From assembly GCA_009841335.1 (NCBI GenBank), contig VXLY01000067.1, positions 1-64,000 on the forward strand: a stretch of DNA of 64,000 bases, in the 5' to 3' direction. Below are positions 1 through 64,000 of the stretch, piece after piece. Below the pieces are notes generated by a model that saw only the letters and a program-made list of their open reading frames with translations, ran no database searches and was not told the origin of the DNA. The number at the start of each line of letters is the position of its first letter. The first letter of the stretch is position 1. Source of the stretch: Rhodothermaceae bacterium (GTDB lineage: Bacteria; Bacteroidota; Rhodothermia; Rhodothermales; Bin80). The position numbers and the translations under genes were made by a program.

Positions 1-955
1 CCGGGATTGCGCGATAGTCATAAACCTGGCTGTTGCGAAGTGGTGTCCACCAACCGGGATCGAGTGTACCGTCCTCAAGTGTATTGTCGAGGTATTCTTT
101 TTGAGTTTCGGGATCATACAGATAGTTTCCAAAATGTCGCTGTCCTGCGGCACCATATGTGTATTCAAACGAAGCGCTGTATTGTGAACCACCTTCCCGG
201 GTCACTACATTGACGATACCGGACTGGGCTCCACCATATTGTGCCTCAAAGCCTCCGGTCAGAATCTGGATCTCCTGCACGGCATGCATATTGATGTTGG
301 TGAAGGATCCCCCCTGATCAGCGCGCCCCTCAACCAATGCCGTTGTACGGGCTCCATCAAGAAACCAGAATACCTCCGTCTGATCTCCTCCGCGTACGGC
401 ATAGCGGCTTTCTCCCCGCCCTGATCCCCCTAGTCCACCAATAATCGGTTCGGGATCAAACAGCACTCCGGTCTGCAGCATGAGTCCTTCGCGGGCACTT
501 CGTATGGGAAGTGCTCTCAACTGCTGAATATCGAGATAATGGACGCTCGCAGTCTCATCCCGTTGGACCAGGGGCCGCTCCGCGCTCACCAAGAGTTCGC
601 CATCTAGTTCGATGGCCTCTGCACTCAGGGCTACATCTATACGTGTCGTCAGTCCGCTCTGAACGACGACATCTTCGACTATTACGGTTGCAAAGCCGAG
701 CATCTCTACACGTAGCCGATATAGTCCTGGGGAGACATTCAGTATCAGAAAATCACCGTTCACGTCGGCCGCGGCCCCCATTGTGGTTCCTTCAATGAGC
801 ACACTGGCTCCCGGCAAGATTTCACCAGTCTCCTGTTCCGTTATGGTTCCAACGATTTTTCCTGCGAAGAGGAGGTCAGAGGAGGCACCCGGGGCTGGTT
901 GCTTCAACAGCAGAATGAGTAATCCCAGGCAAATGATTCGCATGAATCCCGTCAT
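1..955 (-). CDS. TonB-dependent receptor, N-terminal part (3' end outside window)
   Basis: The minus strand is open from an ATG at 955 to the window edge, giving about 318 residues. It begins with a short hydrophobic signal segment (CLGLLILLL). A carboxypeptidase-regulatory-like beta-sandwich follows (about residues 30-115; GTITEQETGEILPGA, DVNGDFLILNV), then a TonB plug domain containing YAVRGGDQTEVFWFLDGA and GGFEAQYGGAQSGIVNVVTR. This is the usual start of Bacteroidota outer-membrane receptors that import large ligands using TonB energy. A second in-frame ATG at 943 is an equally possible start. The gene is divergent from the sugar-acid operon that begins at 1356, so it may bring in that pathway's substrate; that link is inferred from position only. 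The barrel lies outside the window, so the substrate class cannot be read. Confidence 0.9.
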   Translation of the reverse strand, partial: MTGFMRIICLGLLILLLKQPAPGASSDLLFAGKIVGTITEQETGEILPGASVLIEGTTMGAAADVNGDFLILNVSPGLYRLRVEMLGFATVIVEDVVVQSGLTTRIDVALSAEAIELDGELLVSAERPLVQRDETASVHYLDIQQLRALPIRSAREGLMLQTGVLFDPEPIIGGLGGSGRGESRYAVRGGDQTEVFWFLDGARTTALVEGRADQGGSFTNINMHAVQEIQILTGGFEAQYGGAQSGIVNVVTREGGSQYSASFEYTYGAAGQRHFGNYLYDPETQKEYLDNTLEDGTLDPGWWTPLRNSQVYDYRAIP

Positions 956-1355
956 GACTCCATTACGGTGTGATTTCCCTTGCTGGGCCCGGGAGGGTTT
1001 CCAGGCGAAACCGCTTTGACCCGGTCTCGAATGGTTCCTGTGTCCAGGTAATTTGTTGTCTCTTGATAAGGTTGGGATGCTTTCTCATCTGCAATTTTCT
1101 GGCAGGATGAGGTACATACCGGTCGTATTGTGCACTATCTTCACGGAGGGTGGACGAACGCTGTCTAATGTAAGAGAGAAAAGGGACGGCTTGATCTGGT
1201 TCACTCTCACTAATTGCCTGAATTATAGGCAGCATTCGACAAACACGTGCGGGGAATAAGGCTCACAGTGTTATCCTGTACCGACAATCAAAAATATACG
1301 GGATCTCATTACCTTTACACAATATAGATACGATCTTTGAATAGTGGAAGGTTCC
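956..1355. promoter_or_regulatory. Divergent intergenic region between TonB receptor and sugar-acid operon
   Basis: About 400 bases with no credible gene. It must carry the promoters for both the leftward receptor and the rightward operon. One small inverted repeat, TGCCT-N7-AGGCA at 1215-1231, could be a regulator site, but 5-bp arms are weak evidence. No clear -35/-10 pair was found, and no regulator gene is adjacent. Confidence 0.4.
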
Positions 1356-2126
1356 ATGGCCTCGGCTGCCAAACATGTTGTCGTAACGGGGGGTGCAAAA
1401 GGGATAGGCGGGGCAGCCGTCACGCGGTTTCTGGAGGAAGGCGCATCCGTGACGATTTTGGATCTGGACGATAAGCGGGCACGGAAACGTTTGGTCAACT
1501 TTGATGATCGGAGTCTCTTCATCCACTGCGATGTGTCCAAAGTAGATCAGGTTGAAGGAGCATTCAACCAGATTGATGCTCGATTCGGCGCAGTGGATGT
1601 TCTCGTCAACAATGCCGGAATTCAGCGCTACAGTACAGTCACAGATACGAGTGAGGAAGAATGGGATCTGGTGATGAACGTGAACCTGAAGAGTGCTTTC
1701 CTGTGTTCAAAGTATGCGATTCCGCTGATGCAAAAGCGCGGAAAGGGGATTGTGATCAATGTCGCAAGTGTCCAGAGCTTTATCACGCAGCGTAAGGTGG
1801 CTCCGTACACGACGAGCAAGACCGCCATGTTGGGGCTGACGCGCAGTATTGCTGTGGACTATGCTCCTGATATCAGGGCGGTTGCTGTATGTCCCGGTAC
1901 AGTTGACACGCCCATGCTCAGATGGGCGGCCAATCAGTCTCCTGATCCCGAAGAAGTCTACCGGGAGGTTCGTGAGATGCATTTGACTCAACGCATTGCA
2001 GAGCCGGTGGAAATAGCTGATCTGATCTTTTATCTATCCAGTGACAAGGCCGCGTTTATTACAGGGCAGGCCATCCGTATAGATGGAGGACTGGGTTTGG
2101 TTGTAGCCGGGAGTGTACGCCAGTGA
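1356..2126 (+). CDS. SDR-family NAD(P)-dependent oxidoreductase, probable sugar dehydrogenase
   Basis: A classical short-chain dehydrogenase of about 256 residues. The N-terminal nucleotide site reads TGGAKGIGG, the structural NNAG follows, and the catalytic Tyr/Lys sit in YTTSK, preceded by the usual serine region (NVASVQS). The C-terminus has the normal [10 protein letters not shown]. The ATG at 1356 is preferred because GGAAGG lies just upstream at 1346-1351; an in-frame GTG at 1344 would add four residues. Its stop overlaps the GTG start of the next gene (2123-2126), so it is the first gene of a translationally coupled operon with an enolase-superfamily dehydratase and a lactonase. That context suggests oxidation of a sugar or sugar acid rather than fatty-acid synthesis, although FabG-like enzymes have the same motifs. 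Confidence 0.88.
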
Positions 2127-3343
2127 AAATCAGTGATATTAAGGCGACGACGGTTACCGTCCCACTGGAAGCTCCGCTACGTCATGCGGCGGGAGCGCAC
2201 TGGGGACGTTTCGTGCGGACCATTGTCGAGGTGGAGACCGACGAGGGGATCACCGGTCTGGGTGAAATGGGTGGCGGAGGTGAATCCGCGGAGGCTGCAA
2301 TCAGGGGCCTGAAAACGCACCTTCTCGGACACGATCCAATGCAGCTGGAATCGTTGTATTGGAAGATTTGCAACCCAACTGCATCGCTCTACAATAATCG
2401 AACCCAAATCCATGCGGCGATTGAGTTCGCCTGCATAGATATTGTTGGCAAACGCCTCGGTATTCGGGCGTGTGATTTATTGGGTGGAGCCCTTCGCGAA
2501 AAAGTGCCGTTTGCATCGTACCTGTTTTTCCGCTATCCAAACGAGGATACCGGGCAGGGTGGAGAGGAAATGCCTGACGCTATGGTTCGGCACGCGCAAT
2601 CGTTAGTAGCGCAGCACGGGTTTTCCACACATAAACTTAAAGCGGGTGTTTTTCCTCCTGACCACGAGCTGGAAGTTTTTCGGGCGCTTGCGGCGGCTTT
2701 TCCTAACCACCGGGTTCGTATAGACCCCAATGCGGTGTGGACTGTGGAAGAGGCAGTCCGCGTAGGACAGGCCATTGAGGATCTGAATAATGATTATTAC
2801 GAGGATCCGTGCTGGGGTATGGAAGGGATGCGTCGTGTCCGTGAATTTGTTCGTATACCTTCAGCCACAAATACCGTAGTGGTGAACTTTGAGCAATTGG
2901 CGGCATGCGTCCACACCAATGCCGTTGATGTTATTCTGCTGGATACTACGTTTTGGGGAGGCTTACGCCAGGCGTGGAAAGCAGGTGTGGTATGCAATAC
3001 ATTTCAGCGGGGCGTAGCCGTTCACAGTTCTGGTGAGCTTGGTATACAGCTTGCCACGATGCTGCATCTGGGTGCTGCCTTACCTAATCTGACCTTTGCC
3101 GCGGACGCTCACTATCATCATCTGACCGATGATATAATCGTAGGTGGAAGGATGCCTTATGTTGATGGGTGCATTGCTGTTCCCGATGGACCGGGTCTAG
3201 GGATTGAGCTTGATCGTGACAAGGTGCTCCGCTATGCCGAGCTATTCAAAAAGCTGGGCCCTTACCCGTACGACCGTGATCCGCGACGTCCAGATTGGTA
3301 TAGCATCTGGCCGGAAACTCGCTGGGCCAAGCCAGGTTTTTGA
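2123..3343 (+). CDS. Enolase-superfamily dehydratase, glucarate-dehydratase-like
   Basis: A 406-residue enolase-superfamily protein of the glucarate dehydratase subgroup. Visible signatures are KLKAG (catalytic KxK, about residue 173), DPNAVW (metal Asp and Asn), YEDPC (metal Glu), ATNTVVV and VHSSGE (the His of the His/Asp dyad), plus the subgroup-typical SYLFF. These enzymes abstract the proton next to a carboxylate and eliminate water from an aldarate or aldonate to give a 2-keto-3-deoxy acid, using Mg2+. The protein starts at a GTG overlapping the SDR stop and is followed 3 bases later by an SMP-30 lactonase. The dehydrogenase-lactonase-dehydratase order fits a non-phosphorylative sugar-oxidation route. 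The exact substrate cannot be read from the motifs, so glucarate itself is not assured. Confidence 0.87.
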
Positions 3344-3346
3344 TGT

Positions 3347-4258
3347 GTGACTTTGACCATAAGGAAAAAATCTTTCGGAGATATGTGTGGCAGTGCATTG
3401 TTGCCGATTGAGAAAGCATCTGTCTTCTGTGAAGGGCTTGATCATCCTGAGGGGCTTGCCGTGCACCCGGATGGATCAATATGGGCAGGGGGTGAAGCAG
3501 GGCAGATATACCGGGTTTCTTCTGACGGAAAAGAGATGGTTGAGGTCGCAAATACAGGGGGATTCATTCTGGGACTTGCGTTTAGTCCTAATGCTGAGTG
3601 GCTTGCAGTTTGTGACTTGCTAAATCAGTGTGTCTGGCGGCTTGATCCCGGTTCGGGCGCGATATCCGAGTTTGCCGGTGGGGCAAGTGGAGGAGACCGA
3701 TTCAAGATACCAAACTATGCCACGTTTGCCCGTGACGGTACGCTTTACGTTTCGGACAGCGGTACCTTTCGCCAGGTTGACGGGCGTATTCTACGGTTTG
3801 ATGCTGATCATAGTGGTCACGGAGAGGTTTGGCATCAAGGTCCATTAAATTTTGCCAACGGTCTTGCCCTTTCTCCTCGGGAAGAAGCTTTGTATGTAGT
3901 GTGCAGCTTTGACGCGAGCGTAGAGCGGATTGAAGTGGCACCAGACGGTCGTGCAGGTAACCGTACACCGTTCGCCAGGCTTCCGAAAACGGTGCCAGAC
4001 GGCCTTGCATTTGATGCAGCAGGCAATCTGTATGTGTCATGTTATGCCCCCAATCACCTTTATCGCGTCAAGCCCGATGGTAAAGTAGAACTCCTGATGG
4101 ACGATTGGGAGGCTCATACATTGTCTAACCCCACAAATATTGCTTTCGGCGGTTCTGGATTTGATCAACTCTTTACTGCCAACCTGGGACGTTGGCATCT
4201 CACACGAATAGATTTAGGAGTTGAAGGGGCTAGGTTAGCGTGCCATCCAGTGAGATGA
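3347..4258 (+). CDS. SMP-30/gluconolactonase-family sugar lactonase
   Basis: A six-bladed beta-propeller of the SMP-30/gluconolaconase/LRE family, about 303 residues from a GTG at 3347. Family signatures are EGLDHPEGLAVHPDG near the N-terminus (metal Glu in blade 1), FKIPNYATFARDGTLYVSDSG and the late VPDGLAFDAAGNLYVS. These enzymes hydrolyse aldonolactones to aldonic acids using a divalent metal, usually Ca2+ or Zn2+. No signal peptide is evident, so the protein is probably cytoplasmic. Its place between a dehydratase and a mutarotase-like gene supports a role in opening the lactone made by the SDR. An internal ATG at 3383 is an alternative start, but GGAG lies too close to it. The reading frame overlaps the next gene by 19 bases. 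Confidence 0.87.
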   Translation: MTLTIRKKSFGDMCGSALLPIEKASVFCEGLDHPEGLAVHPDGSIWAGGEAGQIYRVSSDGKEMVEVANTGGFILGLAFSPNAEWLAVCDLLNQCVWRLDPGSGAISEFAGGASGGDRFKIPNYATFARDGTLYVSDSGTFRQVDGRILRFDADHSGHGEVWHQGPLNFANGLALSPREEALYVVCSFDASVERIEVAPDGRAGNRTPFARLPKTVPDGLAFDAAGNLYVSCYAPNHLYRVKPDGKVELLMDDWEAHTLSNPTNIAFGGSGFDQLFTANLGRWHLTRIDLGVEGARLACHPVR

Positions 4259-5415
4259 AACCTGGTTTTTCTCATGAGACCCTCCCCGTTTTTGGGCAGC
4301 CCTCCTGGTATTTGGCCACCTCCTCTGTGGAGGCCTATCTCACGCAGCAGGGTGGTCATCTCGGTCCAATCCTGTTTCATTTTGAGGATCGTACCATAGC
4401 CCCCTATGCGTTGTGTCCCTGGGCTGAGGAAGACACGGATGAAGCACTTCCCCCTCTTCTGAAGGTGCTTCGGGGTGATTTTTTCTGTATGCCATTTGGG
4501 GCTAACGATGAGGCATTCCAGGGCGAACATCATCCTCCACACGGTGAGACAGCAAATAACTTGTGGAAATTCGAAAGCATGCGCCAGGCGGGGGATATGG
4601 TCACATTCAGGGCATCACTTGATACTTCGGTTCGACCTGGGCATGTAGACAAATGGATATCCTTGCACAGCGGACATCACGCAGTCTATGTTCGCCACCT
4701 AATATCCGGAATGGAGGGCCCCATGAGCATGGGGCATCACGCCATGCTCAAGTTTCCAGATACGCCTGGCAGTGGTATTGTTACGACTAGTCCGTTCCTG
4801 TATGCGCAAACGGCACCGCAGCCCATCGAACTTCCCGAGAATCGAGGGTACTCGGTTTTGCAGCCCGGGACATCCTTTTCCTCGCTGGCGGATGTTCCTA
4901 TGATCACGGGTCAATCAACCGATCTGAGCCGCTATCCTGCACGAAAAGGCTATGAAGACCTAGTACTGCTTGTTTCGGATCCTTCGGTCGACATTGCTTG
5001 GACGGCCGTGACATTTCCAGGGGAGGGGTATGTGTGGTTTGCTATGAAGGATCCCGAAATTCTTAAGCAGACAGTATTCTGGCTCTCCAATGGTGGCCGC
5101 CACTATCCGCCCTGGAACGGGCGGCATACGAGTGTTATGGGTCTGGAGGAAGTGACTTCGTTCTTTCACTACGGTTTATCTCAGTCTGCTGAAAGCAATC
5201 TGCTTTCGGATCAAGGTCATGCCACTTGTTTTCATCTCGATACCGCGGTTCCCATGGATGTACGCTACATAATGGCGGTTGCCGAGATCCCAGAGGGTTT
5301 TGATCGTCTTGAAACGATCACTATGGGTTTGGACGAGAGCGAAGTTCTGTTGAGGTCCGCGAGTGGAACAGAAGTGAGCGTCCGCCTCGATCTGACATTT
5401 CTTCAATCAGATTAA
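4240..5415 (+). CDS. Mutarotase-like (aldose 1-epimerase-fold) protein of unknown substrate
   Basis: A 391-residue, probably cytoplasmic protein whose first 19 bases overlap the lactonase gene. I recognise no close named family. The beta-rich pattern, a HPPHGETANNLW segment (about residue 90), LISGMEGPMSMGHHAML and a late WNGRHTSVMGLEEVTSFFHYG (about residues 290-311) resemble galactose-mutarotase-fold proteins, in which conserved His and Glu residues interconvert sugar anomers. As the last gene of the SDR-dehydratase-lactonase operon, it could supply the beta anomer to the dehydrogenase or bind a sugar acid. The fold assignment is by motif feel rather than by alignment, and an isomerase or lyase of similar fold remains possible. 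Confidence 0.6.
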   Translation: MPSSEMKPGFSHETLPVFGQPSWYLATSSVEAYLTQQGGHLGPILFHFEDRTIAPYALCPWAEEDTDEALPPLLKVLRGDFFCMPFGANDEAFQGEHHPPHGETANNLWKFESMRQAGDMVTFRASLDTSVRPGHVDKWISLHSGHHAVYVRHLISGMEGPMSMGHHAMLKFPDTPGSGIVTTSPFLYAQTAPQPIELPENRGYSVLQPGTSFSSLADVPMITGQSTDLSRYPARKGYEDLVLLVSDPSVDIAWTAVTFPGEGYVWFAMKDPEILKQTVFWLSNGGRHYPPWNGRHTSVMGLEEVTSFFHYGLSQSAESNLLSDQGHATCFHLDTAVPMDVRYIMAVAEIPEGFDRLETITMGLDESEVLLRSASGTEVSVRLDLTFLQSD

Positions 5416-5800
5416 GACGAAGTTTTGTCTGTTTGCATCGGGAGCTTGGTGGCTGTGCGGGGAAACTAGGCAATTTCTGATCTAATCAATAGACCTCCCA
5501 GATTCGGGTATCCTATGTCGGGACGACAAGAACATTAGGTGTGTGATTGTTTCTTCTCTATCACGGAGTCGATACACATGCTCTTTACTATGGCGGACCA
5601 ATAAGAAGTACCGCACGATGCACCAGACCGTAATTTTGGCGGAATGTACCATGTGCCGGAGTGCGGGCAGTTGAGGGCAACAATGCGTATCGTCACTTCC
5701 CACGAACCACCGCAAGCCCGTTACGCTATCTTCATTGTTTAGTGTTGCGTAGTGACGAGGCAATTACTCCCCCGCAACGCGAAAAATTTGTGTTCAAAAA
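5416..5800. other. Intergenic region, no gene recognised
   Basis: About 385 bases between the sugar-acid operon and the CDF exporter. Short open frames on both strands give no recognisable protein. I see no terminator with a U-tract, no tRNA-like fold and no known operator. A 7-bp inverted repeat (CGTCACT near 5691, AGTGACG near 5751) spans about 55 bases and is probably chance. The region presumably holds the exporter's promoter. Confidence 0.4.
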
Positions 5801-6820
5801 ATGTCCGATCAACATTCTCACTCGCATGGTGACTCCCATTCTCATGAAGGGAGCGGTTTTTTAGATGGTCATACGCATGACCTCCGAGGGACAAGCAAGC
5901 GACGCTTGGTGTGGGCAATGGTTCTGGTTGTTGGCTACATGGTGGTTGAGATCGTAGCTAGCATTGTCTCTGGCAGTTTGGCTCTTTTGGCGCATGCGGG
6001 ACATATGCTGACGGATGCACTTTGTATTGGGATAGCGCTGGTAGCAATGCGTGTTGCGGAGAAAAGAGCCACTAAGCAGCACACCTACGGTTTCGAGCGC
6101 TATGAGGTTATGGCAGCGTTGGCTAATGCATTAGTTCTATGGCTGCTTGTTGGCGGGATTCTGATGCAAGCTTATGATCGTATTGTTGAACATGGACATG
6201 CTCACGATCATGGTCATGATCATACTCCCGATGGTATGATCATGACGATTGTTGGTCTACTTGGTTTTGTAGTCCATTTTGGAGCAGCGGTAATTTTGCA
6301 CCGATCAGTTGATCACAGCGTGAATGTCGCGGGTGTCTACCAACATGTAAGAGCAGATCTATTAGGGTCGGTCGTGATTGCTATCTCTGGGGGGCTCATC
6401 TTGTGGAATCCGTGGGAATGGCTTGAGTTGTGGGTTGATCCAGTGCTTGGTGTAATACTGGGTATTGTGATCCTTGGTGGTACTTGGGGGCTGCTGAAAC
6501 AGGTGTTCAGAGTTCTCTTGGAAGGGGTACCGAAGCATATTGACGTTCATGCTCTATGCCGTTCAATTGAAACGCTACCGGGTGTGGTGGTTATTCACGA
6601 CATACATGTTTGGACGCTCTCGCTGGGCAGCGATGCTCTGACTGCGCATGTGGTAATTGGCGAACATGTGACCGATCGGGAAGCAATGCTTGATCAGCTC
6701 AAGAGGATTGTATCGGACCAGTACAAAATCAATCATATGACGATCCAGCTGGAGTCTAATGTGGCGAGGTGTACCGAGGATCACCATGTAGACAATTTGC
6801 TGGCACTAGTAGACTCCTGA
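5801..6820 (+). CDS. Cation diffusion facilitator (CzcD/ZitB-like) zinc exporter
   Basis: A 339-residue CDF-family inner-membrane antiporter that exports Zn2+ (possibly Co2+ or Cd2+) in exchange for protons. Six membrane segments are visible between about residues 33 and 230. The TM2 metal site is HAGHMLTD (HxxxD) and the TM5 partner is HVRAD (HxxxD), giving the two His/two Asp site typical of zinc-selective members. There are two His-rich stretches, one at the N-terminus (SHSHGDSHSH) and one between TM3 and TM4 (HGHAHDHGHDH). The cytoplasmic C-terminal domain carries HDIHVWTLS, typical of the family's regulatory ferredoxin-like fold. The gene stands alone, with intergenic DNA on both sides and a convergent PhoH gene downstream. 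Confidence 0.93.
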   Translation: MSDQHSHSHGDSHSHEGSGFLDGHTHDLRGTSKRRLVWAMVLVVGYMVVEIVASIVSGSLALLAHAGHMLTDALCIGIALVAMRVAEKRATKQHTYGFERYEVMAALANALVLWLLVGGILMQAYDRIVEHGHAHDHGHDHTPDGMIMTIVGLLGFVVHFGAAVILHRSVDHSVNVAGVYQHVRADLLGSVVIAISGGLILWNPWEWLELWVDPVLGVILGIVILGGTWGLLKQVFRVLLEGVPKHIDVHALCRSIETLPGVVVIHDIHVWTLSLGSDALTAHVVIGEHVTDREAMLDQLKRIVSDQYKINHMTIQLESNVARCTEDHHVDNLLALVDS

Positions 6821-7044
6821 TACTCACCGCTGATCAAGCAATAGGAATCCCCTCCCGAAGCTATGAAGGCTGCAGCCCGGGTCTCAGTCCGAATTTTATG
6901 GTGACAAACGGCGGTTAAGCTCCGGTATTGAGTACAATCTGCGGTAGGCTCAAGCAGATACAGATACCAGGTTATCTGGTCAAGAGGTACATCCTACAAT
7001 ACCGTGAGAATCCATGTAGAGATCTGGGATTCCGACAAGAACTA

Positions 7045-7989
7045 TCAGCCGTTGCGCTCATAGGCATCAATGATAGCTTTGACCAGTCGGTGTCGTACCA
7101 CGTCAATCTTTTTGAAATACACGAATTCAATATCTCTGATATCTTGGAGGATAGACTGGGCTTCCACTAGCCCACTCTGCTGCGCGTCCTGAAGATCGAT
7201 TTGTGTGATATCTCCGGTAACAATGGTTTGGCTGCTTACCCCCAGTCGCGTGAGAAACATCTTCATCTGTAGTGCTGTTGCGTTCTGGGCTTCATCCAGA
7301 ATAACAAATGAGGAATTCAGCGTACGGCCGCGCATAAAGGCCAGGGGCACAATTTCTATAACATGATCCTCCAAATGCGTTGTAAGTTTTTCTGTTGGCA
7401 AAAATTCTTCCAGTGCATCATACAGGGGGCGCAAGTATGGATCGACCTTATCGCGAAAGTCACCAGGAAGGAAGCCAAGCCGTTCCCCGGCCTCAACAGC
7501 AGGCCGGCATAGCACGATACGTTTAACTTTTCTGGCTTTCAGTGCGGCTACGGCAAGTGCTACGGCCATATAAGTCTTTCCGGTGCCTGCCGGGCCGATT
7601 GCAAACACAATATCATTATTGTGCGAAGCTTCAACCAATTCGGCTTGTCCAGGGGTTTTTGTCCTGATCATTCCCCCGGATGGTGTATATAACACCACAG
7701 ACCCCACTTTCTTATTGGATTGACGGGGGTTTGCGGTTGCCATTGCCAGTATGGTGTCAAGATCTCCAGCGGTCACGGCTCCGTTACGGTCTGCGACGGA
7801 AGCCAATTCGTCAAATGCGTGCACAATTGAGTCAAGCGTGGTACTGGGGCCACGAAGGCGGACCTGATTATTCCGCGCAATGATTTTGGTGTCCGGAAAG
7901 GCAGCCTCGATCCGTCTCAGATGCACGTCATGCGTGCCGAAGAGTAAAAGGGGATCGGTGTGTTCAAGCGTGAGTGTAGTTTCTGCCAA
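7045..7989 (-). CDS. PhoH-like ATPase (YbeZ type)
   Basis: A 314-residue PhoH-family P-loop protein. An N-terminal KH-like segment precedes the ATPase core, with Walker A GPAGTGKT (about residues 132-139) and Walker B FVILDEAQN. The family signatures RPAVEAGERLGFLPGD and the sensor region TGDITQIDL are intact. PhoH/YbeZ proteins are nucleotide-binding factors tied to RNA metabolism and ribosome maturation, commonly with the endonuclease YbeY; no YbeY gene is seen nearby. The gene is divergent from dapF, with about 70 bases between the starts, and convergent with the CDF exporter. Length and motifs are normal. Confidence 0.94.
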   Translation of the reverse strand: MAETTLTLEHTDPLLLFGTHDVHLRRIEAAFPDTKIIARNNQVRLRGPSTTLDSIVHAFDELASVADRNGAVTAGDLDTILAMATANPRQSNKKVGSVVLYTPSGGMIRTKTPGQAELVEASHNNDIVFAIGPAGTGKTYMAVALAVAALKARKVKRIVLCRPAVEAGERLGFLPGDFRDKVDPYLRPLYDALEEFLPTEKLTTHLEDHVIEIVPLAFMRGRTLNSSFVILDEAQNATALQMKMFLTRLGVSSQTIVTGDITQIDLQDAQQSGLVEAQSILQDIRDIEFVYFKKIDVVRHRLVKAIIDAYERNG

Positions 7990-8061
7990 TTGTTATGATG
8001 CCCGGTGTCGGCGGGTATTGCTTTCCCGGATCAAACTGAACTGAATTACAGAAGTTGCCAA

Positions 8062-8916
8062 ATGAAGCGTGCTTTGATTGTAGAGTTCACTAAAATGAAT
8101 GGTGCGGGTAATGACTTCATCGTGCTGGACAACCGCTTCTACGAATTCTCCCTGTCGGAATTATCCATGTTGGCAAGGCAATCATGCCCGCGGCGGACTG
8201 GTATCGGTGCGGATGGAATCCTAGCACTGGCTACCCCTACGCGTGCAGAGGCCGACTACAGGATGATATATGTCAATGCGGACGGTAGCGAAGGTACCAT
8301 GTGCGGTAATGGAGCGCGTTGCCTAGCCCGATTTGCGCGGGAGGGTGGCTTTAACAAGAAGATTGTATGTATGCAGACCGCCTCGGGATTATGTGAAGTG
8401 CGCACTCCTAGTGAGGAGGATGCCCCCATTCGTGTCTATCTGGATGCCCCTCAGAACTACCGTGACGCCCCAAATTTGGCAAATCAGATTCCGAATGGAA
8501 TCCGTTCTGTACATTATCTGTGGCCAGGCACCGAACATTTGGTTTGCCTTGTGGACAATGTGAGTCAACTTCCGGTAAGCAGTTGGGGGGCCGCACTCCG
8601 CAGTGATCCAATGCTCGGGCCTGCAGGAGCTAACGTTAATTTTGTGGCCATTGACTCCAATGCCGACAACAAACGGTTGCACGTGCGTACATACGAGAAA
8701 GGCGTTGAAGCGGAAACCCTTGCCTGTGGAACGGGTGCCATCGCAAGCGCAGTGGTTGCGCACAAGTCAGGCCTGCTTATTTCGGATGTCTATACTGTAC
8801 AAATGCCAGGTGGCGAGCTCAAAGTTGGTTTGGAAACAAATCGCGTATATCTGGAAGGGCCCGCCGAAAAGATTTACCGTGGTTCAATGGAGTTTACGTT
8901 CCCTGACCAGAAATAG
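8062..8916 (+). CDS. dapF: Diaminopimelate epimerase
   Basis: A PLP-independent epimerase converting LL- to meso-diaminopimelate for lysine and peptidoglycan synthesis; 284 residues from the chosen ATG. The N-terminal FTKMNGAGNDFIVLDN matches the family. The two catalytic cysteines are in GTMCGNGARC and LACGTGAIAS, and the substrate loop NADGSEG is present. The frame is open further upstream to a GTG at 8005, but those 19 residues are unlike the family, so the ATG at 8062 (MKRALIVEFTKMNG) is preferred. Neighbouring rightward genes are a TPR lipoprotein and a trans-sulfuration enzyme. Confidence 0.95.
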   Translation: MKRALIVEFTKMNGAGNDFIVLDNRFYEFSLSELSMLARQSCPRRTGIGADGILALATPTRAEADYRMIYVNADGSEGTMCGNGARCLARFAREGGFNKKIVCMQTASGLCEVRTPSEEDAPIRVYLDAPQNYRDAPNLANQIPNGIRSVHYLWPGTEHLVCLVDNVSQLPVSSWGAALRSDPMLGPAGANVNFVAIDSNADNKRLHVRTYEKGVEAETLACGTGAIASAVVAHKSGLLISDVYTVQMPGGELKVGLETNRVYLEGPAEKIYRGSMEFTFPDQK

Positions 8917-8977
8917 CAACACATTCCGGATACTTGCGTAACTGAATGAGGCTACCCTCGACAACTGAATCTCCTTT

Positions 8978-10264
8978 ATGATGAAACGTATTTTTCTATT
9001 ATCGAGCTGGTTACTGCTGGTTCTGATTCTTGCAGCCGCTGATGGTTGTGGGAGCGATCCGAATGTCGAAGGTGCCCGACTGGATCTACGGAATAAGGAC
9101 TATGATCGCGCACTAACCAACATCAACAAAGCCTTGGAAAATAATCCGGACAATGTGGATGCGTTGGTGCTGAAGGGGGATATTATTTTCGAGATGCTGC
9201 CTGATGTATACGATCAGGACGAGCGAACAGCGTATATCGGAGAGTTACTTGGCGCCTACGCTCAGTCTGTGATGCTGGATTCCGCTAATGCTCCACACAA
9301 AGACAGACAGCTTGCCATCCTCTACGTCAATGAGTTTACCTCGGCGATGGCGATATATGAGGATGCAGAGCAGTTGGGTGGAAAGGAGCGTGCGAGAGGG
9401 TTCGTTTCAGCTGCACGCCGTTTCCGGAATGCTTCAATGGTAGCTCCAGATTCGATGGATGCGTTCATAAATGAAGCGTATGCATACTACGGCGCTGGAA
9501 TGGCTCGTGACGCCGCGGATACCTTTGAGGCGGCAATTGCCAATGGGCACACCAGTCGTGAATTGTACATTCAATTGGCGCGGACCTATGAGTTGATTGC
9601 GACTGAGTCTGCGGATCCTCAAGCACAACCTAGGAATTATCGCGAAGCCGTTAGGACGCTCAACGAAGCAAATGAACGTTACCCAGACGACGGCGAAATC
9701 CGAAAACTCCTGCTGAATGCGTATGCTATGGCGGATATGAGTGACGCGGCATTGTCTTTTTTTGAAGAGGTCCATCCATTGGAGAGGGACAATAAAATAT
9801 TTCTCTACAACTACGGAACACTACTACTGCGCCAGCAGAATTACGAGCAGGCCATAGATATGCTGATTGAGGCGGTTGCACTCGATTCGTCCTATACAAA
9901 TGCATTGTTCAACCTTGGGGCGGCCTACGTTAACAGTGGATTCAGTGTGGATGAGCGCTACCAGGCCGTGGAGGACTCATTGCAGAATGGCGGTAGGTTT
10001 GCCTCGCAGCAAATTGCTGAGATGGAAGCCCGGAAGGATGAACTTGGACAGTTGAAGCAGCAGTTGTTCGGACAGGCGATCAAATACTTTGAGGCGGCCA
10101 ATGACCTGGTCGAGCGTGATCTGGGTGATACAAGCGAGATCTGTGACGCGCTGTACAGAGCGTATATGCAAACTAATCAGCGTTCTCGCGCGGAAGAGGC
10201 CCGGATCTGTGCCGAACAACAGGGCGCTCAAGCTTTGCCTGGGCGCTCGGAGGACCGGTTTTAA
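8978..10264 (+). CDS. TPR-repeat lipoprotein
   Basis: A 428-residue exported protein. It begins with a strong hydrophobic signal sequence ending in a loose lipobox (AADGC), so it is probably membrane-anchored in the periplasm or outer membrane. Repeated tetratricopeptide helices are visible, for example RNKDYDRALTNINKALENNP, GMARDAADTFEAAI, QNYEQAIDMLIEAV and GAAYVNSG. TPR proteins act as scaffolds, so no enzyme activity is implied. It lies 61 bases after dapF and 16 bases before the trans-sulfuration gene and may be co-transcribed with both. A coiled, Gln/Glu-rich stretch (about residues 340-365) interrupts the repeats. The specific partner is unknown. Confidence 0.85.
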   Translation: MMKRIFLLSSWLLLVLILAAADGCGSDPNVEGARLDLRNKDYDRALTNINKALENNPDNVDALVLKGDIIFEMLPDVYDQDERTAYIGELLGAYAQSVMLDSANAPHKDRQLAILYVNEFTSAMAIYEDAEQLGGKERARGFVSAARRFRNASMVAPDSMDAFINEAYAYYGAGMARDAADTFEAAIANGHTSRELYIQLARTYELIATESADPQAQPRNYREAVRTLNEANERYPDDGEIRKLLLNAYAMADMSDAALSFFEEVHPLERDNKIFLYNYGTLLLRQQNYEQAIDMLIEAVALDSSYTNALFNLGAAYVNSGFSVDERYQAVEDSLQNGGRFASQQIAEMEARKDELGQLKQQLFGQAIKYFEAANDLVERDLGDTSEICDALYRAYMQTNQRSRAEEARICAEQQGAQALPGRSEDRF

Positions 10265-10280
10265 TCAACTCATCCAACCC

Positions 10281-11426
10281 ATGCGTTTTGCAACGCTGGC
10301 TGTGCACGCTGGCCAGAGCCCGGACCGTGCAACCGGGGCAGTTATGCCTCCCATATATCAAACGGCAACATACATGCAGCCTCCCGAGGGCGAGACAACT
10401 GCGTACGAGTATGGGCGGGCTGCCAATCCAACGAGGACGGTACTAGAGAACAACCTTGCGGGGTTGGAAGGTGCGTCGCATGGTGTAGCCTTCGCATCTG
10501 GTATGTCCGCGACGGATGCTATTCTGCGAGCATTGCGTCCGGGGGATCATATCATTGCCTCAGAGGACATGTATGGAGGCAACTATCGCTACTTGAAGCT
10601 GGTGCTGGCTCCGATGGGCGTACGTGTTACGTTTACTGGTCTGACAAGCGTAGATGTGCTTGCGCAGGCAGTTACGTCTCAAACAAAGGTAATCTGGGTT
10701 GAATCTCCAACAAATCCATTGATCCAGATTGTTGACCTTAGCGCAGTTTGTGCGTGTGCGCAATTGGCCGGAGCCGCCGTGGTTGTTGATAATACCTTCG
10801 CCTCGCCATACCTGCAGCAACCACTTTCTTTTGGAGCAGATATGGTTCTGCATTCAACGACAAAATACTTGGGTGGCCATTCGGATATCGTTGGAGGTTT
10901 CGTTTGCACCAATGACGAGAAATGGGCGGATCATCTACGGTTCCAAGTCAAATGTGTGGGAGCGATTCCTGGGCCGATGGATTGTTTTTTAGCCCTTCGA
11001 GGCACAAAAACTCTCCACATAAGGATGGAGCGTCATTGTTCGAATGCTCAAAAGATTGCCACATTTCTGGACGGACATCCCAAGGTGGTGCAGGTTAACT
11101 ACCCAGGACTGCAATCGCACCCAGGGCATGCGTTGGCTAAGTCACAGATGAATGATTTTGGTGGCATGCTGTCCATGACGCTCAAGACCTCCTCATCAAG
11201 CGAGGCAAGGAGAGTATTGCACTCTCTGCGCGTGTTCGCTTTTGCAGAGAGTCTTGGCGGGGTAGAAAGCCTTGCAGGCCATCCGGCGACCATGTCGCAC
11301 GGTGCACTTAGCTCAGAGGAACGTGCCCGGCTTGGAGTGACGGATAACCTGGTTCGATTATCGGTCGGGATTGAGGACTCAGAGGATTTGCTGGAGGACC
11401 TAGAGCAGGCGTTAAGTCAGATTTAG
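10281..11426 (+). CDS. PLP-dependent trans-sulfuration enzyme (cystathionine gamma-synthase/lyase family)
   Basis: A 381-residue Cys/Met-metabolism PLP enzyme. The family motifs are in order: YEYGRAANPTR (phosphate-binding Tyr and Arg), SEDMYGGNYR, WVESPTNPL, VVVDNTFASPYLQQPL and the Schiff-base Lys in STTKYLGGHSD (about residue 195), then AESLGGVESLAGHPATMSH. It may be cystathionine gamma-synthase (MetB), gamma-lyase or an O-acylhomoserine sulfhydrylase; these cannot be separated safely by eye. The frame remains open upstream to 10089, but that part overlaps the TPR gene and is unlike the family, so the ATG at 10281 is chosen. The gene is convergent with the PpiD-like gene. Confidence 0.92.
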   Translation: MRFATLAVHAGQSPDRATGAVMPPIYQTATYMQPPEGETTAYEYGRAANPTRTVLENNLAGLEGASHGVAFASGMSATDAILRALRPGDHIIASEDMYGGNYRYLKLVLAPMGVRVTFTGLTSVDVLAQAVTSQTKVIWVESPTNPLIQIVDLSAVCACAQLAGAAVVVDNTFASPYLQQPLSFGADMVLHSTTKYLGGHSDIVGGFVCTNDEKWADHLRFQVKCVGAIPGPMDCFLALRGTKTLHIRMERHCSNAQKIATFLDGHPKVVQVNYPGLQSHPGHALAKSQMNDFGGMLSMTLKTSSSSEARRVLHSLRVFAFAESLGGVESLAGHPATMSHGALSSEERARLGVTDNLVRLSVGIEDSEDLLEDLEQALSQI

Positions 11427-11470
11427 AGAATCTGTCACGCACTGATTGCTTGCCAAAACTCACGGTGGGC

Positions 11471-13555
11471 CTACTGTAGGGGCAGTAGATCCGTTCGTAA
11501 ATCTTCAATTTTGGCAGATTCGCGTAGCGAAAAGATCCAATCCCTGAGCATGGCGGTCTGCTGCTCACTGGACAGGTCATTCTTCAGGTCGTTCAATTCG
11601 TCGTCCGAGATCTCGACTGGCTCAAATACATCCGTCACGCGCACCACATACGTACCATTCTCCCCTTCGATCACGCCGGAATCTTCTTGCGCTTCCAGAC
11701 CCAGCACTATGCCAACAAAATGATAATCTCGTCCTAATCCGCTAATGATGGGACTCTGGAACGATACACCGGATGCAATTTGTGGGGTAATGTCGAGTGC
11801 ATCAGCAAGGCCATCGTATCCGCCAGACTCATATGCTCCGCGTAGTAGGGTTACCTGATGATCACGCTTCTTCTGAAGGAGGGCAAGCTGTCTTACCTGG
11901 GGCTCAACCGTATCAAATGGTTCGTATCCGGCTTCTTCAATGTCAACCACTTGAACCACGAGAGCCACATCATCAAGCTCAATAACGGGGCTGATCTCTC
12001 CGACATCTGAATCGCGCAGAAAAGCTTCCATCGCGAAACTCTGGCCAAATCCGGGGAATGCCGTCTGTCCATCCTGGACCTGCAAGACCTGGAGTTCGAT
12101 GTTTCTCCGGCTAGCCTCGCCTACGAAGTCTCCCTCCTCATCGGCGTAGTAGGCCAAGTCTTCCAGTGCTTCCTGGATATTGTTCAGCGTCGCGACAGAG
12201 ACGTCAATGGTGTATGCAAGTTGTGCCAGTTGCACATCCACGGTTGCGCGGTGGTTCACTTCAATCAGGTGTAAACCAAAGTCAGTTTCGACCGGGCCGA
12301 CAAGTGTTCCGATACTTGCACCGAAGGCAGCCTCCTCAAAGGGCGCCACCATTCTGCCCGGTCCAAACCAGCCCAGATCTCCGCCATTAGATCCACTGCC
12401 GGGATCATCACTCATTTGTGCGGCAACCGCGGCAAAATCCTCGCCGGCCAGTATTCTTCTCCGAATATCCCGTATTGCGGCCGGGTTCTCTTTATCGTTC
12501 AGGAGAATGTGACGGGCCCGGACGTGTGTGTCTTCTGCGGGGCGCGTGTCGGTGACTTTGATGAGTTGTGCCTGACCGTTCACGATAATCGGTCCGATCA
12601 CATCGCCGGCCTGGGGTGCCTCGTCCTGTTCAAACAAACTGCTCGCTATTTCGGGTGCTAAGGTGGAAGCGCTATGGAAATTGTCCGACCAGCTAATTTC
12701 ACTCCCCGACTGAGCAAGGAATAACGAATCGTTTTGGGCTTCTTCAAGCCCCTGCTGCAGACGTTCAAGCTCTCGCATGATCGCAAGGGTATCCTCGCTT
12801 GCAGGTAGCCGTGACAGCGACGCAATCTGAATCGTGTACAGGCGTTCACGCGCATAGTCTTCTTGATTATCTGAATAATATCGCCGCACATCGCGGTCGG
12901 TCACGGAAACCAGAGAATCAGGAACATCCGCATACTGCAGTAGGAAAAATTCAGCATTCGCACTTTTTTGTTGCAGCATCCAGGCGCTCTTTGCATCAGC
13001 GTCCGAGACGCGCGCTGTGGCTCCCAGAAGCTGATTAAACCGTTGTTCGCGGCGGGAAAGCCGAATAAACTGCTCGATTTGAATCACCGTCGGCCGCTGT
13101 GCGGGATCGTCAATAACATTCTGTAGAAGTGCACGGTTAATGCCACCGGCGCCGTCGGAGAAATTCTGGCGAATGAGCCAGTGGGGGTTTTCGCCAAGGA
13201 TCAACTCTCTAACCTCGGCGTCACTGACCGTAACACCGATATCATCCATCACACGTTCGCGCAGACTGTTTTCCACCAAAGCATTATAGGCTCGTTCACG
13301 TTCAAGCTCTAATTGCTGTGGTGTTACGTTGCCATTATTCGTCCGCCTGATCTGCTCAAGTTGCGCCTCCAGTTGCCGGCTGTAAACATCGCGGGTGATG
13401 GGATCGCCATTGACGATGATGACTTTGCCCAAAGGATCCGTGCCGATAGTATCGAAAACGCCAGAGTCCTGGAGCACCCACAGGCCACCGAAAGAGATCA
13501 CGAGAACCCACAGGACCACGCCCGTGTTCTCCCGCATACGATTCATTGTACCCAT
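11471..13555 (-). CDS. PpiD/SurA-like membrane-anchored peptidyl-prolyl isomerase
   Basis: A 694-residue periplasmic foldase anchored by one N-terminal membrane helix (VVLWVLVISFGGLWVL, about residues 13-28). It has a SurA-N/PpiD-type chaperone region with NALVENSLRERVMDDIGV. A parvulin (PpiC) rotamase domain follows at about residues 340-440, with RARHILL, SDDPGSGSNGGDLGWFGPG, MVAPFEEAAFG and FGLHLIEV. A second, divergent domain lies towards the C-terminus. PpiD-type proteins assist folding of envelope proteins leaving the Sec channel, which fits the many exported proteins in this window. It sits 48 bases downstream of rpmA on the same strand. The start may also be the ATG at 13546. Confidence 0.88.
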   Translation of the reverse strand: MGTMNRMRENTGVVLWVLVISFGGLWVLQDSGVFDTIGTDPLGKVIIVNGDPITRDVYSRQLEAQLEQIRRTNNGNVTPQQLELERERAYNALVENSLRERVMDDIGVTVSDAEVRELILGENPHWLIRQNFSDGAGGINRALLQNVIDDPAQRPTVIQIEQFIRLSRREQRFNQLLGATARVSDADAKSAWMLQQKSANAEFFLLQYADVPDSLVSVTDRDVRRYYSDNQEDYARERLYTIQIASLSRLPASEDTLAIMRELERLQQGLEEAQNDSLFLAQSGSEISWSDNFHSASTLAPEIASSLFEQDEAPQAGDVIGPIIVNGQAQLIKVTDTRPAEDTHVRARHILLNDKENPAAIRDIRRRILAGEDFAAVAAQMSDDPGSGSNGGDLGWFGPGRMVAPFEEAAFGASIGTLVGPVETDFGLHLIEVNHRATVDVQLAQLAYTIDVSVATLNNIQEALEDLAYYADEEGDFVGEASRRNIELQVLQVQDGQTAFPGFGQSFAMEAFLRDSDVGEISPVIELDDVALVVQVVDIEEAGYEPFDTVEPQVRQLALLQKKRDHQVTLLRGAYESGGYDGLADALDITPQIASGVSFQSPIISGLGRDYHFVGIVLGLEAQEDSGVIEGENGTYVVRVTDVFEPVEISDDELNDLKNDLSSEQQTAMLRDWIFSLRESAKIEDLRTDLLPLQ

Positions 13556-13603
13556 TGGGCGACTTTGCTTTTTGCTTGCTTATACCCTGGTGATAACTCA
13601 GAC

Positions 13604-13864
13604 CTAAGCAACAAGAGGATCCACGTGTACGATCTTGCGGTCATTACGGCCGCTCGCAAAACGAACGACTCCTGTCGTGCGAGCAAAGAGTGTATCATCA
13701 CCTCCGCGGCCGACATTATCGCCTGGATGGACGCGGGTGCCTCGTTGCCGCACAATGATACCACCGGCCAGGATCTGTTGTCCGGCATAAACCTTGACGC
13801 CAAGCATCTTGGGCTTGGAGTCACGGCCATTCTTGGTGGAGCCTACGCCTTTCTTGTGTGCCAT
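13604..13864 (-). CDS. rpmA: 50S ribosomal protein L27
   Basis: An 86-residue ribosomal protein. It starts with the classic [16 protein letters not shown] and contains [30 protein letters not shown] and DDTLFA. The N-terminus reaches toward the peptidyl-transferase centre. The frame extends upstream of the ATG, but L27 starts at this Met, so the start is firm. It follows rplU by 10 bases, the universal L21-L27 pair, and is followed by the PpiD-like gene. The leader is A/T-rich (ATAAAT before the ATG) with no Shine-Dalgarno, as is common in Bacteroidota. Confidence 0.97.
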
Positions 13865-13874
13865 ATTTATCTGG

Positions 13875-14201
13875 TCAGTCTGTTTCGCCAGTAGAAAGTG
13901 ACGAAATCCGAATTTGTGTATACCGCTGACGGTGGCCACGCTTGACCTTGTACCGCTTGCGGCGCTTTTTCTTAAAGACGATAATCTTATCCCCCCTCAC
14001 GTGTTGGATTACCTCACCAGACACATGTGCGCCATCTACATGAGGGCGCCCCACCTTAACCTTATCGCCATCGGCGAGTAAGAGGACCTCCGAGAATCGG
14101 AGCGTATCTCCTTCGTTGGACCCGGAGGTGTACGGGATGAAAAGCGTATCCTTTTCGGCGACGCGATACTGCTTTCCGCCGATGCTGACTACTGCGAACA
14201 T
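13875..14201 (-). CDS. rplU: 50S ribosomal protein L21
   Basis: A 108-residue protein with the L21 signature: [14 protein letters not shown] at the start, [14 protein letters not shown] in the middle and [19 protein letters not shown] near the end. It binds 23S rRNA in the large subunit. It is the first gene of a leftward rplU-rpmA-foldase operon, and its promoter should lie in the 14202-14300 gap shared with the divergent FAH-family gene. The C-terminus runs a few residues past the most conserved region, which is unremarkable. No L21 leader structure was recognised upstream. Confidence 0.97.
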
Positions 14202-14300
14202 TTATTACCTACTTTGCTTGTGGAGCGCTTTTATTGGCGCGAAAGTTTTCCGGCAGCCCAATGGAATACCTATACACAAATTTGGTTCCCCTCTAATTTG

Positions 14301-14954
14301 ATGACGCTGACTGATCCATCCACAAAGGAACGCCTGCATGTGGGCAAGGTGTTGTGCATCGGCCGCAATTATGCTCGACATGCAGCGGAGATGGGAGCCG
14401 CTGTTCCCAAGAGTCCTGTGGTATTCCTTAAACCGTCGACTGCGATCGTGCGCACGCACGGTTCTGTGGTGCTGCCTGCAATGACCTCCGATGTACATCA
14501 CGAAGTGGAGTTGGCGGTTCTAATCGGACCCGGAGGCAGCAATATTCGGGAATCCGAAGCTCTTGATCATGTGATGGCATATGCTGTGGGGTTGGACATG
14601 ACCGCGCGGGATCTTCAGTCCGAGGCAAAGAAGAAAGGGAGGCCATGGAGCATCGCTAAGGGATTTGATACGTTTGCGCCGCTTGGACCGCTGGTCCCGG
14701 CGGACGAGGTTCCCGATCCTCAGGCGCTGACGTTATCACTCAAAGTAAATGGTATGGTTAGGCAGCATGGGCACACGGGAGATATGATTTTCACAGTTGC
14801 CCAACTCATATCCTTCTGTTCGAGGGTTTTCACACTTGAGCAGGGAGATCTGCTGTACACTGGTACACCGGAAGGCGTGGGTCCAGTAGTGGCAGGAGAT
14901 CAACTGGAAGCAGCCTGTACGGGGTTGCCGTCACTCACTGTTACAGTTGTCTGA
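14301..14954 (+). CDS. Fumarylacetoacetate hydrolase-family protein
   Basis: A 217-residue FAH-fold protein. Its signatures are KVLCIGRNYARHAAEMG, PVVFLKPS, the metal-binding EVELAVLIG, and YTGTPEGVGPV near the end. Members include acylpyruvate hydrolases, oxaloacetate decarboxylases and 2,4-diketo-3-deoxy sugar-acid hydrolases; the small single-domain size fits the FAHD1/YcgM group. The frame is open to 14214, but homologous sequence begins just after the ATG at 14301. It is divergent from rplU and its 3' end overlaps the convergent ltaE by 14 bases. A link to the sugar-acid operon 9 kb away is possible in principle, but nothing local supports it. Confidence 0.9.
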   Translation: MTLTDPSTKERLHVGKVLCIGRNYARHAAEMGAAVPKSPVVFLKPSTAIVRTHGSVVLPAMTSDVHHEVELAVLIGPGGSNIRESEALDHVMAYAVGLDMTARDLQSEAKKKGRPWSIAKGFDTFAPLGPLVPADEVPDPQALTLSLKVNGMVRQHGHTGDMIFTVAQLISFCSRVFTLEQGDLLYTGTPEGVGPVVAGDQLEAACTGLPSLTVTVV

Positions 14955-15960
14955 GTGCGCGTGCAATAGACTCCACGGCGGTGTCGATATCCGTAGAGGA
15001 CACATCTCTGTGTACGGTAGCCCGCATTGTAGACGGTCCAACGGGCACCATAGCGACTCCTTCGGAATGGATGTGTTTTAGCAGAGGACCTATCGGTTGT
15101 CTCCTCAGATTGACGAGTACGATGTTTGTTTCAGGAGGGCGTACATCAAGGCCAGCCAGTACGGCCAGTCCTTTTGCCAGATGGCGGGCATTGGCATGAT
15201 CCTGCTCCAAATCTCCGATGTTGTGTTCCAAGGCATACAGGCCGGCTGCTGCTAGGACCCCCAGTTGTCGCATGCCTGCTCCGAGCTCTTTTCGACGCCG
15301 ATGCGCACGCTCAACGGTTTCTGCTGTACCGGCAAAGACCGATCCGACTGGCGCGCCGAGCCCCTTCGATAGACATACAGTGACCGTGTCAAAGGGAGCC
15401 GCATAGTCCTTTACTGGAATGCCTGTTGCGACAGAGGCATTCCACAATCTAGCACCATCAAGATGGCAAGACAGTCCGCGGCTGTGCGCATAGCCCGCCA
15501 GATCTTTCAGTTCTGGGAGCGGAAAAAGCAGTCCACCGGCTATATTAAGTGTATTCTCAAGGCACAAAAGAGCGGAGCGGGACTCCCAGTAATGTCCGTG
15601 TCTTAACGCACCGTGCAACTGCTCCTTGGTGAACCTGCCCTCCTGACCTTTGATGGGATGTAGTGTAACCCCGCACAAGCTACTGGCTGAACCAGATTCA
15701 TAGTTGAAAATGTGACTCTGCCGCTCAAGAATTACTTCGTCCCCGGGGCGGGTGTGAACGTAAATACCCAGTTGATTCCCCATCATGCCCGAGGGTACAA
15801 AGAGGGCAGCCTCTTTGCCGAGCATAGAGGCAACTGTTTTCTGCAACGCGATGGCTGTTGGGTCTTCTCCGAACACATCGTCTCCTACCTCAGCTGCCGC
15901 CATGGCACGACGCATACCCGGAGAGGGGTGTGTAACCGTGTCACTGCGCAGGTCAACCAT
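14941..15960 (-). CDS. ltaE: Low-specificity L-threonine aldolase
   Basis: A 339-residue fold-type I PLP enzyme cleaving L-threonine or L-allo-threonine to glycine and acetaldehyde. It begins with the characteristic [17 protein letters not shown] and contains [21 protein letters not shown] (Asp and Arg contacting PLP) and the Schiff-base Lys in [12 protein letters not shown] (residue 199). It is translationally coupled to greA through a TAATG overlap at 15960, so greA and ltaE are probably one transcript with the upstream NlpC/P60-like gene. Its 3' end overlaps the convergent FAH gene by 14 bases. Confidence 0.95.
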
Positions 15961-16436
15961 TATCCATCCCGCGTGATTTCCAGGATTTTCAAACGCAGCT
16001 CCCCTGCGGGCACCTCAACAACGGCCTCGTCTCCCGTGCTTTTACCAAGGAGTCCTTTTCCAATTGGACTGGTAATGGAGATCAGCCCCCTGGATACATC
16101 TGCTTCCGGTGCAGAAACAAGTTTTACGGCTTTCTCCCTTTCTGTACGCAAGTTTATGTAGCGCACGGTTGACAGTATGCGGGCTGTTGAGGTGTCGACC
16201 CGTTCCTCGTCAATCAGACGCGCGTTAGCCAAGGTTTCCTGCATTTGGGCAATACGCGCCTCGAGCTTTCCCTGCGCCTCCTTGGCGGCATCATACTCAG
16301 CGTTTTCCGATAGATCACCATGTGAACGCGCATCTGCTATCTCGCCCGAGATGCGTTTGCGGTCTACCGTACGAGCGTGATGGAGATCTTTCTTGAGTTT
16401 CTTGAGGGCTTCTTCAGTTAGATAAACAACGGCCAT
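15960..16436 (-). CDS. greA: Transcription elongation factor GreA
   Basis: A 158-residue protein that rescues backtracked RNA polymerase by stimulating transcript cleavage. The N-terminal coiled coil contains [12 protein letters not shown] and the diagnostic acidic tip [18 protein letters not shown], whose Asp and Glu act in the polymerase channel. The C-terminal FKBP-like domain ends with [27 protein letters not shown], the conserved GreA close. The stop overlaps the ltaE ATG, and the NlpC/P60-like gene ends 21 bases upstream. Length and motifs are standard. Confidence 0.97.
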
Positions 16437-16457
16437 TCAATGGATTCAATTTAGATG

Positions 16458-17024
16458 CTACCATCCCACGCGTCGTCTGGTGGGGCGGGATGGTCGTTCC
16501 TCTGGTGTGGCAGGAGTGGATACCAAGGGTTCGCCTAAAACACGTCGGGCGGCCCAGTAGGCTCCATTCCAGTAGGGGTCGTCCAGTCTTGCAATGGATA
16601 CTCCATCATCTGGCCAGGAATGCACAAACTCCCGAGAACCAAGATAAATCCCTACATGCCGCGGCATACTTGTAGGTCGGAAGCATACAATATCCCCAGG
16701 TATGAGAGATGAGCGCGGGATCTCTTCTCCAAACCCCAGTTGTCGTGCAGTAGAATGCGGAAGGGATATTCCTAATACCTGGTCAGCAAATACCAAAACG
16801 AGTCCTGGAGCATCTATCCCGGATCGGGAACTGCCACCCTCGAGATGAGGAGTACCTTGCCACGCAGTTGCCAGTGTGCGCAACTCGGACTCAATAGCTG
16901 CCGAGGGTATAGCATCGGTCGTCGAAACCGTGTCCGTTGGTGTGACGAGGGCCTGCGGAGCATAGCAGCCCGCAAGACAAACCACACCGATCAAGACGAT
17001 GAATACATACGTAGAACGATACAT
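16458..17024 (-). CDS. NlpC/P60-family lipoprotein lacking the catalytic Cys (MepS-like pseudoenzyme)
   Basis: A 188-residue lipoprotein: signal peptide ending in the lipobox LAGC (Cys20), then an NlpC/P60 domain at about residues 55-165. In MepS/Spr-type murein endopeptidases the nucleophile sits in GIDCSG; here the codons GAT GCT CCA GGA encode GIDAPG, so Cys becomes Ala and the next Ser becomes Pro. The two His-bearing motifs, RHVGIYLG and EFVHSW, are retained, as are LPHSTARQ and LIPGDIVCF. The fold is therefore probably intact, but thiol hydrolysis should be impossible. It may bind peptidoglycan or regulate another hydrolase. It heads a leftward transcript with greA and ltaE. A rich RPSRPTRRR tail ends the protein. 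Confidence 0.88.
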   Translation of the reverse strand: MYRSTYVFIVLIGVVCLAGCYAPQALVTPTDTVSTTDAIPSAAIESELRTLATAWQGTPHLEGGSSRSGIDAPGLVLVFADQVLGISLPHSTARQLGFGEEIPRSSLIPGDIVCFRPTSMPRHVGIYLGSREFVHSWPDDGVSIARLDDPYWNGAYWAARRVLGEPLVSTPATPEERPSRPTRRRVGW

Positions 17025-17142
17025 TTTACCCGCCGGCAGTATAACGGTCGCATAGAGCGCGCTGACTTTTCAGGATCAAGCGCGACCATTGTGTAGTACA
17101 CTCAGACAGTAAATTCGGTTCACAACGTTACACTAGCTTGCC

Positions 17143-17661
17143 ATGCCGTACCCGGAGCACTTTGTATCCCCAATGCGTCAGGAGCTTACTCGACTGGGAG
17201 TTGAGGAGTTGAAAACTGCCGCGGATGTTGACACTGCGTTTGATATGGGTTCAGATCAAACCCAGCTTCTAGTAATCAATTCTGTATGCGGGTGTGCAGC
17301 AGCTATGGCGCGTCCAGCTGTTGCCTTGGCAATGCAGCACACAACAAAGCCGGATCGGGTAACGACTGTATTTGCCGGACAGGATCTTGAGGCAACCGTG
17401 CGTGCACGTGATCACTTGGTTGGTATTCCACCTTCCTCCCCCTTCATGGCCCTCATCAAGGGCGGAGATGTAGCGTACGTAATCGAACGGCGGCACATTG
17501 AGGGACGTAGTGCTCAGGCTATCGCGCTGGATTTGGTTGGAGCATTCGACCGATTTTGTGGAACAGACACTACGGCGGAGGATGGCCCGGAAAGTCCTGA
17601 AACCATGGGCAGCCACGCGGAGGATCCGATGTCCTCGTCATTCCGTTCGATTATCCGCTGA
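17143..17661 (+). CDS. BrxA/BrxB-family bacilliredoxin
   Basis: A 172-residue protein of the YphP/YqiW (bacilliredoxin) family. The redox motif is CGC in INSVCGCAAAMARP, and the family features FAGQDLEAT and IPPSSPFMALIKGG follow. In Bacillus these proteins remove bacillithiol from S-bacillithiolated proteins; Bacteroidota homologues are commonly present too. The last ~30 residues (ESPETMGSHAEDP...) run beyond the conserved domain and are low in predicted structure. The gene is divergent from the NlpC/P60-like gene and is followed by a perfect hairpin at 17744-17777 shared with the convergent gene. Confidence 0.92.
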   Translation: MPYPEHFVSPMRQELTRLGVEELKTAADVDTAFDMGSDQTQLLVINSVCGCAAAMARPAVALAMQHTTKPDRVTTVFAGQDLEATVRARDHLVGIPPSSPFMALIKGGDVAYVIERRHIEGRSAQAIALDLVGAFDRFCGTDTTAEDGPESPETMGSHAEDPMSSSFRSIIR

Positions 17662-17743
17662 GCGTCGAACGGCTTCGGAGCTACTGGTGTGCTCGTGCTG
17701 GTGAGGACAGGTTGCCCCTATTGGTGTGGCGAGCAACAACTAC

Positions 17744-17777
17744 AACGGGCCAGTGCACCTATGCACACTGGCCCGTT
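17744..17777. terminator. Perfect 12-bp hairpin between convergent genes, probable bidirectional terminator
   Basis: The arms AACGGGCCAGTG (17744-17755) and CACTGGCCCGTT (17766-17777) pair perfectly around a 10-base loop. It lies between the ends of the bacilliredoxin gene (+) and the choice-of-anchor-B gene (-). Neither side has a long U-tract: the plus side has TTTCG, and the minus side has a broken T-rich run. It therefore may end transcripts weakly or protect 3' ends. Confidence 0.7.
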
Positions 17778-17841
17778 TCGAGGGATCCGATCCTGAAAAT
17801 CCTAACACGGATCCCGTCTGTATGTTGACCGTGATTTCAAA

Positions 17842-20175
17842 CTAGAGTCCCAGGTCACGTTTTTTGAGCAGAAAGAGTCCTTCGCCAATACCGGTTACGG
17901 CAATCGTGCCGCTTTCGAAGTAAGGATAATTACTCCATGAACCGATGAAGCCTGGGGCATCCGGGATCAGTGTGACCATATCAAAGTGGCCGACCTCCAC
18001 CGGATTACTCCGATCACTGATGTCAAATATTCGCAGGCCGCTGGCGTAATTGGATTGGTACATGAAGTCGCCCTGGATGTACAGGTTGTGGTCACTGGAA
18101 GTGTTTCCAGAATAATATTCGCCGACTAGCTGCGGGTCCTCCAAGTCTATGACATCCCACATGAGCGTACGGGTTCCTTCTACGTTACCGCTCGTTTCAT
18201 CAAGCTCGTCATTCATATAATAGAAGGCATGATCCTCTGTAAGCCAACCCTGGTGCGCGTAGGCTACGTTAGGATAGCTGGCATTGGAGAGCGCAATCGG
18301 ATTCTCCTTGTCCGTGACATCAGCAATACTGAGTGCAGTCTCGTTCGAATTGAAGCAGACTTCTCGATTTTGATATCTGGTATCCGGGCCTTCATAGATC
18401 ACACATTGTGCATCGTGGCTATATCCAGTACCGCTTCGGCCCGTTTCGGTATCAGAAAAACAACCGGCAAACTGTGGGCTTAACGGATCCGAGATGTTCA
18501 CCATGTGCAATCCTCCTCCGCACGTTTCTCCGCTACCGCCGGCACCCACGATATAGGCGAAGCCGGTGGCTTCGTTGATTACGATATTATGTGAGCTGCC
18601 GACGCCGTCATAGACCGTGAGTGGTGAAAAATCCGCTGGCATCTCCTGTACATCTCGTAGTGTACGTAAATCGAACACCTGCATACCGTGAGGGCCTGCG
18701 CCATCCGCTACAATGAAAGCGTGATCGTTGTACACTTTAATATCTCGCCAACTGCTCGGGCGTGCCCCTTCGGTCAGAGGCAGGTCACCAACCAAGACGG
18801 GCATTGCGGGGTCGGTTATGTCAACGAATGCAGTGCCGTCAGTGCGGCCGACGAGCGCGTATTCCTTGCCGGTTTCGGGGTCAGTCCAGCCCCAAATGTC
18901 GTTCAGCCTCGTACTTGCTCCGCCCCCAAGATCCTCAATGGACACAAAGGAGAGCATATCAACATTGCTGCAGCCGAATTGGTCTGCCTGCCCATCGTTG
19001 CAGTCAGCGGGGCCTGAACTGGCCAATGCGACTTCCTCAACCATTGCTAGCCGTCCTGTACGATTCAGGTTGGCATCTGTAAAGACAATAGCGCCGAGTC
19101 CATAGTTCGGTCCAGAGGCCAGGAGTGCGACTTGGTCTCCGTGAATAGCGATAGCGCGCCCAAGCCCACCCTCATTGTCCTCAGACTCGAGACTGGCATT
19201 AAGCGTCCATGTGCCTTCATTCCTGGTGTACTTATTTACGCCGGAATCTTCATCCACCAGTAGATACGTTTCGGCCACCTGCATGGAGATCCGGCCGAAC
19301 GCCGCACCCTGTATGGTCATGAGACTGTCCAATGCTATACTGGTCGACCATTCTCCCGTATCCCCTTTCATCAATTCAAGGACTGGTCCAGTCACAGGCG
19401 TAAATCTGACTGGACCTTCTTCACGCTGCCTTCGATCTCCGAAGGTCAATCCAGGGGCGGGTGCTATAACATTGCCTGAACCAAGTACAAAAAGCGACCT
19501 CCCAAATCTGAAATTCCCCGGAGAGGTGAGCTCTGCTTCTTGCATGTATCCATCCTCGGAGTGTGAGAAGACGTAAACAGCACCTGCCAGATCATCACGG
19601 TCGGGGGCTCCCACATAAACACGTTCGCCGTCGGTAGCTACGCTGCTGCCGAAATCGTCATCTTCTCCAGGCATGTCTGCCATGACCGTATATGTGGATG
19701 GGGAGTCCGAACCGGGACCATGAATGATATGCGCCGAATTGTTGCCCGGCGCCCCGACCACTAGCAAATCACCGTGCAAATCCAGAGCAGCCCCAAATCC
19801 AGACGTAGTATCGGGGCCGACTTCAATGGCAGCCATTGCCCAGCCATCTTCACCTCGCCTGTACAGAAACACTTGTCCGGTGCCATTCTCGTAACCCGGA
19901 GCCCCAATCGCCAACAGATCACCGTCAAGAACTGTGCTTTGTCCAAATCCTGTGCCCGGGGCAGCGTCCGGTATTAGGACTGTGGTTGAATGGCTCCACT
20001 CACCGTCGGAATGATGAAAAATCTGGAGGGCTGCGGAGTACTCATCGGTTGGGGGTTGTACAGAAATGAGCTCTCCATCTCCCAATACCATACCTGGATA
20101 GAAACGCAGGCTGGTTTCCTGGGCAAAGGATTCCGTTACAAACAGACAGAGAAGGAGCGTGAATAGGAGTCGCAT
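17842..20175 (-). CDS. Secreted FG-GAP plus choice-of-anchor-B (LVIVD) repeat protein
   Basis: A 777-residue exported protein with a clear signal peptide (MRLLFTLLLCLFVTESFAQ); the frame is open 27 codons further, but this ATG at 20175 is where the signal begins. The first ~380 residues are FG-GAP-like propeller repeats (FGQSTVLDGDLLAIGAPG, FGAALDLHGDLLVVGAPG, FGSSVATDGERVYVGAPD). The second half is a choice-of-anchor-B/LVIVD propeller with NDIWGWTDPETGKEYALVG, YNDHAFIVADG, SSHNIVINEATGFAYIVG, SHDAQCVIYEGPDT and SDHNLYIQGDFMYQSNY. Such proteins occur on marine bacterial surfaces; the function is unknown. There is no evident C-terminal sorting domain. The gene stands alone, convergent with the bacilliredoxin. 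Confidence 0.85.
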   Translation of the reverse strand: MRLLFTLLLCLFVTESFAQETSLRFYPGMVLGDGELISVQPPTDEYSAALQIFHHSDGEWSHSTTVLIPDAAPGTGFGQSTVLDGDLLAIGAPGYENGTGQVFLYRRGEDGWAMAAIEVGPDTTSGFGAALDLHGDLLVVGAPGNNSAHIIHGPGSDSPSTYTVMADMPGEDDDFGSSVATDGERVYVGAPDRDDLAGAVYVFSHSEDGYMQEAELTSPGNFRFGRSLFVLGSGNVIAPAPGLTFGDRRQREEGPVRFTPVTGPVLELMKGDTGEWSTSIALDSLMTIQGAAFGRISMQVAETYLLVDEDSGVNKYTRNEGTWTLNASLESEDNEGGLGRAIAIHGDQVALLASGPNYGLGAIVFTDANLNRTGRLAMVEEVALASSGPADCNDGQADQFGCSNVDMLSFVSIEDLGGGASTRLNDIWGWTDPETGKEYALVGRTDGTAFVDITDPAMPVLVGDLPLTEGARPSSWRDIKVYNDHAFIVADGAGPHGMQVFDLRTLRDVQEMPADFSPLTVYDGVGSSHNIVINEATGFAYIVGAGGSGETCGGGLHMVNISDPLSPQFAGCFSDTETGRSGTGYSHDAQCVIYEGPDTRYQNREVCFNSNETALSIADVTDKENPIALSNASYPNVAYAHQGWLTEDHAFYYMNDELDETSGNVEGTRTLMWDVIDLEDPQLVGEYYSGNTSSDHNLYIQGDFMYQSNYASGLRIFDISDRSNPVEVGHFDMVTLIPDAPGFIGSWSNYPYFESGTIAVTGIGEGLFLLKKRDLGL

Positions 20176-20417
20176 GATATTCGGGGGTAGTTTTCGTGAA
20201 AATTCATTTAACCAGCATAAATGTACTGAAAAACCCTCGAAAAGGTTGCCAGTCATCTTGTGACTTTATTTTGCAGCAGCGCTTTTGAGCGCAGTTTTTG
20301 GTGCAGCTGCCAATCCAAGCCACATCTTTGCTTCGCTTTGGCTTCCAGGTAACAATCAATGGTAATACTGCGATGTGTGTCCGCGAATTCGGTTATAAAC
20401 CAACACCCGAAGCTAGG

Positions 20418-21929
20418 TCAGGCTTTGTCGCCAGGAGCTTGGTTGGACAAGAGTGTTTTGAAGAGTTGTTCTCTCCATGCCGCCAAACCGAAATAACAGA
20501 CGGCACCCAGAATTAGAGCTCCGGTGGTGATCCATTTGTTTTCGAATAGCAGGGCAGCACCAATCAGGGCCAGGCCCGGGAGTGCGAGCACGAAAAAGTC
20601 ACGATAGGGTGCTATCCCTTCACGCCATGGAACCCGAGCCAGTCGGAGAATCACAACTAATTGCAGGCCGCGCACAACTGCTCCTGTAATGCCGCCGGCA
20701 ATCAGCATTACATCAATGCTTCCAGATAGACCACCCAGGATCCAGGCGGCGGACAGGGATGTAAGGAGCAGCACGGCCATGACAAAGTCCAGGCGCTGTT
20801 GTTCGGTGACATCATAGACACGTGTCAGCGGGGATACAGTTGAGCTAAGGACCAGCCAGGCAGCGATATATGCGGCATAGATCCCCGCCTGTCGAAAGGA
20901 AGTGCCAAGCCATAATTCGAAGAAATCGGGCCCGGCAAGCATAACGGCGAGGACCGGAAAGAGCCCGATCATGATCAGCCGGCGGTGGACCACGCTGGTG
21001 ATACGGGAAAGGCTACCGACTAATTGCGCTTCTGCTGCACTCACAAAGAAAGGATGGGCTACAGACCGTGCTATGTAGGAGATTGGAATCCCGATGGCAG
21101 CAAGCGCCATGCCGTAGAACCCGAGCGCATTCTCGGCAACATTAGTCGCGAAAAAAAATGGTATCAGTAGTATTGTCAGCTGTCCCGTGATTGCTCCGAT
21201 GGCGGCGGAAGGCGTTGAAAAGAGTGCAAAGCGCCGGTAGCGTACCGCGGCCTGCCGCATCTTTCGCCACCCAATAGCTGCACGGATCGCGGCCGCGCTG
21301 CGGCGGAAGGCAAGCCAGATAAAAAAGCTACTGGCAATTACATGTCCAAAAATGAATCCCCCAATATGTCCCGCCTCGTTGGCGTTTATCGGCGGTGCGC
21401 CGGCACCGATACGGCCAACTACCATGGAAGCAGTCAGGTTTACATGGCCTGCACTGATGTGTCTGAAGGCCCGTTTGCGTACTAGCCAGAACTCCGCGAT
21501 CTTGCCCGACCGCATGCATACAAGTGTCAGGGGCACCAGCGGTAAGTAAGGAGCGATCGCTGGAAAATCCAGAAAGCGAGCGATCTCGGTGCTCCATATC
21601 GCGAGAACGGTCAAGAGGATTGCAGTGAGGAGCATCACCGCAGCAGATAACCAGATCAGTACGGCCGCATCCTCGTCTTTTTTGGGGAGCATGAGTGCAT
21701 CCTCGTATCGCAATGAGGCTACCGCACCCACCAAAGTCAGCATGGTTACGAAGTACTTGCCTATTCCTATCTCAGCAGGCAGATACAGTCGGGAAATGAT
21801 TCCGAGCGCCGAGTAGCCGATCACCATCACAATACCGGCACCGGAGAGCAACGTCAGGACAGGCCCTCGGAGTCCCTGCGTTGAAAACAGCTGGTCCAGC
21901 CAATTCAGGGTTGTGGATTTACGCGCCAT
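20418..21929 (-). CDS. Polysaccharide/lipid-linked oligosaccharide flippase-like membrane protein
   Basis: A 503-residue polytopic protein with about 12-14 hydrophobic segments, in the MATE/Wzx-like (MurJ/RfbX) style. Features include the N-terminal LLSGAGIVMVIGYSALGIISRLYLPAEIGIGKYF, the conserved LRYEDALMLPKKDEDA after TM2, and TRVYDVTEQQRLDFVMAVLL late in the protein. These proteins flip lipid-linked glycans or other amphiphiles across the inner membrane. It is the last gene of the leftward hslV-NYN-hslU operon, and its start overlaps the upstream membrane-protein gene by 25 bases. No glycosyltransferase with a GT-A or GT-B fold lies nearby, so its cargo is unknown. Confidence 0.8.
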   Translation of the reverse strand: MARKSTTLNWLDQLFSTQGLRGPVLTLLSGAGIVMVIGYSALGIISRLYLPAEIGIGKYFVTMLTLVGAVASLRYEDALMLPKKDEDAAVLIWLSAAVMLLTAILLTVLAIWSTEIARFLDFPAIAPYLPLVPLTLVCMRSGKIAEFWLVRKRAFRHISAGHVNLTASMVVGRIGAGAPPINANEAGHIGGFIFGHVIASSFFIWLAFRRSAAAIRAAIGWRKMRQAAVRYRRFALFSTPSAAIGAITGQLTILLIPFFFATNVAENALGFYGMALAAIGIPISYIARSVAHPFFVSAAEAQLVGSLSRITSVVHRRLIMIGLFPVLAVMLAGPDFFELWLGTSFRQAGIYAAYIAAWLVLSSTVSPLTRVYDVTEQQRLDFVMAVLLLTSLSAAWILGGLSGSIDVMLIAGGITGAVVRGLQLVVILRLARVPWREGIAPYRDFFVLALPGLALIGAALLFENKWITTGALILGAVCYFGLAAWREQLFKTLLSNQAPGDKA

Positions 21930-23482
21930 ACAGTCCAGGGGCCTGCCTGATAGACAGTCTGAAAGTTTTCAGGGGCATCAGCTTCCTGTCGCACGATGTA
22001 CTGAAACCCGTAAGTGGTTGATAAACGATGTATCTCTTCGCCCGGCAGCGCCAGGTAGGCACTGTCGAGTGCGGATATGAGATTAAGTCCTCCGCGCCGC
22101 GGCGGTGCGACGGGAGCCATGTCCAAGAGCCGCGTAAACCATTGTGTCATATAGGGCTGATGGAAGGGAATGGCTTTGAAGTTCACGACGATCGCACGCT
22201 GTGCCTGTGATCTGAAGTGTGCCCAGTGCGGAGGTACAGCAAAAACAGCATCCTTGTCGGTTGACTCGCGTGCCCACGCTGCTACCTGCTCAGCAGGATC
22301 AGTGGTCGGTGCCTGTCTGATACCGAGTGCGTCAGGAGAAACTATGATAAGTGTGGCTGCTATGAGCAACGTAGCGCCAAGCGCAAAATGTCCGTGGTCA
22401 AAGAAGAAGGTTACCGTGCGTCGGCTAAAGCGTTGGATCAGTTGTGCAACGACATTAGACACCATAATGACACAGAACACCTTAACCAGAACGGTAAGTT
22501 TAAAGAGCTGTAGTTTGGTGATCGTATCTACACGCAGTACCTCACTGCACAAAAAGGACAGTGCACAAAGCCCGCCAATTATGATCAATGATCGGCGAAT
22601 GAGCGTGCTGTAGACGTGGGGCATCCGTCCGAAAGAAGCAAGCCCCAGCACGAGAAGTACTGCGAAGCCGAGTGCTGATTCGGGGGTGAACGAGGTTGGC
22701 ATATAGTGGTGCGGTGCCCGAAATTCAAAAAGCATATAGAAGTACGACCAGGGCCCGTCCGGATGCGGCCGCGTAAGCTGGAACCATATCAATGGCCCCA
22801 GGGCTGGCAGTGCAGCCAATGTGAAAGTTCCGGTGAACAGGTATGGACGCGTCGCAGCCCATCCGTGCCTCCACAGCAGTAGCAGCGCACAAACCATAGC
22901 TATTTGCAGACCGACTAATGCCTGCATCCAGCAAGCAAGCCCCATAAGGATCGCAGCATGCGTTGGTCGTCCACGCACGAAAAATACCAAGCCCCACAGG
23001 CCGAGCGTCCAGGCCGGTATACTTGGAGTAAGTATCCATGTCACGAGATCATTCCCCCCAAGCGTGAATTTGGGGGTTAGCAGCAGAATCGTGACGACAC
23101 AAATGGTGGCGGCCAGACGTTCGCGTGTAAGCTGCAGTCCAAGCGTATACAGCGCCATGCTTGTACCGAACCAACTTGCCACGTAGAAGATGAGTATGGT
23201 TGCATACGGTCCAAACAGCTTTGCCGGCAGCCAAGCCACAAAAACAAATAACGTTCGTGGGCCGAATGATTCCAGTTGGACGTTTACGAACCAGTCCAGC
23301 TGGTAAAGGCTCGCATCCATCAGGCGCATGAGGTAGGGCAGTACTTCATCCTGATCGCTGATGGCGTAGTCATAACCGCGCCAAAAAAGGTAGACCGTCA
23401 GAGTAAGGAGGGGGAGGTACAGTGGTGGGCGCATGCCCATTCCTGTAAGCAGCCGGGGCCATTGGCCAGTACGGAGGCGCAT
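21905..23482 (-). CDS. Polytopic membrane protein, possible GT-C-type glycosyltransferase
   Basis: A 525-residue protein with roughly ten or more membrane helices. After the first helix it has an acidic loop, YDYAISDQDEVLPYLMRLMD, resembling the catalytic Asp-bearing first periplasmic loop of GT-C enzymes. The C-terminal ~130 residues (after LIIVSPDALG) form a soluble domain with AVFAVPPHWAHFRSQAQRAIVV and YIVRQEADAPENFQTVYQAG, as in membrane glycosyltransferases with a periplasmic tail. It resembles uncharacterised families of this kind, and I cannot name one firmly. The gene lies 3 bases after the acyltransferase-like gene and overlaps the flippase gene, which supports a joint role in envelope glycan handling. 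Confidence 0.6.
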   Translation of the reverse strand: MRLRTGQWPRLLTGMGMRPPLYLPLLTLTVYLFWRGYDYAISDQDEVLPYLMRLMDASLYQLDWFVNVQLESFGPRTLFVFVAWLPAKLFGPYATILIFYVASWFGTSMALYTLGLQLTRERLAATICVVTILLLTPKFTLGGNDLVTWILTPSIPAWTLGLWGLVFFVRGRPTHAAILMGLACWMQALVGLQIAMVCALLLLWRHGWAATRPYLFTGTFTLAALPALGPLIWFQLTRPHPDGPWSYFYMLFEFRAPHHYMPTSFTPESALGFAVLLVLGLASFGRMPHVYSTLIRRSLIIIGGLCALSFLCSEVLRVDTITKLQLFKLTVLVKVFCVIMVSNVVAQLIQRFSRRTVTFFFDHGHFALGATLLIAATLIIVSPDALGIRQAPTTDPAEQVAAWARESTDKDAVFAVPPHWAHFRSQAQRAIVVNFKAIPFHQPYMTQWFTRLLDMAPVAPPRRGGLNLISALDSAYLALPGEEIHRLSTTYGFQYIVRQEADAPENFQTVYQAGPWTVWRVNPQP

Positions 23483-23485
23483 GAT

Positions 23486-24397
23486 TCAACGTAGGAAGTG
23501 AATCTGCGGGCGCCGCCGCAAGTGGTAGTACTGTGTCAACACTGGCCCAAATGTACGCTTGAACTCGGCTATAGAGGGGGTATTTGCACCTACAAAGTCG
23601 AATTTGGCTATGCCCGACGTGTGCAGAATTGTGAGCACTTCGCCAATCAGTACGGTCATCGCCGGCCCCGGAATGCTCCCCGCAATCCAGTAATGTGCTG
23701 TACGATCATCATGAAGGATTACCACACCGCCCTCAACGGTTCCATTGCGAATGGCTACGAACGGGCGCGCCCACGGCCCCATAGCCGTCGCTACGGTTTC
23801 CAGTGCTGCCGGTCTGCCGGGCATGCGGCGTTCGTGTCTCTCGTAGCTCTTTACACACAGGTCAATAACCGTGCGTAAGTGACGCGGGTCTTCCTCAATT
23901 CTGTAGCTGGATGTTTTTGATCGCCAGGTCCGGCGTGCACCTTCTGACCAGTCTTCAATGTTACTCGGGAGGTCAATCATGTACGTGAAGAGTGGTCGAA
24001 CATCCCAGCCGCGCCATTGTGCGGTACGCGGATCGTGCAACTTAACCAGTAGGTCAGCGCATTGGGCTTGCTGCTCAGCATGCTTCAGAAGGTGATCCAG
24101 GGGAGTAGCCTGCCCGTGCACTTGGTGCGCAAGTGCGGGTTTGCCCAGAAGTACCGCAGAATATTGTGTAGAAGGGGGTACGATCACACGCCGCAGAGGC
24201 CCACGCCCCTTTGTGTGCAGCAGCAGCGCGGCATCATCCCCGCTAAAATGCGTGGAAGAACCCAGGCCGTACGCTTCATCTACGGCTCTTGCATACCGCA
24301 GAGATGCAAACACCGTACGCTCGGGAGCCTCCTCCCAGAGTGCATGGTAACGCGCGCACGCATCAGCGTTGTCCAGATTGTATGGCGGGGAAATCAC
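23486..24397 (-). CDS. GNAT/FemAB-like acyltransferase
   Basis: A 303-residue, probably cytoplasmic protein with a double GNAT-like layout. The C-terminal half has RRTWRSKTSSYRIEEDPRHL, then FVAIRNGTVEGGVVILHDDRTAHYWIAGSIPG and FDFVGANTPSIAEFKRTFGP, the last being the FemAB/BioF2-like pattern around the acceptor site. These enzymes transfer acyl or aminoacyl groups, often to cell-wall or surface-polymer precursors. It lies 12 bases after hslU and 3 bases before the GT-C-like membrane protein, so the two glycan-type genes and this one form the tail of the hslVU operon. The substrate is unknown. Confidence 0.75.
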   Translation of the reverse strand: MISPPYNLDNADACARYHALWEEAPERTVFASLRYARAVDEAYGLGSSTHFSGDDAALLLHTKGRGPLRRVIVPPSTQYSAVLLGKPALAHQVHGQATPLDHLLKHAEQQAQCADLLVKLHDPRTAQWRGWDVRPLFTYMIDLPSNIEDWSEGARRTWRSKTSSYRIEEDPRHLRTVIDLCVKSYERHERRMPGRPAALETVATAMGPWARPFVAIRNGTVEGGVVILHDDRTAHYWIAGSIPGPAMTVLIGEVLTILHTSGIAKFDFVGANTPSIAEFKRTFGPVLTQYYHLRRRPQIHFLR

Positions 24398-24409
24398 CGG
24401 CCAGCCAGG

Positions 24410-25780
24410 CTACAGGATATACTGGCTCAGATCGCGATTGCGCGCGATGGAACCAAGGTAATGTTCAACGTCACTGGCGTCCATATTGACCGTCTTCGGA
24501 CAAGAGCCATCAGACTCAAAGAGTAATTCTTCAAGCAGCGTGGTCATAATGGTATGGAGCCTGCGGGCTCCGATATTTTCCACATCGGCATTGACCATGG
24601 CTGCTGTCTTGGCGATCATTTTGACTGCATCGTCCGTGAAGCTGAGGGTCACATTTTCGGCTTCCAGAAGGGCCCGGTATTGTTTGAGCAAAGCATTGCG
24701 TGGCTGCGTGAGAATACGGTAGAAGTCCTCCTCAGTGAGACTGTGCATCTCTACTCGAATGGGGAAGCGTCCCTGCATTTCGGGAATCAGGTCACTCGGT
24801 TTGGCTACATGGAATGCTCCACTGGCGATGAATAGGATATGATCTGTTTTAATCATACCGTGTTTGGTCGTGACTGTGGCTCCTTCGACCAGAGGAAGCA
24901 AGTCTCTCTGAACCCCTTCACGGGAGACATCCGGACCTCCGGTACCCTTGCTTGAGCGACTGGCCACCTTGTCAATCTCGTCGATGAATACGATGCCGGA
25001 ATCTTCGACGCGTTTGATGGCTTCTTGCGTCACGTGGTCCAGGTCAATAAGTTTGAGCGCCTCTTCCTTAGTTAGCAGTTCTTCGGCTTCCGAAATTTTG
25101 AGGCGGCGCTTTTTGCGTTGTTTGCCTCCAAAATTGCCAAGCATATCTTGAATGTTCACCCCCATCTCCTCCATACCCATAGGCCCAAACACCTGCAGCA
25201 TAGGCGAAGAATGATCACTTTGGACTTCGATCTCGATTTCGCGATTGGCGAGGCGCCCATCTTTCAGACGTTCACGAAATCTAGTTCTCGTTGTGGATTC
25301 TGCAGGTTCGGGGGTTTCTGTATGCCCGTTGTCTGCATCCACAGCGTTAACGGGTGGAGGAGGCATAATTACATTGAGAACACGTTCGCGTGCGAGTTCA
25401 CGTGCCCGATCCTGAACTCGTTCTTCGTGCTCCTGGCGCACGAGCCGAATGGCACGGTCTGCCAGGTCACGGATCATGCTTTCCACGTCGCGTCCCACAT
25501 AGCCCACCTCGGTGAATTTTGTGGCTTCAACCTTGACAAAGGGGGCATCAACCAGCCGTGCAAGTCTACGGGCGATTTCCGTTTTGCCTACTCCGGTAGG
25601 TCCCATGAGGATAATGTTACTGGGCAAAATCTCGTCCTGTAACTCATCGGGTACCTGCTGCCGGCGCCAGCGATTGCGCAGTGCAATTGCAACGGTGCGC
25701 TTGGCTTCCGACTGGCCGATGATATAGTTATCCAACTCAGCCACTATTTCCCGTGGAGTAAGTTCTGAGTGCGTCATCAT
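24410..25780 (-). CDS. hslU: ATP-dependent protease ATPase subunit HslU
   Basis: A 456-residue AAA+ unfoldase that feeds substrates to the HslV peptidase. It has the N-terminal LTPREIVAELDNYIIGQ, Walker A GPTGVGKTEIARRLA, the pore-loop region EVGYVGRDVESMIRDL, Walker B VFIDEIDKVA, the arginine/sensor segment EMQGRFPIRVEMHSL, and the C-terminal LSQYIL that docks into HslV. The I-domain insertion (about residues 110-230) is present. The gene starts within the last four bases of the NYN gene (ATGA overlap, 25777-25780), so hslU translation depends on a gene that is not normally in this operon. Confidence 0.96.
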   Translation of the reverse strand: MMTHSELTPREIVAELDNYIIGQSEAKRTVAIALRNRWRRQQVPDELQDEILPSNIILMGPTGVGKTEIARRLARLVDAPFVKVEATKFTEVGYVGRDVESMIRDLADRAIRLVRQEHEERVQDRARELARERVLNVIMPPPPVNAVDADNGHTETPEPAESTTRTRFRERLKDGRLANREIEIEVQSDHSSPMLQVFGPMGMEEMGVNIQDMLGNFGGKQRKKRRLKISEAEELLTKEEALKLIDLDHVTQEAIKRVEDSGIVFIDEIDKVASRSSKGTGGPDVSREGVQRDLLPLVEGATVTTKHGMIKTDHILFIASGAFHVAKPSDLIPEMQGRFPIRVEMHSLTEEDFYRILTQPRNALLKQYRALLEAENVTLSFTDDAVKMIAKTAAMVNADVENIGARRLHTIMTTLLEELLFESDGSCPKTVNMDASDVEHYLGSIARNRDLSQYIL

Positions 25781-26784
25781 CGGACTATAGGTGAATTACT
25801 GCTGTTTTCTCTGCTATTGCCGAGATCCTGATTGTAATAGAGACTGTCCTGTTCTTCGTCAAAGTCGGTGTACTCACCATCGTCGTAGCCCTGTTCTCCC
25901 GCGTGAAGTGCGAGAACATTGGGATGATCGTGGTTGATAAGCAGCACGGTGTAGTCATAGGGATATCCCCGACGCTTTTCCAGCCATACTGCGCCCGCCT
26001 CGTTAAGGTCGCCGACCAGCGCTTTGGGGTCATCATCACCGCCGAGTGCTTCTGAAAGTTTGCGCAGAAGTGGCGTGAGATAGACCTCCTCATATTGGCC
26101 GAAGAAGCGGTCAATTACTTCAAGCGCCAGCAGCGAGGTTTCGTTGGTGACCGCCGCCATTTTTTCGGGAGGCGGACCGGCTTCCGCCGTTCGATGAGGC
26201 TGGTCAGATGCAGGGCGAACGGGTTCACCTGCGTGCAAGTGAGCGGGATGTGATGTCTGTTCAAGCAGCGTATTGGCGTCAATGAATAGATCTGAGTGCT
26301 CCACCGATCTTGTAGGATCAGGGGATTGGAACGTGATCACTACTCCTCGAAAACCACTTTGCTGACAAAACTTCATCAGAGGGAGGTAGAGGCGATCCCC
26401 GGTAACTAGGATAATGACAGTTATATCCCTCTGGGACTGGAGCGTGTTCATGATGTCAACGCAAATCTGGATTTCTGATGCGTTCGCCTGCAAAGAGGCC
26501 GGTACGAACCTCGGCTCTACTCCAGCCAAGTAAAGGCTTTGCTGAATCTGCTGCCCAACTGCTCCTATGGTGGCAAAGTCTGCGTAGGCAACGGATGAGA
26601 CCAAACTGACACGCATACCTTCCATGTATTGCGAGACTGCGGTCAGTAGTCCGCTGGCCTTGGTTTCGGGGTTGGATTGCTGGGCATCGTGATGCTTTAT
26701 GTAGTCAAAAAGATTTTCGTAGTCTACAAACATAAAAGCACGTTGCACAGTACGGGTTGGGTGTTGATTTCCTATAGTTCTCAT
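25777..26784 (-). CDS. NYN-domain (LabA/PIN-like) protein between hslV and hslU
   Basis: A 335-residue protein with an N-terminal NYN (PIN-like nuclease) domain at about residues 15-165. Candidate metal ligands are D21 (MFVDYENLFDYI), D110 (IQICVDIMN) and D130 (ILVTGDRLYLPLM). The usual GDxDF second Asp is replaced (GDRLY), so catalysis may be reduced. A Pro-rich linker (about 170-210) leads to a helical segment at about 215-290 (LLRKLSEALGG, LNEAGAVWLEKRRG) that looks like a small winged-helix domain, then an acidic tail. NYN proteins act on RNA. The gene starts 13 bases after hslV and overlaps hslU by 4 bases, so it is a coupled member of the hslVU operon. Its link to proteolysis is not known to me. 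Confidence 0.8.
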   Translation of the reverse strand: MRTIGNQHPTRTVQRAFMFVDYENLFDYIKHHDAQQSNPETKASGLLTAVSQYMEGMRVSLVSSVAYADFATIGAVGQQIQQSLYLAGVEPRFVPASLQANASEIQICVDIMNTLQSQRDITVIILVTGDRLYLPLMKFCQQSGFRGVVITFQSPDPTRSVEHSDLFIDANTLLEQTSHPAHLHAGEPVRPASDQPHRTAEAGPPPEKMAAVTNETSLLALEVIDRFFGQYEEVYLTPLLRKLSEALGGDDDPKALVGDLNEAGAVWLEKRRGYPYDYTVLLINHDHPNVLALHAGEQGYDDGEYTDFDEEQDSLYYNQDLGNSRENSSNSPIVR

Positions 26785-26797
26785 TATTCTGAATTAT

Positions 26798-27367
26798 CTA
26801 ATTATTGTGCGTAGTTGACTGGTTATCAATCTCAACTACAGTCAGAAAGCTATTTGTGTAGACGCAAATATCCGCGGCTACACCAAGTGCGTCTGTTACA
26901 ACCTCCTTGGCAGTCAATTGGGGGGCGTGTTTGATAATGGCACGGGCGGCGGCCAGCGCATACGGCCCCCCGCTGCCAATTGCAACGATATCATCATCCG
27001 GTTCAATGATGTCACCGCTGCCGCTGATGAGTAGCAGTCGTTCGTTCGACCCGACGGCCAATAATGCCTCCAAGCGGCGCAAATACCGATCCGTGCGCCA
27101 GTCCTTGGCAAGCTCCACGGCGGCGCGTACAAGATTTCCTCCATACTGCTGGAGCTTTTCTTCGAATCGCTCAAACAGCGTGAAAGCATCTGCAGTCGAG
27201 CCGGCAAATCCAGCGAGCACTTTGCCCTCAAACAGTCGTCGCACTTTTTGGGCTTTGTGTTTCATTACAATATCGCCCAAGGTTGCTTGCCCGTCGGATC
27301 CCAAAGCCACCTTGCCACCGCGGCGTACACCTATTACTGTAGTACCGTGTAGGATTGCCTCGCTCAT
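26798..27367 (-). CDS. hslV: ATP-dependent protease peptidase subunit HslV
   Basis: A 189-residue N-terminal-nucleophile peptidase. After a short propeptide (MSEAILHG) the mature Thr-Thr begins at [19 protein letters not shown]; the Thr at residue 9 is the nucleophile, and Lys33-type chemistry is supported by [42 protein letters not shown] and YALAAARA match the family. Twelve or more subunits assemble with HslU rings. It is the first gene of a leftward six-gene operon, hslV-NYN-hslU-acyltransferase-membrane protein-flippase. A hairpin-forming inverted repeat lies 23 bases upstream of its ATG. Confidence 0.95.
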
Positions 27368-27389
27368 AAAAAATTCTATATATGTGAGG

Positions 27390-27435
27390 CCCCCAAACGC
27401 GAATCTCGAACTCTAGTAAAATATTTCGCTGGGGG
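27390..27435 (-). promoter_or_regulatory. Inverted repeat in the hslV upstream region
   Basis: The outer arms CCCCCA (27390-27395) and TGGGGG (27430-27435) and the inner arms GCGAA (27399-27403) and TTCGC (27425-27429) pair, with a 3-base bulge on one side and a 21-base A/T-rich loop. The repeat is 23 bases before the hslV start. It is not a CIRCE element. It could be an operator for a heat-shock or other regulator, or a leader hairpin; no clear promoter core was found to place it. Confidence 0.45.
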
Positions 27436-27541
27436 AAATGTACCCTGTTCTAGAGCAAAGTATACACGGGATGATCTCCTGCTGTTCCCAACAGATTGGA
27501 CCATTGGAAACCTCCTCTTTCACAAGCCTCACGGTACTGAC

Positions 27542-29002
27542 TCAGTTGTAGCGCTGGACCAGTGAGTTCACAAATGATTCCTGGATCGAGTGAATGGGGC
27601 TGTGACGGCCGTGGAAATGATTCGCAAAAATCACGAAAGCCAACATAGCCCCATCTTCCCGCATTACGTACCCCGCAAGAGCGCTCACATTTCCAAGGGA
27701 TCCCGTCTTGGCACGGACGCGCCGGAATCCAGCCGCATTCCCTGTGAATCGATACTCAAGGGTTCCGTCCTTCCCGCCGACAGCCAATGAAGTCAAAAAG
27801 GATTCTCTGACGCTAGTGTCGGGATGCAGTGCCATATATCGGAGCAGTTTCATGGTCATTGCAGGCGTTACCAGGTTTTTCCGGGAAAGACCAGAGCCAT
27901 CCACCAGTTGGAGTCTGGAAGTGTCAATTCTAGCTGCGTCATACGTTCGCATGGCAGCAGCTACTCCCATAGCGGCTGAACCGGGCTCAGAATCTTCTTC
28001 CAGATCCGGGTACTCAACCCCCAGCGTTTTCAGCAAGTGCTCGGCATAAAGATTGTGGCTCTCCTTGTTTATGGTGGCAACCAACTCGGACAGCGGAGCG
28101 GAAGTATGCCGTGCGACTACGCGGGCATTCTGATAATCAAGTGCAGTCGCCAGACTATCTACATCAACGGATTTTCCCCGGACAAGAATACCCCGGGAAT
28201 TCAGTAAAGTCCGCAGCCCGTGAACGAAATAAAGCGTTGGATTGTGAACGGACAGCTCTTCGGGGTCAGAATATCCAAGCGGAACCGCACTCGAAATTGT
28301 GATATGATTTGAATTGGGCTCACGCGCATGTCCTTCTTCAAGTTCTTGTCCACGGGGAAGGGTCACCGACCGGTTGTGGAAAATGAAATAATCCATCAGT
28401 TCAGGCGTGACAGCTAACTGGCCTGGTGTGCCGGGCTGGGTTGGATGCACCTCCACTTCCACAATGGCGTCGTAGAAAGTCAGTCCACTGACCTGCGGGG
28501 CGTAACCGTATACAAGATCGTCCCAGCTCCAGTCAGCGCCAAGTGGAATGTCATCAAACGCGTTATCGTCCCCAATCACATGGCCGCCTATTTCGTGTAT
28601 TCCAAGAGCGAGTAAAGAATCTGCAAAGGCATTGAACAGGTCCATGTGATCCGGGCCTGGGGCGCCGGTGGAGGGATCGCCCGCCCCTCGTACGACCAAG
28701 TTTCCTTGCAGTGCATGGGAAATCTGTGGACCGTCCGCATACAGCTGAGTAACATAGCGGTAGTCGGGGCCTAGTTGATCCAGTGCCGCTGCAGTTGTGA
28801 ACAGTTTCGTAACTGAAGCAGGCATAAAACTATGCTCAACATTACGCATGAAGAGTGTGTCTCCCGTGGATACTTCTGTAACCATGGCACCCCACCATGT
28901 GTAAGGATGGACATCAAGGATGGAGTCAAGTACACTTTGTGCTCGACACACACCGATTGAGAGTACGAACGATACAGCAAGGCAGGTTACAAATTGTGGC
29001 AT
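27542..29002 (-). CDS. dacB: D-alanyl-D-alanine carboxypeptidase/endopeptidase (PBP4, class C)
   Basis: A 486-residue penicillin-binding protein of the S13/PBP4 family that trims or cleaves peptidoglycan cross-links. It has a signal peptide (VTCLAVSFVLSIGVCRAQ), the active-site SxxK in SVTK (Ser63, Lys66), SHNLYAEHLLK (the SxN-type motif) and KTGSL near the C-terminus. The long insertion between SxxK and SxN is normal for the family. The frame is open to 29044, but the signal peptide starts at the ATG at 29002. It follows mreC by 13 bases, so it appears to be the third gene of the mreB-mreC cluster, where mreD or PBP2 would be expected in other bacteria. Confidence 0.93.
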   Translation of the reverse strand: MPQFVTCLAVSFVLSIGVCRAQSVLDSILDVHPYTWWGAMVTEVSTGDTLFMRNVEHSFMPASVTKLFTTAAALDQLGPDYRYVTQLYADGPQISHALQGNLVVRGAGDPSTGAPGPDHMDLFNAFADSLLALGIHEIGGHVIGDDNAFDDIPLGADWSWDDLVYGYAPQVSGLTFYDAIVEVEVHPTQPGTPGQLAVTPELMDYFIFHNRSVTLPRGQELEEGHAREPNSNHITISSAVPLGYSDPEELSVHNPTLYFVHGLRTLLNSRGILVRGKSVDVDSLATALDYQNARVVARHTSAPLSELVATINKESHNLYAEHLLKTLGVEYPDLEEDSEPGSAAMGVAAAMRTYDAARIDTSRLQLVDGSGLSRKNLVTPAMTMKLLRYMALHPDTSVRESFLTSLAVGGKDGTLEYRFTGNAAGFRRVRAKTGSLGNVSALAGYVMREDGAMLAFVIFANHFHGRHSPIHSIQESFVNSLVQRYN

Positions 29003-29015
29003 TGTATGGGGACTG

Positions 29016-29840
29016 CTAATTATTTGAAAGGGACTCGAGTACAATTCCTGCGGAGTCCGGTCGATTCAGGATAACGAACGCAAAGTGCGCGGTACTAAGG
29101 GGTGCGGCAGGGGTCACATTAATCTGCCAGTAATTACTGCCTGCCTGGCGATTAGACTCAAGGACAGTACCAATGGGCATATTCGGAGGAAATATCCCAC
29201 TGGCCTCATGTGTAACTACGCGCTGTCCTTGCTGAACATCTGCGCTAACGACAATTTCTTTGAGCTCCAGCACGTCGGGCTCATTGCTTCCCCCTGAGAT
29301 GATCCCTATGACGCGAAGAGTATCAATCATAGCAGGCACATGAAACTGCGAGTGGAGGTGCGGCAACACGGTGCTGTAGTTACGACTGACATCAATCACA
29401 CGCCCCAGAATTCCCAAGTGACTGACAACGGCCATGTTGACCTCCACGCCGTCGACACTGCCGACATCAAGGGTGAAAAAGTTCGTTGTCCCGAACGGTT
29501 CGCGTGCGACGATGCGTGCGGCCATGGTCTCGAGACCACTGTTATTCTTCCAATCCAGGGCCTGGCGCAGAACTTGATTCTCGAGATCCACAACACGCAA
29601 CCGGGCCAACTCACTGGTATGTCTGAGATGGGCATCTCTGAGCGTTTGATTTTCATTAAAGGCGCGCAGCGCCATTGCAGCCCAAGCCATTCGGTATTCA
29701 ACTGTACCAGCAATTTGTAATGCTTGACTACGAACCCCTCGCATGAGTGGCCGATTAGCATTGGTCATAACAATGAGCGAGACTATCAGCAATGCGGACA
29801 AAAGAGCATAATCGCGCAGACGGTACCACAGGTCAATCAT
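29016..29840 (-). CDS. mreC: Rod shape-determining protein MreC
   Basis: A 274-residue protein of the elongasome: one N-terminal membrane helix (ALLSALLIVSLIVMT), a coiled coil at about residues 55-95, then a periplasmic beta domain. Typical pieces are VVDLENQVLRQALDWK, ARIVAREPFGTTNFFTLDVGS, MAVVSHLGILGRVIDVS, HSQFHVPAMI and GIFPPNMPIGTV. It couples MreB filaments to cell-wall synthesis. It lies 122 bases after mreB and is followed directly by the PBP4-like gene rather than mreD. Confidence 0.93.
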   Translation of the reverse strand: MIDLWYRLRDYALLSALLIVSLIVMTNANRPLMRGVRSQALQIAGTVEYRMAWAAMALRAFNENQTLRDAHLRHTSELARLRVVDLENQVLRQALDWKNNSGLETMAARIVAREPFGTTNFFTLDVGSVDGVEVNMAVVSHLGILGRVIDVSRNYSTVLPHLHSQFHVPAMIDTLRVIGIISGGSNEPDVLELKEIVVSADVQQGQRVVTHEASGIFPPNMPIGTVLESNRQAGSNYWQINVTPAAPLSTAHFAFVILNRPDSAGIVLESLSNN

Positions 29841-29962
29841 ACTATCAGGAGGTTTGAGCCATCAACAGTGTGGTGCCCACCTTTACAGGCATAATTTTTC
29901 TCGGCGTGCGTGACATCGGGTATCCAGCCATCTGGAGCATGCCCCGTTGTCAATCATTCGGC

Positions 29963-30973
29963 CTAGAGCAAGATGTCGGAGTACGCTGGTACGTTTTCCA
30001 GAACCTTGCCGGTTCCACGTGCCACGGCGGTGAAGGGGTCATCTGTCGTGTATACGGGAAGATCAACACGATTACGAATAATAACATCCATTCCTTTCAG
30101 GAGGGCGCCTCCACCGGTTAGCATGATGCCCCGTTCAAGGATATCTGCTCCCAGTTCCGGGGGTGTCGCTTCAAGGCATGCCATAACAGCCGATGTGATG
30201 TTACTGACGGTCGCGCTGATTGCAGTGCGCACATCCTCGGACGTGATCGTATGTACTTTCGGCATGCCGCTGCTCGAGTCCTGTCCGCTGATGAACAGCT
30301 CTAGTTCGGGTTCCATAACGATCGCGCTGCCGACCTCTCGTTTAATCCGCTCAGCAGTGCGCTGTCCGATGATCAGGTTGTGATAATATTTGAGGTAGGC
30401 TAAAATGGCCGCATCAATCTCGTTCCCTCCGGTACGTATCGATTGATCTATTACGATGCCGTTGAGTGCGATGACCGCGATTTCGGTTGTGCCTCCCCCG
30501 ATGTCCACGATCATATTTCCAATGGGCTCATGGACTTTGAGGCCAATCCCGATAGCCGCCGCCATGGGCTCCGCGATCAGATGCACTTTCCTTGCACCGG
30601 CATGCTCAGCACTGTCGCGGACCGCCCGCTTTTCAACTTCTGTTGTTCCGCTGGGAATGCAGATGACCATCTGCCGAATCGTTTTCAACCATCCGGTCTG
30701 GACTTTTCTAATCAGACCACGGATGAGTTGCTCAGCCAACTCAAAATCGGCGATAACCCCGTCCTTGAGTGGATGCACAGTTTCAATCTTGCGATGTGTC
30801 TTTTCGTGCATTGGCAATGCATCATTGCCAATGGCGAGTACTTTGTTGGTTTGGCGGTCAACTGCGACGATACTGGCTTCGCTAAGGACAATACCCTGCC
30901 CCTTCACGTAGACTAATGTATTGGCCGTACCAAGATCCACGGCTACGTCGGTATTCAGACTGTAGAATGGCAT
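29963..30973 (-). CDS. mreB: Rod shape-determining protein MreB (bacterial actin)
   Basis: A 336-residue actin homologue that organises lateral cell-wall growth under the inner membrane. ATP-binding signatures are [20 protein letters not shown] (phosphate 1), [17 protein letters not shown] (phosphate 2) and [17 protein letters not shown] (adenosine), with [15 protein letters not shown] and [12 protein letters not shown]. The frame runs 16 codons further upstream, but the family starts at the MPFYSLNTD Met. It is downstream of purH by 63 bases and heads the mreB-mreC-PBP4 group. Confidence 0.97.
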
Positions 30974-31036
30974 GCGGGTGCGCTTTCCAGAAAAACCAGC
31001 GGGACGAGACTTAAGATACACTTCTGTAGTTGGTTA

Positions 31037-32605
31037 TCAATGTCGAAAATGCCTTCTTCCGGTGAACACCATGGCCATGCCGCGCGAATCTGCTGCAGCA
31101 ATCACTTCCTTATCCCTCACTGATCCACCGGGCTGGACTGCTGCAACAGCTCCACCGTCTGCCGCAGCAAGCAGGCCATCAGGAAATGGATAAAACGCAT
31201 CGGAAGCGACGACGCAGCCATCAAAGCTCAGGCCGGACTTGGCGCCCTTTGCCAAGGCGATCTCAGAAGAATCTATTCGACTCATCTGACCGGCTCCAAT
31301 TCCCAATGTTCGTTGATCTTTGGCATAGACAATCGCGTTACTCTTCACATGTTTGGCCACGCGCCAGGCAAACCTGAGGTCAAGAAGTTCACGTTGAGTC
31401 GGTTTTCGATTTGTGACCGGTGTAAACGAGTCCTTGTTGGCCGGGCTGTCAATGGTCTGGCAGAGCAGCCCGCCAAGTACCTCGCGCATCTGATATCCTT
31501 CACTGGGAACAGGTTTGAATGTAATAATTCGACGATTCTTTTTTTCCTGAAGCAATGCCAATGCATCATCATCAAAGGATGGCGCAATGACCAATTCCGT
31601 AAAGATACGCCCGACAGCTTTTGCTACATCAATGCTGCAGGGTTTATTCATGACTACAATGCCCCCAAAAGGCGATTGTGTATCGGTTGCAAAGGCGTGC
31701 TGCCAAGCCTCCAGGAGCGTTCCAGCAGTTGCAACGCCGCAGGGATTGGTGTGCTTGAGAATAGCTATGGTTGGATCTTCATCGGTAAACTCCTGGATAA
31801 GAGCGAGCGCGGCATCCAGGTCAATCAGGTTGTTGTATGAGAGTGCTTTGCCGTGAAGTTTTGTGATCCGGTCTTCCAGGCTGCCGTAGAATGCCGCATT
31901 CTGGTGAGGATTCTCTCCATAACGCAGCGTGGACTTGCTGGAGAGATGTATGCTCGCATGTGCAGGGAGTGGGCTTTCCTGATCATTTCCGAAGTAGGCG
32001 GAGATAGCCTGATCATAAGCAGCCGTCCGCGTAAAGGCCATGCGTGCCAGCTGACGTCTGAGGGCTAGTGAGAGATGTCCATCTGCGTTACCCAGAGAGA
32101 ACAAGATATCTCCGTATTCGTCCGGTGAAGTGACCACCGCTACGTAAGCAAAGTTCTTGGCTGCGGCTCGCACCATGGCAGGCCCACCAATGTCAATGTT
32201 TTCCGCAGCGATAGCATCGTTAATGTCGGGTCGTTTGATCGCCTCAGTAAAAGGGTATAGGTTGACCACGACAAGTTCAAACGGTTTTATACCGTGCAGG
32301 TCCAGATCCTTCTGGTCGTCTTTCGCATTCTGTCTGGCAAGAATCCCGGCATGGATTGCTGGATGAAGCGTCTTAACTCTCCCTCCGAGCATAGCCGGTG
32401 CTTTAGTGACTTCGGCAACATCTACCACTTCCAATCCGGCGGAACGCAGATGTCTGGCTGTACCCCCGGAAGAGACAAGCTCAATTCCATATCCTTGGAG
32501 TCCCTCTGCGAACGGGATCAGCCCCGTCTTGTCGAAGACCGACAACAGGGCACGGCGGGGGCGCACGCCATCGGGGACGGGTAAATTCAGTGGATCAATC
32601 GTCAT
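31037..32605 (-). CDS. purH: Bifunctional AICAR formyltransferase/IMP cyclohydrolase
   Basis: A 522-residue enzyme for the last two steps of de novo IMP synthesis. The N-terminal cyclohydrolase domain has [23 protein letters not shown] and [16 protein letters not shown]. The C-terminal transformylase domain has [29 protein letters not shown] and the catalytic KHTNPCGVA. It is translationally coupled to purN: the purN stop and the purH start overlap over 32595-32605. Length is normal for the family. mreB follows 63 bases later. Confidence 0.97.
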
Positions 32606-33224
32606 GTGTTTTTATAGGTTGAATTGTCACGCGTCGACCTTTTATCTGAACGCGCCCCTGGGCAATTAAATCAATTGCCTCGGGAAAAATCTTATGTTCA
32701 ACAGCCAAGACACGCTCAGCAAGGGAGTCTGGTGTATCGTTCGGTAGCACGGGCACCTTTTTTTGTAGCAGGATAGGGCCAGTGTCATATTCTTCATCCA
32801 CAAAATGGACCGTCGCTCCGCTGAAAGATTCCTTGGCCTCCAGCACCGCTTTATGTACACGGTGTCCATAGAGCCCTTTACCTCCAAAACGTGGCAGCAG
32901 GGCGGGGTGAATATTCAGGATACGTCCCCAGAAAGCTTCTACAACGAGCGCAGGGATTTTGCATAGATATCCTGCTAGTGCGATCAGGTCGATTCTTTCT
33001 GCATGCAGGAGTTCAAGCAGAGAATTTGCGTACAGTTTGTCGCTCTCAAAAGCTCGGGGAGAGAGCACTTGTGCGGGCACGCTGAGTTCGCGGGCGCGGT
33101 CAAGGACGCCAGCCTTGGGTCTGTTGCAAACCACTAGGGTGACACGATAGTTAAGGGCGTTTTCAGCGATTGCCTGAAAATTTGATCCTCCGCCGGAGGC
33201 GAATACAGCGACACGCAAATTCAT
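32595..33224 (-). CDS. purN: Phosphoribosylglycinamide formyltransferase
   Basis: A 209-residue enzyme using 10-formyl-THF to formylate GAR in purine synthesis. The start MNLRVAVFASGGGSNFQAI fits the family; the frame continues 37 codons upstream with unrelated residues, so the ATG at 33224 is chosen. The catalytic motif NIHPALLPRFGGKGLYG contains Asn and His, and DTGPIL carries the general Asp. It overlaps purH by 11 bases in a purN-purH operon. Confidence 0.95.
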   Translation of the reverse strand: MNLRVAVFASGGGSNFQAIAENALNYRVTLVVCNRPKAGVLDRARELSVPAQVLSPRAFESDKLYANSLLELLHAERIDLIALAGYLCKIPALVVEAFWGRILNIHPALLPRFGGKGLYGHRVHKAVLEAKESFSGATVHFVDEEYDTGPILLQKKVPVLPNDTPDSLAERVLAVEHKIFPEAIDLIAQGRVQIKGRRVTIQPIKTHDD

Positions 33225-33267
33225 GCACAAGCCATCAGTAATACGCAGGGTTAACAAAAATAGGTCA

Positions 33268-34209
33268 TCACTTCTGTCCGGTTTGGGAGAATTTAGGATG
33301 AACGATCGGCTCCAAGATGTCAAGCCGCCCTTCATTGATCCCTGCGGTCAGACGGGCGACCACCCCGATGGGCAGAACGCGACGGGGAATAAAATGGCCG
33401 TAGGTAAGCCCCGCCACGACCGGCCATGCGTATCCGCTGGCATATCCGGCGATAATTTCGTTCACGTTGCGTCGTGACTGTTCGTCGTTGATGTCCGGCC
33501 CTGTAAAAGCACCGACGATTAACCCCCCGAGTTTGTTAAGTATTCCGGCATTTTTCAGTTGCGCGAACAGTGCATCAATCCGGTAAGGTGCCTCGTTCAC
33601 ATCTTCAATGAACAGCAGTGCCCCCTGTAGGCTTGGCAGATGTGGAGAGCCGATCATTCGAACGATCGAAGAGAGATTGCCTCCCAGGAGGGTTCCCGTA
33701 CATTGACCTTCTTGCAATGTCTGCAAGTCCGTTACGGGAGGTGGCAGTTGTCCTTCAAGAAGTTGACGCAAGGCCTCTTTCATAGCAGTGTCAATCTTCC
33801 CCCATTCAACGACCACAGGTCCCGAAACAGATCGCCATCCTGCGTGCTTGAAAAGAGAGAGCTGAAGGGCTGTAATGTCGCTATAGCCGATCAGGACGCC
33901 TCGTTCACGCCGTGCGGCATCGTAGTCAATCCCGTCCAAAATCCGTAAGCAGCCGTATCCTCCCCTGAGTGCCATCAGGAACCGGTTTCTCAGAAGTGCT
34001 TGATTGAACTGTTCCGTACGTTGCGTATCTGACCCGGCCAGATAGCCGTGCGGTATAAGTTGATCTGGATCCCAATTAGTCACATATCCGTCTGCAGCAA
34101 GCGCGCTTAATCCGCGTTCCAGTCTTTCAGGTATTCGAGGCGGGCTCGCCGGGGCCACTATACCAAGTGGCTGATCGGGGAGGCGTGCGGAGGATTGAGT
34201 GTAATTCAT
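33268..34209 (-). CDS. ldcA: LD-carboxypeptidase (S66 family)
   Basis: A 313-residue serine peptidase that removes the terminal D-Ala from murein tetrapeptides during cell-wall recycling. It has the N-terminal LGIVAPASPP, ALRGGYGCLRILDGID, the nucleophile in GYSDIT, the Glu in LLFIEDVNEAPYRID and the catalytic His in LTYGHFIPRR. No signal peptide is visible, matching a cytoplasmic enzyme. It is downstream of nothing on its strand apart from intergenic DNA and is divergent from WbqC, with only 14 bases between the start codons. purN lies 43 bases downstream. Confidence 0.93.
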   Translation of the reverse strand: MNYTQSSARLPDQPLGIVAPASPPRIPERLERGLSALAADGYVTNWDPDQLIPHGYLAGSDTQRTEQFNQALLRNRFLMALRGGYGCLRILDGIDYDAARRERGVLIGYSDITALQLSLFKHAGWRSVSGPVVVEWGKIDTAMKEALRQLLEGQLPPPVTDLQTLQEGQCTGTLLGGNLSSIVRMIGSPHLPSLQGALLFIEDVNEAPYRIDALFAQLKNAGILNKLGGLIVGAFTGPDINDEQSRRNVNEIIAGYASGYAWPVVAGLTYGHFIPRRVLPIGVVARLTAGINEGRLDILEPIVHPKFSQTGQK

Positions 34210-34223
34210 TTTGTGCGAAATAT

Positions 34224-34946
34224 ATGCCGAATTTTAATGACGGACAGGTAATTCGCTCCGGTGATTGTACGCCCTCCGGTCAAACTGTTGTCATACGTCC
34301 GCCGGAATACTGGCCGAACCTGGCCTTCGCGGCATTGATGCAAGCTGCAGACATAGTGGTCCTGGCAGATACCCTTCAATACAGTCGTCAGTCGTTGCAA
34401 AATCGTACACGTGTTCGTAATCCCGACGGATGGCAGTGGGTTTCGGTACCGCTGAAAGGGGGGCAGCATGGTCGGTCGCAGGCTTCCACCCGCATCCGTC
34501 AGGTACCAGGCTGGCGGAAACAACATTGGAAAGCGATTGCGTTCAATTATGGCCAGTCACCGTACTTTGATCATTACGGAGAAACAATCAGAGCGCTGTA
34601 CAACCGAGAATGGGAATACTTGGGGGCATTGAATGTTGCAACTACCCGGTTGGTATTTGGATGGATGGGGTTTTCAGCAAGCCTGTTGACCGCGATGGAA
34701 TTGGAGGGGCGTCCAGACAGTATTGAAACGATAATGGCTTTCTGGCCGGAGGCGGAGCTATTAGCACCCGCCGAGATTCCTGAACCATGTGCCGCCCGTC
34801 GTTTGTATTTTGCGCAGCCGGATTACCGTCAGATTTTTGTCGGGTTTGCGCCCGGCATGACGGTGTTGGACCTGATCTTTAACTACGGACCCGAATGCGC
34901 GGACATCCTCCGCAGTGGTACACGTATTGAGCTAATTGACAGATAA
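34224..34946 (+). CDS. WbqC-family protein
   Basis: A 240-residue WbqC-like protein. The family core is clear: PPEYWPNLAFAALMQAADIVVLADTLQYSRQS, then LQNRTRVRNPDG and WVSVPLKGG, with HWKAIAFNYGQSPYFDHY and the C-terminal VLDLIFNYGPECADIL. WbqC proteins are linked to O-antigen and amino-sugar acylation, but the chemistry is poorly defined. The ATG at 34224 starts the conserved part; an open stretch from 34167 overlaps the divergent ldcA gene. It precedes an MscS channel gene by 5 bases, presumably in one transcript. Confidence 0.88.
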   Translation: MPNFNDGQVIRSGDCTPSGQTVVIRPPEYWPNLAFAALMQAADIVVLADTLQYSRQSLQNRTRVRNPDGWQWVSVPLKGGQHGRSQASTRIRQVPGWRKQHWKAIAFNYGQSPYFDHYGETIRALYNREWEYLGALNVATTRLVFGWMGFSASLLTAMELEGRPDSIETIMAFWPEAELLAPAEIPEPCAARRLYFAQPDYRQIFVGFAPGMTVLDLIFNYGPECADILRSGTRIELIDR

Positions 34947-34951
34947 AACCA

Positions 34952-36043
34952 ATGGACGCAATTGATCTTTCCTTTCTGGAGCAGCAGGTATTGTGGGGGG
35001 TCTCAATCGGTCGTTTGATCCTCTCAGGTCTGCTTCTTCTGCTGGGCATCCTGGCCTACCGCTTCGTGCGGTTGGTATTGGGAAGCCTGCTGAAGCGGTT
35101 TAATAAGAGCGGAGATATAGATGTGATCGACGATGTTAATCGTCTGCTGACTAAACCTCTCAGCCTGCTGATCAATGTGGTCCTCTGGAATGGCGTGATC
35201 GGCTTGCTCGCACTTCCTGAGGCACCTCTGAACATACATTCATGGTTCAGTATCGCAGGCGCGGTAGTTGTGCTGCTTGTAGCACTCTACTGTGCATTTC
35301 ATGTCGTGGATGTGTTCGCGGGGATTGCGAGGCGCGCAGCCGAAAAAACCGAGACACGGCTGGATGACCAATTAATTCCACCGGTCACCAATACGCTGAA
35401 GCTGGTACTGGTGCTGGTCGCCATGGCTGCCATATTAGGGGAGTTCGATGTCTCGGCCGCGGGCTTAATTGCAAGCCTTAGTATCGGTGGTCTGGCGCTG
35501 GCTTTTGCGGCAAAGGATACATTGGCGAATGTTTTTGGGTCGCTTGTAATCTTCAGCGAACGTCCGTTCCAGATTGGGGATGTCATAGATGTGGGTGGAG
35601 TTAACGGAGTGGTTGAGGAGGTTGGCGTTCGCAGTACGCACATTCGAAAATTCGACAAAACCGTTTCGATTTTGCCCAACCAGACCTTCACGAATGCAGA
35701 AATCTGCAATTTGTCCAAAAGAGATGCGCGGCGGATCCGTTTTGAGGTTACGTTCACGCATGAGGTCACCACGTTGCAGCTGGAACAGTTTCTGAATTCG
35801 GTCAGGGAATCGCTGGATCAGCGAACTGACCTCCATGCGGATCAGAGCCTGGTTCGCCTGACAAACATGAACACCAATGGGCTGGTCGTCCTTGTCTTGG
35901 CGTTCACCAAGTCGCCAGGATACGACGAGTACATGCTGTCACAGGAAGAGATTTTGCTTGGCGTTCGCAAACTTGCAGAGGAGCAGGGATTGCCGATTAT
36001 GCCGGCAAAGGAAATCCATCTTTCTGGTCAGCCCCCGAAATAA
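34952..36043 (+). CDS. MscS-family mechanosensitive ion channel
   Basis: A 363-residue inner-membrane channel that releases osmolytes on hypo-osmotic shock. Four or more membrane segments precede the pore helix, which shows the small-residue MscS pattern ASLSIGGLALAFAAKDTLANVFGS. The beta domain follows with FQIGDVIDVGGVNGVVEEVGVRSTHIR and SILPNQTFTNAEICNLSK, typical of the family. The C-terminal alpha/beta domain ends at LPIMPAKEIHLS. It is larger than E. coli MscS (286), with an extra N-terminal pair of helices. It is co-directional with WbqC, 5 bases upstream. Confidence 0.93.
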   Translation: MDAIDLSFLEQQVLWGVSIGRLILSGLLLLLGILAYRFVRLVLGSLLKRFNKSGDIDVIDDVNRLLTKPLSLLINVVLWNGVIGLLALPEAPLNIHSWFSIAGAVVVLLVALYCAFHVVDVFAGIARRAAEKTETRLDDQLIPPVTNTLKLVLVLVAMAAILGEFDVSAAGLIASLSIGGLALAFAAKDTLANVFGSLVIFSERPFQIGDVIDVGGVNGVVEEVGVRSTHIRKFDKTVSILPNQTFTNAEICNLSKRDARRIRFEVTFTHEVTTLQLEQFLNSVRESLDQRTDLHADQSLVRLTNMNTNGLVVLVLAFTKSPGYDEYMLSQEEILLGVRKLAEEQGLPIMPAKEIHLSGQPPK

Positions 36044-36134
36044 TGTGGGATCATACCGCAAATTCCCCGATTATCCGGTTACAGGTTAAGGGAAGGTCAG
36101 TATCTTGGCACATCACTAGCGTTAGTCTAATCAC

Positions 36135-36383
36135 ATGACCTCCAAACGGTATTGGCGAACTAACCTGCGGTACGTAGGAATACTCCTTGGAATATGGTTT
36201 TTGGTATCATTTGGTGCCAGCGTGCTTCTGGTTGATGTGCTGGATGGGATTCGCATGTTTGGCTTCAAACTGGGGTTCTGGTTTGCACAGCAGGGCGCGA
36301 TATACGTTTTTGTTGTGATCATTTTTGTATACGTGGTCTTAATGAACCGGCTGGATAAAAAGTCAATTTCGGAAGGGACATGA
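36135..36383 (+). CDS. DUF4212 small subunit of a sodium:substrate symporter
   Basis: An 82-residue protein with two membrane helices (GILLGIWFLVSFGASVLL and FWFAQQGAIYVFVVIIFVYVVL). This is the DUF4212 family, whose genes sit beside SSS-type symporters of the VC_2705 group and are predicted small subunits. The typical start YWRTNLRYV is present, and LDKK follows the second helix. Its stop overlaps the ATG of the large symporter gene (36380-36383), supporting a coupled two-subunit transporter. Confidence 0.93.
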   Translation: MTSKRYWRTNLRYVGILLGIWFLVSFGASVLLVDVLDGIRMFGFKLGFWFAQQGAIYVFVVIIFVYVVLMNRLDKKSISEGT

Positions 36384-38059
36384 CGGTACAGGCATGGACC
36401 TTCATTATGGTGGGGCTCTCCTTTGCACTCTACATCGGAGTTGCCATTTGGTCTCGTGCGGGATCGACGGGAGAGTTCTATGTGGCCGGTGGGCGTGTTC
36501 ATCCCGTACTGAACGGAATGGCTACGGCGGCCGACTGGATGAGCGCAGCTTCGTTTATCTCCATGGCGGGGTTGATAGCGTTCATGGGCAGGGATGGCAG
36601 CGTTTATCTCCTTGGGTGGACTGGGGGATATGTGCTTTTGGCTTTGCTACTGGCTCCGTACCTGCGCAAATTTGGAAAATTTACTGTGCCTGACTTCGTC
36701 GGGGATCGGTACTATTCCCAGACTGCCCGCTTCGTTGCGGTGCTGTGCGCCATTTTTGTGTCGTTCACCTATGTGGCAGGCCAGATGCGTGGTGTGGGTA
36801 TCGTGTTTTCGCGCTTCCTTGAAATTGATATTGTGCTAGGCGTGCTTATAGGTATGGGTATCGTGTTTTTCTACGCTGTACTCGGAGGTATGCGAGGCAT
36901 AACGTATACCCAGGTGGCTCAGTACTGCGTACTCATTTTTGCGTACCTGGTGCCGGCAATTTTTATCTCGCTACTGATGACGGGAAATGTGATTCCCCAA
37001 GTAGGTTTTGGGAGTACGCTGGCGGACGGTTCTGGAACCTACCTATTAGAGAAACTTGATGGTCTTAGCAGGGATCTGGGTTTTGCTGCCTATACGAGCG
37101 GGCAGAAGAGCATGATTGATGTCTTTGCGATCACCGCGGCGCTAATGGTTGGGACGGCAGGTCTGCCCCATGTTATCGTCCGGTTTTACACCGTACCGCG
37201 CATGCGGGATGCGCGAACAAGTGCGGGCTGGGCGCTTGTTTTTATTGCACTTTTGTACACGAGCGCACCAGCGGTTGCAGCATTTGCCCGAACAAATCTA
37301 TTAACGACCGTTACGGATCAACCCTATTCTGAGGTTCCAGACTGGTTCAAAAATTGGGAGCAGACCGGTCTAATCAAGTTTGAGGATAAAAATGGAGACG
37401 GCAGGATTCAGTATGTCGGGCCGTCGGCAGATAGAGAAAACGAACTCACCATTGATCCCGATATCATGGTTTTGGCCAATCCGGAGATTGCCAGACTTCC
37501 CGGCTGGGTAATCGGGTTGGTTGCGGCAGGTGGACTTGCTGCAGCGCTTTCCACTGCGGCCGGACTGCTATTGGTTATTTCGACGGCGGTTGCCCGTGAT
37601 CTCCTCAAAAAAGGCTTTATGCCGGAGATTTCTGAGAAGCGAGAGCTTTTGACTGCACGCATAACTGCGGGGGCTGCTGTAATCATCGCAGGCTATTTTG
37701 GTATTGATCCGCCAGGCTTTGTTGCCCAAGTCGTAGCTTTCGCTTTTGGCCTAGCTGCAGCGTCCTTCTTCCCAGCGATCATCTTGGGGATCTTTACACG
37801 GCGCATGAACAAGTTCGGCGCCGTAAGCGGCATGATTGCCGGCATAGCTTTTACAGCGTGCTACATCGTCTTTTTCAAGTTTATAAGGCCTGACCTGAAT
37901 GTTGCAGAGTACTGGCTTTTTGGTATTTCTCCTGAGGGCATCGGAGCGGTGGGGATGGTGCTCAATTTCGTTGTAGCCACCGTGGTCTCGAAATTTACTC
38001 CGCCTCCCCCCGCATCGATTGATGCTCTGATAGACAGGATCCGGGCACCAGGTGACTGA
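36380..38059 (+). CDS. Sodium:solute symporter, VC_2705-type large subunit
   Basis: A 559-residue SSS-family symporter with about 13 membrane helices. SSS signatures include STGEFYVAGGRVHPVLNGMATAADWMSAASFISMAG at the N-terminus and GGLAAALSTAAGLLLVISTAVARDL near the end. It pairs with the overlapping DUF4212 gene; such pairs probably carry organic acids such as acetate. A loop in the middle (about residues 336-345) reads DKNGDGRIQ, an EF-hand-like calcium loop, between helices near residues 310 and 375; whether this is general in the family cannot be judged here. The gene is followed by 257 bases without a gene. Confidence 0.93.
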   Translation: MTVQAWTFIMVGLSFALYIGVAIWSRAGSTGEFYVAGGRVHPVLNGMATAADWMSAASFISMAGLIAFMGRDGSVYLLGWTGGYVLLALLLAPYLRKFGKFTVPDFVGDRYYSQTARFVAVLCAIFVSFTYVAGQMRGVGIVFSRFLEIDIVLGVLIGMGIVFFYAVLGGMRGITYTQVAQYCVLIFAYLVPAIFISLLMTGNVIPQVGFGSTLADGSGTYLLEKLDGLSRDLGFAAYTSGQKSMIDVFAITAALMVGTAGLPHVIVRFYTVPRMRDARTSAGWALVFIALLYTSAPAVAAFARTNLLTTVTDQPYSEVPDWFKNWEQTGLIKFEDKNGDGRIQYVGPSADRENELTIDPDIMVLANPEIARLPGWVIGLVAAGGLAAALSTAAGLLLVISTAVARDLLKKGFMPEISEKRELLTARITAGAAVIIAGYFGIDPPGFVAQVVAFAFGLAAASFFPAIILGIFTRRMNKFGAVSGMIAGIAFTACYIVFFKFIRPDLNVAEYWLFGISPEGIGAVGMVLNFVVATVVSKFTPPPPASIDALIDRIRAPGD

Positions 38060-38316
38060 GGTTTTGTCGGGGGCATGGCAACCACGATCCAGGATGTGTT
38101 TTTGTGGGCGTATCGGGGCAGGAATCGGACGATGCAGCGGTAATTGAATAAGAGACCGCCTGTGTGTGCTTTCGGGATGGGGCGACCACCGACAGCGGTG
38201 TTCGTGTTCCCCAAGAGTCCGCTGAATAGACGTACGCGCCGCCGCAGAGCTATCACTTACAGGCATAATTCGTCCACATTTCTTAGATTAGTATTTCACA
38301 ACTGTGCTCCAGCGCC

Positions 38317-38784
38317 ATGAATTCCAGATTATTTTTGACAGTAGCCGCTATTATCCTTATTTATTCCGGATGCGTTCCAGCTGACCAGGGAGCCTCCGAT
38401 GAAATGGCTCAGATGGGCTCAGATGATTGCCCGAACCTTGCTGGTACCTGGGAATTGGTGGAAATCAGAGAGTCTGCGGGAGCGCTGAGCGGGGAGTTTG
38501 AGAGTGATCCCGAGTACCGGGAGGCACCGACGCTCAAGGTGCTTAACAGCACACACTGGATGTTTATTCGGCAGACCGCCGATGTATTTGTGCACGCGCA
38601 GGGGGGACGGTACACGCTTGATTCCCTGGGGCAGTATACCGAGTATGTGGAGTACAGTGCGATTCCTCAAAATGTCGGCCAGGCATTTGAGTTCAGTTGT
38701 AGCCTCGAGGGCGATTCTCTGTGGCATCATTTGGGTGGCCAAGGTGACGCGCGTTACGATGAAGTTTGGCGCCGCGTACAATAG
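38317..38784 (+). CDS. Small lipocalin-like lipoprotein
   Basis: A 155-residue lipoprotein with a signal peptide ending in the lipobox YSGC (Cys19). The mature part resembles lipocalin-like domains of Bacteroidota: LAGTWELVEIRESAG, LKVLNSTHWMFIRQ, GGRYTLD, YTEYVEYS and DEVWRRV at the end. Such domains bind small hydrophobic molecules, but no ligand can be assigned. It lies between two sodium symporter genes, 46 bases before the second. Confidence 0.75.
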   Translation: MNSRLFLTVAAIILIYSGCVPADQGASDEMAQMGSDDCPNLAGTWELVEIRESAGALSGEFESDPEYREAPTLKVLNSTHWMFIRQTADVFVHAQGGRYTLDSLGQYTEYVEYSAIPQNVGQAFEFSCSLEGDSLWHHLGGQGDARYDEVWRRVQ

Positions 38785-38829
38785 TTCAGGTAGTCCGGTA
38801 TCCTTTGCTGATCACCAAATTATTATCGG

Positions 38830-40431
38830 ATGCAGTTTGCTCTGATTGACTACCTTGTGTTCGGTGCTTACTGTCTTCTGATTGTGACGCTGGGGCTATG
38901 GGTCTCGCGAGAGAAGAAGGGGCATGTCAAGAACGCTGAGGACTATTTTCTTGCAAGCAAGTCACTCCCTTGGTGGGCGATCGGTGCTTCGTTAATTGCG
39001 TCTAATATTTCGGCGGAGCAGTTCATTGGAATGTCGGGCTCTGGCTTCCGCCTGGGGTTGGCTATTGCAACCTATGAGTGGATGGCCGCGATCACGCTAC
39101 TGCTGGTTGCGTGGTTGTTCATTCCCATCTATTTGAAGAAGGGCATCTACACGATGCCACAGTTTCTGGAGGTTCGCTATGACGCGCGCGTCCGGACTCT
39201 CCTTGCTGTGTTCTGGCTACTGGTGTATGTGTTCGTGAACCTCACCTCCGTTGTTTATCTCGGCGCACTTGCCCTCAGAGACATCATGGGCATCGCCCTT
39301 TGGCAAGGAGTTTTGGCGCTCGCGGTGTTTGCCACGGTGTACAGCATCTACGGGGGACTCAAGGCGGTTGCCTGGACAGATGTGGTTCAGGTATGTTTTC
39401 TGATTGGTGGGGGACTCTTGACCACGGTCCTCGCGCTGAATGCCTATAGCGGGGGAGAAGGTGCTTTTTCTGGGCTCAGCAGATTGCTGAATGAAGTGCC
39501 TGATCGGTTCAACATGATACTTAACCAGGGGGAACTGATCTATACGGATGACGATGGCATACGGCAGGATGCATGGGAGTTACTACCCGGAATTGGTGTA
39601 TTGGTCGGCGGTATGTGGATAGCAAACCTGTTTTACTGGGGGTGCAATCAGTATATCATCCAACGGACGCTGGCTGCACCGAGCTTGAAAGAAGCGCAGC
39701 GCGGCGTTGCTTTTGCAGGCTTTTTGAAGCTGCTTCTGCCTCTGATTGTGGTGGTTCCAGGGATCGTTGCGTATGCACTTGAGGCTCCGATCGGAGCCGC
39801 AGATGAAGCTTACCCCTGGCTTTTGAACGCGTATGTCGGTCCAGGGCTGAAAGGGCTCACGTTTGCAGCACTGATAGCGGCCATTGTCTCTTCTCTGGCT
39901 TCTATGATGAACAGTACGAGCACCATATTCACGATGGACCTGTACCGTAACTACATCCGCCCGAATGCGAGTCAGCGAGACCTCGTGCGTACGGGGAGAC
40001 TGGTTGCGCTGGTCAGTATGGCCATAGCGGCATTTCTGGCCCCCCAGTTGGCGTCACTGGACCAAGTATTCCAGTACATTCAGGAATACACAGGGTTCGT
40101 CAGCCCCGGCGTTCTGGCCATTTTCGTACTTGGCTTGTTCTGGAAAAAATCAACTGCCAACGCTGCACTGATTTCAGCTTTACTCAGTATTCCGCTGTCT
40201 GCGGCCATGAAATGGGCCATGCCAGGGATGCCGTTCCTTGACCGGATGGGTTGGGTATTTGTGATCTCCGTGGCATTGATTGTGGTCGTTTCTCTAATTG
40301 AGGGTAGAGGCAAGGATAGTCGCGGGGCAGTTGTTATCAGCCGAAGTGTCATTCAGGCAGATCCGGTGTTTGCTATTCTGGCTTTTGGAATAATGGCGGT
40401 AACAGCTGCGCTGTACGTGGTTTTCTGGTAA
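38830..40431 (+). CDS. SGLT-type sodium/sugar-like symporter
   Basis: A 533-residue SSS-family transporter nearer to SGLT than to the VC_2705 type. It starts with LIDYLVFGAYCLLIVTLGLW and contains SLPWWAIGASLIASNISAEQFIGMSGSGF (the sodium-site region), GIYTMPQFLEVRYD, YSIYGGLKAVAWTDVVQ and IVSSLASMMNSTSTIFTMDLYRNYI. About 14 helices are visible. Sugars or related polyols are likely cargo. It stands 46 bases after the lipocalin-like lipoprotein, and its end is followed by the promoter region of the large TonB receptor. Confidence 0.92.
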   Translation: MQFALIDYLVFGAYCLLIVTLGLWVSREKKGHVKNAEDYFLASKSLPWWAIGASLIASNISAEQFIGMSGSGFRLGLAIATYEWMAAITLLLVAWLFIPIYLKKGIYTMPQFLEVRYDARVRTLLAVFWLLVYVFVNLTSVVYLGALALRDIMGIALWQGVLALAVFATVYSIYGGLKAVAWTDVVQVCFLIGGGLLTTVLALNAYSGGEGAFSGLSRLLNEVPDRFNMILNQGELIYTDDDGIRQDAWELLPGIGVLVGGMWIANLFYWGCNQYIIQRTLAAPSLKEAQRGVAFAGFLKLLLPLIVVVPGIVAYALEAPIGAADEAYPWLLNAYVGPGLKGLTFAALIAAIVSSLASMMNSTSTIFTMDLYRNYIRPNASQRDLVRTGRLVALVSMAIAAFLAPQLASLDQVFQYIQEYTGFVSPGVLAIFVLGLFWKKSTANAALISALLSIPLSAAMKWAMPGMPFLDRMGWVFVISVALIVVVSLIEGRGKDSRGAVVISRSVIQADPVFAILAFGIMAVTAALYVVFW

Positions 40432-40465
40432 TCCAGGGGCAGAGACGATAGTTTTTTGGATTTCT

Positions 40466-40494
40466 TTGAGTGATTTATTATTTATTGTTATATT
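40466..40494 (+). promoter_or_regulatory. Sigma-70-like promoter of the TonB receptor operon
   Basis: TTGAGT (40466-40471), a 17-base A/T-rich spacer and TATATT (40489-40494) give good -35 and -10 matches with ideal spacing. The expected start of transcription is near 40501, about 135 bases before the receptor's ATG. It is the clearest promoter in the window. Confidence 0.65.
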
Positions 40495-40559
40495 AGTATG
40501 TCGTGTTGGCTCCGGTTCGGCATCGGCTGGTCGCTTAATGCGCATGAAAGCGTTTCCAA

Positions 40560-40605
40560 GGCTTGTAAAGCCATATCTGGCGCCCTGTGTTTGTTGCGGG
40601 ACGCC
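40560..40605 (+). other. Two stem-loops in the TonB receptor leader
   Basis: GGCTT (40560-40564) and AAGCC (40568-40572) form a tight 5-bp hairpin. A larger one spans 40579-40605, pairing GGCG and CC with GG and CGCC around one mismatch. They fall in the predicted 135-base leader and could influence stability or translation. They match no riboswitch I know. Confidence 0.4.
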
Positions 40606-40635
40606 TTAAACATGAACTAAACTTAGGATTGAATT

Positions 40636-43600
40636 ATGAGACTAAAAGGGTTACTGGGTGTAGCTGTGATGCTGATCCTTACCGTGCCGGTCGTGTTTGC
40701 CCAACAGGGCAAGATTGATGGCGTGGTGACCGATGCTGCCACGGGAGAGACCATTCCCGGAGCAAGTGTTAGGATTGAGGGCACTACTCAGGGAACAGCA
40801 ACGCAGGTAGACGGCTACTTCTTCATCAATAATGTGCGTCCAGGTACCTACACGCTGGTCGTTTCGTTTGTAGGATTTTTGGACCAGAGAGTAGAGGGTA
40901 TTCGGGTTTCTACCGGACTGACAACTACCAGGAACATTCAAATCCGAGAAGAGGCGGTTGGGCTTGAAGAGATCGTGGTCACAAGTGAACGTCCCATTGT
41001 GCAGTTGGATGTGTCTGCCAATGTGGCCAGTCTCAACCCCGAGGCTTTTCAAGATCTCCCGGTGGCCGGTGTCAGTGAGGTACTTGACCTCCAGGCCGGT
41101 ATTGAGCCGGGGCTGCGCGTACGTGGTGGAGGTCTGAATGAAGTTGCTTTTGTGGTTGATGGCATGAATTTGCGGACCGGTCGCTCGCATCAACCATTCA
41201 CGAACATCAGCTACACTTCACTGGAGGAAGTACAGGTCCAGACAGGAGGTTTCAACGCAGAGTACGGAAACGTACGGAGTGGTATCGTGAACGTTACTAC
41301 CAAAGAGCCTTCCCGGACACGCTACACCTTTGACGCACTGTATCGGTATCAACCCGCCCAGCCAAAGTCTCTTGAAGGCTTGGGAGGTACGAATCTGGAC
41401 AATTGCAATTACTCCGGTCCGGTAACGGGGGACTGTGATAGCTGGTTCGTTCGCCCGTTCCTTGACCCGGCAGTGGCTTGGGAAGGCACCGGTAATGGCG
41501 CATGGGATCCCTATACACAGAACCAGTACAATGCTTTTGAGGGCTGGAACGCACTCGCTGACCGGCTTCTGAATGACGAGGGTTTTGATGTTACTGCTCA
41601 GGATATGCAGGAATACTTCAAGCATACCCATCGCAAGGACAACGAGATCACCATGCCGGACTATGAGGCGGATGTTACCTTGGCTGGCCCACTGGTTCCC
41701 GGCCTTAGCAACAGACAGGGTGTTCCAGACGCATTCAGTAGCCTGCGCTTCTCTGTATCCTACAGAGGTACGCAGACTGCTTATATCTATCCTCAGAGCC
41801 GAGAAGCTTTCAAGAATCAGACATTCCAAGGCAAGTTGATCTCAAACGTTGCGCCAGGAATGAAGCTGAGTGTGCAGGGTATGAAGGGTGTAGAGCGCGG
41901 CATCAACCGTTCTCAGGGGAGCGCAGATCTCCGAATGTACGGTGGGCAAATGCCGTCTTATCCATGGTGGGGTGCCGGAGCAGAGATCGTTGATGGTATC
42001 AACCGCCGTGGACGTGTGATTCTGTCTGATGGTGCGTTCCCGCTCGCCAATGTTGACCACACTCTACTCGGAGCCACATTCACGCACACGCTTAGTGCGA
42101 GCACCTTCTACGAAGTTCATCTGCAGAATATTGCGTCAAAGTACCGCAGTCATTTTCCGAATCTTCGTGATGGCTCATATACGGAAGACGGTGTCTTCTA
42201 CCCGGTTCCTTACACCAATAACTTTGGTCGGCTAACTCCCGCGGGCGAGGCAAACAGGGACCAGGTAACCTGCTTTGGTGGTGCTGGAGATCTCAATGGA
42301 GACGGCGTGACAACCCCGTATTGTGTTGGGGATGAACCGTTTGGATTTTTGGGGCAGGGCGGTAACCTGCTCGGCGGTGCCGAGACCACCGGTGGTCACT
42401 GGGTGAAGACTCGAGACACTTCTGATGTGAGTGTATTTACCGGTCGGTTTGACTTGACCAGTCAGGTAACCCGGGTGCTTCAGCTCAAAACGGGTGCAGA
42501 ACTTATTATCAGCGATTACGATCTGAATTACAAGAGAGTAAACCTTGCATTGGTGGGGCCGGAAGCCGAGGCCGATTATCCACTCTCACGCCAACCCATC
42601 CAAGGTGCAGCCTATGCACAGGGTAAGCTGGAATTCCAGGGCATGATCGCCAACCTTGGTGTGCGCATAGACTTCTTTGATGCGAATACAGCCTGGTGGG
42701 TAGCGGAGAACCCGTATGATCAGGCTTTCCGGCAGCGAGTGGAAGGTTTGGATGAACTGCTGAGCAAAGAGGATCCGGCGGCACAGATATTCATAAGCCC
42801 CCGGTTGGGTATCTCCTTCCCGATCACGCAGGAAAGCAAGCTTTATTTCAACTACGGCCATTTCCGTCAAATGCTGAACCCATTTGATGTGTTTGGTATT
42901 CAGCAGTCGCGCAACAGTGGTATTGATGTAATGGGTAACCCAGACCATCCAATGCCCCAGACTGTGGCGTATGAGTTGGGATTTGACCAGAACCTCTTTG
43001 ACCAGTACTTGCTGAGGGTCAGCGGTTTCTATCGTGATATCCGCAATCAGCCTCGTAATGTTACCTACAATAGCCTGGGTGGTGTCGTGAACTATGCGAT
43101 CAAGCAGCCCTGGAATTATGAGGATGTACGTGGGGCAGAAATCACATTGACCAAGCTGCGCGGGGACTGGGTTCGGGGATTTGTCAACTACACCTTCCTG
43201 CAGACCAAAGGCGGCAACTTTGGCTACAGCCAATTCAACGAGAACACCTTCCAGCAGCGGAACTATTTACGGACCTCGACGGACTACCGTATTGGGGCTC
43301 CATTGGCTGAGCCGTTTGCCCGTGCAAACGTGCTCTTCTTGACGCCGACTAGTTTTGTGCCTTCTTTGTTAAATGGTTCATTGCTGGGAGATTGGCGCGT
43401 AAGCCTGCTAGGCGAATGGCGTGCAGGTCAGAAATGGAGATGGGCAGGCGGTGGCGGTGCACCTCCCGAATTGCAGGAGAATGTACGCTGGCGGAGCTAT
43501 GTTAATTTTGATCTTCGCTTCACGAAGCATGTCAATACGCGATTCGGCGGTGCACAGATCTTCCTTGATGTGTCTAACCTCTTCAATCGCCGCCATCTGT

Positions 43601-44037
43601 ACAGTGCCACCGGGTTCCATCCAGATGGTAGAGATTTTGACCGCTACATGTGGTCGCTGCACCTGCCGGAAGACATCTTTGATCAGATGAATGCGGTCGA
43701 CGAGAATTTGTCGTATGCCGACAAACAGGGACTTCCCTATGTATGGGTTCCCGGCGATGATCGGCCAGGTGTATTCCGTCATCCCGATGTAGCCTATCAG
43801 CCAATCGAAGCTTTTAAATCACTTGATGGCGTCAGTGAACCCAATACTGTAGCTTGGTACTGGGCAGCCGACACCGGCACGTATTCTCGCTGGAATGGAT
43901 CCAGCTTTGTAGCTGTGCCGGACGGTGAGGTACAGCAGGTACTTGATGACAAAGCATACATTGATATGCCGAACCTGCGGTTCAACACATTCTTGAACAA
44001 TCGTCGACTCACTTTGGGTATTCGTGTAACCTTATAA
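40636..44037 (+). CDS. Large TonB-dependent receptor with carboxypeptidase-regulatory domain
   Basis: A 1133-residue outer-membrane receptor. It has a signal peptide (MRLKGLLGVAVMLILTVPVVFAQ), then a carboxypeptidase-regulatory-like domain at about residues 27-110 (GVVTDAATGETIPGASVRI, DGYFFINNVRPGTY). A plug follows with LDLQAGIEPGLRVRGGG, EVAFVVDGMNLRTG and GGFNAEYGNVRSGIVNVTT. The rest is a barrel with many aromatic-rich strands and a short closing strand ending RRLTLGIRVTL. The length matches SusC-like or oligopeptide-type receptors, but no SusD gene follows; a 780-residue secreted protein and a PorV-like barrel do. Calcium-like loops occur, such as DLNGDGVTTPYC. Import cargo is unknown. 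Confidence 0.93.
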   Translation: MRLKGLLGVAVMLILTVPVVFAQQGKIDGVVTDAATGETIPGASVRIEGTTQGTATQVDGYFFINNVRPGTYTLVVSFVGFLDQRVEGIRVSTGLTTTRNIQIREEAVGLEEIVVTSERPIVQLDVSANVASLNPEAFQDLPVAGVSEVLDLQAGIEPGLRVRGGGLNEVAFVVDGMNLRTGRSHQPFTNISYTSLEEVQVQTGGFNAEYGNVRSGIVNVTTKEPSRTRYTFDALYRYQPAQPKSLEGLGGTNLDNCNYSGPVTGDCDSWFVRPFLDPAVAWEGTGNGAWDPYTQNQYNAFEGWNALADRLLNDEGFDVTAQDMQEYFKHTHRKDNEITMPDYEADVTLAGPLVPGLSNRQGVPDAFSSLRFSVSYRGTQTAYIYPQSREAFKNQTFQGKLISNVAPGMKLSVQGMKGVERGINRSQGSADLRMYGGQMPSYPWWGAGAEIVDGINRRGRVILSDGAFPLANVDHTLLGATFTHTLSASTFYEVHLQNIASKYRSHFPNLRDGSYTEDGVFYPVPYTNNFGRLTPAGEANRDQVTCFGGAGDLNGDGVTTPYCVGDEPFGFLGQGGNLLGGAETTGGHWVKTRDTSDVSVFTGRFDLTSQVTRVLQLKTGAELIISDYDLNYKRVNLALVGPEAEADYPLSRQPIQGAAYAQGKLEFQGMIANLGVRIDFFDANTAWWVAENPYDQAFRQRVEGLDELLSKEDPAAQIFISPRLGISFPITQESKLYFNYGHFRQMLNPFDVFGIQQSRNSGIDVMGNPDHPMPQTVAYELGFDQNLFDQYLLRVSGFYRDIRNQPRNVTYNSLGGVVNYAIKQPWNYEDVRGAEITLTKLRGDWVRGFVNYTFLQTKGGNFGYSQFNENTFQQRNYLRTSTDYRIGAPLAEPFARANVLFLTPTSFVPSLLNGSLLGDWRVSLLGEWRAGQKWRWAGGGGAPPELQENVRWRSYVNFDLRFTKHVNTRFGGAQIFLDVSNLFNRRHLYSATGFHPDGRDFDRYMWSLHLPEDIFDQMNAVDENLSYADKQGLPYVWVPGDDRPGVFRHPDVAYQPIEAFKSLDGVSEPNTVAWYWAADTGTYSRWNGSSFVAVPDGEVQQVLDDKAYIDMPNLRFNTFLNNRRLTLGIRVTL

Positions 44038-44049
44038 AAGCTTGAAGCA

Positions 44050-44081
44050 GGGCGCCTGCCTCGGAATCAGGACAGGCGCCC
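44050..44081 (+). terminator. GC-rich hairpin after the TonB receptor gene
   Basis: GGGCGCCTG (44050-44058) pairs perfectly with CAGGCGCCC (44073-44081) around a 14-base loop. It starts 13 bases after the receptor stop and is followed by a broken T-rich run (44089-44100). It is probably a partial terminator or an RNase barrier inside the operon. Confidence 0.7.
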
Positions 44082-44114
44082 GCTGATGGTTTTCATTTTT
44101 AATCTAGCAAGCTC

Positions 44115-46457
44115 ATGAAAATCAGTTACTACATGAAAGCACTTTCGGCTGGACTGTTATTGTTCACCTTCGTGCCAATGGCTGCCACGGCCCAGTTCAC
44201 TGCACAATGGCTGGATATTGGCACATTCCACAGCACATGGACAGAGTCAGGAGCCCAGCATGAAGGTAATTCGTCTGCCGCGGATGGTATGGAATGGCCC
44301 TCCATTCTGCGTAACAGCAGTCACTTCAGGGCCAAAGCACTTTGGCTGGGTACAAAGGACTGGACAGATGCCAACGGACAATCCTTCCCATACTTCGTAG
44401 CCCGGATTGGTCCTCGGACGGCCGGTGCGGATGTGACGTACCCAGTACAAAATGTGCTTATTAGCAAGACGGAGGACACTGTTGTGGAGGTGGATGGAGC
44501 CCTGTCGTTCGACAATGTCGCTGTTGTTGACGAGATAGATCCAGGGCTTCCGGCCGACCGAATGGTGCATAACGTCCACAATACATATATCGGCGTTACG
44601 GTAGATCGGAGGGCATACGCCTATGTCAATCAGGCTCACGATGACTATAACATCATTGAGTACATTTACACCAACACCGGAAACGTGGACGAAGACGAGG
44701 ATATCGAACTTCCGAATCAGAACTTGAAAGATACGTACTTCTTCCGCATCCACCGGTGGAGGGGAAATCTGCAGGGTGCCTGGACAGTCAGCGGTGGCAT
44801 GGTTTGGGGCAAGTTCAGCATGATTGACGTCGTCGGAGATGGACATGCAGAGTACCCGATCACATTTACCTCACAGTACCTGTGGATTGGTATTGATCCT
44901 GAAACACAGGGAGACTATGATCGCTTTGGTGGGTCCCTTTTCAACGAGGCCTGGTGGGCACCTCCGGCTGATTCGATTGGACGCTTGACCGGGGCTAGTT
45001 ACATTGGTCGGGCAACAATTCATGCCGACAACTCGCCCACGGATTCCCGCTACATTCGCTGCACCATGGCTACCATAGAGACCTGTCAGCCTGCGACCAT
45101 GGGCTTTATGGACTCTGACGAAGCACTGACAGCTGACGGTAGTTCTCACGAAGATTATTACGAGTGGGGGATTCGGACGCGTGAGAATCCTGACCGTATT
45201 GATGGTGGGTCCCAGCATATGTGGCCGCATTATGCTGACCGTATTGAGCCTAGCGGCATATTCTGGGAGGCCAAGAATGACGCCTCCACGGGTAAGCAGG
45301 GCGGTCACGCTGTCACGACAGCTTATGGCCCCTACGATTTTGCCCCAGGTGAAAGTGTTCGGCTCGTGGTCGTTGAAGGTGTGGGCGGATTGACCATTGA
45401 TGCCAGTGTCAGGATTGGCAGGGCATTTAAGCTTGGTGGATTGGATCGCGATTCAGACCTGATCCGCTATGATGCAAATGGGGATGGAATGATTCAGACC
45501 GGTACTTTCGATCATTCCATCAATCAGATGGATATGGATGGCGATGGAATGTTTGATACATTCGGCCATGGATTGGAGGAGATGACCAAGAATCAGTGGG
45601 TTGTAACTGCACGTGATTCGATGTTGCAGACGCTGCAGCGGGGAATTAACCTCTATGCAGCCAGCAATAACATGAGTGCTTATCCAATTCCCGAAGCACC
45701 TCATGCTCCCACGACCTTCAGTGTTGTCGGTCGTCCGGACAAAGTTGAAGTCAGATGGACGAATCCTGCGGGGGGACCTTCGCGCACAAAATGGCTACTC
45801 TATCGGACCTCCCGGTATGAGGACTACATTTACGAAAGCTGCCTGAACCTTGACTCACAGCAGTATACGGATGGCTCAAATCCAAGAGATCCGGCGGATC
45901 CCAGTGCGTCTGGTCAGCAGCACTGCGGCTACGAAATGATCGCGTCGCTGGATGCCGGAGCAAATTCCTATGATGATACAGACCTCAACAGGGGAACGGA
46001 CTACTACTACTATCTACAGGCCGTTGGTGGACCGCAGCCTATGGATCCAGATGGTATTTCTGGAACGCCAACAGGCGCACCACTTCGCAGCTCTCGCTCC
46101 CTCACACAGACCTATCAGCCTGTTAACCTGAAACGCCCCGCGTATGGGTCAACCGGCACTGTGGAGGATGCACGTATCGTACCTAACCCGGTTAATCTCG
46201 GCGCAGATGCTACTGTAAGGTTCGATCAAGAGGACCGTGTTGCATTCTTCAATATCCCGGGTAACTGTACGATCAAGATCTATACCGAGATTGGAGAATT
46301 GGTCCACACCATTGAGCATAATGACGGTAGTGGTGATGAGCTATGGAACTTGACCACCACATCTCGTCAGTTGCTTGTGAGCGGTATCTACATTGCTGTT
46401 ATTTCAGACAATGACACGGGTGACGAAGCGATTCGAAAATTCACGGTAATCCGGTAG
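44115..46457 (+). CDS. Secreted 780-residue protein with FN3-like and C-terminal FlgD-like domain
   Basis: A 780-residue exported protein (signal MKALSAGLLLFTFVPMAATAQ; the first Met at 44115 or the second at 44133 may be the start). The first ~400 residues are beta-rich with many Trp/Tyr. Calcium-like loops DANGDGMIQTG and DMDGDGMFDTF follow. An FN3-like module (VVGRPDKVEVRWTNPAGGP; NRGTDYYYYLQAVGG) comes next. The last ~90 residues, PNPVNLGADATVRFD, CTIKIYTEIGELV and SGIYIAVISDN, form a FlgD-like or sorting-domain fold. It is flanked by a TonB receptor and a PorV-like protein, so surface display is plausible. No enzyme motif is recognised. Confidence 0.75.
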   Translation: MKISYYMKALSAGLLLFTFVPMAATAQFTAQWLDIGTFHSTWTESGAQHEGNSSAADGMEWPSILRNSSHFRAKALWLGTKDWTDANGQSFPYFVARIGPRTAGADVTYPVQNVLISKTEDTVVEVDGALSFDNVAVVDEIDPGLPADRMVHNVHNTYIGVTVDRRAYAYVNQAHDDYNIIEYIYTNTGNVDEDEDIELPNQNLKDTYFFRIHRWRGNLQGAWTVSGGMVWGKFSMIDVVGDGHAEYPITFTSQYLWIGIDPETQGDYDRFGGSLFNEAWWAPPADSIGRLTGASYIGRATIHADNSPTDSRYIRCTMATIETCQPATMGFMDSDEALTADGSSHEDYYEWGIRTRENPDRIDGGSQHMWPHYADRIEPSGIFWEAKNDASTGKQGGHAVTTAYGPYDFAPGESVRLVVVEGVGGLTIDASVRIGRAFKLGGLDRDSDLIRYDANGDGMIQTGTFDHSINQMDMDGDGMFDTFGHGLEEMTKNQWVVTARDSMLQTLQRGINLYAASNNMSAYPIPEAPHAPTTFSVVGRPDKVEVRWTNPAGGPSRTKWLLYRTSRYEDYIYESCLNLDSQQYTDGSNPRDPADPSASGQQHCGYEMIASLDAGANSYDDTDLNRGTDYYYYLQAVGGPQPMDPDGISGTPTGAPLRSSRSLTQTYQPVNLKRPAYGSTGTVEDARIVPNPVNLGADATVRFDQEDRVAFFNIPGNCTIKIYTEIGELVHTIEHNDGSGDELWNLTTTSRQLLVSGIYIAVISDNDTGDEAIRKFTVIR

Positions 46458-46460
46458 CTG

Positions 46461-46506
46461 TGTTAGCAAGGCGCTCTGGCTGCACAGGGCAGAGCGCCTT
46501 GCAACA
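46461..46506 (+). terminator. Very strong intergenic hairpin without U-tract
   Basis: GCAAGGCGCTCTG (46466-46478) and CAGAGCGCCTTGC (46490-46502) pair perfectly, and TGTT/AACA (46461-46464, 46503-46506) extend the stem past one bulged A. No U-tract follows, so it is less likely an intrinsic terminator than a stability element between the secreted-protein and PorV genes. Confidence 0.7.
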
Positions 46507-46532
46507 CGCAACCCTATAAGACAAACGATGCA

Positions 46533-47600
46533 ATGAAAAAGCACTACTTCTTTTCAATACTGACGGTCGCCGCACTCCTGCTTGGCAGTGCTTCGATTAC
46601 ATATGGTCAGGCAGGCCTAACCCCGGATACTGAGGTGGAAACGGACAAGCGCGCCCAGACCGGAATGAAATTCCTGAGCACATCGGTGGATGCCCGCGCT
46701 TCTGCTATTGGTTCAGCGCTGACTGCCGAGATGGTCGGTTCTTCGACTTCAATGTTCTACAATCCTGCGAGTATGGGCTTCATGGTGGGGCGTATGCATG
46801 CAGCTGCAACCAGTATGAGCTTTATCGCAGATATCGGCTATACACAGGCCAGTATTGCGTTCCGTCCTGGTTCAGGGGGCAACTTTGGTGTAGTTGGTGT
46901 ATCACTGGTTTCGGTGGATTATGGCGACTTCAACTATAACGTTCGTGCCAACAATGAAGATGGATTTGTGCAGTTGGGAACCTATCAACCCACGGCCATG
47001 GCTGTGGGCCTGGGGTACGCCAGATCATTTGGTGACCGTTTCTCGGCGGGCGCCAACGTTAAGCTCGTTTTCCAGGATCTAGGTTCAGGATTTGCGACTT
47101 CCCAGGAATTTGATACCGGGGCTGTTACTACAACAGAGGACTACAGCGCACAGACAGTAGCATTTGATTTCGGTATTGTGTATGCCACCGGGTTTGAGAG
47201 CTTGGTTATCGGAATGAGCGCGCGTAACTTTGCCCAGGAGCAAACCTATGTGCGGGAAAGGTTTGAGTTGCCGCTGACCTTCCAGATCGGAATGTCAATG
47301 AACTTGGTTGACCTTACCTCCATGGATCCAGACATGCACAGCATTCAGCTTCATGTCGATGCCCAGCGTCCCAGAGACTTTTCTGAGCATGTTCGTTTCG
47401 GAGTGGAATACACACTTATGGATATAGTGTCCATTCGAGGTGGGTTTGAGCAACTGGGCGTGAGCGAAGAGCAGGGATTGAGTGCTGGCGCCGGACTTCG
47501 GTATGAGTTCGGAAACGTCCGTGTTGGGGCAGACTACGCATATACCCAGTTTGGTGTCTTCGGCACGGTGAACCGCATTGGCCTCCAGATTGGTCTCTAA
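46533..47600 (+). CDS. PorV/PorQ-family outer-membrane beta-barrel protein
   Basis: A 355-residue protein with a signal peptide (MKKHYFFSILTVAALLLGSASITYGQ) and the PorV/PorQ family pattern: GMKFLSTSVDARASAIGSALTA, SMFYNPASMGFM, IADIGYTQASIAF, NFGVVGVSLVSVDYG, then paired strands and a final closing strand, VRVGADYAYTQFGVFG. PorV helps release and attach type IX secretion substrates in Bacteroidota; other members are FadL-like barrels. It is the third gene of the receptor operon and is followed by a classical terminator. Confidence 0.85.
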   Translation: MKKHYFFSILTVAALLLGSASITYGQAGLTPDTEVETDKRAQTGMKFLSTSVDARASAIGSALTAEMVGSSTSMFYNPASMGFMVGRMHAAATSMSFIADIGYTQASIAFRPGSGGNFGVVGVSLVSVDYGDFNYNVRANNEDGFVQLGTYQPTAMAVGLGYARSFGDRFSAGANVKLVFQDLGSGFATSQEFDTGAVTTTEDYSAQTVAFDFGIVYATGFESLVIGMSARNFAQEQTYVRERFELPLTFQIGMSMNLVDLTSMDPDMHSIQLHVDAQRPRDFSEHVRFGVEYTLMDIVSIRGGFEQLGVSEEQGLSAGAGLRYEFGNVRVGADYAYTQFGVFGTVNRIGLQIGL

Positions 47601-47619
47601 AACGAAAAATCAATTCATT

Positions 47620-47686
47620 CCTGAGTAACTAGTATTCAGGTTAATAGCGGAGAATTGGGGTTATGCTCCAATTCTCCGCTTTTTTC
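47620..47686 (+). terminator. Tandem hairpins ending in a classical intrinsic terminator
   Basis: The first hairpin is CCTGAGTA/TATTCAGG (47620-47640, one G-T pair). The second is a perfect 13-bp stem, AGCGGAGAATTGG (47646-47658) with CCAATTCTCCGCT (47668-47680), followed directly by TTTTTT. It ends the receptor operon. Only 5 bases separate its T-run from the next gene's ATG at 47692. Confidence 0.9.
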
Positions 47687-47691
47687 TAGAG

Positions 47692-49407
47692 ATGAGATAT
47701 TCGGTCGACCACGTACTCATCTGTGGAGTGGCTTGTGTGATTGCGGCATTGTCTGGATGTGAGAACGCTCCGCCCCCCGAGCTCTCCGACAAACCCATTG
47801 GTTTCACCGAGGTCACCGCCGACGCGGGCCTTGGAGCCTTCCGACATGATAACGGTGCGGATGGAAAGAAATACTACGCGGAGCAAATGGGGTCAGGTGC
47901 AGGATTTATTGACTATGACGGCGATGGCTGGCTAGACATCTTGCTTCTGGGCGGCGGGTACTGGGATCGCGCCCCGCATGCGTGGTACCAATCATTTTGG
48001 ATGTATCGCAATATGGGGGATGGCACATTTGAGGAGGTAACGGACGAGGTGGGCTTGGGGCAACTTTATGCCTTCACGCTTGGCGTGGCAACAGCTGACT
48101 TCGACAATGACGGAGACCAGGATATTCTGGTGACGAATCTCAATGAAAACATGCTCTTGGAAAACAAGGGCGGTGTGTTTGAACACATAAAATCGAGTCT
48201 AGGCTTCCACGATGAATGGAGTAGCTCAGCGCTGTGGATAGATACTAATCGTGATGGATGGCTGGATGTTTACGTAGGCAATTACGCAGACTGGAGCCCG
48301 ACGCGCGACAAGTTCTGCCCCGAGGGGGGTATGGTTAAGCTCTACTGCGTTCCCGCGGATTATGAGGGCATATCCAGTCGGTACTTTGAAGCCAGGGGTG
48401 ATGGCGTGTTCGTTGAGCGAACGCACGAGGCCGGTATTTACCACCCGCTGGGAAAGGCCCTTGGTATGGCAGAGTGGGATTTCGATCGTGATGGCTGGCC
48501 CGACTTTGTTGTGGCTAATGATGGTGAAGGAGACCTGCTGTTCATGAACAATCAGGACGGCACATATTCCGAGCGAGGGGTACAGAGTGGGATCGCTTTC
48601 AGTGAGCATGGGGAGGCCCGTGCAGGAATGGGTATTGATATTGGGGTGATGGATGAAACCGGAGAACCATCAGTTTTTGTGGGTAACTTTTCCACGGAAA
48701 TGATCGGTGTGTACCGTTATTTGGGCAACGGGCTGTTTAGCGATCGCGCGGCCAGGTCCCGTATTGGTCAACCGAGCCTGAATACGCTCACCTTCGGATT
48801 AATGGTGCTCGATGTCGACCTGGATGGCGACCTGGACTTGTTTGTTGCAAACGGACACGTATATCCAGATCGGTTGGTAGGGCAGGATAAGATTACCTAT
48901 GAACAGCGGGCACAGTTGTTCGAGAACGTTGGCAGCGGATTCTTTGAAGAGGTCTCCCCTTCAACGACGCCACCTCTGGAGATAGAAATGGTTGCTCGAG
49001 GTGCGGCCTACGGAGATTATGACCGTGATGGTGACCCGGATATCTTGATCGTCGAGAACGGCGGTCCGGCGCGTTTATGGCGCAATGATGTGACTGGGCG
49101 GAATTGGTTACGCGTTACTGTTACGGGGACCGAGGGGAATCGCGATGCCTTTGGTACTCACGTCCGCGTGTATGCGGGAGATCGGATTCAGGAGCGTCGC
49201 ATTCGTTCGGGGTCCAGTTATCTCTCCCAAAATGAGGTGGTTGCTACATTTGGCTTGATGGATAGTCAGGCAATTGACAGCGTTCGTGTGGATTGGGCCG
49301 CCGGAGGCTCCCTGACACTGCAGGATGTGCCCATCAACACAGAGGTTCACGTTACTGAGGGTCAGCAGGGTTGGATCGAACGTTCGATGCCCGGGGCGGC
49401 CAAATAG
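47692..49407 (+). CDS. CRTAC1-family FG-GAP/ASPIC lipoprotein, copy 1
   Basis: A 571-residue lipoprotein (lipobox LSGC, about residue 22). It opens with FTEVTADAGL and then has FG-GAP/VCBS repeats with calcium-like loops: DYDGDGWLDILLLGG, DFDNDGDQDILVTN, DTNRDGWLDVYVGN, DFDRDGWPDFVVAND, DVDLDGDLDLFVANG and DYDRDGDPDILIVENGG. The C-terminus is an ASPIC/UnbV domain (NWLRVTVTGTEGNRDAFGTHVRV, SSYLSQNE). A Cys pair lies at DKFCPEGG and KLYCVP. The fold is an integrin-like propeller; CRTAC1 members occur in Bacteroidota and planctomycetes and their role is unsettled. It is the first of three tandem paralogues. Confidence 0.9.
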   Translation: MRYSVDHVLICGVACVIAALSGCENAPPPELSDKPIGFTEVTADAGLGAFRHDNGADGKKYYAEQMGSGAGFIDYDGDGWLDILLLGGGYWDRAPHAWYQSFWMYRNMGDGTFEEVTDEVGLGQLYAFTLGVATADFDNDGDQDILVTNLNENMLLENKGGVFEHIKSSLGFHDEWSSSALWIDTNRDGWLDVYVGNYADWSPTRDKFCPEGGMVKLYCVPADYEGISSRYFEARGDGVFVERTHEAGIYHPLGKALGMAEWDFDRDGWPDFVVANDGEGDLLFMNNQDGTYSERGVQSGIAFSEHGEARAGMGIDIGVMDETGEPSVFVGNFSTEMIGVYRYLGNGLFSDRAARSRIGQPSLNTLTFGLMVLDVDLDGDLDLFVANGHVYPDRLVGQDKITYEQRAQLFENVGSGFFEEVSPSTTPPLEIEMVARGAAYGDYDRDGDPDILIVENGGPARLWRNDVTGRNWLRVTVTGTEGNRDAFGTHVRVYAGDRIQERRIRSGSSYLSQNEVVATFGLMDSQAIDSVRVDWAAGGSLTLQDVPINTEVHVTEGQQGWIERSMPGAAK

Positions 49408-49409
49408 CG

Positions 49410-51074
49410 ATGCGGAACTCAGGCTTGCTTTTTTTGTGTTTATTGTTTCTCGTCGGATGTGCAACCCGGCCATCGGAGGACTCAGATGACACGGGTCACC
49501 TGTTTACTGATGTGACAGAACAGGCAGGACTGAGCGGAGTACTGCACACGAATGGTGGTTTCGGAGATTCCTGGGCACCGGAAATAGTTGGTGCGGGTGG
49601 GGCGTTTATTGATTATGACGGCGATGACCAGCAGGATATTCTTGTAGTTACCGGCGGTGCATTCGAGGGAGAACCTCCACTTGGTGCGCATCCAGCGCTG
49701 AGACTTTTTCGCAATATGGGAAATGGAACGTTTGCTGAGGTTACGCAGCCTGCTGGTTTGGCACTCTTGCGCAGCTATAGCCTAGGGGTAACGATCGGAG
49801 ACTACGACAATGATGGGGATCAGGATATCTATGTGACAAATCTAGGCCCAGACTTGTTGTTACGTAACACTGATGGTGTATTCGAGGATGTTGGCCAGGC
49901 AGCAGGTGTGGGCGTAATAAGTGAGTGGAGTACTAGCGCAATGTTCTTTGATGCCAATCTTGATGGGCATCTAGATATCTATGTTGGAACGTATGTACAC
50001 TGGACGCCCGAAGATGATATTTACTGCAGTTTTGGTGGAAGCAAAGTTTACTGTACTCCCGAACTCTATGAGGGTATTGCGAGTCGCTACTATGAAAACC
50101 AGGGTGATGGTACGTTTACAGAAGCTACGGCAAGAGCGGGTTTCCTGACGGGTGTGGAGGCCATCCGGGATAAGACACTGGGGGTCGCGGAGATGGATGC
50201 GAACGGTGATGGGTGGCCTGACGTAGTTGTGGCTAACGACACAGAACGAGATATGCTCTTCATTAATCAGGGCAATGGTTCGTTCATTGAACGCGGAATC
50301 ACGAGTGGAATAGCCTACGATCAGCACGGCAAACCCAGGGCGGGTATGGGCATAGATGTTGGCGTCGTGGATGATTCTGGGGAGCCCTCCATATTCGTCG
50401 GAAATTTTTCGGATGAGATGGTGGGTGTATACCAGCACATGGGAGGCGGCATTTTCAGGGATCGGGCATCGGCCTCACGTATAGGGCAACCTAGCTTCAA
50501 GACATTAACTTTTGGTTTAGTGCTTTTTGACGTAGACCTGGATGCAGATTTGGATCTGTTGATTGCGAATGGACATGTGCAGACGCACATTGCACAGATT
50601 GTGGACGGTGTCACTTTTCGTCAGCGACCTCAGTTGTTCCTGAATGATGGGACAGGGATATTTGCTGAGATGCCACCAGCCGGTTTATTAGCTGAATCCT
50701 TTGTAGGGCGTGGGCTTGCCACTGGGGACTATGATCGGGATGGGGATTTAGACGTGTTAATAGTAGAAAACAATGGTCCGATACACCTCTGGCGCAATGA
50801 ATCACAGGGGCGATCATGGCTTCGGGTTGAACTCATAGGCACGGAAAGCAACCGAAATGCATATGGCGCTCAGCTCCACCTCTGGACAAATGGCCAGATG
50901 CAGGTTCGGCGCATACGCGCGGGATCAAGCTATCTTTCTCATTCAGAAACAGCAGCGTTCTTTGGATTTGACGGCACTCCAGACAGTTTGCACATACGGT
51001 GGCCAAGCGGCAAAGAATCTCGGGAACATGAATTGGGGATAAATTCCAGACTACTAATTGTAGAAGATGAGTAG
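49410..51074 (+). CDS. CRTAC1-family FG-GAP/ASPIC lipoprotein, copy 2
   Basis: About 554 residues from the ATG at 49410, with the signal LFLCLLFLVGC giving a lipobox (LVGC). The frame extends 13 codons upstream into copy 1, but the signal peptide fits this start. It has the same architecture as its neighbour: FTDVTEQAGLSGVLHTNGG, YDGDDQQDILVVTGG, DYDNDGDQDIYVTN, DANLDGHLDIYVGT, DVDLDADLDLLIANG, DYDRDGDLDVLIVENNG, then ASPIC/UnbV (SWLRVELIGTESNRNAYGAQ, AGSSYLSHSE). The Cys pair DIYCSFGG and KVYCTP is conserved. It starts 2 bases after copy 1 and overlaps copy 3 by 8 bases. Confidence 0.9.
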   Translation: MRNSGLLFLCLLFLVGCATRPSEDSDDTGHLFTDVTEQAGLSGVLHTNGGFGDSWAPEIVGAGGAFIDYDGDDQQDILVVTGGAFEGEPPLGAHPALRLFRNMGNGTFAEVTQPAGLALLRSYSLGVTIGDYDNDGDQDIYVTNLGPDLLLRNTDGVFEDVGQAAGVGVISEWSTSAMFFDANLDGHLDIYVGTYVHWTPEDDIYCSFGGSKVYCTPELYEGIASRYYENQGDGTFTEATARAGFLTGVEAIRDKTLGVAEMDANGDGWPDVVVANDTERDMLFINQGNGSFIERGITSGIAYDQHGKPRAGMGIDVGVVDDSGEPSIFVGNFSDEMVGVYQHMGGGIFRDRASASRIGQPSFKTLTFGLVLFDVDLDADLDLLIANGHVQTHIAQIVDGVTFRQRPQLFLNDGTGIFAEMPPAGLLAESFVGRGLATGDYDRDGDLDVLIVENNGPIHLWRNESQGRSWLRVELIGTESNRNAYGAQLHLWTNGQMQVRRIRAGSSYLSHSETAAFFGFDGTPDSLHIRWPSGKESREHELGINSRLLIVEDE

Positions 51075-52743
51075 TTCAAGGATTGTCAAGACCGGCCTAA
51101 TGATTGCGTTGTTCGTTTCGGCGGGCTGTGGATCCGAAACAGATGAAGAAGCTCCGGAAGTTGGCAGGCGTACGGTTGAGATCGTATTTACTGACGTAAC
51201 TGAAGAGTCGGGTTTGGGGGACTTCCAGCATGAAACAGGTGCTTTCGGAGAAAAGTGGTTTCCAGAGACAATGGGGGCAGGCGGCGGCTTCCTGGATTAT
51301 GACAGCGATGGGATTCTGGATGTATTGCTTGTTTCAGGCGGGTTTTTTTCGTCAGGAGAGCAGGTGTCGCCACCAACGCTCCGACTGTATAAGGGCATTG
51401 GAGACGGTACGTTTTCAGATGTCACACAGGAGTCTGGATTGGCAGGATTACAGGCCTACGCCTTTGGCGTTAGCGTTGCGGATTATGATAATGATACTGA
51501 TGCAGACATTTTCGTCACCGCACTGTACGAGAACCTCCTGCTTCGTAATGATGAGGGTGTATTTAGCGAAGTCAGTGCAGAAGCAGGGTTGGGAGGCTAT
51601 CGGGAGTGGAGTGCAGCCGGTGTGTTTATGGATGCAAATTTAGACGGATGGCTTGACCTTTATGTGGGAAACTATGTTGACTGGACGCCGGAAAAAGATA
51701 TTTACTGCACACGTGTCGGAGATAAGAAATCCTATTGCACACCGGAGCAGTATGAGGGGATATCAGGTCGCTTTTATGTCAACCTAGGCGACGGGACATT
51801 TGAAGAGCAATCAGACGATTTCAGGGGTTTGCCTGGAAAGACACTTGGAGCAGCCAGTTTGGACTACAACAGAGATGGGTGGTCGGATTTGATTGTGGCA
51901 AACGATACGCAACGGGATTTGCTTTTCGAAAATCAACGGGATGGGACATTCATTGAAAAAGGCATCGTAAGTGGCATTGCGTTTGATGAGACCGGGCGGG
52001 CGCGTGCCGGTATGGGACTTGATGTAGGTGTTGTAGACGAAACTGGCAGAGAAACAGTGTTTGTGGGGCATTTTTCGGGCGAGATGGTTGGTGTTTACCG
52101 TCACGCGGGTAGTGGTATTTTTATCGAACGGGCAGCCGTTTCCCAGATTGGACGTCCCAGTTTACCTACACTTACCTTCGGTCTCTTGCTTGCTGATTTT
52201 GATCTGGACGGGGATCTGGACCTTTTGACGGCGAACGGCCACATAACTGAAGATATCGGAGAGGTGGAGGAGGGCATAACTTTCCGGCAGCGGACACAAC
52301 TTTACGTGAACGAAGGGGGTGGTCTATTTTCCGAGATTGAGGCAAGTGGCGCTCTGGCAGAACATATGGTAGCCCGGGGCGCAGCCTGGGCGGATTATGA
52401 TATGGATGGAGATCCAGACGTGCTTATCAGTGAGAATGGAGGGCCTGCTCGCCTCTGGCGCAATGACACGCAGCCCGGTAGTTCATTAATCGTTCAATTG
52501 ACAGGTAACAGCAGTAATCGCGATGGCATTGGCAGTCGCGTCCGTGTGAAAACAGATCAGGGATGGCAGGAGCGTTATGTGAGAGGAGGCGCAAGCTATC
52601 TTTCGCAAAACCAGCAATGGCCGCTTTTTGGGCTTGGGTTGTCTGCTGTTGCTGATTCCTTGGAGGTATATTGGCCTGATGGTACTTTGACTGTACGAGA
52701 GGCAGTACCAGCAGGAGTGATCAAATTAACTGAAGAATCATAG
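51067..52743 (+). CDS. CRTAC1-family FG-GAP/ASPIC lipoprotein, copy 3
   Basis: A 558-residue lipoprotein (LFVSAGC, lipobox SAGC) with the same repeat-and-ASPIC plan: FTDVTEESGLGDFQHETG, DYDSDGILDVLLVSGG, DYDNDTDADIFVTA, DANLDGWLDLYVGN, DYNRDGWSDLIVAND, DFDLDGDLDLLTANG, DYDMDGDPDVLISENGG, and SYLSQNQQWPLFGLG. The Cys pair DIYCTRVG and KSYCTP is conserved in all three. Its start overlaps copy 2 by 8 bases (ATGAGTAG), so the three are one translated unit; copy 3 is a divergent paralogue rather than a recent exact duplicate. A 157-base gap leads to the TPR lipoprotein. Confidence 0.9.
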   Translation: MSSSRIVKTGLMIALFVSAGCGSETDEEAPEVGRRTVEIVFTDVTEESGLGDFQHETGAFGEKWFPETMGAGGGFLDYDSDGILDVLLVSGGFFSSGEQVSPPTLRLYKGIGDGTFSDVTQESGLAGLQAYAFGVSVADYDNDTDADIFVTALYENLLLRNDEGVFSEVSAEAGLGGYREWSAAGVFMDANLDGWLDLYVGNYVDWTPEKDIYCTRVGDKKSYCTPEQYEGISGRFYVNLGDGTFEEQSDDFRGLPGKTLGAASLDYNRDGWSDLIVANDTQRDLLFENQRDGTFIEKGIVSGIAFDETGRARAGMGLDVGVVDETGRETVFVGHFSGEMVGVYRHAGSGIFIERAAVSQIGRPSLPTLTFGLLLADFDLDGDLDLLTANGHITEDIGEVEEGITFRQRTQLYVNEGGGLFSEIEASGALAEHMVARGAAWADYDMDGDPDVLISENGGPARLWRNDTQPGSSLIVQLTGNSSNRDGIGSRVRVKTDQGWQERYVRGGASYLSQNQQWPLFGLGLSAVADSLEVYWPDGTLTVREAVPAGVIKLTEES

Positions 52744-52900
52744 CCTATTCATAAATATCCTATTGAAACCGGATACGCGCGTCTGCATAAGCTTCTAGGA
52801 TCCACATACCAGGATAAGGCATCGGTGGGGTATGCATATAGTGCCATCGTCCGGTGGTGACCTGGTTGCGACGATTTGAAATGATTCCTTCCACGGTACA

Positions 52901-54166
52901 ATGAGAACAAGACTGCTACTGTTATTCCTGTTAGCCGCTGGCTGCTCTGAGCCAAACGGGATTGCGGAGGAGCAACGAAAGAATCTTTCTCCGTGGGTGG
53001 CCAGATACATGGTTGAAGCAGAAAATGCATTCGGGCGGGGTATTTATGAGTTGGCACTCACCTATACGGACAGCGTGGAGGCGTATTCGCCTGAATTGGC
53101 AGATCTTCATTACCTTCGCGGCAGGATATATACGCAACTCAATCGTCTAGATGTGGCACAGGCTGCCTATCAGACGGTTCTGGAGATTGATCCGGCGTAT
53201 GCCGGGGCCCGGTTTGCGATGGGATTGAACAGTTTCCGGCGTGGCAAGCTTCGCGACGCCATCAACTCCTACCTGGAGGAGGAGTCTCAGGTAGGCCCTA
53301 CAACGGCTCTATATCATGAATTGGGGCGGGCTTATGCCAAACTTGGTGTGCCAGACAGTGCCCAGATCGCGTATACTCAGGCCTTAACAATTGACCCCAA
53401 TCATGCGATGACTTACATGTGGTTGGGACAATTACTCGAGGAAACAGGAGATTTGGAGGGGGCGCTGGAAACCTCCCTGGCCGGCTTGAAACTTCGCCCC
53501 GATGACTTGGATTACCAGTACATCGTTGGCACGCAGTATTTCAGGTTGGATTCGGCTGAAGCTGCGCTTCCGTACCTGGAGCCTGTGGCCGAGAAGCGCT
53601 CATGGCATCACGGTGCACAGTTCAATCTTGGACAAGTCTACATGCGGCTTGGGCGGGAGTCTGACGCAGAGATGTATTTTGCAAGAGCCGACCAAGCGCA
53701 GCAGCTACAGCAGCGTGTTAACAAAGCGCAGAACGCCATTAACAATGATCCTGGGTCGCCAGCCAACTGGATTGAGCTTGGTAACCGGCTTCGTCAAGCT
53801 AAGAGATTTGGGCGTGCGATTGAGGCGTACAAGAATGGGTTGACCATTGACGTACCACCGGGGCTTGCGTTGTACATGCAGACTAATCTTGCAACGTTAT
53901 ATCTCGAGTGCGGGGACGCAACGGAGGCGGCCAACAGACTTGAAGCAATCCTGCGCGCGGATCCTACTTTAACTGCTGCGAGATTCAATTTAGGCGTGGC
54001 ATATGCACAGGGTGGGAGACTGGATGAAGCGCGTGCAACATGGGTAGAACTTCTCGAAATGGAGCCCACGCATGAGAATGCCTTGGCCTATCTGGAATTA
54101 CTGGACTCAACGGATCAAACTGAACATGTGGAAGCGAGCGGTACTGACTGCCTTGATACTGGCTAA
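52901..54166 (+). CDS. TPR-repeat lipoprotein downstream of the CRTAC1 array
   Basis: A 421-residue lipoprotein (signal MRTRLLLLFLLAAGC, lipobox AAGC). TPR helices are easily read: GIYELALTYTDSVEAYSP, NRLDVAQAAYQTVLEIDPAY, DSAQIAYTQALTIDPNHAM, GDLEGALETSLAGLKLRPDD and GDATEAANRLEAILRADP, closing with GRLDEARATWVELLEMEPTHENAL. CRTAC1 and TPR genes often occur together in other bacteria. Its last 41 bases overlap the start of the next gene. A role as a scaffold for the neighbouring surface lipoproteins is inferred. Confidence 0.88.
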   Translation: MRTRLLLLFLLAAGCSEPNGIAEEQRKNLSPWVARYMVEAENAFGRGIYELALTYTDSVEAYSPELADLHYLRGRIYTQLNRLDVAQAAYQTVLEIDPAYAGARFAMGLNSFRRGKLRDAINSYLEEESQVGPTTALYHELGRAYAKLGVPDSAQIAYTQALTIDPNHAMTYMWLGQLLEETGDLEGALETSLAGLKLRPDDLDYQYIVGTQYFRLDSAEAALPYLEPVAEKRSWHHGAQFNLGQVYMRLGRESDAEMYFARADQAQQLQQRVNKAQNAINNDPGSPANWIELGNRLRQAKRFGRAIEAYKNGLTIDVPPGLALYMQTNLATLYLECGDATEAANRLEAILRADPTLTAARFNLGVAYAQGGRLDEARATWVELLEMEPTHENALAYLELLDSTDQTEHVEASGTDCLDTG

Positions 54167-55355
54167 CACGGGCATTGGGGCCAAGTCCCAGTCTATGCAG
54201 GAGGGAGACTGGGTCGGACAAATCATTCACCTTACAGGTCGTTATATGGATGCGATCTACAAGGTCCGCGATACTAATGGTGAACTTCAGATTGTGCTGG
54301 AAGTAGAGGATTTTGGGCCCTTTGAATTCAATGACATCCAGGTGACGCCGGACAGCCTCTCCTTCGTGTGGGAACCCTCATTTGAGCTGCAGTGCACGCT
54401 GGCCAGACTTCCAGATAACGTATATCACGGTGTGTGTAAGGACCCATGGGGAGGGTTCGGCGGTATTGTGATGGCGCCTCCGGGTTCAAACGCGGATGAG
54501 TTGACATTGGACGAAATGACATTCAAGAGCATCGCAGGTATAGGTGATGCTGACTCGGAGGAAAAAGCTTCGATTCTAGGTCCAATGTATCCAGTGGGGC
54601 AGTCGGCGCAATTATCTAGTGGAGCTGTGAACTATGTGGATGCTGGCTCCGGTCCGATTACGGTGATACTCATTGCGGGTCTGGGAGATAATCTTACATC
54701 TTGGGAATTGCTCCATCGGGGTTTGGCTCGCGAGACGCGTGTCATAGCCTACGACCGCCCGGGTCTCGGGTTTTCAGAAGAAACCAGTATTGCGCGCACG
54801 CCTGAGCAGATGGCCACTGAACTGAACGAACTCCTTCGGAGTGCCGAGATAACCTCCCCATATCTGATTGTGGCTCATGCAGAGAGCGCCTTTACTGCAC
54901 GGCGTTTCACAGATCTGTACGGAGAGGACGTTCATGGATTGGTGCTGATTGACCCCCATCATGAGGATCAGGCAGCGCTGTGGGAGGGTTTAAATGCCCA
55001 AGGATGGCAGTCCTATTGGACGCAGTTAAAAAAATTCCAGATGATGCTCCCCGGAGGTTCCGGTCGGGAGTTTGAAGCCTATGCGGCGATCATCGATGGT
55101 GAGAGGATTCCTGGATTGGGCCCGGTACCTCAAGTCCCCACTGTGGTGATCACTGCCGGTCGTGTATCTGAGTCTCCGAGGTGGATCGGGGAGACCGAGG
55201 AGGGGCGTGAAGCATGGAATGATTTTCATGCGGACTGGGTGGAGGGAATGCCCTCGGGCAGCCGTATAATTCAGCTACAAAGTGGGCCATATATCCAGAA
55301 TGAGAAGTCAGACGAGTTAGAGGAGATCATTCGAGCGATACTCTCTGCCAGATAG
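54126..55355 (+). CDS. Exported alpha/beta-hydrolase-fold protein lacking catalytic Ser and His
   Basis: About 409 residues. It has a signal peptide (MWKRAVLTALILANTGIGAKSQ), a beta-rich N-terminal domain at about residues 25-130, and an alpha/beta-hydrolase domain. The hydrolase framework is clear (VILIAGLGDNLTSWELLHRGL, YDRPGLGFSE, DVHGLVLIDPHHEDQ). At the nucleophile elbow, where family members have GHSxGG, this protein reads LIVAHAESA, so Ser is Ala. Near the end the usual SGHYIQ is SGPYIQNEKSDE, so the catalytic His is Pro. Both changes are plain in the codons (GCT CAT GCA GAG; AGT GGG CCA TAT). It overlaps the TPR gene by 41 bases and probably has a non-catalytic role. Confidence 0.85.
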   Translation: MWKRAVLTALILANTGIGAKSQSMQEGDWVGQIIHLTGRYMDAIYKVRDTNGELQIVLEVEDFGPFEFNDIQVTPDSLSFVWEPSFELQCTLARLPDNVYHGVCKDPWGGFGGIVMAPPGSNADELTLDEMTFKSIAGIGDADSEEKASILGPMYPVGQSAQLSSGAVNYVDAGSGPITVILIAGLGDNLTSWELLHRGLARETRVIAYDRPGLGFSEETSIARTPEQMATELNELLRSAEITSPYLIVAHAESAFTARRFTDLYGEDVHGLVLIDPHHEDQAALWEGLNAQGWQSYWTQLKKFQMMLPGGSGREFEAYAAIIDGERIPGLGPVPQVPTVVITAGRVSESPRWIGETEEGREAWNDFHADWVEGMPSGSRIIQLQSGPYIQNEKSDELEEIIRAILSAR

Positions 55356-55796
55356 TGTCTGCACTAAAATCGGGGTATAACGCGCGGTTAGTCTTATTGA
55401 ATAGGGTTTTGCGCGCTTCATGTTGGGAAAGTCCTGCCTATTTTAGCGATTTGGTGCGAAGTTTTTGGGCTCATATATCGGAGACCAAAAAAACGGGGCA
55501 GTTCCGGTATCCATTGCTTGGAGTAGGCATGGTTTTGTCAAACACCCATAAATGCTCCCTGCTTTACAGGCGTCCCGAGGCTGGGGGCTGATATATTTGC
55601 GGTCCCTTCAGGTTTACAATCCACATGCCATGTACTCAATTTTCTTGTGCCCCTTTGTTGCCTGCTGAACACGTGACACGATTATACAGAACTCAAAGCT
55701 ATGAACCGTTGTCCAGTTGCATTGAGACAACTAAATACAAAAGTGATTAATTGCCGCCGGACAGGTGGATACTGATATACCCATGGGTTTACCCGG
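55356..55796. other. Intergenic region between convergent genes, no gene recognised
   Basis: About 440 bases between the ends of the hydrolase-like gene and the LRR gene. Short open frames do not resemble proteins. I looked for tRNA, tmRNA and signal-recognition RNA patterns and for a hairpin followed by U residues, and saw none that hold up. Confidence 0.4.
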
Positions 55797-57773
55797 CTAG
55801 TCCCTGACGAAAACTATACGCTGGGAGGATGCTGGTCGATCTTCTATGTGGCTCCGAACAATGTAGGTTCCGGCCGAGAGTCCATCGGATTTGATCTTGA
55901 TCCGGGTGGATTGGTGAAGTGGAGGCGTGCCGCTGAATAGAGTCTGAATCCGACGACCAAGGAGATCATACAGCGCTATGTCAATTGATCCGTATGTGCC
56001 GGAAGTGAACTGGAGAACTGCTTCGGTGGAAAACGGGTTTGGATAAACTTTCTCTGTTACAAGGCCTTCGTTATACAATTCAACAGTCACAGGTCCGGTA
56101 ATCCTGTAGGCGCCGTTGGCTGTAACTTGCCGGATCTGGAAAGAATACCGGCCTGGTTCCAGATCCTCTACGGTATACGTAAAGTTGGTCTGCGCTTCGC
56201 TGGCTACCTGGACTTGACCGATGGTCTTTGGTTGTGGCTGCGTTTCTTCAACGAAGAACGTAATCTTGGAAGAGGATGATGTTATAGACCAGGTGAGTTG
56301 AATTGATCGTTCCCCGGGTACAGCTTTCAACTCACTTATAGCGACAAGATCATTTCCCAGACAGTCTCCGCGAAGCTGAAGATGACAGATAGGATCAGTA
56401 TCAAGTGCTACATATTCAGGACTATCAGGCACGCAAATGCCGGCATTGTTGGAAAGGTTGCAATTGGACAGTTGTGCACCAAGAATTGCAACCTGGTGTG
56501 GCAGTGCACCCGTCAGCTTGTTGTCGCTAAGATTCAGAGTATCCAGGCTCGTAAGTGCGGCGTATTCTGCCGGTACAGGTCCTTGGATGTCATTGCCAGA
56601 AAGGTCAAGGACTTGAAGGCTCTTAATGGAAGAGAGTGAGGCGGGCAACGTACCTGTCATACCATTATTCGGCAGGATCAAATGCGTTATTCTCTCATCA
56701 ACACAGCTGACGCCATCCCAATGACATGGTTGTGAGCTCGCGAGCCATCCGTTATTTCGTATCCATGTTGCCCCTCCCGTGTTAGCGTAGATAGATTCAA
56801 GGCTATCACAGTTGGGCCCTTCGCATGCTTTACATGTGTTGTTTCGATACAGTGAGCAAACTTGGTCCAAATTGGCATATGGAGGAGCATTTGGGATGCA
56901 TAATCGATTTCCTTGCAGATAACAGTTATTTATGCCTGCGGCAAAGGTGGCCGTGGCGAGGGACAGTGAGCCTTCCAGATTATTGTCTGCAAGGGACAGC
57001 CAGAGAAGTGCGTCTAGATTGGCTAATTCTTCCGGTATCCTCCCAGACAGTTGATTTTCGCTGGCATCAAAAAACCTTAGCTTGTTAAGATCTCCCAACC
57101 ACACTGGCAGAACTCCGGTGAATATATTTTGGCGCAAGTTCAGGTACTCGAGCCTTGTCAGATTGCGGAGTGTATCGGGAATTGGTCCGCCCAAACTATT
57201 GCCACCTAGATCAAGACGCTGCAATTGCAATAATTGTCCGAGGCGCTCCGGAATTGGCCCTTCCAGTTCATTGGCTTCCAGGCTCAGCTCTCGAAGATTG
57301 GAGAGATTTCCGAGCTCAGCCGGGATGGTGCCTGTGAAGGCATTGTTGCCCAGTGTCAGAACCTCCAAGTGCTCTAGATCTCCGAGCGTCGTCGGGATCT
57401 GACCGGTCAGTTTTCTTAGTCGAATCCCGGGGCCACTGTTGTCGATCCGAATGGATTGCAATTCCTCCAGAAATGCCAAGTCTCCCGGCAGGGTACCAGT
57501 CAGGTTATTGCCGGAGAGGTCAATGTGTATAATGTCCCGCGGCCACTGTGAGGATCTGCACGTGATACCGTACCAATCACAGGGTTGATTAGTCCGAAGC
57601 CAACCGCGTACGTTACGCCAGTTATATCCGTCTGTATCGTAGAAGAGTTTTTCCAGTACTTTGCATGCTTGTAGCGTAATCTGGTCAATGAGTGGACAGC
57701 CCACAAACTGCGCTCGTGTCGCGGTTGCACTGGATACCGCAATCAACATAACAAGGACAACAACACGCGTCAT
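55797..57773 (-). CDS. Secreted plant-type LRR protein with C-terminal sorting domain
   Basis: A 658-residue exported protein from the ATG at 57773, where the signal begins (MTRVVVLVMLIAVSSATATRAQ); the frame extends to 57863. Two leucine-rich blocks, each led by a plant-like cap (GWLRTNQPCDWYGITC and GWLASSQPCHWDGVSC), contain repeats such as LSGNNLTGTLPGDLAFLEEL and LEANELEGPIPERLGQLL. Cys-rich spacers (NRLCIPNAPPY, NAGICVPDSPEY) separate them. An FN3-like module follows. The C-terminus, VEKVYPNPFSTEAVLQF, IALYDLLGRRIQTLF and LSAGTYIVRSH, is a type IX sorting-like domain. It probably binds proteins or glycans at the cell surface. Confidence 0.87.
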   Translation of the reverse strand: MTRVVVLVMLIAVSSATATRAQFVGCPLIDQITLQACKVLEKLFYDTDGYNWRNVRGWLRTNQPCDWYGITCRSSQWPRDIIHIDLSGNNLTGTLPGDLAFLEELQSIRIDNSGPGIRLRKLTGQIPTTLGDLEHLEVLTLGNNAFTGTIPAELGNLSNLRELSLEANELEGPIPERLGQLLQLQRLDLGGNSLGGPIPDTLRNLTRLEYLNLRQNIFTGVLPVWLGDLNKLRFFDASENQLSGRIPEELANLDALLWLSLADNNLEGSLSLATATFAAGINNCYLQGNRLCIPNAPPYANLDQVCSLYRNNTCKACEGPNCDSLESIYANTGGATWIRNNGWLASSQPCHWDGVSCVDERITHLILPNNGMTGTLPASLSSIKSLQVLDLSGNDIQGPVPAEYAALTSLDTLNLSDNKLTGALPHQVAILGAQLSNCNLSNNAGICVPDSPEYVALDTDPICHLQLRGDCLGNDLVAISELKAVPGERSIQLTWSITSSSSKITFFVEETQPQPKTIGQVQVASEAQTNFTYTVEDLEPGRYSFQIRQVTANGAYRITGPVTVELYNEGLVTEKVYPNPFSTEAVLQFTSGTYGSIDIALYDLLGRRIQTLFSGTPPLHQSTRIKIKSDGLSAGTYIVRSHIEDRPASSQRIVFVRD

Positions 57774-57941
57774 AACGGTCAGTGATTGCTGTTGCGTTAC
57801 CACTGGACTGGTCAGTTGTTCATCAGCATGCATTGCCGAAATATCACGATGGCAGCCAGACAAAAACCAATTCGACGGTTCCAGGTGGCGTTAGGTTGAG
57901 GAAGCAGTTAATCTGAGATACCAAAGAATGATGCACGGCAC

Positions 57942-58138
57942 CGGTATCGGCCACGCGTGACTCACCGCGCGCACAGTTTAGGAAACGGTAATGTGTGGAG
58001 TAGCCCGCAATTATTCCTCGCCCGCCTCAATAATTGTGGATAGTTTGGCAGGCTGCCCGAAGCCATTAAGATTTGATGCTCAACACATACTCAGGGCTGA
58101 GGGGCATTACGTATAGTATCAAGTTAGCGTCCAATTCG
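57942..58138 (-). pseudogene. Decayed duplicate of the 3' end of the DUF4249 gene
   Basis: About 197 bases match the end of the intact DUF4249 gene at 59035-59250, including the stretch past its stop codon. On the minus strand it reads DELDANLILYVMPLSPEYV against DELDANLVLFVMALSPEYV in the intact gene, then a ~21-base deletion and substitutions put a stop after a few residues. Shared blocks include GTGGAGTAGCCCGCAA, TTGGCAGGCTG and GCGTCCAATTCGTC. The fragment begins exactly at the DUF488 stop, so it cannot be a functional gene. It is a broken relic of a DUF4249 paralogue. Confidence 0.85.
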
Positions 58139-58660
58139 TCAGAAAGCGAGTCTAGGAAATAGTTCTTCCTGTCCCCCGGTGCGCTCATACATCACCTCCT
58201 CTTGGCTCCTGCTACTGCCATCCTTGAGTAGGTGCTCAACTTCAATTCCCTCCTGGACCAAGGCCTCCCCAACCATGCCGGATCGGTGACACTGTGTTGG
58301 ATTCGCCTCGGCACATAGCAGGCAGACGATGTAATCTCGCTCGCAGGCCGTACGCAAACGTGCAATCCCCTCCTTGAAGAAAGGCATTGCGCGCACCTTT
58401 TGGTAATTCACATGGTTATTATCATAACAGGACTCATCGTCCGGGCGGCCGCCCAACTGGTGTCCCATGAATCCATACTTCAGCCCCGCGTCGCGTAGTG
58501 CCTTTGCCAGTGGTTTTCGTGCAAACTCAGGCTGATACCTGGAATAAGGAACCGAACGCACGTCAATCACAAACTGGATCCCTTTAGCTTGTACTTGGCG
58601 CACAATTTCGTCCACTGTGCGCCCCCCGTGTCCGATAGTATATACGCGAAATCTAGGCAT
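58139..58660 (-). CDS. DUF488-family protein
   Basis: A 173-residue DUF488 protein. It starts with YTIGHGGRTVDEIV and has VIDVRSVPYSRYQPEFARKPLAKAL, GYKYGFMGHQLGG-like text (LKYGFMGHQLGGRP) and the typical LLCAEANPTQCHRSGMVGEAL, with two Cys. The biochemical role of the family is unsettled. It sits between two copies of DUF4249-gene tail sequence, its stop touching the decayed copy, so it may have been part of an insertion or rearrangement. No partner gene is evident. Confidence 0.9.
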   Translation of the reverse strand: MPRFRVYTIGHGGRTVDEIVRQVQAKGIQFVIDVRSVPYSRYQPEFARKPLAKALRDAGLKYGFMGHQLGGRPDDESCYDNNHVNYQKVRAMPFFKEGIARLRTACERDYIVCLLCAEANPTQCHRSGMVGEALVQEGIEVEHLLKDGSSRSQEEVMYERTGGQEELFPRLAF

Positions 58661-59046
58661 GTCAATTCAATAATAGTCGATGATATGTCAGTTGTCGAGT
58701 TACCTGCCTATGTCTAGCGACAACACTTTTTTGGTGCCGACGACAGAATTTATTACGATTGAGGCTGCAATTTGACGCAGGGAGTAATCTCTACCAGAAT
58801 TCGATTGTCGCAAGGCATGAAAAGCGCTAATAACAGGGATGCCCTGCATGAAGCTTGAATGATCGTGTAATTTATTTACGCTTGACCAAACAAAAACAGA
58901 GAATATGGAGCCTCAGCTTGTGGAGAAGAGCTCATTGTCGACTTCTTTTACTTCTAGAGGCAGTGCTATACAGTGACTCTGAGTGAGGTTGGGGTCACTG
59001 CTCAGAGTCGCGGGATACGACGCGATACGCTGGGATCTGCCACGTG
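58661..59046. other. Intergenic region between DUF488 and DUF4249 genes
   Basis: About 385 bases with no protein recognised. A hairpin lies at 58975-59009, just after the DUF4249 gene on the minus strand. A direct repeat CAGTG-N5-CAGTG occurs at 58961-58975. The rest is unremarkable A/T-richer sequence that probably carries the DUF488 promoter. Confidence 0.4.
58975..59009 (-). terminator. Inverted repeat downstream of the DUF4249 gene
   Basis: GACTCTGAG (58975-58983) and CTCAGAGTC (59001-59009) pair perfectly around a 17-base loop that can itself pair AGTGA with TCACT. On the minus strand it sits 38 bases after the DUF4249 stop. No U-tract follows, so termination is possible but not certain. 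Confidence 0.5.
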
Positions 59047-60015
59047 CTACTCAGTGTCCGCTAAGTCAAGGATACGGTAATGCGTGGAGTAGCCCGCAAA
59101 TATACCTCGTCCACCCTCAAAATTTGTGTACAGGTTGGCAGGCTGGCCGAAACCATCAAAATTTTCATGCTCCTCAATAGCACTCCGATGCTCAACATAC
59201 TCAGGACTGAGGGCCATTACGAATAGTACCAAGTTTGCGTCCAATTCGTCTTCGAAATCGCTGAATAGATCCACTGTAATATCAAAATCTTGAACTTGGC
59301 CATCGGAGGATCGATCGGACAGGATACCAATAGTACAGAATTCGTCCTCTGCAGGGCTGCTATCAATAGGATTCAGTACGTCACTGAAGGAGCAATACCA
59401 TCGTTGGCTGTTATGAATCATGGCTAGTTCATGGACTGTGAATTCCGAGGAAGTAGGAGACTCGTCTGCCGGAAATGCAAGAAAAATGCTGAAACTGTAA
59501 TAATTCAGGCCGGGGTTGTCAGCCAGACTGAAACTGACCAAGTATTGGGAGTCCAACATCGACGAGGAGAAAGTGTCCAGTTTGGTGACCTCGGCTGTAA
59601 GTATGTTGGGGGGGAGAGGGGCCATGGAGATCGCCGACGCCGAAGGCATTCCGGGCGCCTCAACGACCATCCGATAGGGCGTGTTTGTGCGTGGCGTCCG
59701 CATTCTCGGTGACTCATACCAACCATCCTCTCCACCGTCGTGAGTAAGTCGGGCGACGAGGACATCGTCCCTGTAGATCGTGACCGTTGCGTCATCCAAG
59801 AAAACCGATGTCGTATCTCCCAGTTCTCCAATCGGAATCGTTTTTGCAACCCGTGCTGCCCAGATCGAATCTGGTGTGAAGTTGCTTGTGATGTTCAGCT
59901 CAGGATCGTAATCCGGTGGATCAATCTCAATGGTAGTTTCACAGGCCGATAGCAATAGAATGCACGCTGTAAGTATTTTGATAACCGGGTAATGAGAAAG
60001 CCGTGGGCGCCACAA
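59047..60015 (-). CDS. DUF4249-family lipoprotein
   Basis: About 323 residues from a TTG at 60015, which gives a proper lipoprotein signal (VIKILTACILLLSAC). The frame is open to an ATG at 60183, 4 bases after the TonB receptor stop, but that start would place the lipobox at residue 81, so the shorter form is preferred. DUF4249 features are DPELNITSNFTPDSIWAARVAKT, VFLDDATVTIYRDD, GWYESP and TPYRMVVEAPG, ending HYRILDLADTE. DUF4249 lipoproteins are typical partners of TonB receptors in Bacteroidota and probably help capture the ligand at the surface. Its 3' end is duplicated at 57942-58138. Confidence 0.85.
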   Translation of the reverse strand: MWRPRLSHYPVIKILTACILLLSACETTIEIDPPDYDPELNITSNFTPDSIWAARVAKTIPIGELGDTTSVFLDDATVTIYRDDVLVARLTHDGGEDGWYESPRMRTPRTNTPYRMVVEAPGMPSASAISMAPLPPNILTAEVTKLDTFSSSMLDSQYLVSFSLADNPGLNYYSFSIFLAFPADESPTSSEFTVHELAMIHNSQRWYCSFSDVLNPIDSSPAEDEFCTIGILSDRSSDGQVQDFDITVDLFSDFEDELDANLVLFVMALSPEYVEHRSAIEEHENFDGFGQPANLYTNFEGGRGIFAGYSTHYRILDLADTE

Positions 60016-60187
60016 ATTCTGAGTTAGTCTGGTCCAGATGTGCCCAACAAGCCGCACGAAATCGGGCGAGCGGAGAAGACTACTCTGCCTACCATTCGCC
60101 AAGGTTTGCGCTGGGGATGAGGAGCCGCCATGCAAGAACTGCAATAACATCGGGATCAAAGAACGGTAATGTGGATGACCCATAGCT

Positions 60188-62581
60188 TTAGTAAGACAAC
60201 TGGTAGCTTATAGCAGGGATTATTGGGAGTAGACTAAACTTCTTGAATATGAGGTCCCCCGTTGGATCTCGCTGGGCATAGATACTAAGGGCGTTCCTCC
60301 GGTTGTACGTGTTGTAGGTGCCGATCGATAATGTTCTTTTCAATCGTCTTCCTGTTCGTTTTATACGAATACTCAAATCCAGTCGGTGATAGGACGGCAT
60401 GCGTGCACCGTTGCGCGAACTCTGCACACTATACAATTGAAGCCAGCTCGCCCGTCCCCATGGAAATGCTACGAAAGTTTGGTCTTCTGCGTGAATGTGG
60501 CCGACAGGCAGCGTAACGGCCTGGCCGGTGCCATAGACCCAAGACGCACTTATATCAAACGAAGGCCGAAGTTTGTGACTGATAACCAAAGCGGCATCAT
60601 GACGCCGATCATATCGGTAAGGAAACCACGCCCCATCGTTGATTCGATCAAATTTTCGACGACTCGACGATAGCGTATAGCCTATCCAGCCGGTTGTGCG
60701 ACCGGATTGCTTTTGAAGAAAAACCTCCCCCCCGTAGGCGACCCCGCGTCCAGTCTCTACTCGGTCCTCCCATGTTCCCAAGGTCGCGTTGAAAAAGTCG
60801 GCACCATCCTCGTACTCAATCAGATTTTGCAATTGTTTGTAGTATCCTTCGATGGAGATCTCAAATTTTCCACCGGAAATTGAATGAACGGCACCACCTG
60901 CAACCTGCATGGACTGTTGAGGCTTGATTCGAGCGGTCGCAGGTACCCACAAATCCGTGGGAAGGGACAAGCCGCTTGTAGTTGCCAGGAGATGAATGTA
61001 CTGCTGCATGTACGCCAAGGATGCCTTAAAGCTGGTTCTCGAATCCAGGCGGAAAAGCGCACCAATGCGTGGTTCAACCGAGTAGTAGGTCTTTCCGTCA
61101 ATCAGAAAGCTCGAAGTGTGTATCCCCGTATTGAGGCGTACTCGTGGAGCCAGGCGCCAATCATCTTCGATGTAGGCTTGGAACTCCCCAGCTCTTGAAC
61201 GCCTGTCTGAGGTAACTAAGGAATAATCCAGCACATCGTTTACCTGATGGATTTCCTCATATGCTCCTGTGAGAAAGCTGTGCAACTGTCCTCCGAGCCC
61301 AAAACGAAGGTTATGACGGGCATTGGGAATAAATTCCGCGTCAGCACGGGCATGCAGATCTCGAATACCGGATTCGTACGAAGCACTATACTGACGGGTC
61401 TCAACCTCGCCATCACTAACATAGTGGGAGGTATACTGGTTTTCGTTGGTCGCAAGCAACGAGTAATTTGTGTAACCGACCAACACATTTGAGAAAAATC
61501 TCGCCCCAAATATATGGTTCCAGCGGAAGGTGCCCGTTAGATTACTCCAATTCAGTGCAGCTTCGTCCCTTTCATTTTCGCTGTAATTATAACGTTGATA
61601 CAGGCGGTCATCTCCCAAATAGCCACTCAGATATATTCGGTCTCTAGGGGTAATAATAACGTTGGTCTTTACATTGACGTCGTAGAAATAGTATCCGAAA
61701 TCTTCATCTTCGTCACTAAGGAAGGGCCGCGCGAGTACATCAGCATAGGACCGGCGTCCGGCGACAAGAAAGGAAGCTTGATCCCGAACGATACATCCCT
61801 CAACGGTTAGGCGTGAAGCAAGAAGTCCGATGGCTCCTGCTCCCGCAAAGCGTTTCATATTTCCTTCCTTCATGGTCAGATCAATCACCGAGGAAAGCCG
61901 CCCACCGTAACGTGCGGGAAAACCTCCTTTGAGCAGTCGGACATCCTTTATTGCGTCCGGGTTAAAAGTGCTCAGGAATCCGAAAAGATGGCTAGGATTG
62001 TAGATCTGTGTCCCATCGAGCAAATAGAGATTCTGGTCTGGACCCCCCCCGCGCACATAGAGGCCAGTTGAACCTTCCACACCTGACTGAACACCCGGCA
62101 GGAGTTGGATGATGCGCAAGACATCCACCTCCCCAAGGAGCGCTGGAAGAACCTCAACGTTTTGCACAGGCAGAGAGATGCCGCTCATTTGAGTGGTTTG
62201 AAGTGCTGACTCGACGGTGGCAATAACCTCAATTTCGTCCAGAGCAAATGTTACGGGTACGAGCGAAATATCCAGACGGAGATCCTCCTCAGATGCGTAC
62301 GTGAGCACTTGTGGCACGTACGCGACATGATTGACGATCATCCGTACGCTATCCGGTTGGAGCGTCAGACTGTAGAAGCCGTATTGGTTTGTAGTTCCCC
62401 CCACATCCTGCGCAGCTAAGTACAATGTAGCGCCTACAACCAACTCACCGGTTTCAGCATCGGTTACAATACCACTCACCGTGACATGGTTTTCCTGTGC
62501 AACAGCGAAGGGAGAATGTAGTACGGAGAGGTAAACTGCAGCTGTAAACAGGAATGTTAGGCGTGGAACGAGCTGCGGCAT
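60188..62581 (-). CDS. TonB-dependent receptor paired with DUF4249
   Basis: A 797-residue receptor. It has a signal peptide (LTFLFTAAVYLSVLHSPFAVAQ), a carboxypeptidase-regulatory-like domain at about residues 34-115 (GIVTDAETGELVVGATLYL), then a plug with VLRIIQLLPGVQSGVEGSTGLYVRGGG, NLYLLDGTQIYNPSHLFGF and KGGFPARYGGRLSSVIDLTMKEGN. The barrel strands end in ISYQLSY, a good closing strand. This shorter receptor type typically pairs with a DUF4249 lipoprotein, which follows here. It lies 11 bases after the sulfatase gene, so sulfatase, receptor and DUF4249 are probably one leftward transcript. Confidence 0.93.
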   Translation of the reverse strand: MPQLVPRLTFLFTAAVYLSVLHSPFAVAQENHVTVSGIVTDAETGELVVGATLYLAAQDVGGTTNQYGFYSLTLQPDSVRMIVNHVAYVPQVLTYASEEDLRLDISLVPVTFALDEIEVIATVESALQTTQMSGISLPVQNVEVLPALLGEVDVLRIIQLLPGVQSGVEGSTGLYVRGGGPDQNLYLLDGTQIYNPSHLFGFLSTFNPDAIKDVRLLKGGFPARYGGRLSSVIDLTMKEGNMKRFAGAGAIGLLASRLTVEGCIVRDQASFLVAGRRSYADVLARPFLSDEDEDFGYYFYDVNVKTNVIITPRDRIYLSGYLGDDRLYQRYNYSENERDEAALNWSNLTGTFRWNHIFGARFFSNVLVGYTNYSLLATNENQYTSHYVSDGEVETRQYSASYESGIRDLHARADAEFIPNARHNLRFGLGGQLHSFLTGAYEEIHQVNDVLDYSLVTSDRRSRAGEFQAYIEDDWRLAPRVRLNTGIHTSSFLIDGKTYYSVEPRIGALFRLDSRTSFKASLAYMQQYIHLLATTSGLSLPTDLWVPATARIKPQQSMQVAGGAVHSISGGKFEISIEGYYKQLQNLIEYEDGADFFNATLGTWEDRVETGRGVAYGGEVFLQKQSGRTTGWIGYTLSSSRRKFDRINDGAWFPYRYDRRHDAALVISHKLRPSFDISASWVYGTGQAVTLPVGHIHAEDQTFVAFPWGRASWLQLYSVQSSRNGARMPSYHRLDLSIRIKRTGRRLKRTLSIGTYNTYNRRNALSIYAQRDPTGDLIFKKFSLLPIIPAISYQLSY

Positions 62582-62592
62582 ACAGTATCTGG

Positions 62593-64000
62593 CTATTCGC
62601 CGGAAGAGATGCGGAATGTGGCTTCGCTCACGGGGCTTTCCTGGTACCCGTACCTAATTGCTTTTGCACGAAGTGTAGTGGTCTGGTCAATCCTGAGTGG
62701 TGCAGAAAAAAGCAACCAATCTCCTTCCGTGCCGGTCTCGTCGACAATCGCGTAAGTAATTGAGGCTCCTTGTGTTCCGCTGTACATCGTTATGTCGACG
62801 GCGCCGTCAAAAACGCCCCCACTTTGGGTGTGATCCAGACCTCCAGTCTGGATTGCCGTGCGTGAAGTAGCTTGTGGCAGCATGATCGGGGCCCCTGTGA
62901 CGGGCTGTTCTCCGTTCGGCCACATAGATTCAACCATGTCCAATTCAGATCGGAATCCCCAGTCCCCACTCATCACGATCCAGCTGTCAAGGGCCTGTTG
63001 TAGGCGCGCGAGCTCGTCCTTGTAGGTCGGATTGTACGCAAGATTACGAACCTCATATGGATCTTCAGCCGTGTCATAAAGCTCGTGAACCGGACGACGT
63101 GAGCGCATCCAAAGCGTTTGGGGGCCGGTTAGCGCGCCGTCTGCATGAAGTCTAAAGAGCTCTTGCATCGTGGGCATTGCGTTCGCGAAGGCCATCCAGA
63201 GCGCGTACGGTTTTTCCGTTCGGTAGTTGCGGATGTATTTGTATCGCGTATCCCGTACAGCTCTTACGAGATCGTACTGCTCATCAAAACGATCCCTTGC
63301 TGCGTAGACATATTCGTGTGGAGGTTTATTGCCGGCGAAGTCTCCCAGTATGGCCCGTCCCTGAATGTGAGCTGGCGGCTCAATCCCCGCCAGTGAGAGT
63401 ACAGTGGGCGCGAGATCGAGAAAGCTCACAAGCTCTTGATTGACATCGGGCGTCTGGCCCGGTGTATGGATGATCATGGGAACATGCAGGCCGGAATCGT
63501 ACAGCCACCGTTTATGGCGTGGTAATCCATCACCGTGATCGCTCCAGAAAAACACGATCGTATTATCCAGTAGACCGTCCTCCTCCAATTGGTCAAGAAT
63601 CATACCTGCTTGAGCATCCATAACCGCGATATTGTCGTAATGCTGTGCAATATCGCGTCGCACGACGGGTGTGTCTGGATAATAGGGTGGTACGATAACT
63701 GCGTCAGGATCGGTTTCAAGCGGTGCAGGCGCAGGCACTGCAGCGAAGGCAGGCAGTCCCATGGCTTCCATGGCCGCTTCAGGGTCCGGCCAGATGCGGC
63801 TTTCGTGCGTTATCGTAAAATTAAACACCGAAAAAAAGGGTTGATCGGGATCCCGGCGGCCACGCCAATGGGCCTCAGAGCTGGATTCGTCCCAGGCTGT
63901 GGTTGGAGTTTCAAATTGGTAGTCCTCCTTCACATTATTGGTCGTGTAGTAGCCGGCTGCACGCAGATATTCCGTAAAGGTCTTAACATAATGAGGAGGG
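62593..64000 (-). CDS. Sulfatase, C-terminal part (5' end outside window)
   Basis: About 469 residues of a sulfatase that continues beyond the window edge; the frame is open to 64000, and an internal Met at 63933 is not the true start. Motifs include YLRAAGYYTTNN, FSVFNFTITHES, VMDAQAGMILDQLEEDGLLDNTIVFFWSDHGDG (metal Asp-His in SDHGDG), HVPMIIHTPG and TAEDPYEVRNL. The formylglycine site (CxPxR) lies upstream, unseen. The last ~95 residues form a chitobiase-like C-terminal beta domain (ITYAIVDETGTEGDW, LRAKAIRYGYQESPVS). It lies directly upstream of the receptor and DUF4249, suggesting that sulfated glycans are used. Confidence 0.92.
   Translation of the reverse strand, partial: PPHYVKTFTEYLRAAGYYTTNNVKEDYQFETPTTAWDESSSEAHWRGRRDPDQPFFSVFNFTITHESRIWPDPEAAMEAMGLPAFAAVPAPAPLETDPDAVIVPPYYPDTPVVRRDIAQHYDNIAVMDAQAGMILDQLEEDGLLDNTIVFFWSDHGDGLPRHKRWLYDSGLHVPMIIHTPGQTPDVNQELVSFLDLAPTVLSLAGIEPPAHIQGRAILGDFAGNKPPHEYVYAARDRFDEQYDLVRAVRDTRYKYIRNYRTEKPYALWMAFANAMPTMQELFRLHADGALTGPQTLWMRSRRPVHELYDTAEDPYEVRNLAYNPTYKDELARLQQALDSWIVMSGDWGFRSELDMVESMWPNGEQPVTGAPIMLPQATSRTAIQTGGLDHTQSGGVFDGAVDITMYSGTQGASITYAIVDETGTEGDWLLFSAPLRIDQTTTLRAKAIRYGYQESPVSEATFRISSGE

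Follow-up and report, generated by a model that had tools for sequence, protein, structure and literature searches.

The locus described here raises the question of what a wall-associated lipoprotein of the MepS type does once the nucleophile of its active site is gone. Its gene lies in a window of 64,000 nucleotides from a Rhodothermaceae bacterium (GenBank assembly GCA_009841335.1, contig VXLY01000067.1, positions 1 to 64,000), where it occupies 16458..17024 on the minus strand and encodes, from an ATG start, a protein of 188 amino acids. A preliminary description of the window had read this protein as a MepS-like lipoprotein that lost its catalytic cysteine and became a pseudoenzyme. We consider it probable that the protein, the sole NlpC/P60 protein of its family, is an in-place descendant of an active MepS-like lipoprotein and has been kept for a non-catalytic job.

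Protein architecture and active site

The protein starts with a signal peptide that ends in the lipobox L-A-G-C (16965..16976, minus strand), of which Cys20 is invariant in 15 aligned family members (L046, whose contig begins inside the gene, was omitted from this alignment). A variable linker leads to the NlpC/P60 domain (residues 41-163; 16536..16904, minus strand), and a second variable linker separates the domain from the C-terminal RRVGW (16461..16475, minus strand). A Pfam scan found nothing besides NLPC_P60 (PF00877), which was matched over its full length (profile positions 1-105 of 105, residues 57-161) with 72.7-74.1 bits against a cut-off of 23. The best phmmer match was E. coli Spr/MepS (6.5e-26). 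The AlphaFold2 model had pLDDT values of 94-98 over the domain block, and its best match among solved structures was MepS 7v6u (Z 24.0, rmsd 1.8, 127 residues; TM 0.93 normalised by the target), which predicts for the window protein the fold of E. coli MepS. L097, a divergent named member, was also modelled, with a confidence of 93-97 over most domain blocks, so this protein has evidently retained the fold as well.

When aligned by phmmer, the window protein has its GIDAPG at the site of GIDCSG in E. coli Spr (2k1g), with Ala72 at the position of MepS Cys68 and Pro73 at that of the next serine (GCT CCA, 16806..16811, minus strand, preceded by GAT for the aspartate). The rest of the Cys-His-His triad is present, namely His123 (16656..16658, minus strand) and His135 (16620..16622, minus strand), and the motifs RHVGIYLG and EFVHSW are intact, in agreement with the preliminary description. 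The same substitution inactivates the E. coli enzyme, Spr-C68A having no endopeptidase activity (PMC7774453). The window protein is almost certainly without peptidase activity.

The same locus with and without the cysteine

The gene is flanked downstream by greA (15960..16436, minus strand) and upstream by a divergent gene for a BrxA/BrxB family bacilliredoxin (brxA; 17143..17661, plus strand), both assigned by NCBIfam and synteny. In a family set of 16 genomes from 6 genera, which included the window's own genome and 10 species of the host genus, greA followed the lipoprotein gene in the same direction at all 16 loci, and brxA lay upstream at 15, the contig of the sixteenth ending before it. 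Most of the Cys-bearing loci of the order whose flanks were available also had the order brxA-nlpC-greA. This common synteny indicates that it was an active orthologue, and not a spare copy, that was disarmed in place. No partner gene is visible near the lipoprotein gene, since greA, brxA and an aldolase gene are housekeeping genes. In eight relatives, a further frame close to the lipoprotein gene likewise ends in ...MGW. One of these frames, L007:2556-3266, lies past greA, and its product resembles a monofunctional transglycosylase; the others are in L012, L015, L017, L019, L022, L025 and L050.

Each of the 16 family genomes contained exactly one PF00877 match, with an open frame in all. The nucleophile position was occupied by Ala in 13 of them, by Pro in two and by Gln in one, and by Cys, Ser or Thr in none. 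The motif D-A-P was found in 12 members (the 10 of the host genus, G010 and G012); the others had D-A-S (G013), D-P-V (G011), G-P-V (G014) and D-Q-I (G015). The Ala-Pro pair that the preliminary description proposed to follow in orthologues is therefore conserved in 12 of 16 members, while the cysteine is missing throughout the family. In the host genus the pair is written with four Ala codons (GCT, GCC, GCA and GCG) and three Pro codons (CCA, CCC and CCT), so it has been kept through synonymous change. As the genomes are mostly metagenome bins, one might suspect a mistake in sequencing or assembly, or a mutation confined to one strain. Such an origin is practically out of the question, and chance and recent loss are rejected as well: the loss recurs with differing codons in 16 of 16 assemblies, including the one-contig chromosome of G011, and all 10 species of the genus, each assembled separately, have Ala-Pro.

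A hydrolase that works by another chemistry, through a relocated nucleophile or a metal, would explain why both triad histidines are invariant in 16 of 16 members, which is odd for residues without a job. This explanation is very unlikely. In no member is the nucleophile position taken by Cys, Ser or Thr, the following Ser is gone in 15 of 16, and Spr-C68A is inactive with the cysteine alone changed. The window copy does have a cysteine at position 114 (16683-16685), where its nearest relatives have Phe; it is unique among 15 aligned members and thus an isolated substitution, with no sign of a nucleophile that has shifted position.

Cys-bearing orthologues, which the preliminary description had named as evidence of an error or a recent loss, were seen only outside the family, and the loss is thus old and fixed family-wide. 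A PF00877 search of the order Rhodothermales gave matches in 90 of 114 genomes, 16 of which were those of the host family. The main copy was D-C-S in all 74 remaining genomes with a match (read from loci in two batches of 34 and 40). Among the 80 genome_contigs loci found by a family profile, 69 had D-C-S and the other 11 all belonged to the host family. Several of these 11 loci carry bin names (CAR, RHO, bin80) that we take to denote sponge metagenomes, and the host family is probably sponge-associated. The PF00877 match was missing in 24 of the 114 genomes (e.g. G028, G038 and G047), several of which are 99% complete bins. Gene loss is therefore possible in the order, and the persistence of the dead protein in every one of the 16 family genomes counts for a non-catalytic role.

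No second NlpC/P60 gene was found by PF00877 across the 16 family genomes (bins 89-99% complete, which may miss genes), including the 97.5%-complete genome of the window, where another active copy had been proposed as a point to check; this profile detects NlpC/P60 enzymes and not a replacement from another family. Elsewhere in the order, the second NlpC/P60 genes of G023 and G044 (L180 and L181) are circularly permuted, with the His half (HVGIYL, FFHAS) ahead of the DCSG half in one frame. An expansion of M23 peptidases as compensation was not seen, with 5-7 matches per family genome versus 4-13 in others. More S13 peptidases as compensation can be rejected, the opposite being observed: one copy in each of the 16 family genomes versus at least two matches in 33 of 43 others (those of G030 being two pieces of one frame). 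Against the reading that we favour, the M23 and S13 counts reveal no obvious replacement or regulated wall enzyme, just as no partner gene is visible at the locus. The window itself contains an S13 peptidase, MreC and MreB in a row (27542-31021), at a distance of about 11 kb from the gene of the lipoprotein. The preliminary description had counted two disarmed exported enzymes in the window; the S13 enzyme (27542-29044) does not qualify as the second by the measure of its motifs, as it still has SVTK, SHN and KTG. Loss of MreB-type elongation as the cause of the change is likewise rejected, because every one of the 16 family genomes has MreB.

Constraint and remodelling of the old active site

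Over the domain, the host genus gave a median dN/dS of 0.075 (10 of 45 pairs, dS < 1.5), or 0.071 when all pairs that gave a finite dS (20 of 45) were used. In the same genomes dN/dS was 0.071 for greA and 0.089 for brxA, whereas the linker and tail of the lipoprotein gave 0.38 (36 of 45 pairs); four Cys-bearing groups gave 0.10, 0.26, 0.17 and 0.45 (three to six pairs each), and all these values are rough because many pairs were saturated at synonymous sites. All of them indicate strong constraint, and the domain is as constrained as the neighbouring greA, a core transcription factor gene. The protein thus has the mark of a non-catalytic NlpC/P60 protein, a replaced nucleophile in a conserved and selected protein, and the designation pseudoenzyme is well supported. 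The absence of a domain match in 24 of the 114 order genomes could be taken to mean that the family protein is a relic decaying toward loss. This is highly improbable, given a dN/dS of about 0.075 that equals that of greA, a frame open in 16 of 16 genomes and the newly fixed residues described below; decay as a pseudogene is rejected by dN/dS.

The residues around the old active site have changed as well. In YkfC, gamma-D-Glu recognition is assigned to Tyr226, Trp228, Asp237 and Ser239, and Arg255 belongs to the network of the active site (PMC2954226). By motif and spacing, these residues would be equivalent to positions 60, 62, 71, 73 and 90 of the window protein. Position 60 remains His or Tyr, like in active copies, and position 71 remains Asp in 15 of 16 family members. 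Position 73 is a residue other than Ser in 15 of 16, and position 62 has changed from Trp, Phe, Leu or Tyr to Glu, Asp, Ser or Pro, also in 15 of 16 (8 Glu, 1 Asp and 1 Ser in the host genus). The Arg of LPR[ST]T at position 90 is replaced by His in all 10 members of the genus (His90; 16755..16757, minus strand). The other six family members keep the Arg, and so do all 34 order copies compared. Trp137 (16614..16616, minus strand), two residues past His135, is found in 12 of 16 family members, versus Ser in 30 of 34 active copies. Most of 12 members share a set of newly fixed features, namely Leu61, Glu62, Pro73, Trp137 and the 117-121 loop. As these changed residues are held constant, the cleft appears to have been rebuilt and not simply abandoned, which suggests a new ligand or partner.

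These changes bear on what the cleft may hold. By analogy with mycobacterial RipD, it is plausible that peptidoglycan binding has been retained. However, 15 of 16 members have changed substrate-recognition residues, which argues against a mere retention of stem-peptide binding. The foremost alternative to simple binding of peptidoglycan is therefore that the emptied active site became a pocket for a new ligand, such as a metal, a small molecule or a non-wall peptide, and that the link to murein is gone. The replaced equivalents of YkfC Ser239 and Trp228, the Arg to His change in the genus and the newly fixed residues speak for this explanation, as do the four histidines (60, 90, 123 and 135) that the genus has at or near the old site together with position 62 and Asp71. 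Against it, the pocket residues are placed near the old site by homology, His60 is found in active copies too, and His90 and Glu62 are not universal in the family. Overall, we regard this explanation as unlikely.

Another conserved feature is the C-terminus. A Gly-Trp end, sitting behind a fast-changing linker, was found in 16 of 16 family members, in 46 of 74 other copies of the order and in none of 61 copies outside the order; a terminal Trp was found in 54 of the 74 non-family order copies. Being common to active and dead copies, the tail hints at a partner that is independent of catalysis, and it is possibly a short binding or degradation motif. In the mechanism that we favour, an ancestral murein endopeptidase lipoprotein would have lost its nucleophile and been retained for a non-catalytic job, in which the old cleft and the conserved tail would hold a ligand or partner. 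It is fairly likely that the protein is a lipid-anchored, wall-facing scaffold or regulator, and that the cleft and tail hold stem peptides of peptidoglycan or else an enzyme of the wall. A more speculative and doubtful form of this idea is that the cleft is a new conserved binding site (in the genus, a four-His pocket with acidic residues) that is read out through the ancestral Gly-Trp tail. If this were true, what selection preserved would in fact be the half of MepS function that does not depend on catalysis.

The family members also suggest an order for these changes. In a free protein tree (117 columns), 15 members form one side of a branch with support 97/87, and G013, whose bin is the poorest in quality (89% complete, 8% contaminated), lies outside them. 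A single clade of all 16 is compatible with the data (AU p 0.565), the constrained tree scoring higher by 2.69. G013 belongs to the same family by genome classification, has the order brxA-nlpC-greA at its locus, and has lost the cysteine alone. The simplest reading is one early loss of the cysteine followed by change of the pocket, while two or more independent losses may have occurred. The intermediate suggests two steps: the cysteine would have been lost close to the root of the family, from a pocket that was unchanged in other respects (D-A-S, as in G013), and the pocket would then have been rebuilt, with D-A-P, Glu62, Trp137 and lastly His90.

Comparison with known systems

Non-catalytic NlpC/P60 proteins are already known as a kind. 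In the literature searched, which took in few subscription journals, we found none naming Rhodothermales together with NlpC, and no description of a family-wide disarmed lipoprotein among work on inactive or pseudoenzyme NlpC proteins. Like E. coli MepS/Spr, the window protein is a lipoprotein with a single NlpC/P60 domain and the His-His pair (solved MepS chains share 35-40% identity with it and match at Z 20.6-24.0), and its Cys to Ala change is that of the dead C68A mutant. It differs in having no nucleophile, in Pro for the next Ser and in changed pocket residues, and its score for the MepS equivalog NF008096 of NCBIfam was below the cut-off (100.2 versus 186). From the C68A data, DD-endopeptidase activity is expected to be absent.

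M. tuberculosis RipD (Rv1566c) is an NlpC/P60 protein with an Ala-Ser-Glu triad that has no hydrolase activity and binds peptidoglycan, and its genome encodes five or more NlpC/P60 proteins (PMC6628586, PMC12067865). Both proteins have Ala for the catalytic Cys, and the structures 4jxb/4lj1 match the window protein with Z 16.0 over 114 residues. However, RipD lost both histidines, whereas the window protein keeps both, is a lipoprotein and is the sole copy; the RipD model NF033743 gave 31.7 against a cut-off of 215 (NCBIfam). The degenerate LytM factors, which include EnvC, NlpD and ActS, are likewise dead wall hydrolases that have been retained, but they have an unrelated fold (M23), and an amidase partner is not indicated here. 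Such degenerate factors serve as regulators of other hydrolases (PMC8416486).

The closest comparison is with the active lipoproteins at brxA-nlpC-greA in other Rhodothermales, which are orthologous by position and sequence and many of which share the Gly-Trp end. They differ from the window protein in their intact D-C-S, found in every order genome with a match outside the family. The usual source of a pseudoenzyme is a redundant paralogue; in this family the orthologue was disarmed where its active ancestor stood. Within one order, the locus holds active orthologues in some lineages and dead ones in others, and an intermediate that lost only the cysteine is still alive. This constitutes a clean natural experiment, in which one can test whether lipoproteins of the MepS type also do non-catalytic work that is less dispensable than the cleavage of peptides.

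Follow-up and report, generated by a model that had tools for sequence, protein, structure and literature searches.

The best-known cases in which an alpha/beta-hydrolase-fold enzyme has become a binding protein come from animals, whose neuroligins and NDRG proteins are non-catalytic members of the fold. Literature searches on bacterial pseudoenzymes of this fold, and on CRTAC1, ASPIC, TonB and TPR, returned nothing direct. The window analysed here is a 64,000-nucleotide stretch of DNA from a Rhodothermaceae bacterium, and its initial annotation proposed a secreted alpha/beta-hydrolase-fold pseudoenzyme, kept under selection, that might partner co-transcribed TPR and CRTAC1 lipoproteins. Here, we examine the domain structure, catalytic residues, selection and gene neighbourhood of this protein, hereafter the pseudo-hydrolase, and compare it with its enzymatic relatives and with the animal proteins.

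Domain structure and genomic setting

The forward-strand frame at 54126-55355 translates without interruption over 409 residues (Table 1), and a search at E 0.001 found a single copy in the genome. Scans for promoters and terminators scored no better than shuffled sequences, and PADLOC, which we ran to check for a link to anti-phage defence, gave no match for the protein. The putative signal peptides of its orthologues end in AxA or AxS, with Q as the next residue. Judging from these N-terminal sequences, the pseudo-hydrolase is probably exported through Sec, without a lipobox cysteine, and probably resides in the periplasm.

Table 1. Features of the window and related loci. Positions refer to the window unless a locus is named.
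Feature	Position	Strand	Remarks
SusC/RagA-like TonB-dependent receptor	40636..44037	+	Profile matches
Large exported protein, probable type IX sorting C-terminus	44115..46457	+	PorZ-like C-terminus; weakly CHU_C
PorV/PorQ family outer-membrane protein	46533..47600	+	NF033709, 176.6 bits (cut-off 90)
CRTAC1-type lipoprotein a	47692..49407	+	FG-GAP repeats and ASPIC/UnbV
CRTAC1-type lipoprotein b	49371..51074	+
CRTAC1-type lipoprotein c	51067..52743	+
TPR lipoprotein	52901..54166	+	TPR models; directly 5' of pseudo-hydrolase in 22/23 genomes
Pseudo-hydrolase gene	54126..55355	+	409 aa, probably exported, two-domain; open frame
Probable Sec signal peptide, residues 1-22	54126..54191	+	Lipobox Cys absent; read from sequence
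N-terminal beta-barrel domain, residues 23-122	54192..54491	+	Separate model, nine strands; Cys90 and Cys104 conserved
Degenerate alpha/beta-hydrolase domain, residues 156-409	54591..55352	+	Pfam Abhydrolase_6 and Abhydrolase_1 above cut-off; model; PDB fold matches
Ala252, former nucleophile codon (GCA)	54879..54881	+	Ser in intact relatives; alignment
Glu253	54882..54884	+	Conserved in 14/16 of window's family; absent from intact relatives
Asp276	54951..54953	+	Putative remaining catalytic acid; aligned to post-strand-6 acids of relatives
His278	54957..54959	+	Conserved in 14/16, window's family only
Pro388, former catalytic His codon (CCA)	55287..55289	+	Alignment
Stand-alone N-domain loci	L106:1798-2214, L107:1230-1637, L211:9167-9625, L212:6774-7196, L213:375-953, L214:8895-9365		Six other Rhodothermales genomes

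The protein had been described as a single hydrolase-fold unit, but we find two domains, the N-terminal barrel having been overlooked. Both profile and predicted fold place the C-terminal domain in the alpha/beta-hydrolase superfamily. The protein scores 32.9 bits against PF12697 (Abhydrolase_6, cut-off 26.3) and 30.7 bits against PF00561 (Abhydrolase_1, cut-off 25.8). Structural modelling, which the initial annotation had suggested, gave a confident hydrolase domain that matches solved alpha/beta hydrolases: mean pLDDT is 82.8 for the full model and mostly above 85 within this domain, and a PDB fold search returned 1331 chains at E <=0.001, the top ones all alpha/beta-fold hydrolases. The best match is 4uhc (E 8.4e-14), and the nearest solved structures comprise esterases, meta-cleavage hydrolases, Cif-type epoxide hydrolases and dehalogenases.

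The N-terminal domain of ~100 residues has no match in Pfam. Modelled separately, it folds into a nine-stranded barrel (pLDDT 88.7) whose conserved Cys90 and Cys104 could form a disulfide. Its overall shape resembles that of small calycin-like barrels, and Foldseek returned weak matches to designed barrels, fatty-acid-binding proteins and Cap15 (receptor barrel 7n35, TM 0.71), with ~13-16% identity for the top barrel matches and E values no better than 4.7e-3.

The gene closes a cassette that in the window runs from a SusC-like receptor through a type IX-sorted protein, a PorV/PorQ protein, three CRTAC1 lipoproteins and a TPR lipoprotein to the pseudo-hydrolase. As far as contigs reach, the other members of the window's family keep this order, and so does a second family (f15), there with two CRTAC1 genes. 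The pseudo-hydrolase gene lies directly 3' of the TPR gene in 22 of the 23 genomes that encode a full-length homologue; in the 23rd (G026, a third family) the two are 3.5 kb apart, with an inverted TonB-receptor gene between them. In the window they overlap by 41 bp, which suggests that they are co-expressed. The TPR gene occurs in 39 of the 114 genomes of the order, a set that includes every one of the 23 pseudo-hydrolase carriers (hypergeometric p 5e-14, with the relatedness of the genomes ignored). Many other Rhodothermales genomes have the cassette without the pseudo-hydrolase, which is therefore not essential to it.

The SusC-like/type IX-sorted/PorV-PorQ/CRTAC1/TPR cassette itself (window 40636-54166; L141, L142, L145, L147) is widespread in Rhodothermales. 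In several cassettes of the same family, the main TPR gene is immediately preceded by a second, shorter one (L038:7811-8755, L039:7891-8742, L042:7679-8476).

Loss of the catalytic residues

We aligned the 23 full-length homologues (16 from the window's family, its own copy included, six from f15 and the one from G026) with 19 intact-type relatives that lack the N-terminal domain, drawn from Bacteroidota, Actinomycetota, Proteobacteria and others. Columns that read GHSxGG and SGHYIQ/SGHxIH in intact relatives correspond to VAHAESA and LQSGPYIQ in the window protein, placing Ala252 at the nucleophile serine and Pro388 at the catalytic histidine. The replacement of both residues, annotated from one sequence, thus extends to the whole clade: the serine is present in 18/19 relatives and 0/23 full-length homologues (Fisher p 5e-11), and the histidine in 19/19 and 0/23 (p 2e-12), the sequences inside each group being related. 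Active serine hydrolases carry an elbow nucleophile (Ser, or else Asp or Cys) and a histidine after strand 8, and the pseudo-hydrolase has neither.

At the nucleophile position, all 16 members of the window's family have Ala, all six f15 sequences have Gly, and G026 has Asp. The histidine column is more varied, with Pro (8), Ser (6), Thr (1) and Ala (1) in the window's family; f15 has Thr there, and G026 has Ser. The HAES elbow noted at first is present in the window protein but is not family-wide, as residue 254 is Ser, Ala or Gly and the motif is usually HAEG. These substitutions stand beside TPR and CRTAC1 genes in 16/16 window-family genomes, in the six of f15 and, with one gene inserted, in G026, the recurrence that the initial annotation had proposed to look for. 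Sequencing error or frameshift is ruled out because identical substitutions recur across many separate assemblies, and the absence of frameshifts first reported for the window's gene holds in 23/23 genomes. Since nearly all the relatives keep both residues, the ancestor of the hydrolase domain was most likely canonical; searches of 114 genomes of the order and 394 of the phylum, at the cut-offs applied, turned up no intact two-domain ancestor.

Alignment suggests Asp276 as the likely remaining catalytic acid. It is kept in 14/16 of the window's family, with Glu in f15 and His in one species. A same-genus homologue (L005:1501-2721) reads IHPHH, with His at the likely acid, so that all three triad positions are changed. 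Separately, a Gemmatimonadota relative (L050:9458-10777) reads GHGLGG, with Gly for the nucleophile Ser and its His kept.

The protein might still be an enzyme, using migrated catalytic residues or another chemistry within the old pocket, with Glu253, Asp276 and His278 as one conceivable set. Migrated residues are known in some pseudoenzymes (PMC10211241). Glu253 and His278 are new and adjoin the old nucleophile and the old acid, respectively, in sequence; by analogy with homologous folds, Glu253 should point towards the former active site. Asp276 is widely retained in the window's family, and the Asp in the nucleophile column of G026 could in principle act as a nucleophile. However, Glu253 and His278 are confined to the window's family, both being unconserved in f15 and G026. 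The 23-homologue alignment contains no newly conserved Ser, Cys or His across the clade; Ser217 and His251 are the only invariant Ser or His residues of the hydrolase domain, and both are common to intact relatives. To our knowledge, the other chemistries on this fold (Asp-nucleophile dehalogenases, epoxide hydrolases and cofactor-free dioxygenases) all need a histidine, the residue missing in 23/23. We therefore regard retained catalysis as quite unlikely.

Two individual candidates were also considered. Ser254 was rejected as a shifted nucleophile, as Ser occupies this position in only 6/16 of the window's family. The His391 column (SGxYIH) is an unlikely replacement base: Gln occupies it in the window protein, and in intact relatives a His is common at this position as well, beside the catalytic one.

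Selection and distribution

Full-length homologues occur one per genome in nine other same-genus and six other same-family genomes (47-91% identity), in the six f15 genomes (about 27-30%) and in G026 (34-37%). The named homologue records are Rhodothermales or Bacteroidota MAGs, and no plasmid-borne full-length copies were found. A single origin of the catalytic loss is neither supported nor rejected by the tree (p-AU 0.23), but is favoured because the fusion and gene order are shared.

Purifying selection on the pseudo-hydrolase is clear. Against three close relatives, whole-gene dN/dS is 0.18, 0.165 and 0.13 (bootstrap 95% limits within 0.09-0.26), and for the hydrolase domain alone it is 0.13-0.20 (limits within 0.08-0.33, upper limits 0.21-0.33). 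With limits well below 1, these values support the proposal of a pseudoenzyme, presumably inactive and secreted, that is kept under selection; the protein has the pattern expected of a pseudoenzyme, in that the catalytic residues are lost throughout the clade and the frame is under selection. The cassette neighbours have dN/dS of 0.03-0.125, so the pseudo-hydrolase evolves faster and is under weaker constraint than the rest of the cassette.

This faster evolution, together with the varying residues in the former His column, could be taken as the mark of a decaying, non-functional esterase relic. The selection result in the main refutes that reading: dN/dS is far below 1, no stops or frameshifts interrupt the frame in 23/23 genomes, and the protein has been retained across families at about 28% identity. 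We consider decay highly improbable.

The N-terminal barrel may carry the main function. An extreme form of this idea, in which the barrel alone matters and the hydrolase domain serves only as a spacer or to stabilise the fold, draws on the slightly lower dN/dS of the N-domain and on its occurrence alone, as short frames with exported-like starts, in six Rhodothermales genomes beyond the 23. These encode small, putatively exported proteins with conserved cysteines, and the stretches checked held no recognisable cassette genes beside them. Against it, purifying selection on the hydrolase domain is similar, and the domain is present in all 23 cassette-linked copies; we judge this reading unlikely.

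Proposed role and comparison with known proteins

The same loss, the same neighbourhood and selection recur in 23/23 homologues, which argues that a former enzyme has probably become a binding or scaffold protein. We favour, with reasonable though not high confidence, a secreted subunit of the envelope cassette that has lost catalysis and serves for binding or as a scaffold, a reading based on clade-wide residue loss, purifying selection, synteny and the two-domain build. The proposed subunit would be a Sec-exported, probably periplasmic protein in which a small beta-barrel is joined to a hydrolase domain without nucleophile and base. It would act by binding rather than catalysis, as an accessory of the SusC-PorV/PorQ-CRTAC1-TPR cassette, either holding a ligand or docking onto a cassette lipoprotein, and its binding surfaces would be the barrel and the reshaped pocket of the former active site. 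More speculatively, the previously undescribed barrel and dead hydrolase could define a family of bacterial periplasmic receptors or adaptors that would capture a ligand in this pocket and pass it to, or themselves gate, the SusC/PorV/CRTAC1/TPR surface machine of Rhodothermales.

The pseudo-hydrolase shares its hydrolase-domain fold with canonical Abhydrolase_1/6 enzymes such as a Pontibacter homologue (L049) and the Thermogutta esterase 4uhc, as well as the motifs YDRxGxGxS, LVLVDPxHE and SGxxIH. Those enzymes keep Ser and His and have no N-terminal barrel, whereas the pseudo-hydrolase has the barrel and lacks both residues, and for its family the profile label 'alpha/beta hydrolase' is misleading. 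It would represent a bacterial, probably exported case of conversion that has become fixed in a clade, and its link to a conserved envelope cassette opens its role to deletion and pull-down experiments. The proposed principle is that of neuroligins and NDRG proteins, in which the hydrolase fold is reused for binding once catalytic residues are lost. Unlike them, the pseudo-hydrolase is bacterial, probably exported, fused to a barrel and linked to a SusC/PorV/CRTAC1/TPR cassette, and the likeness we propose is one of principle.
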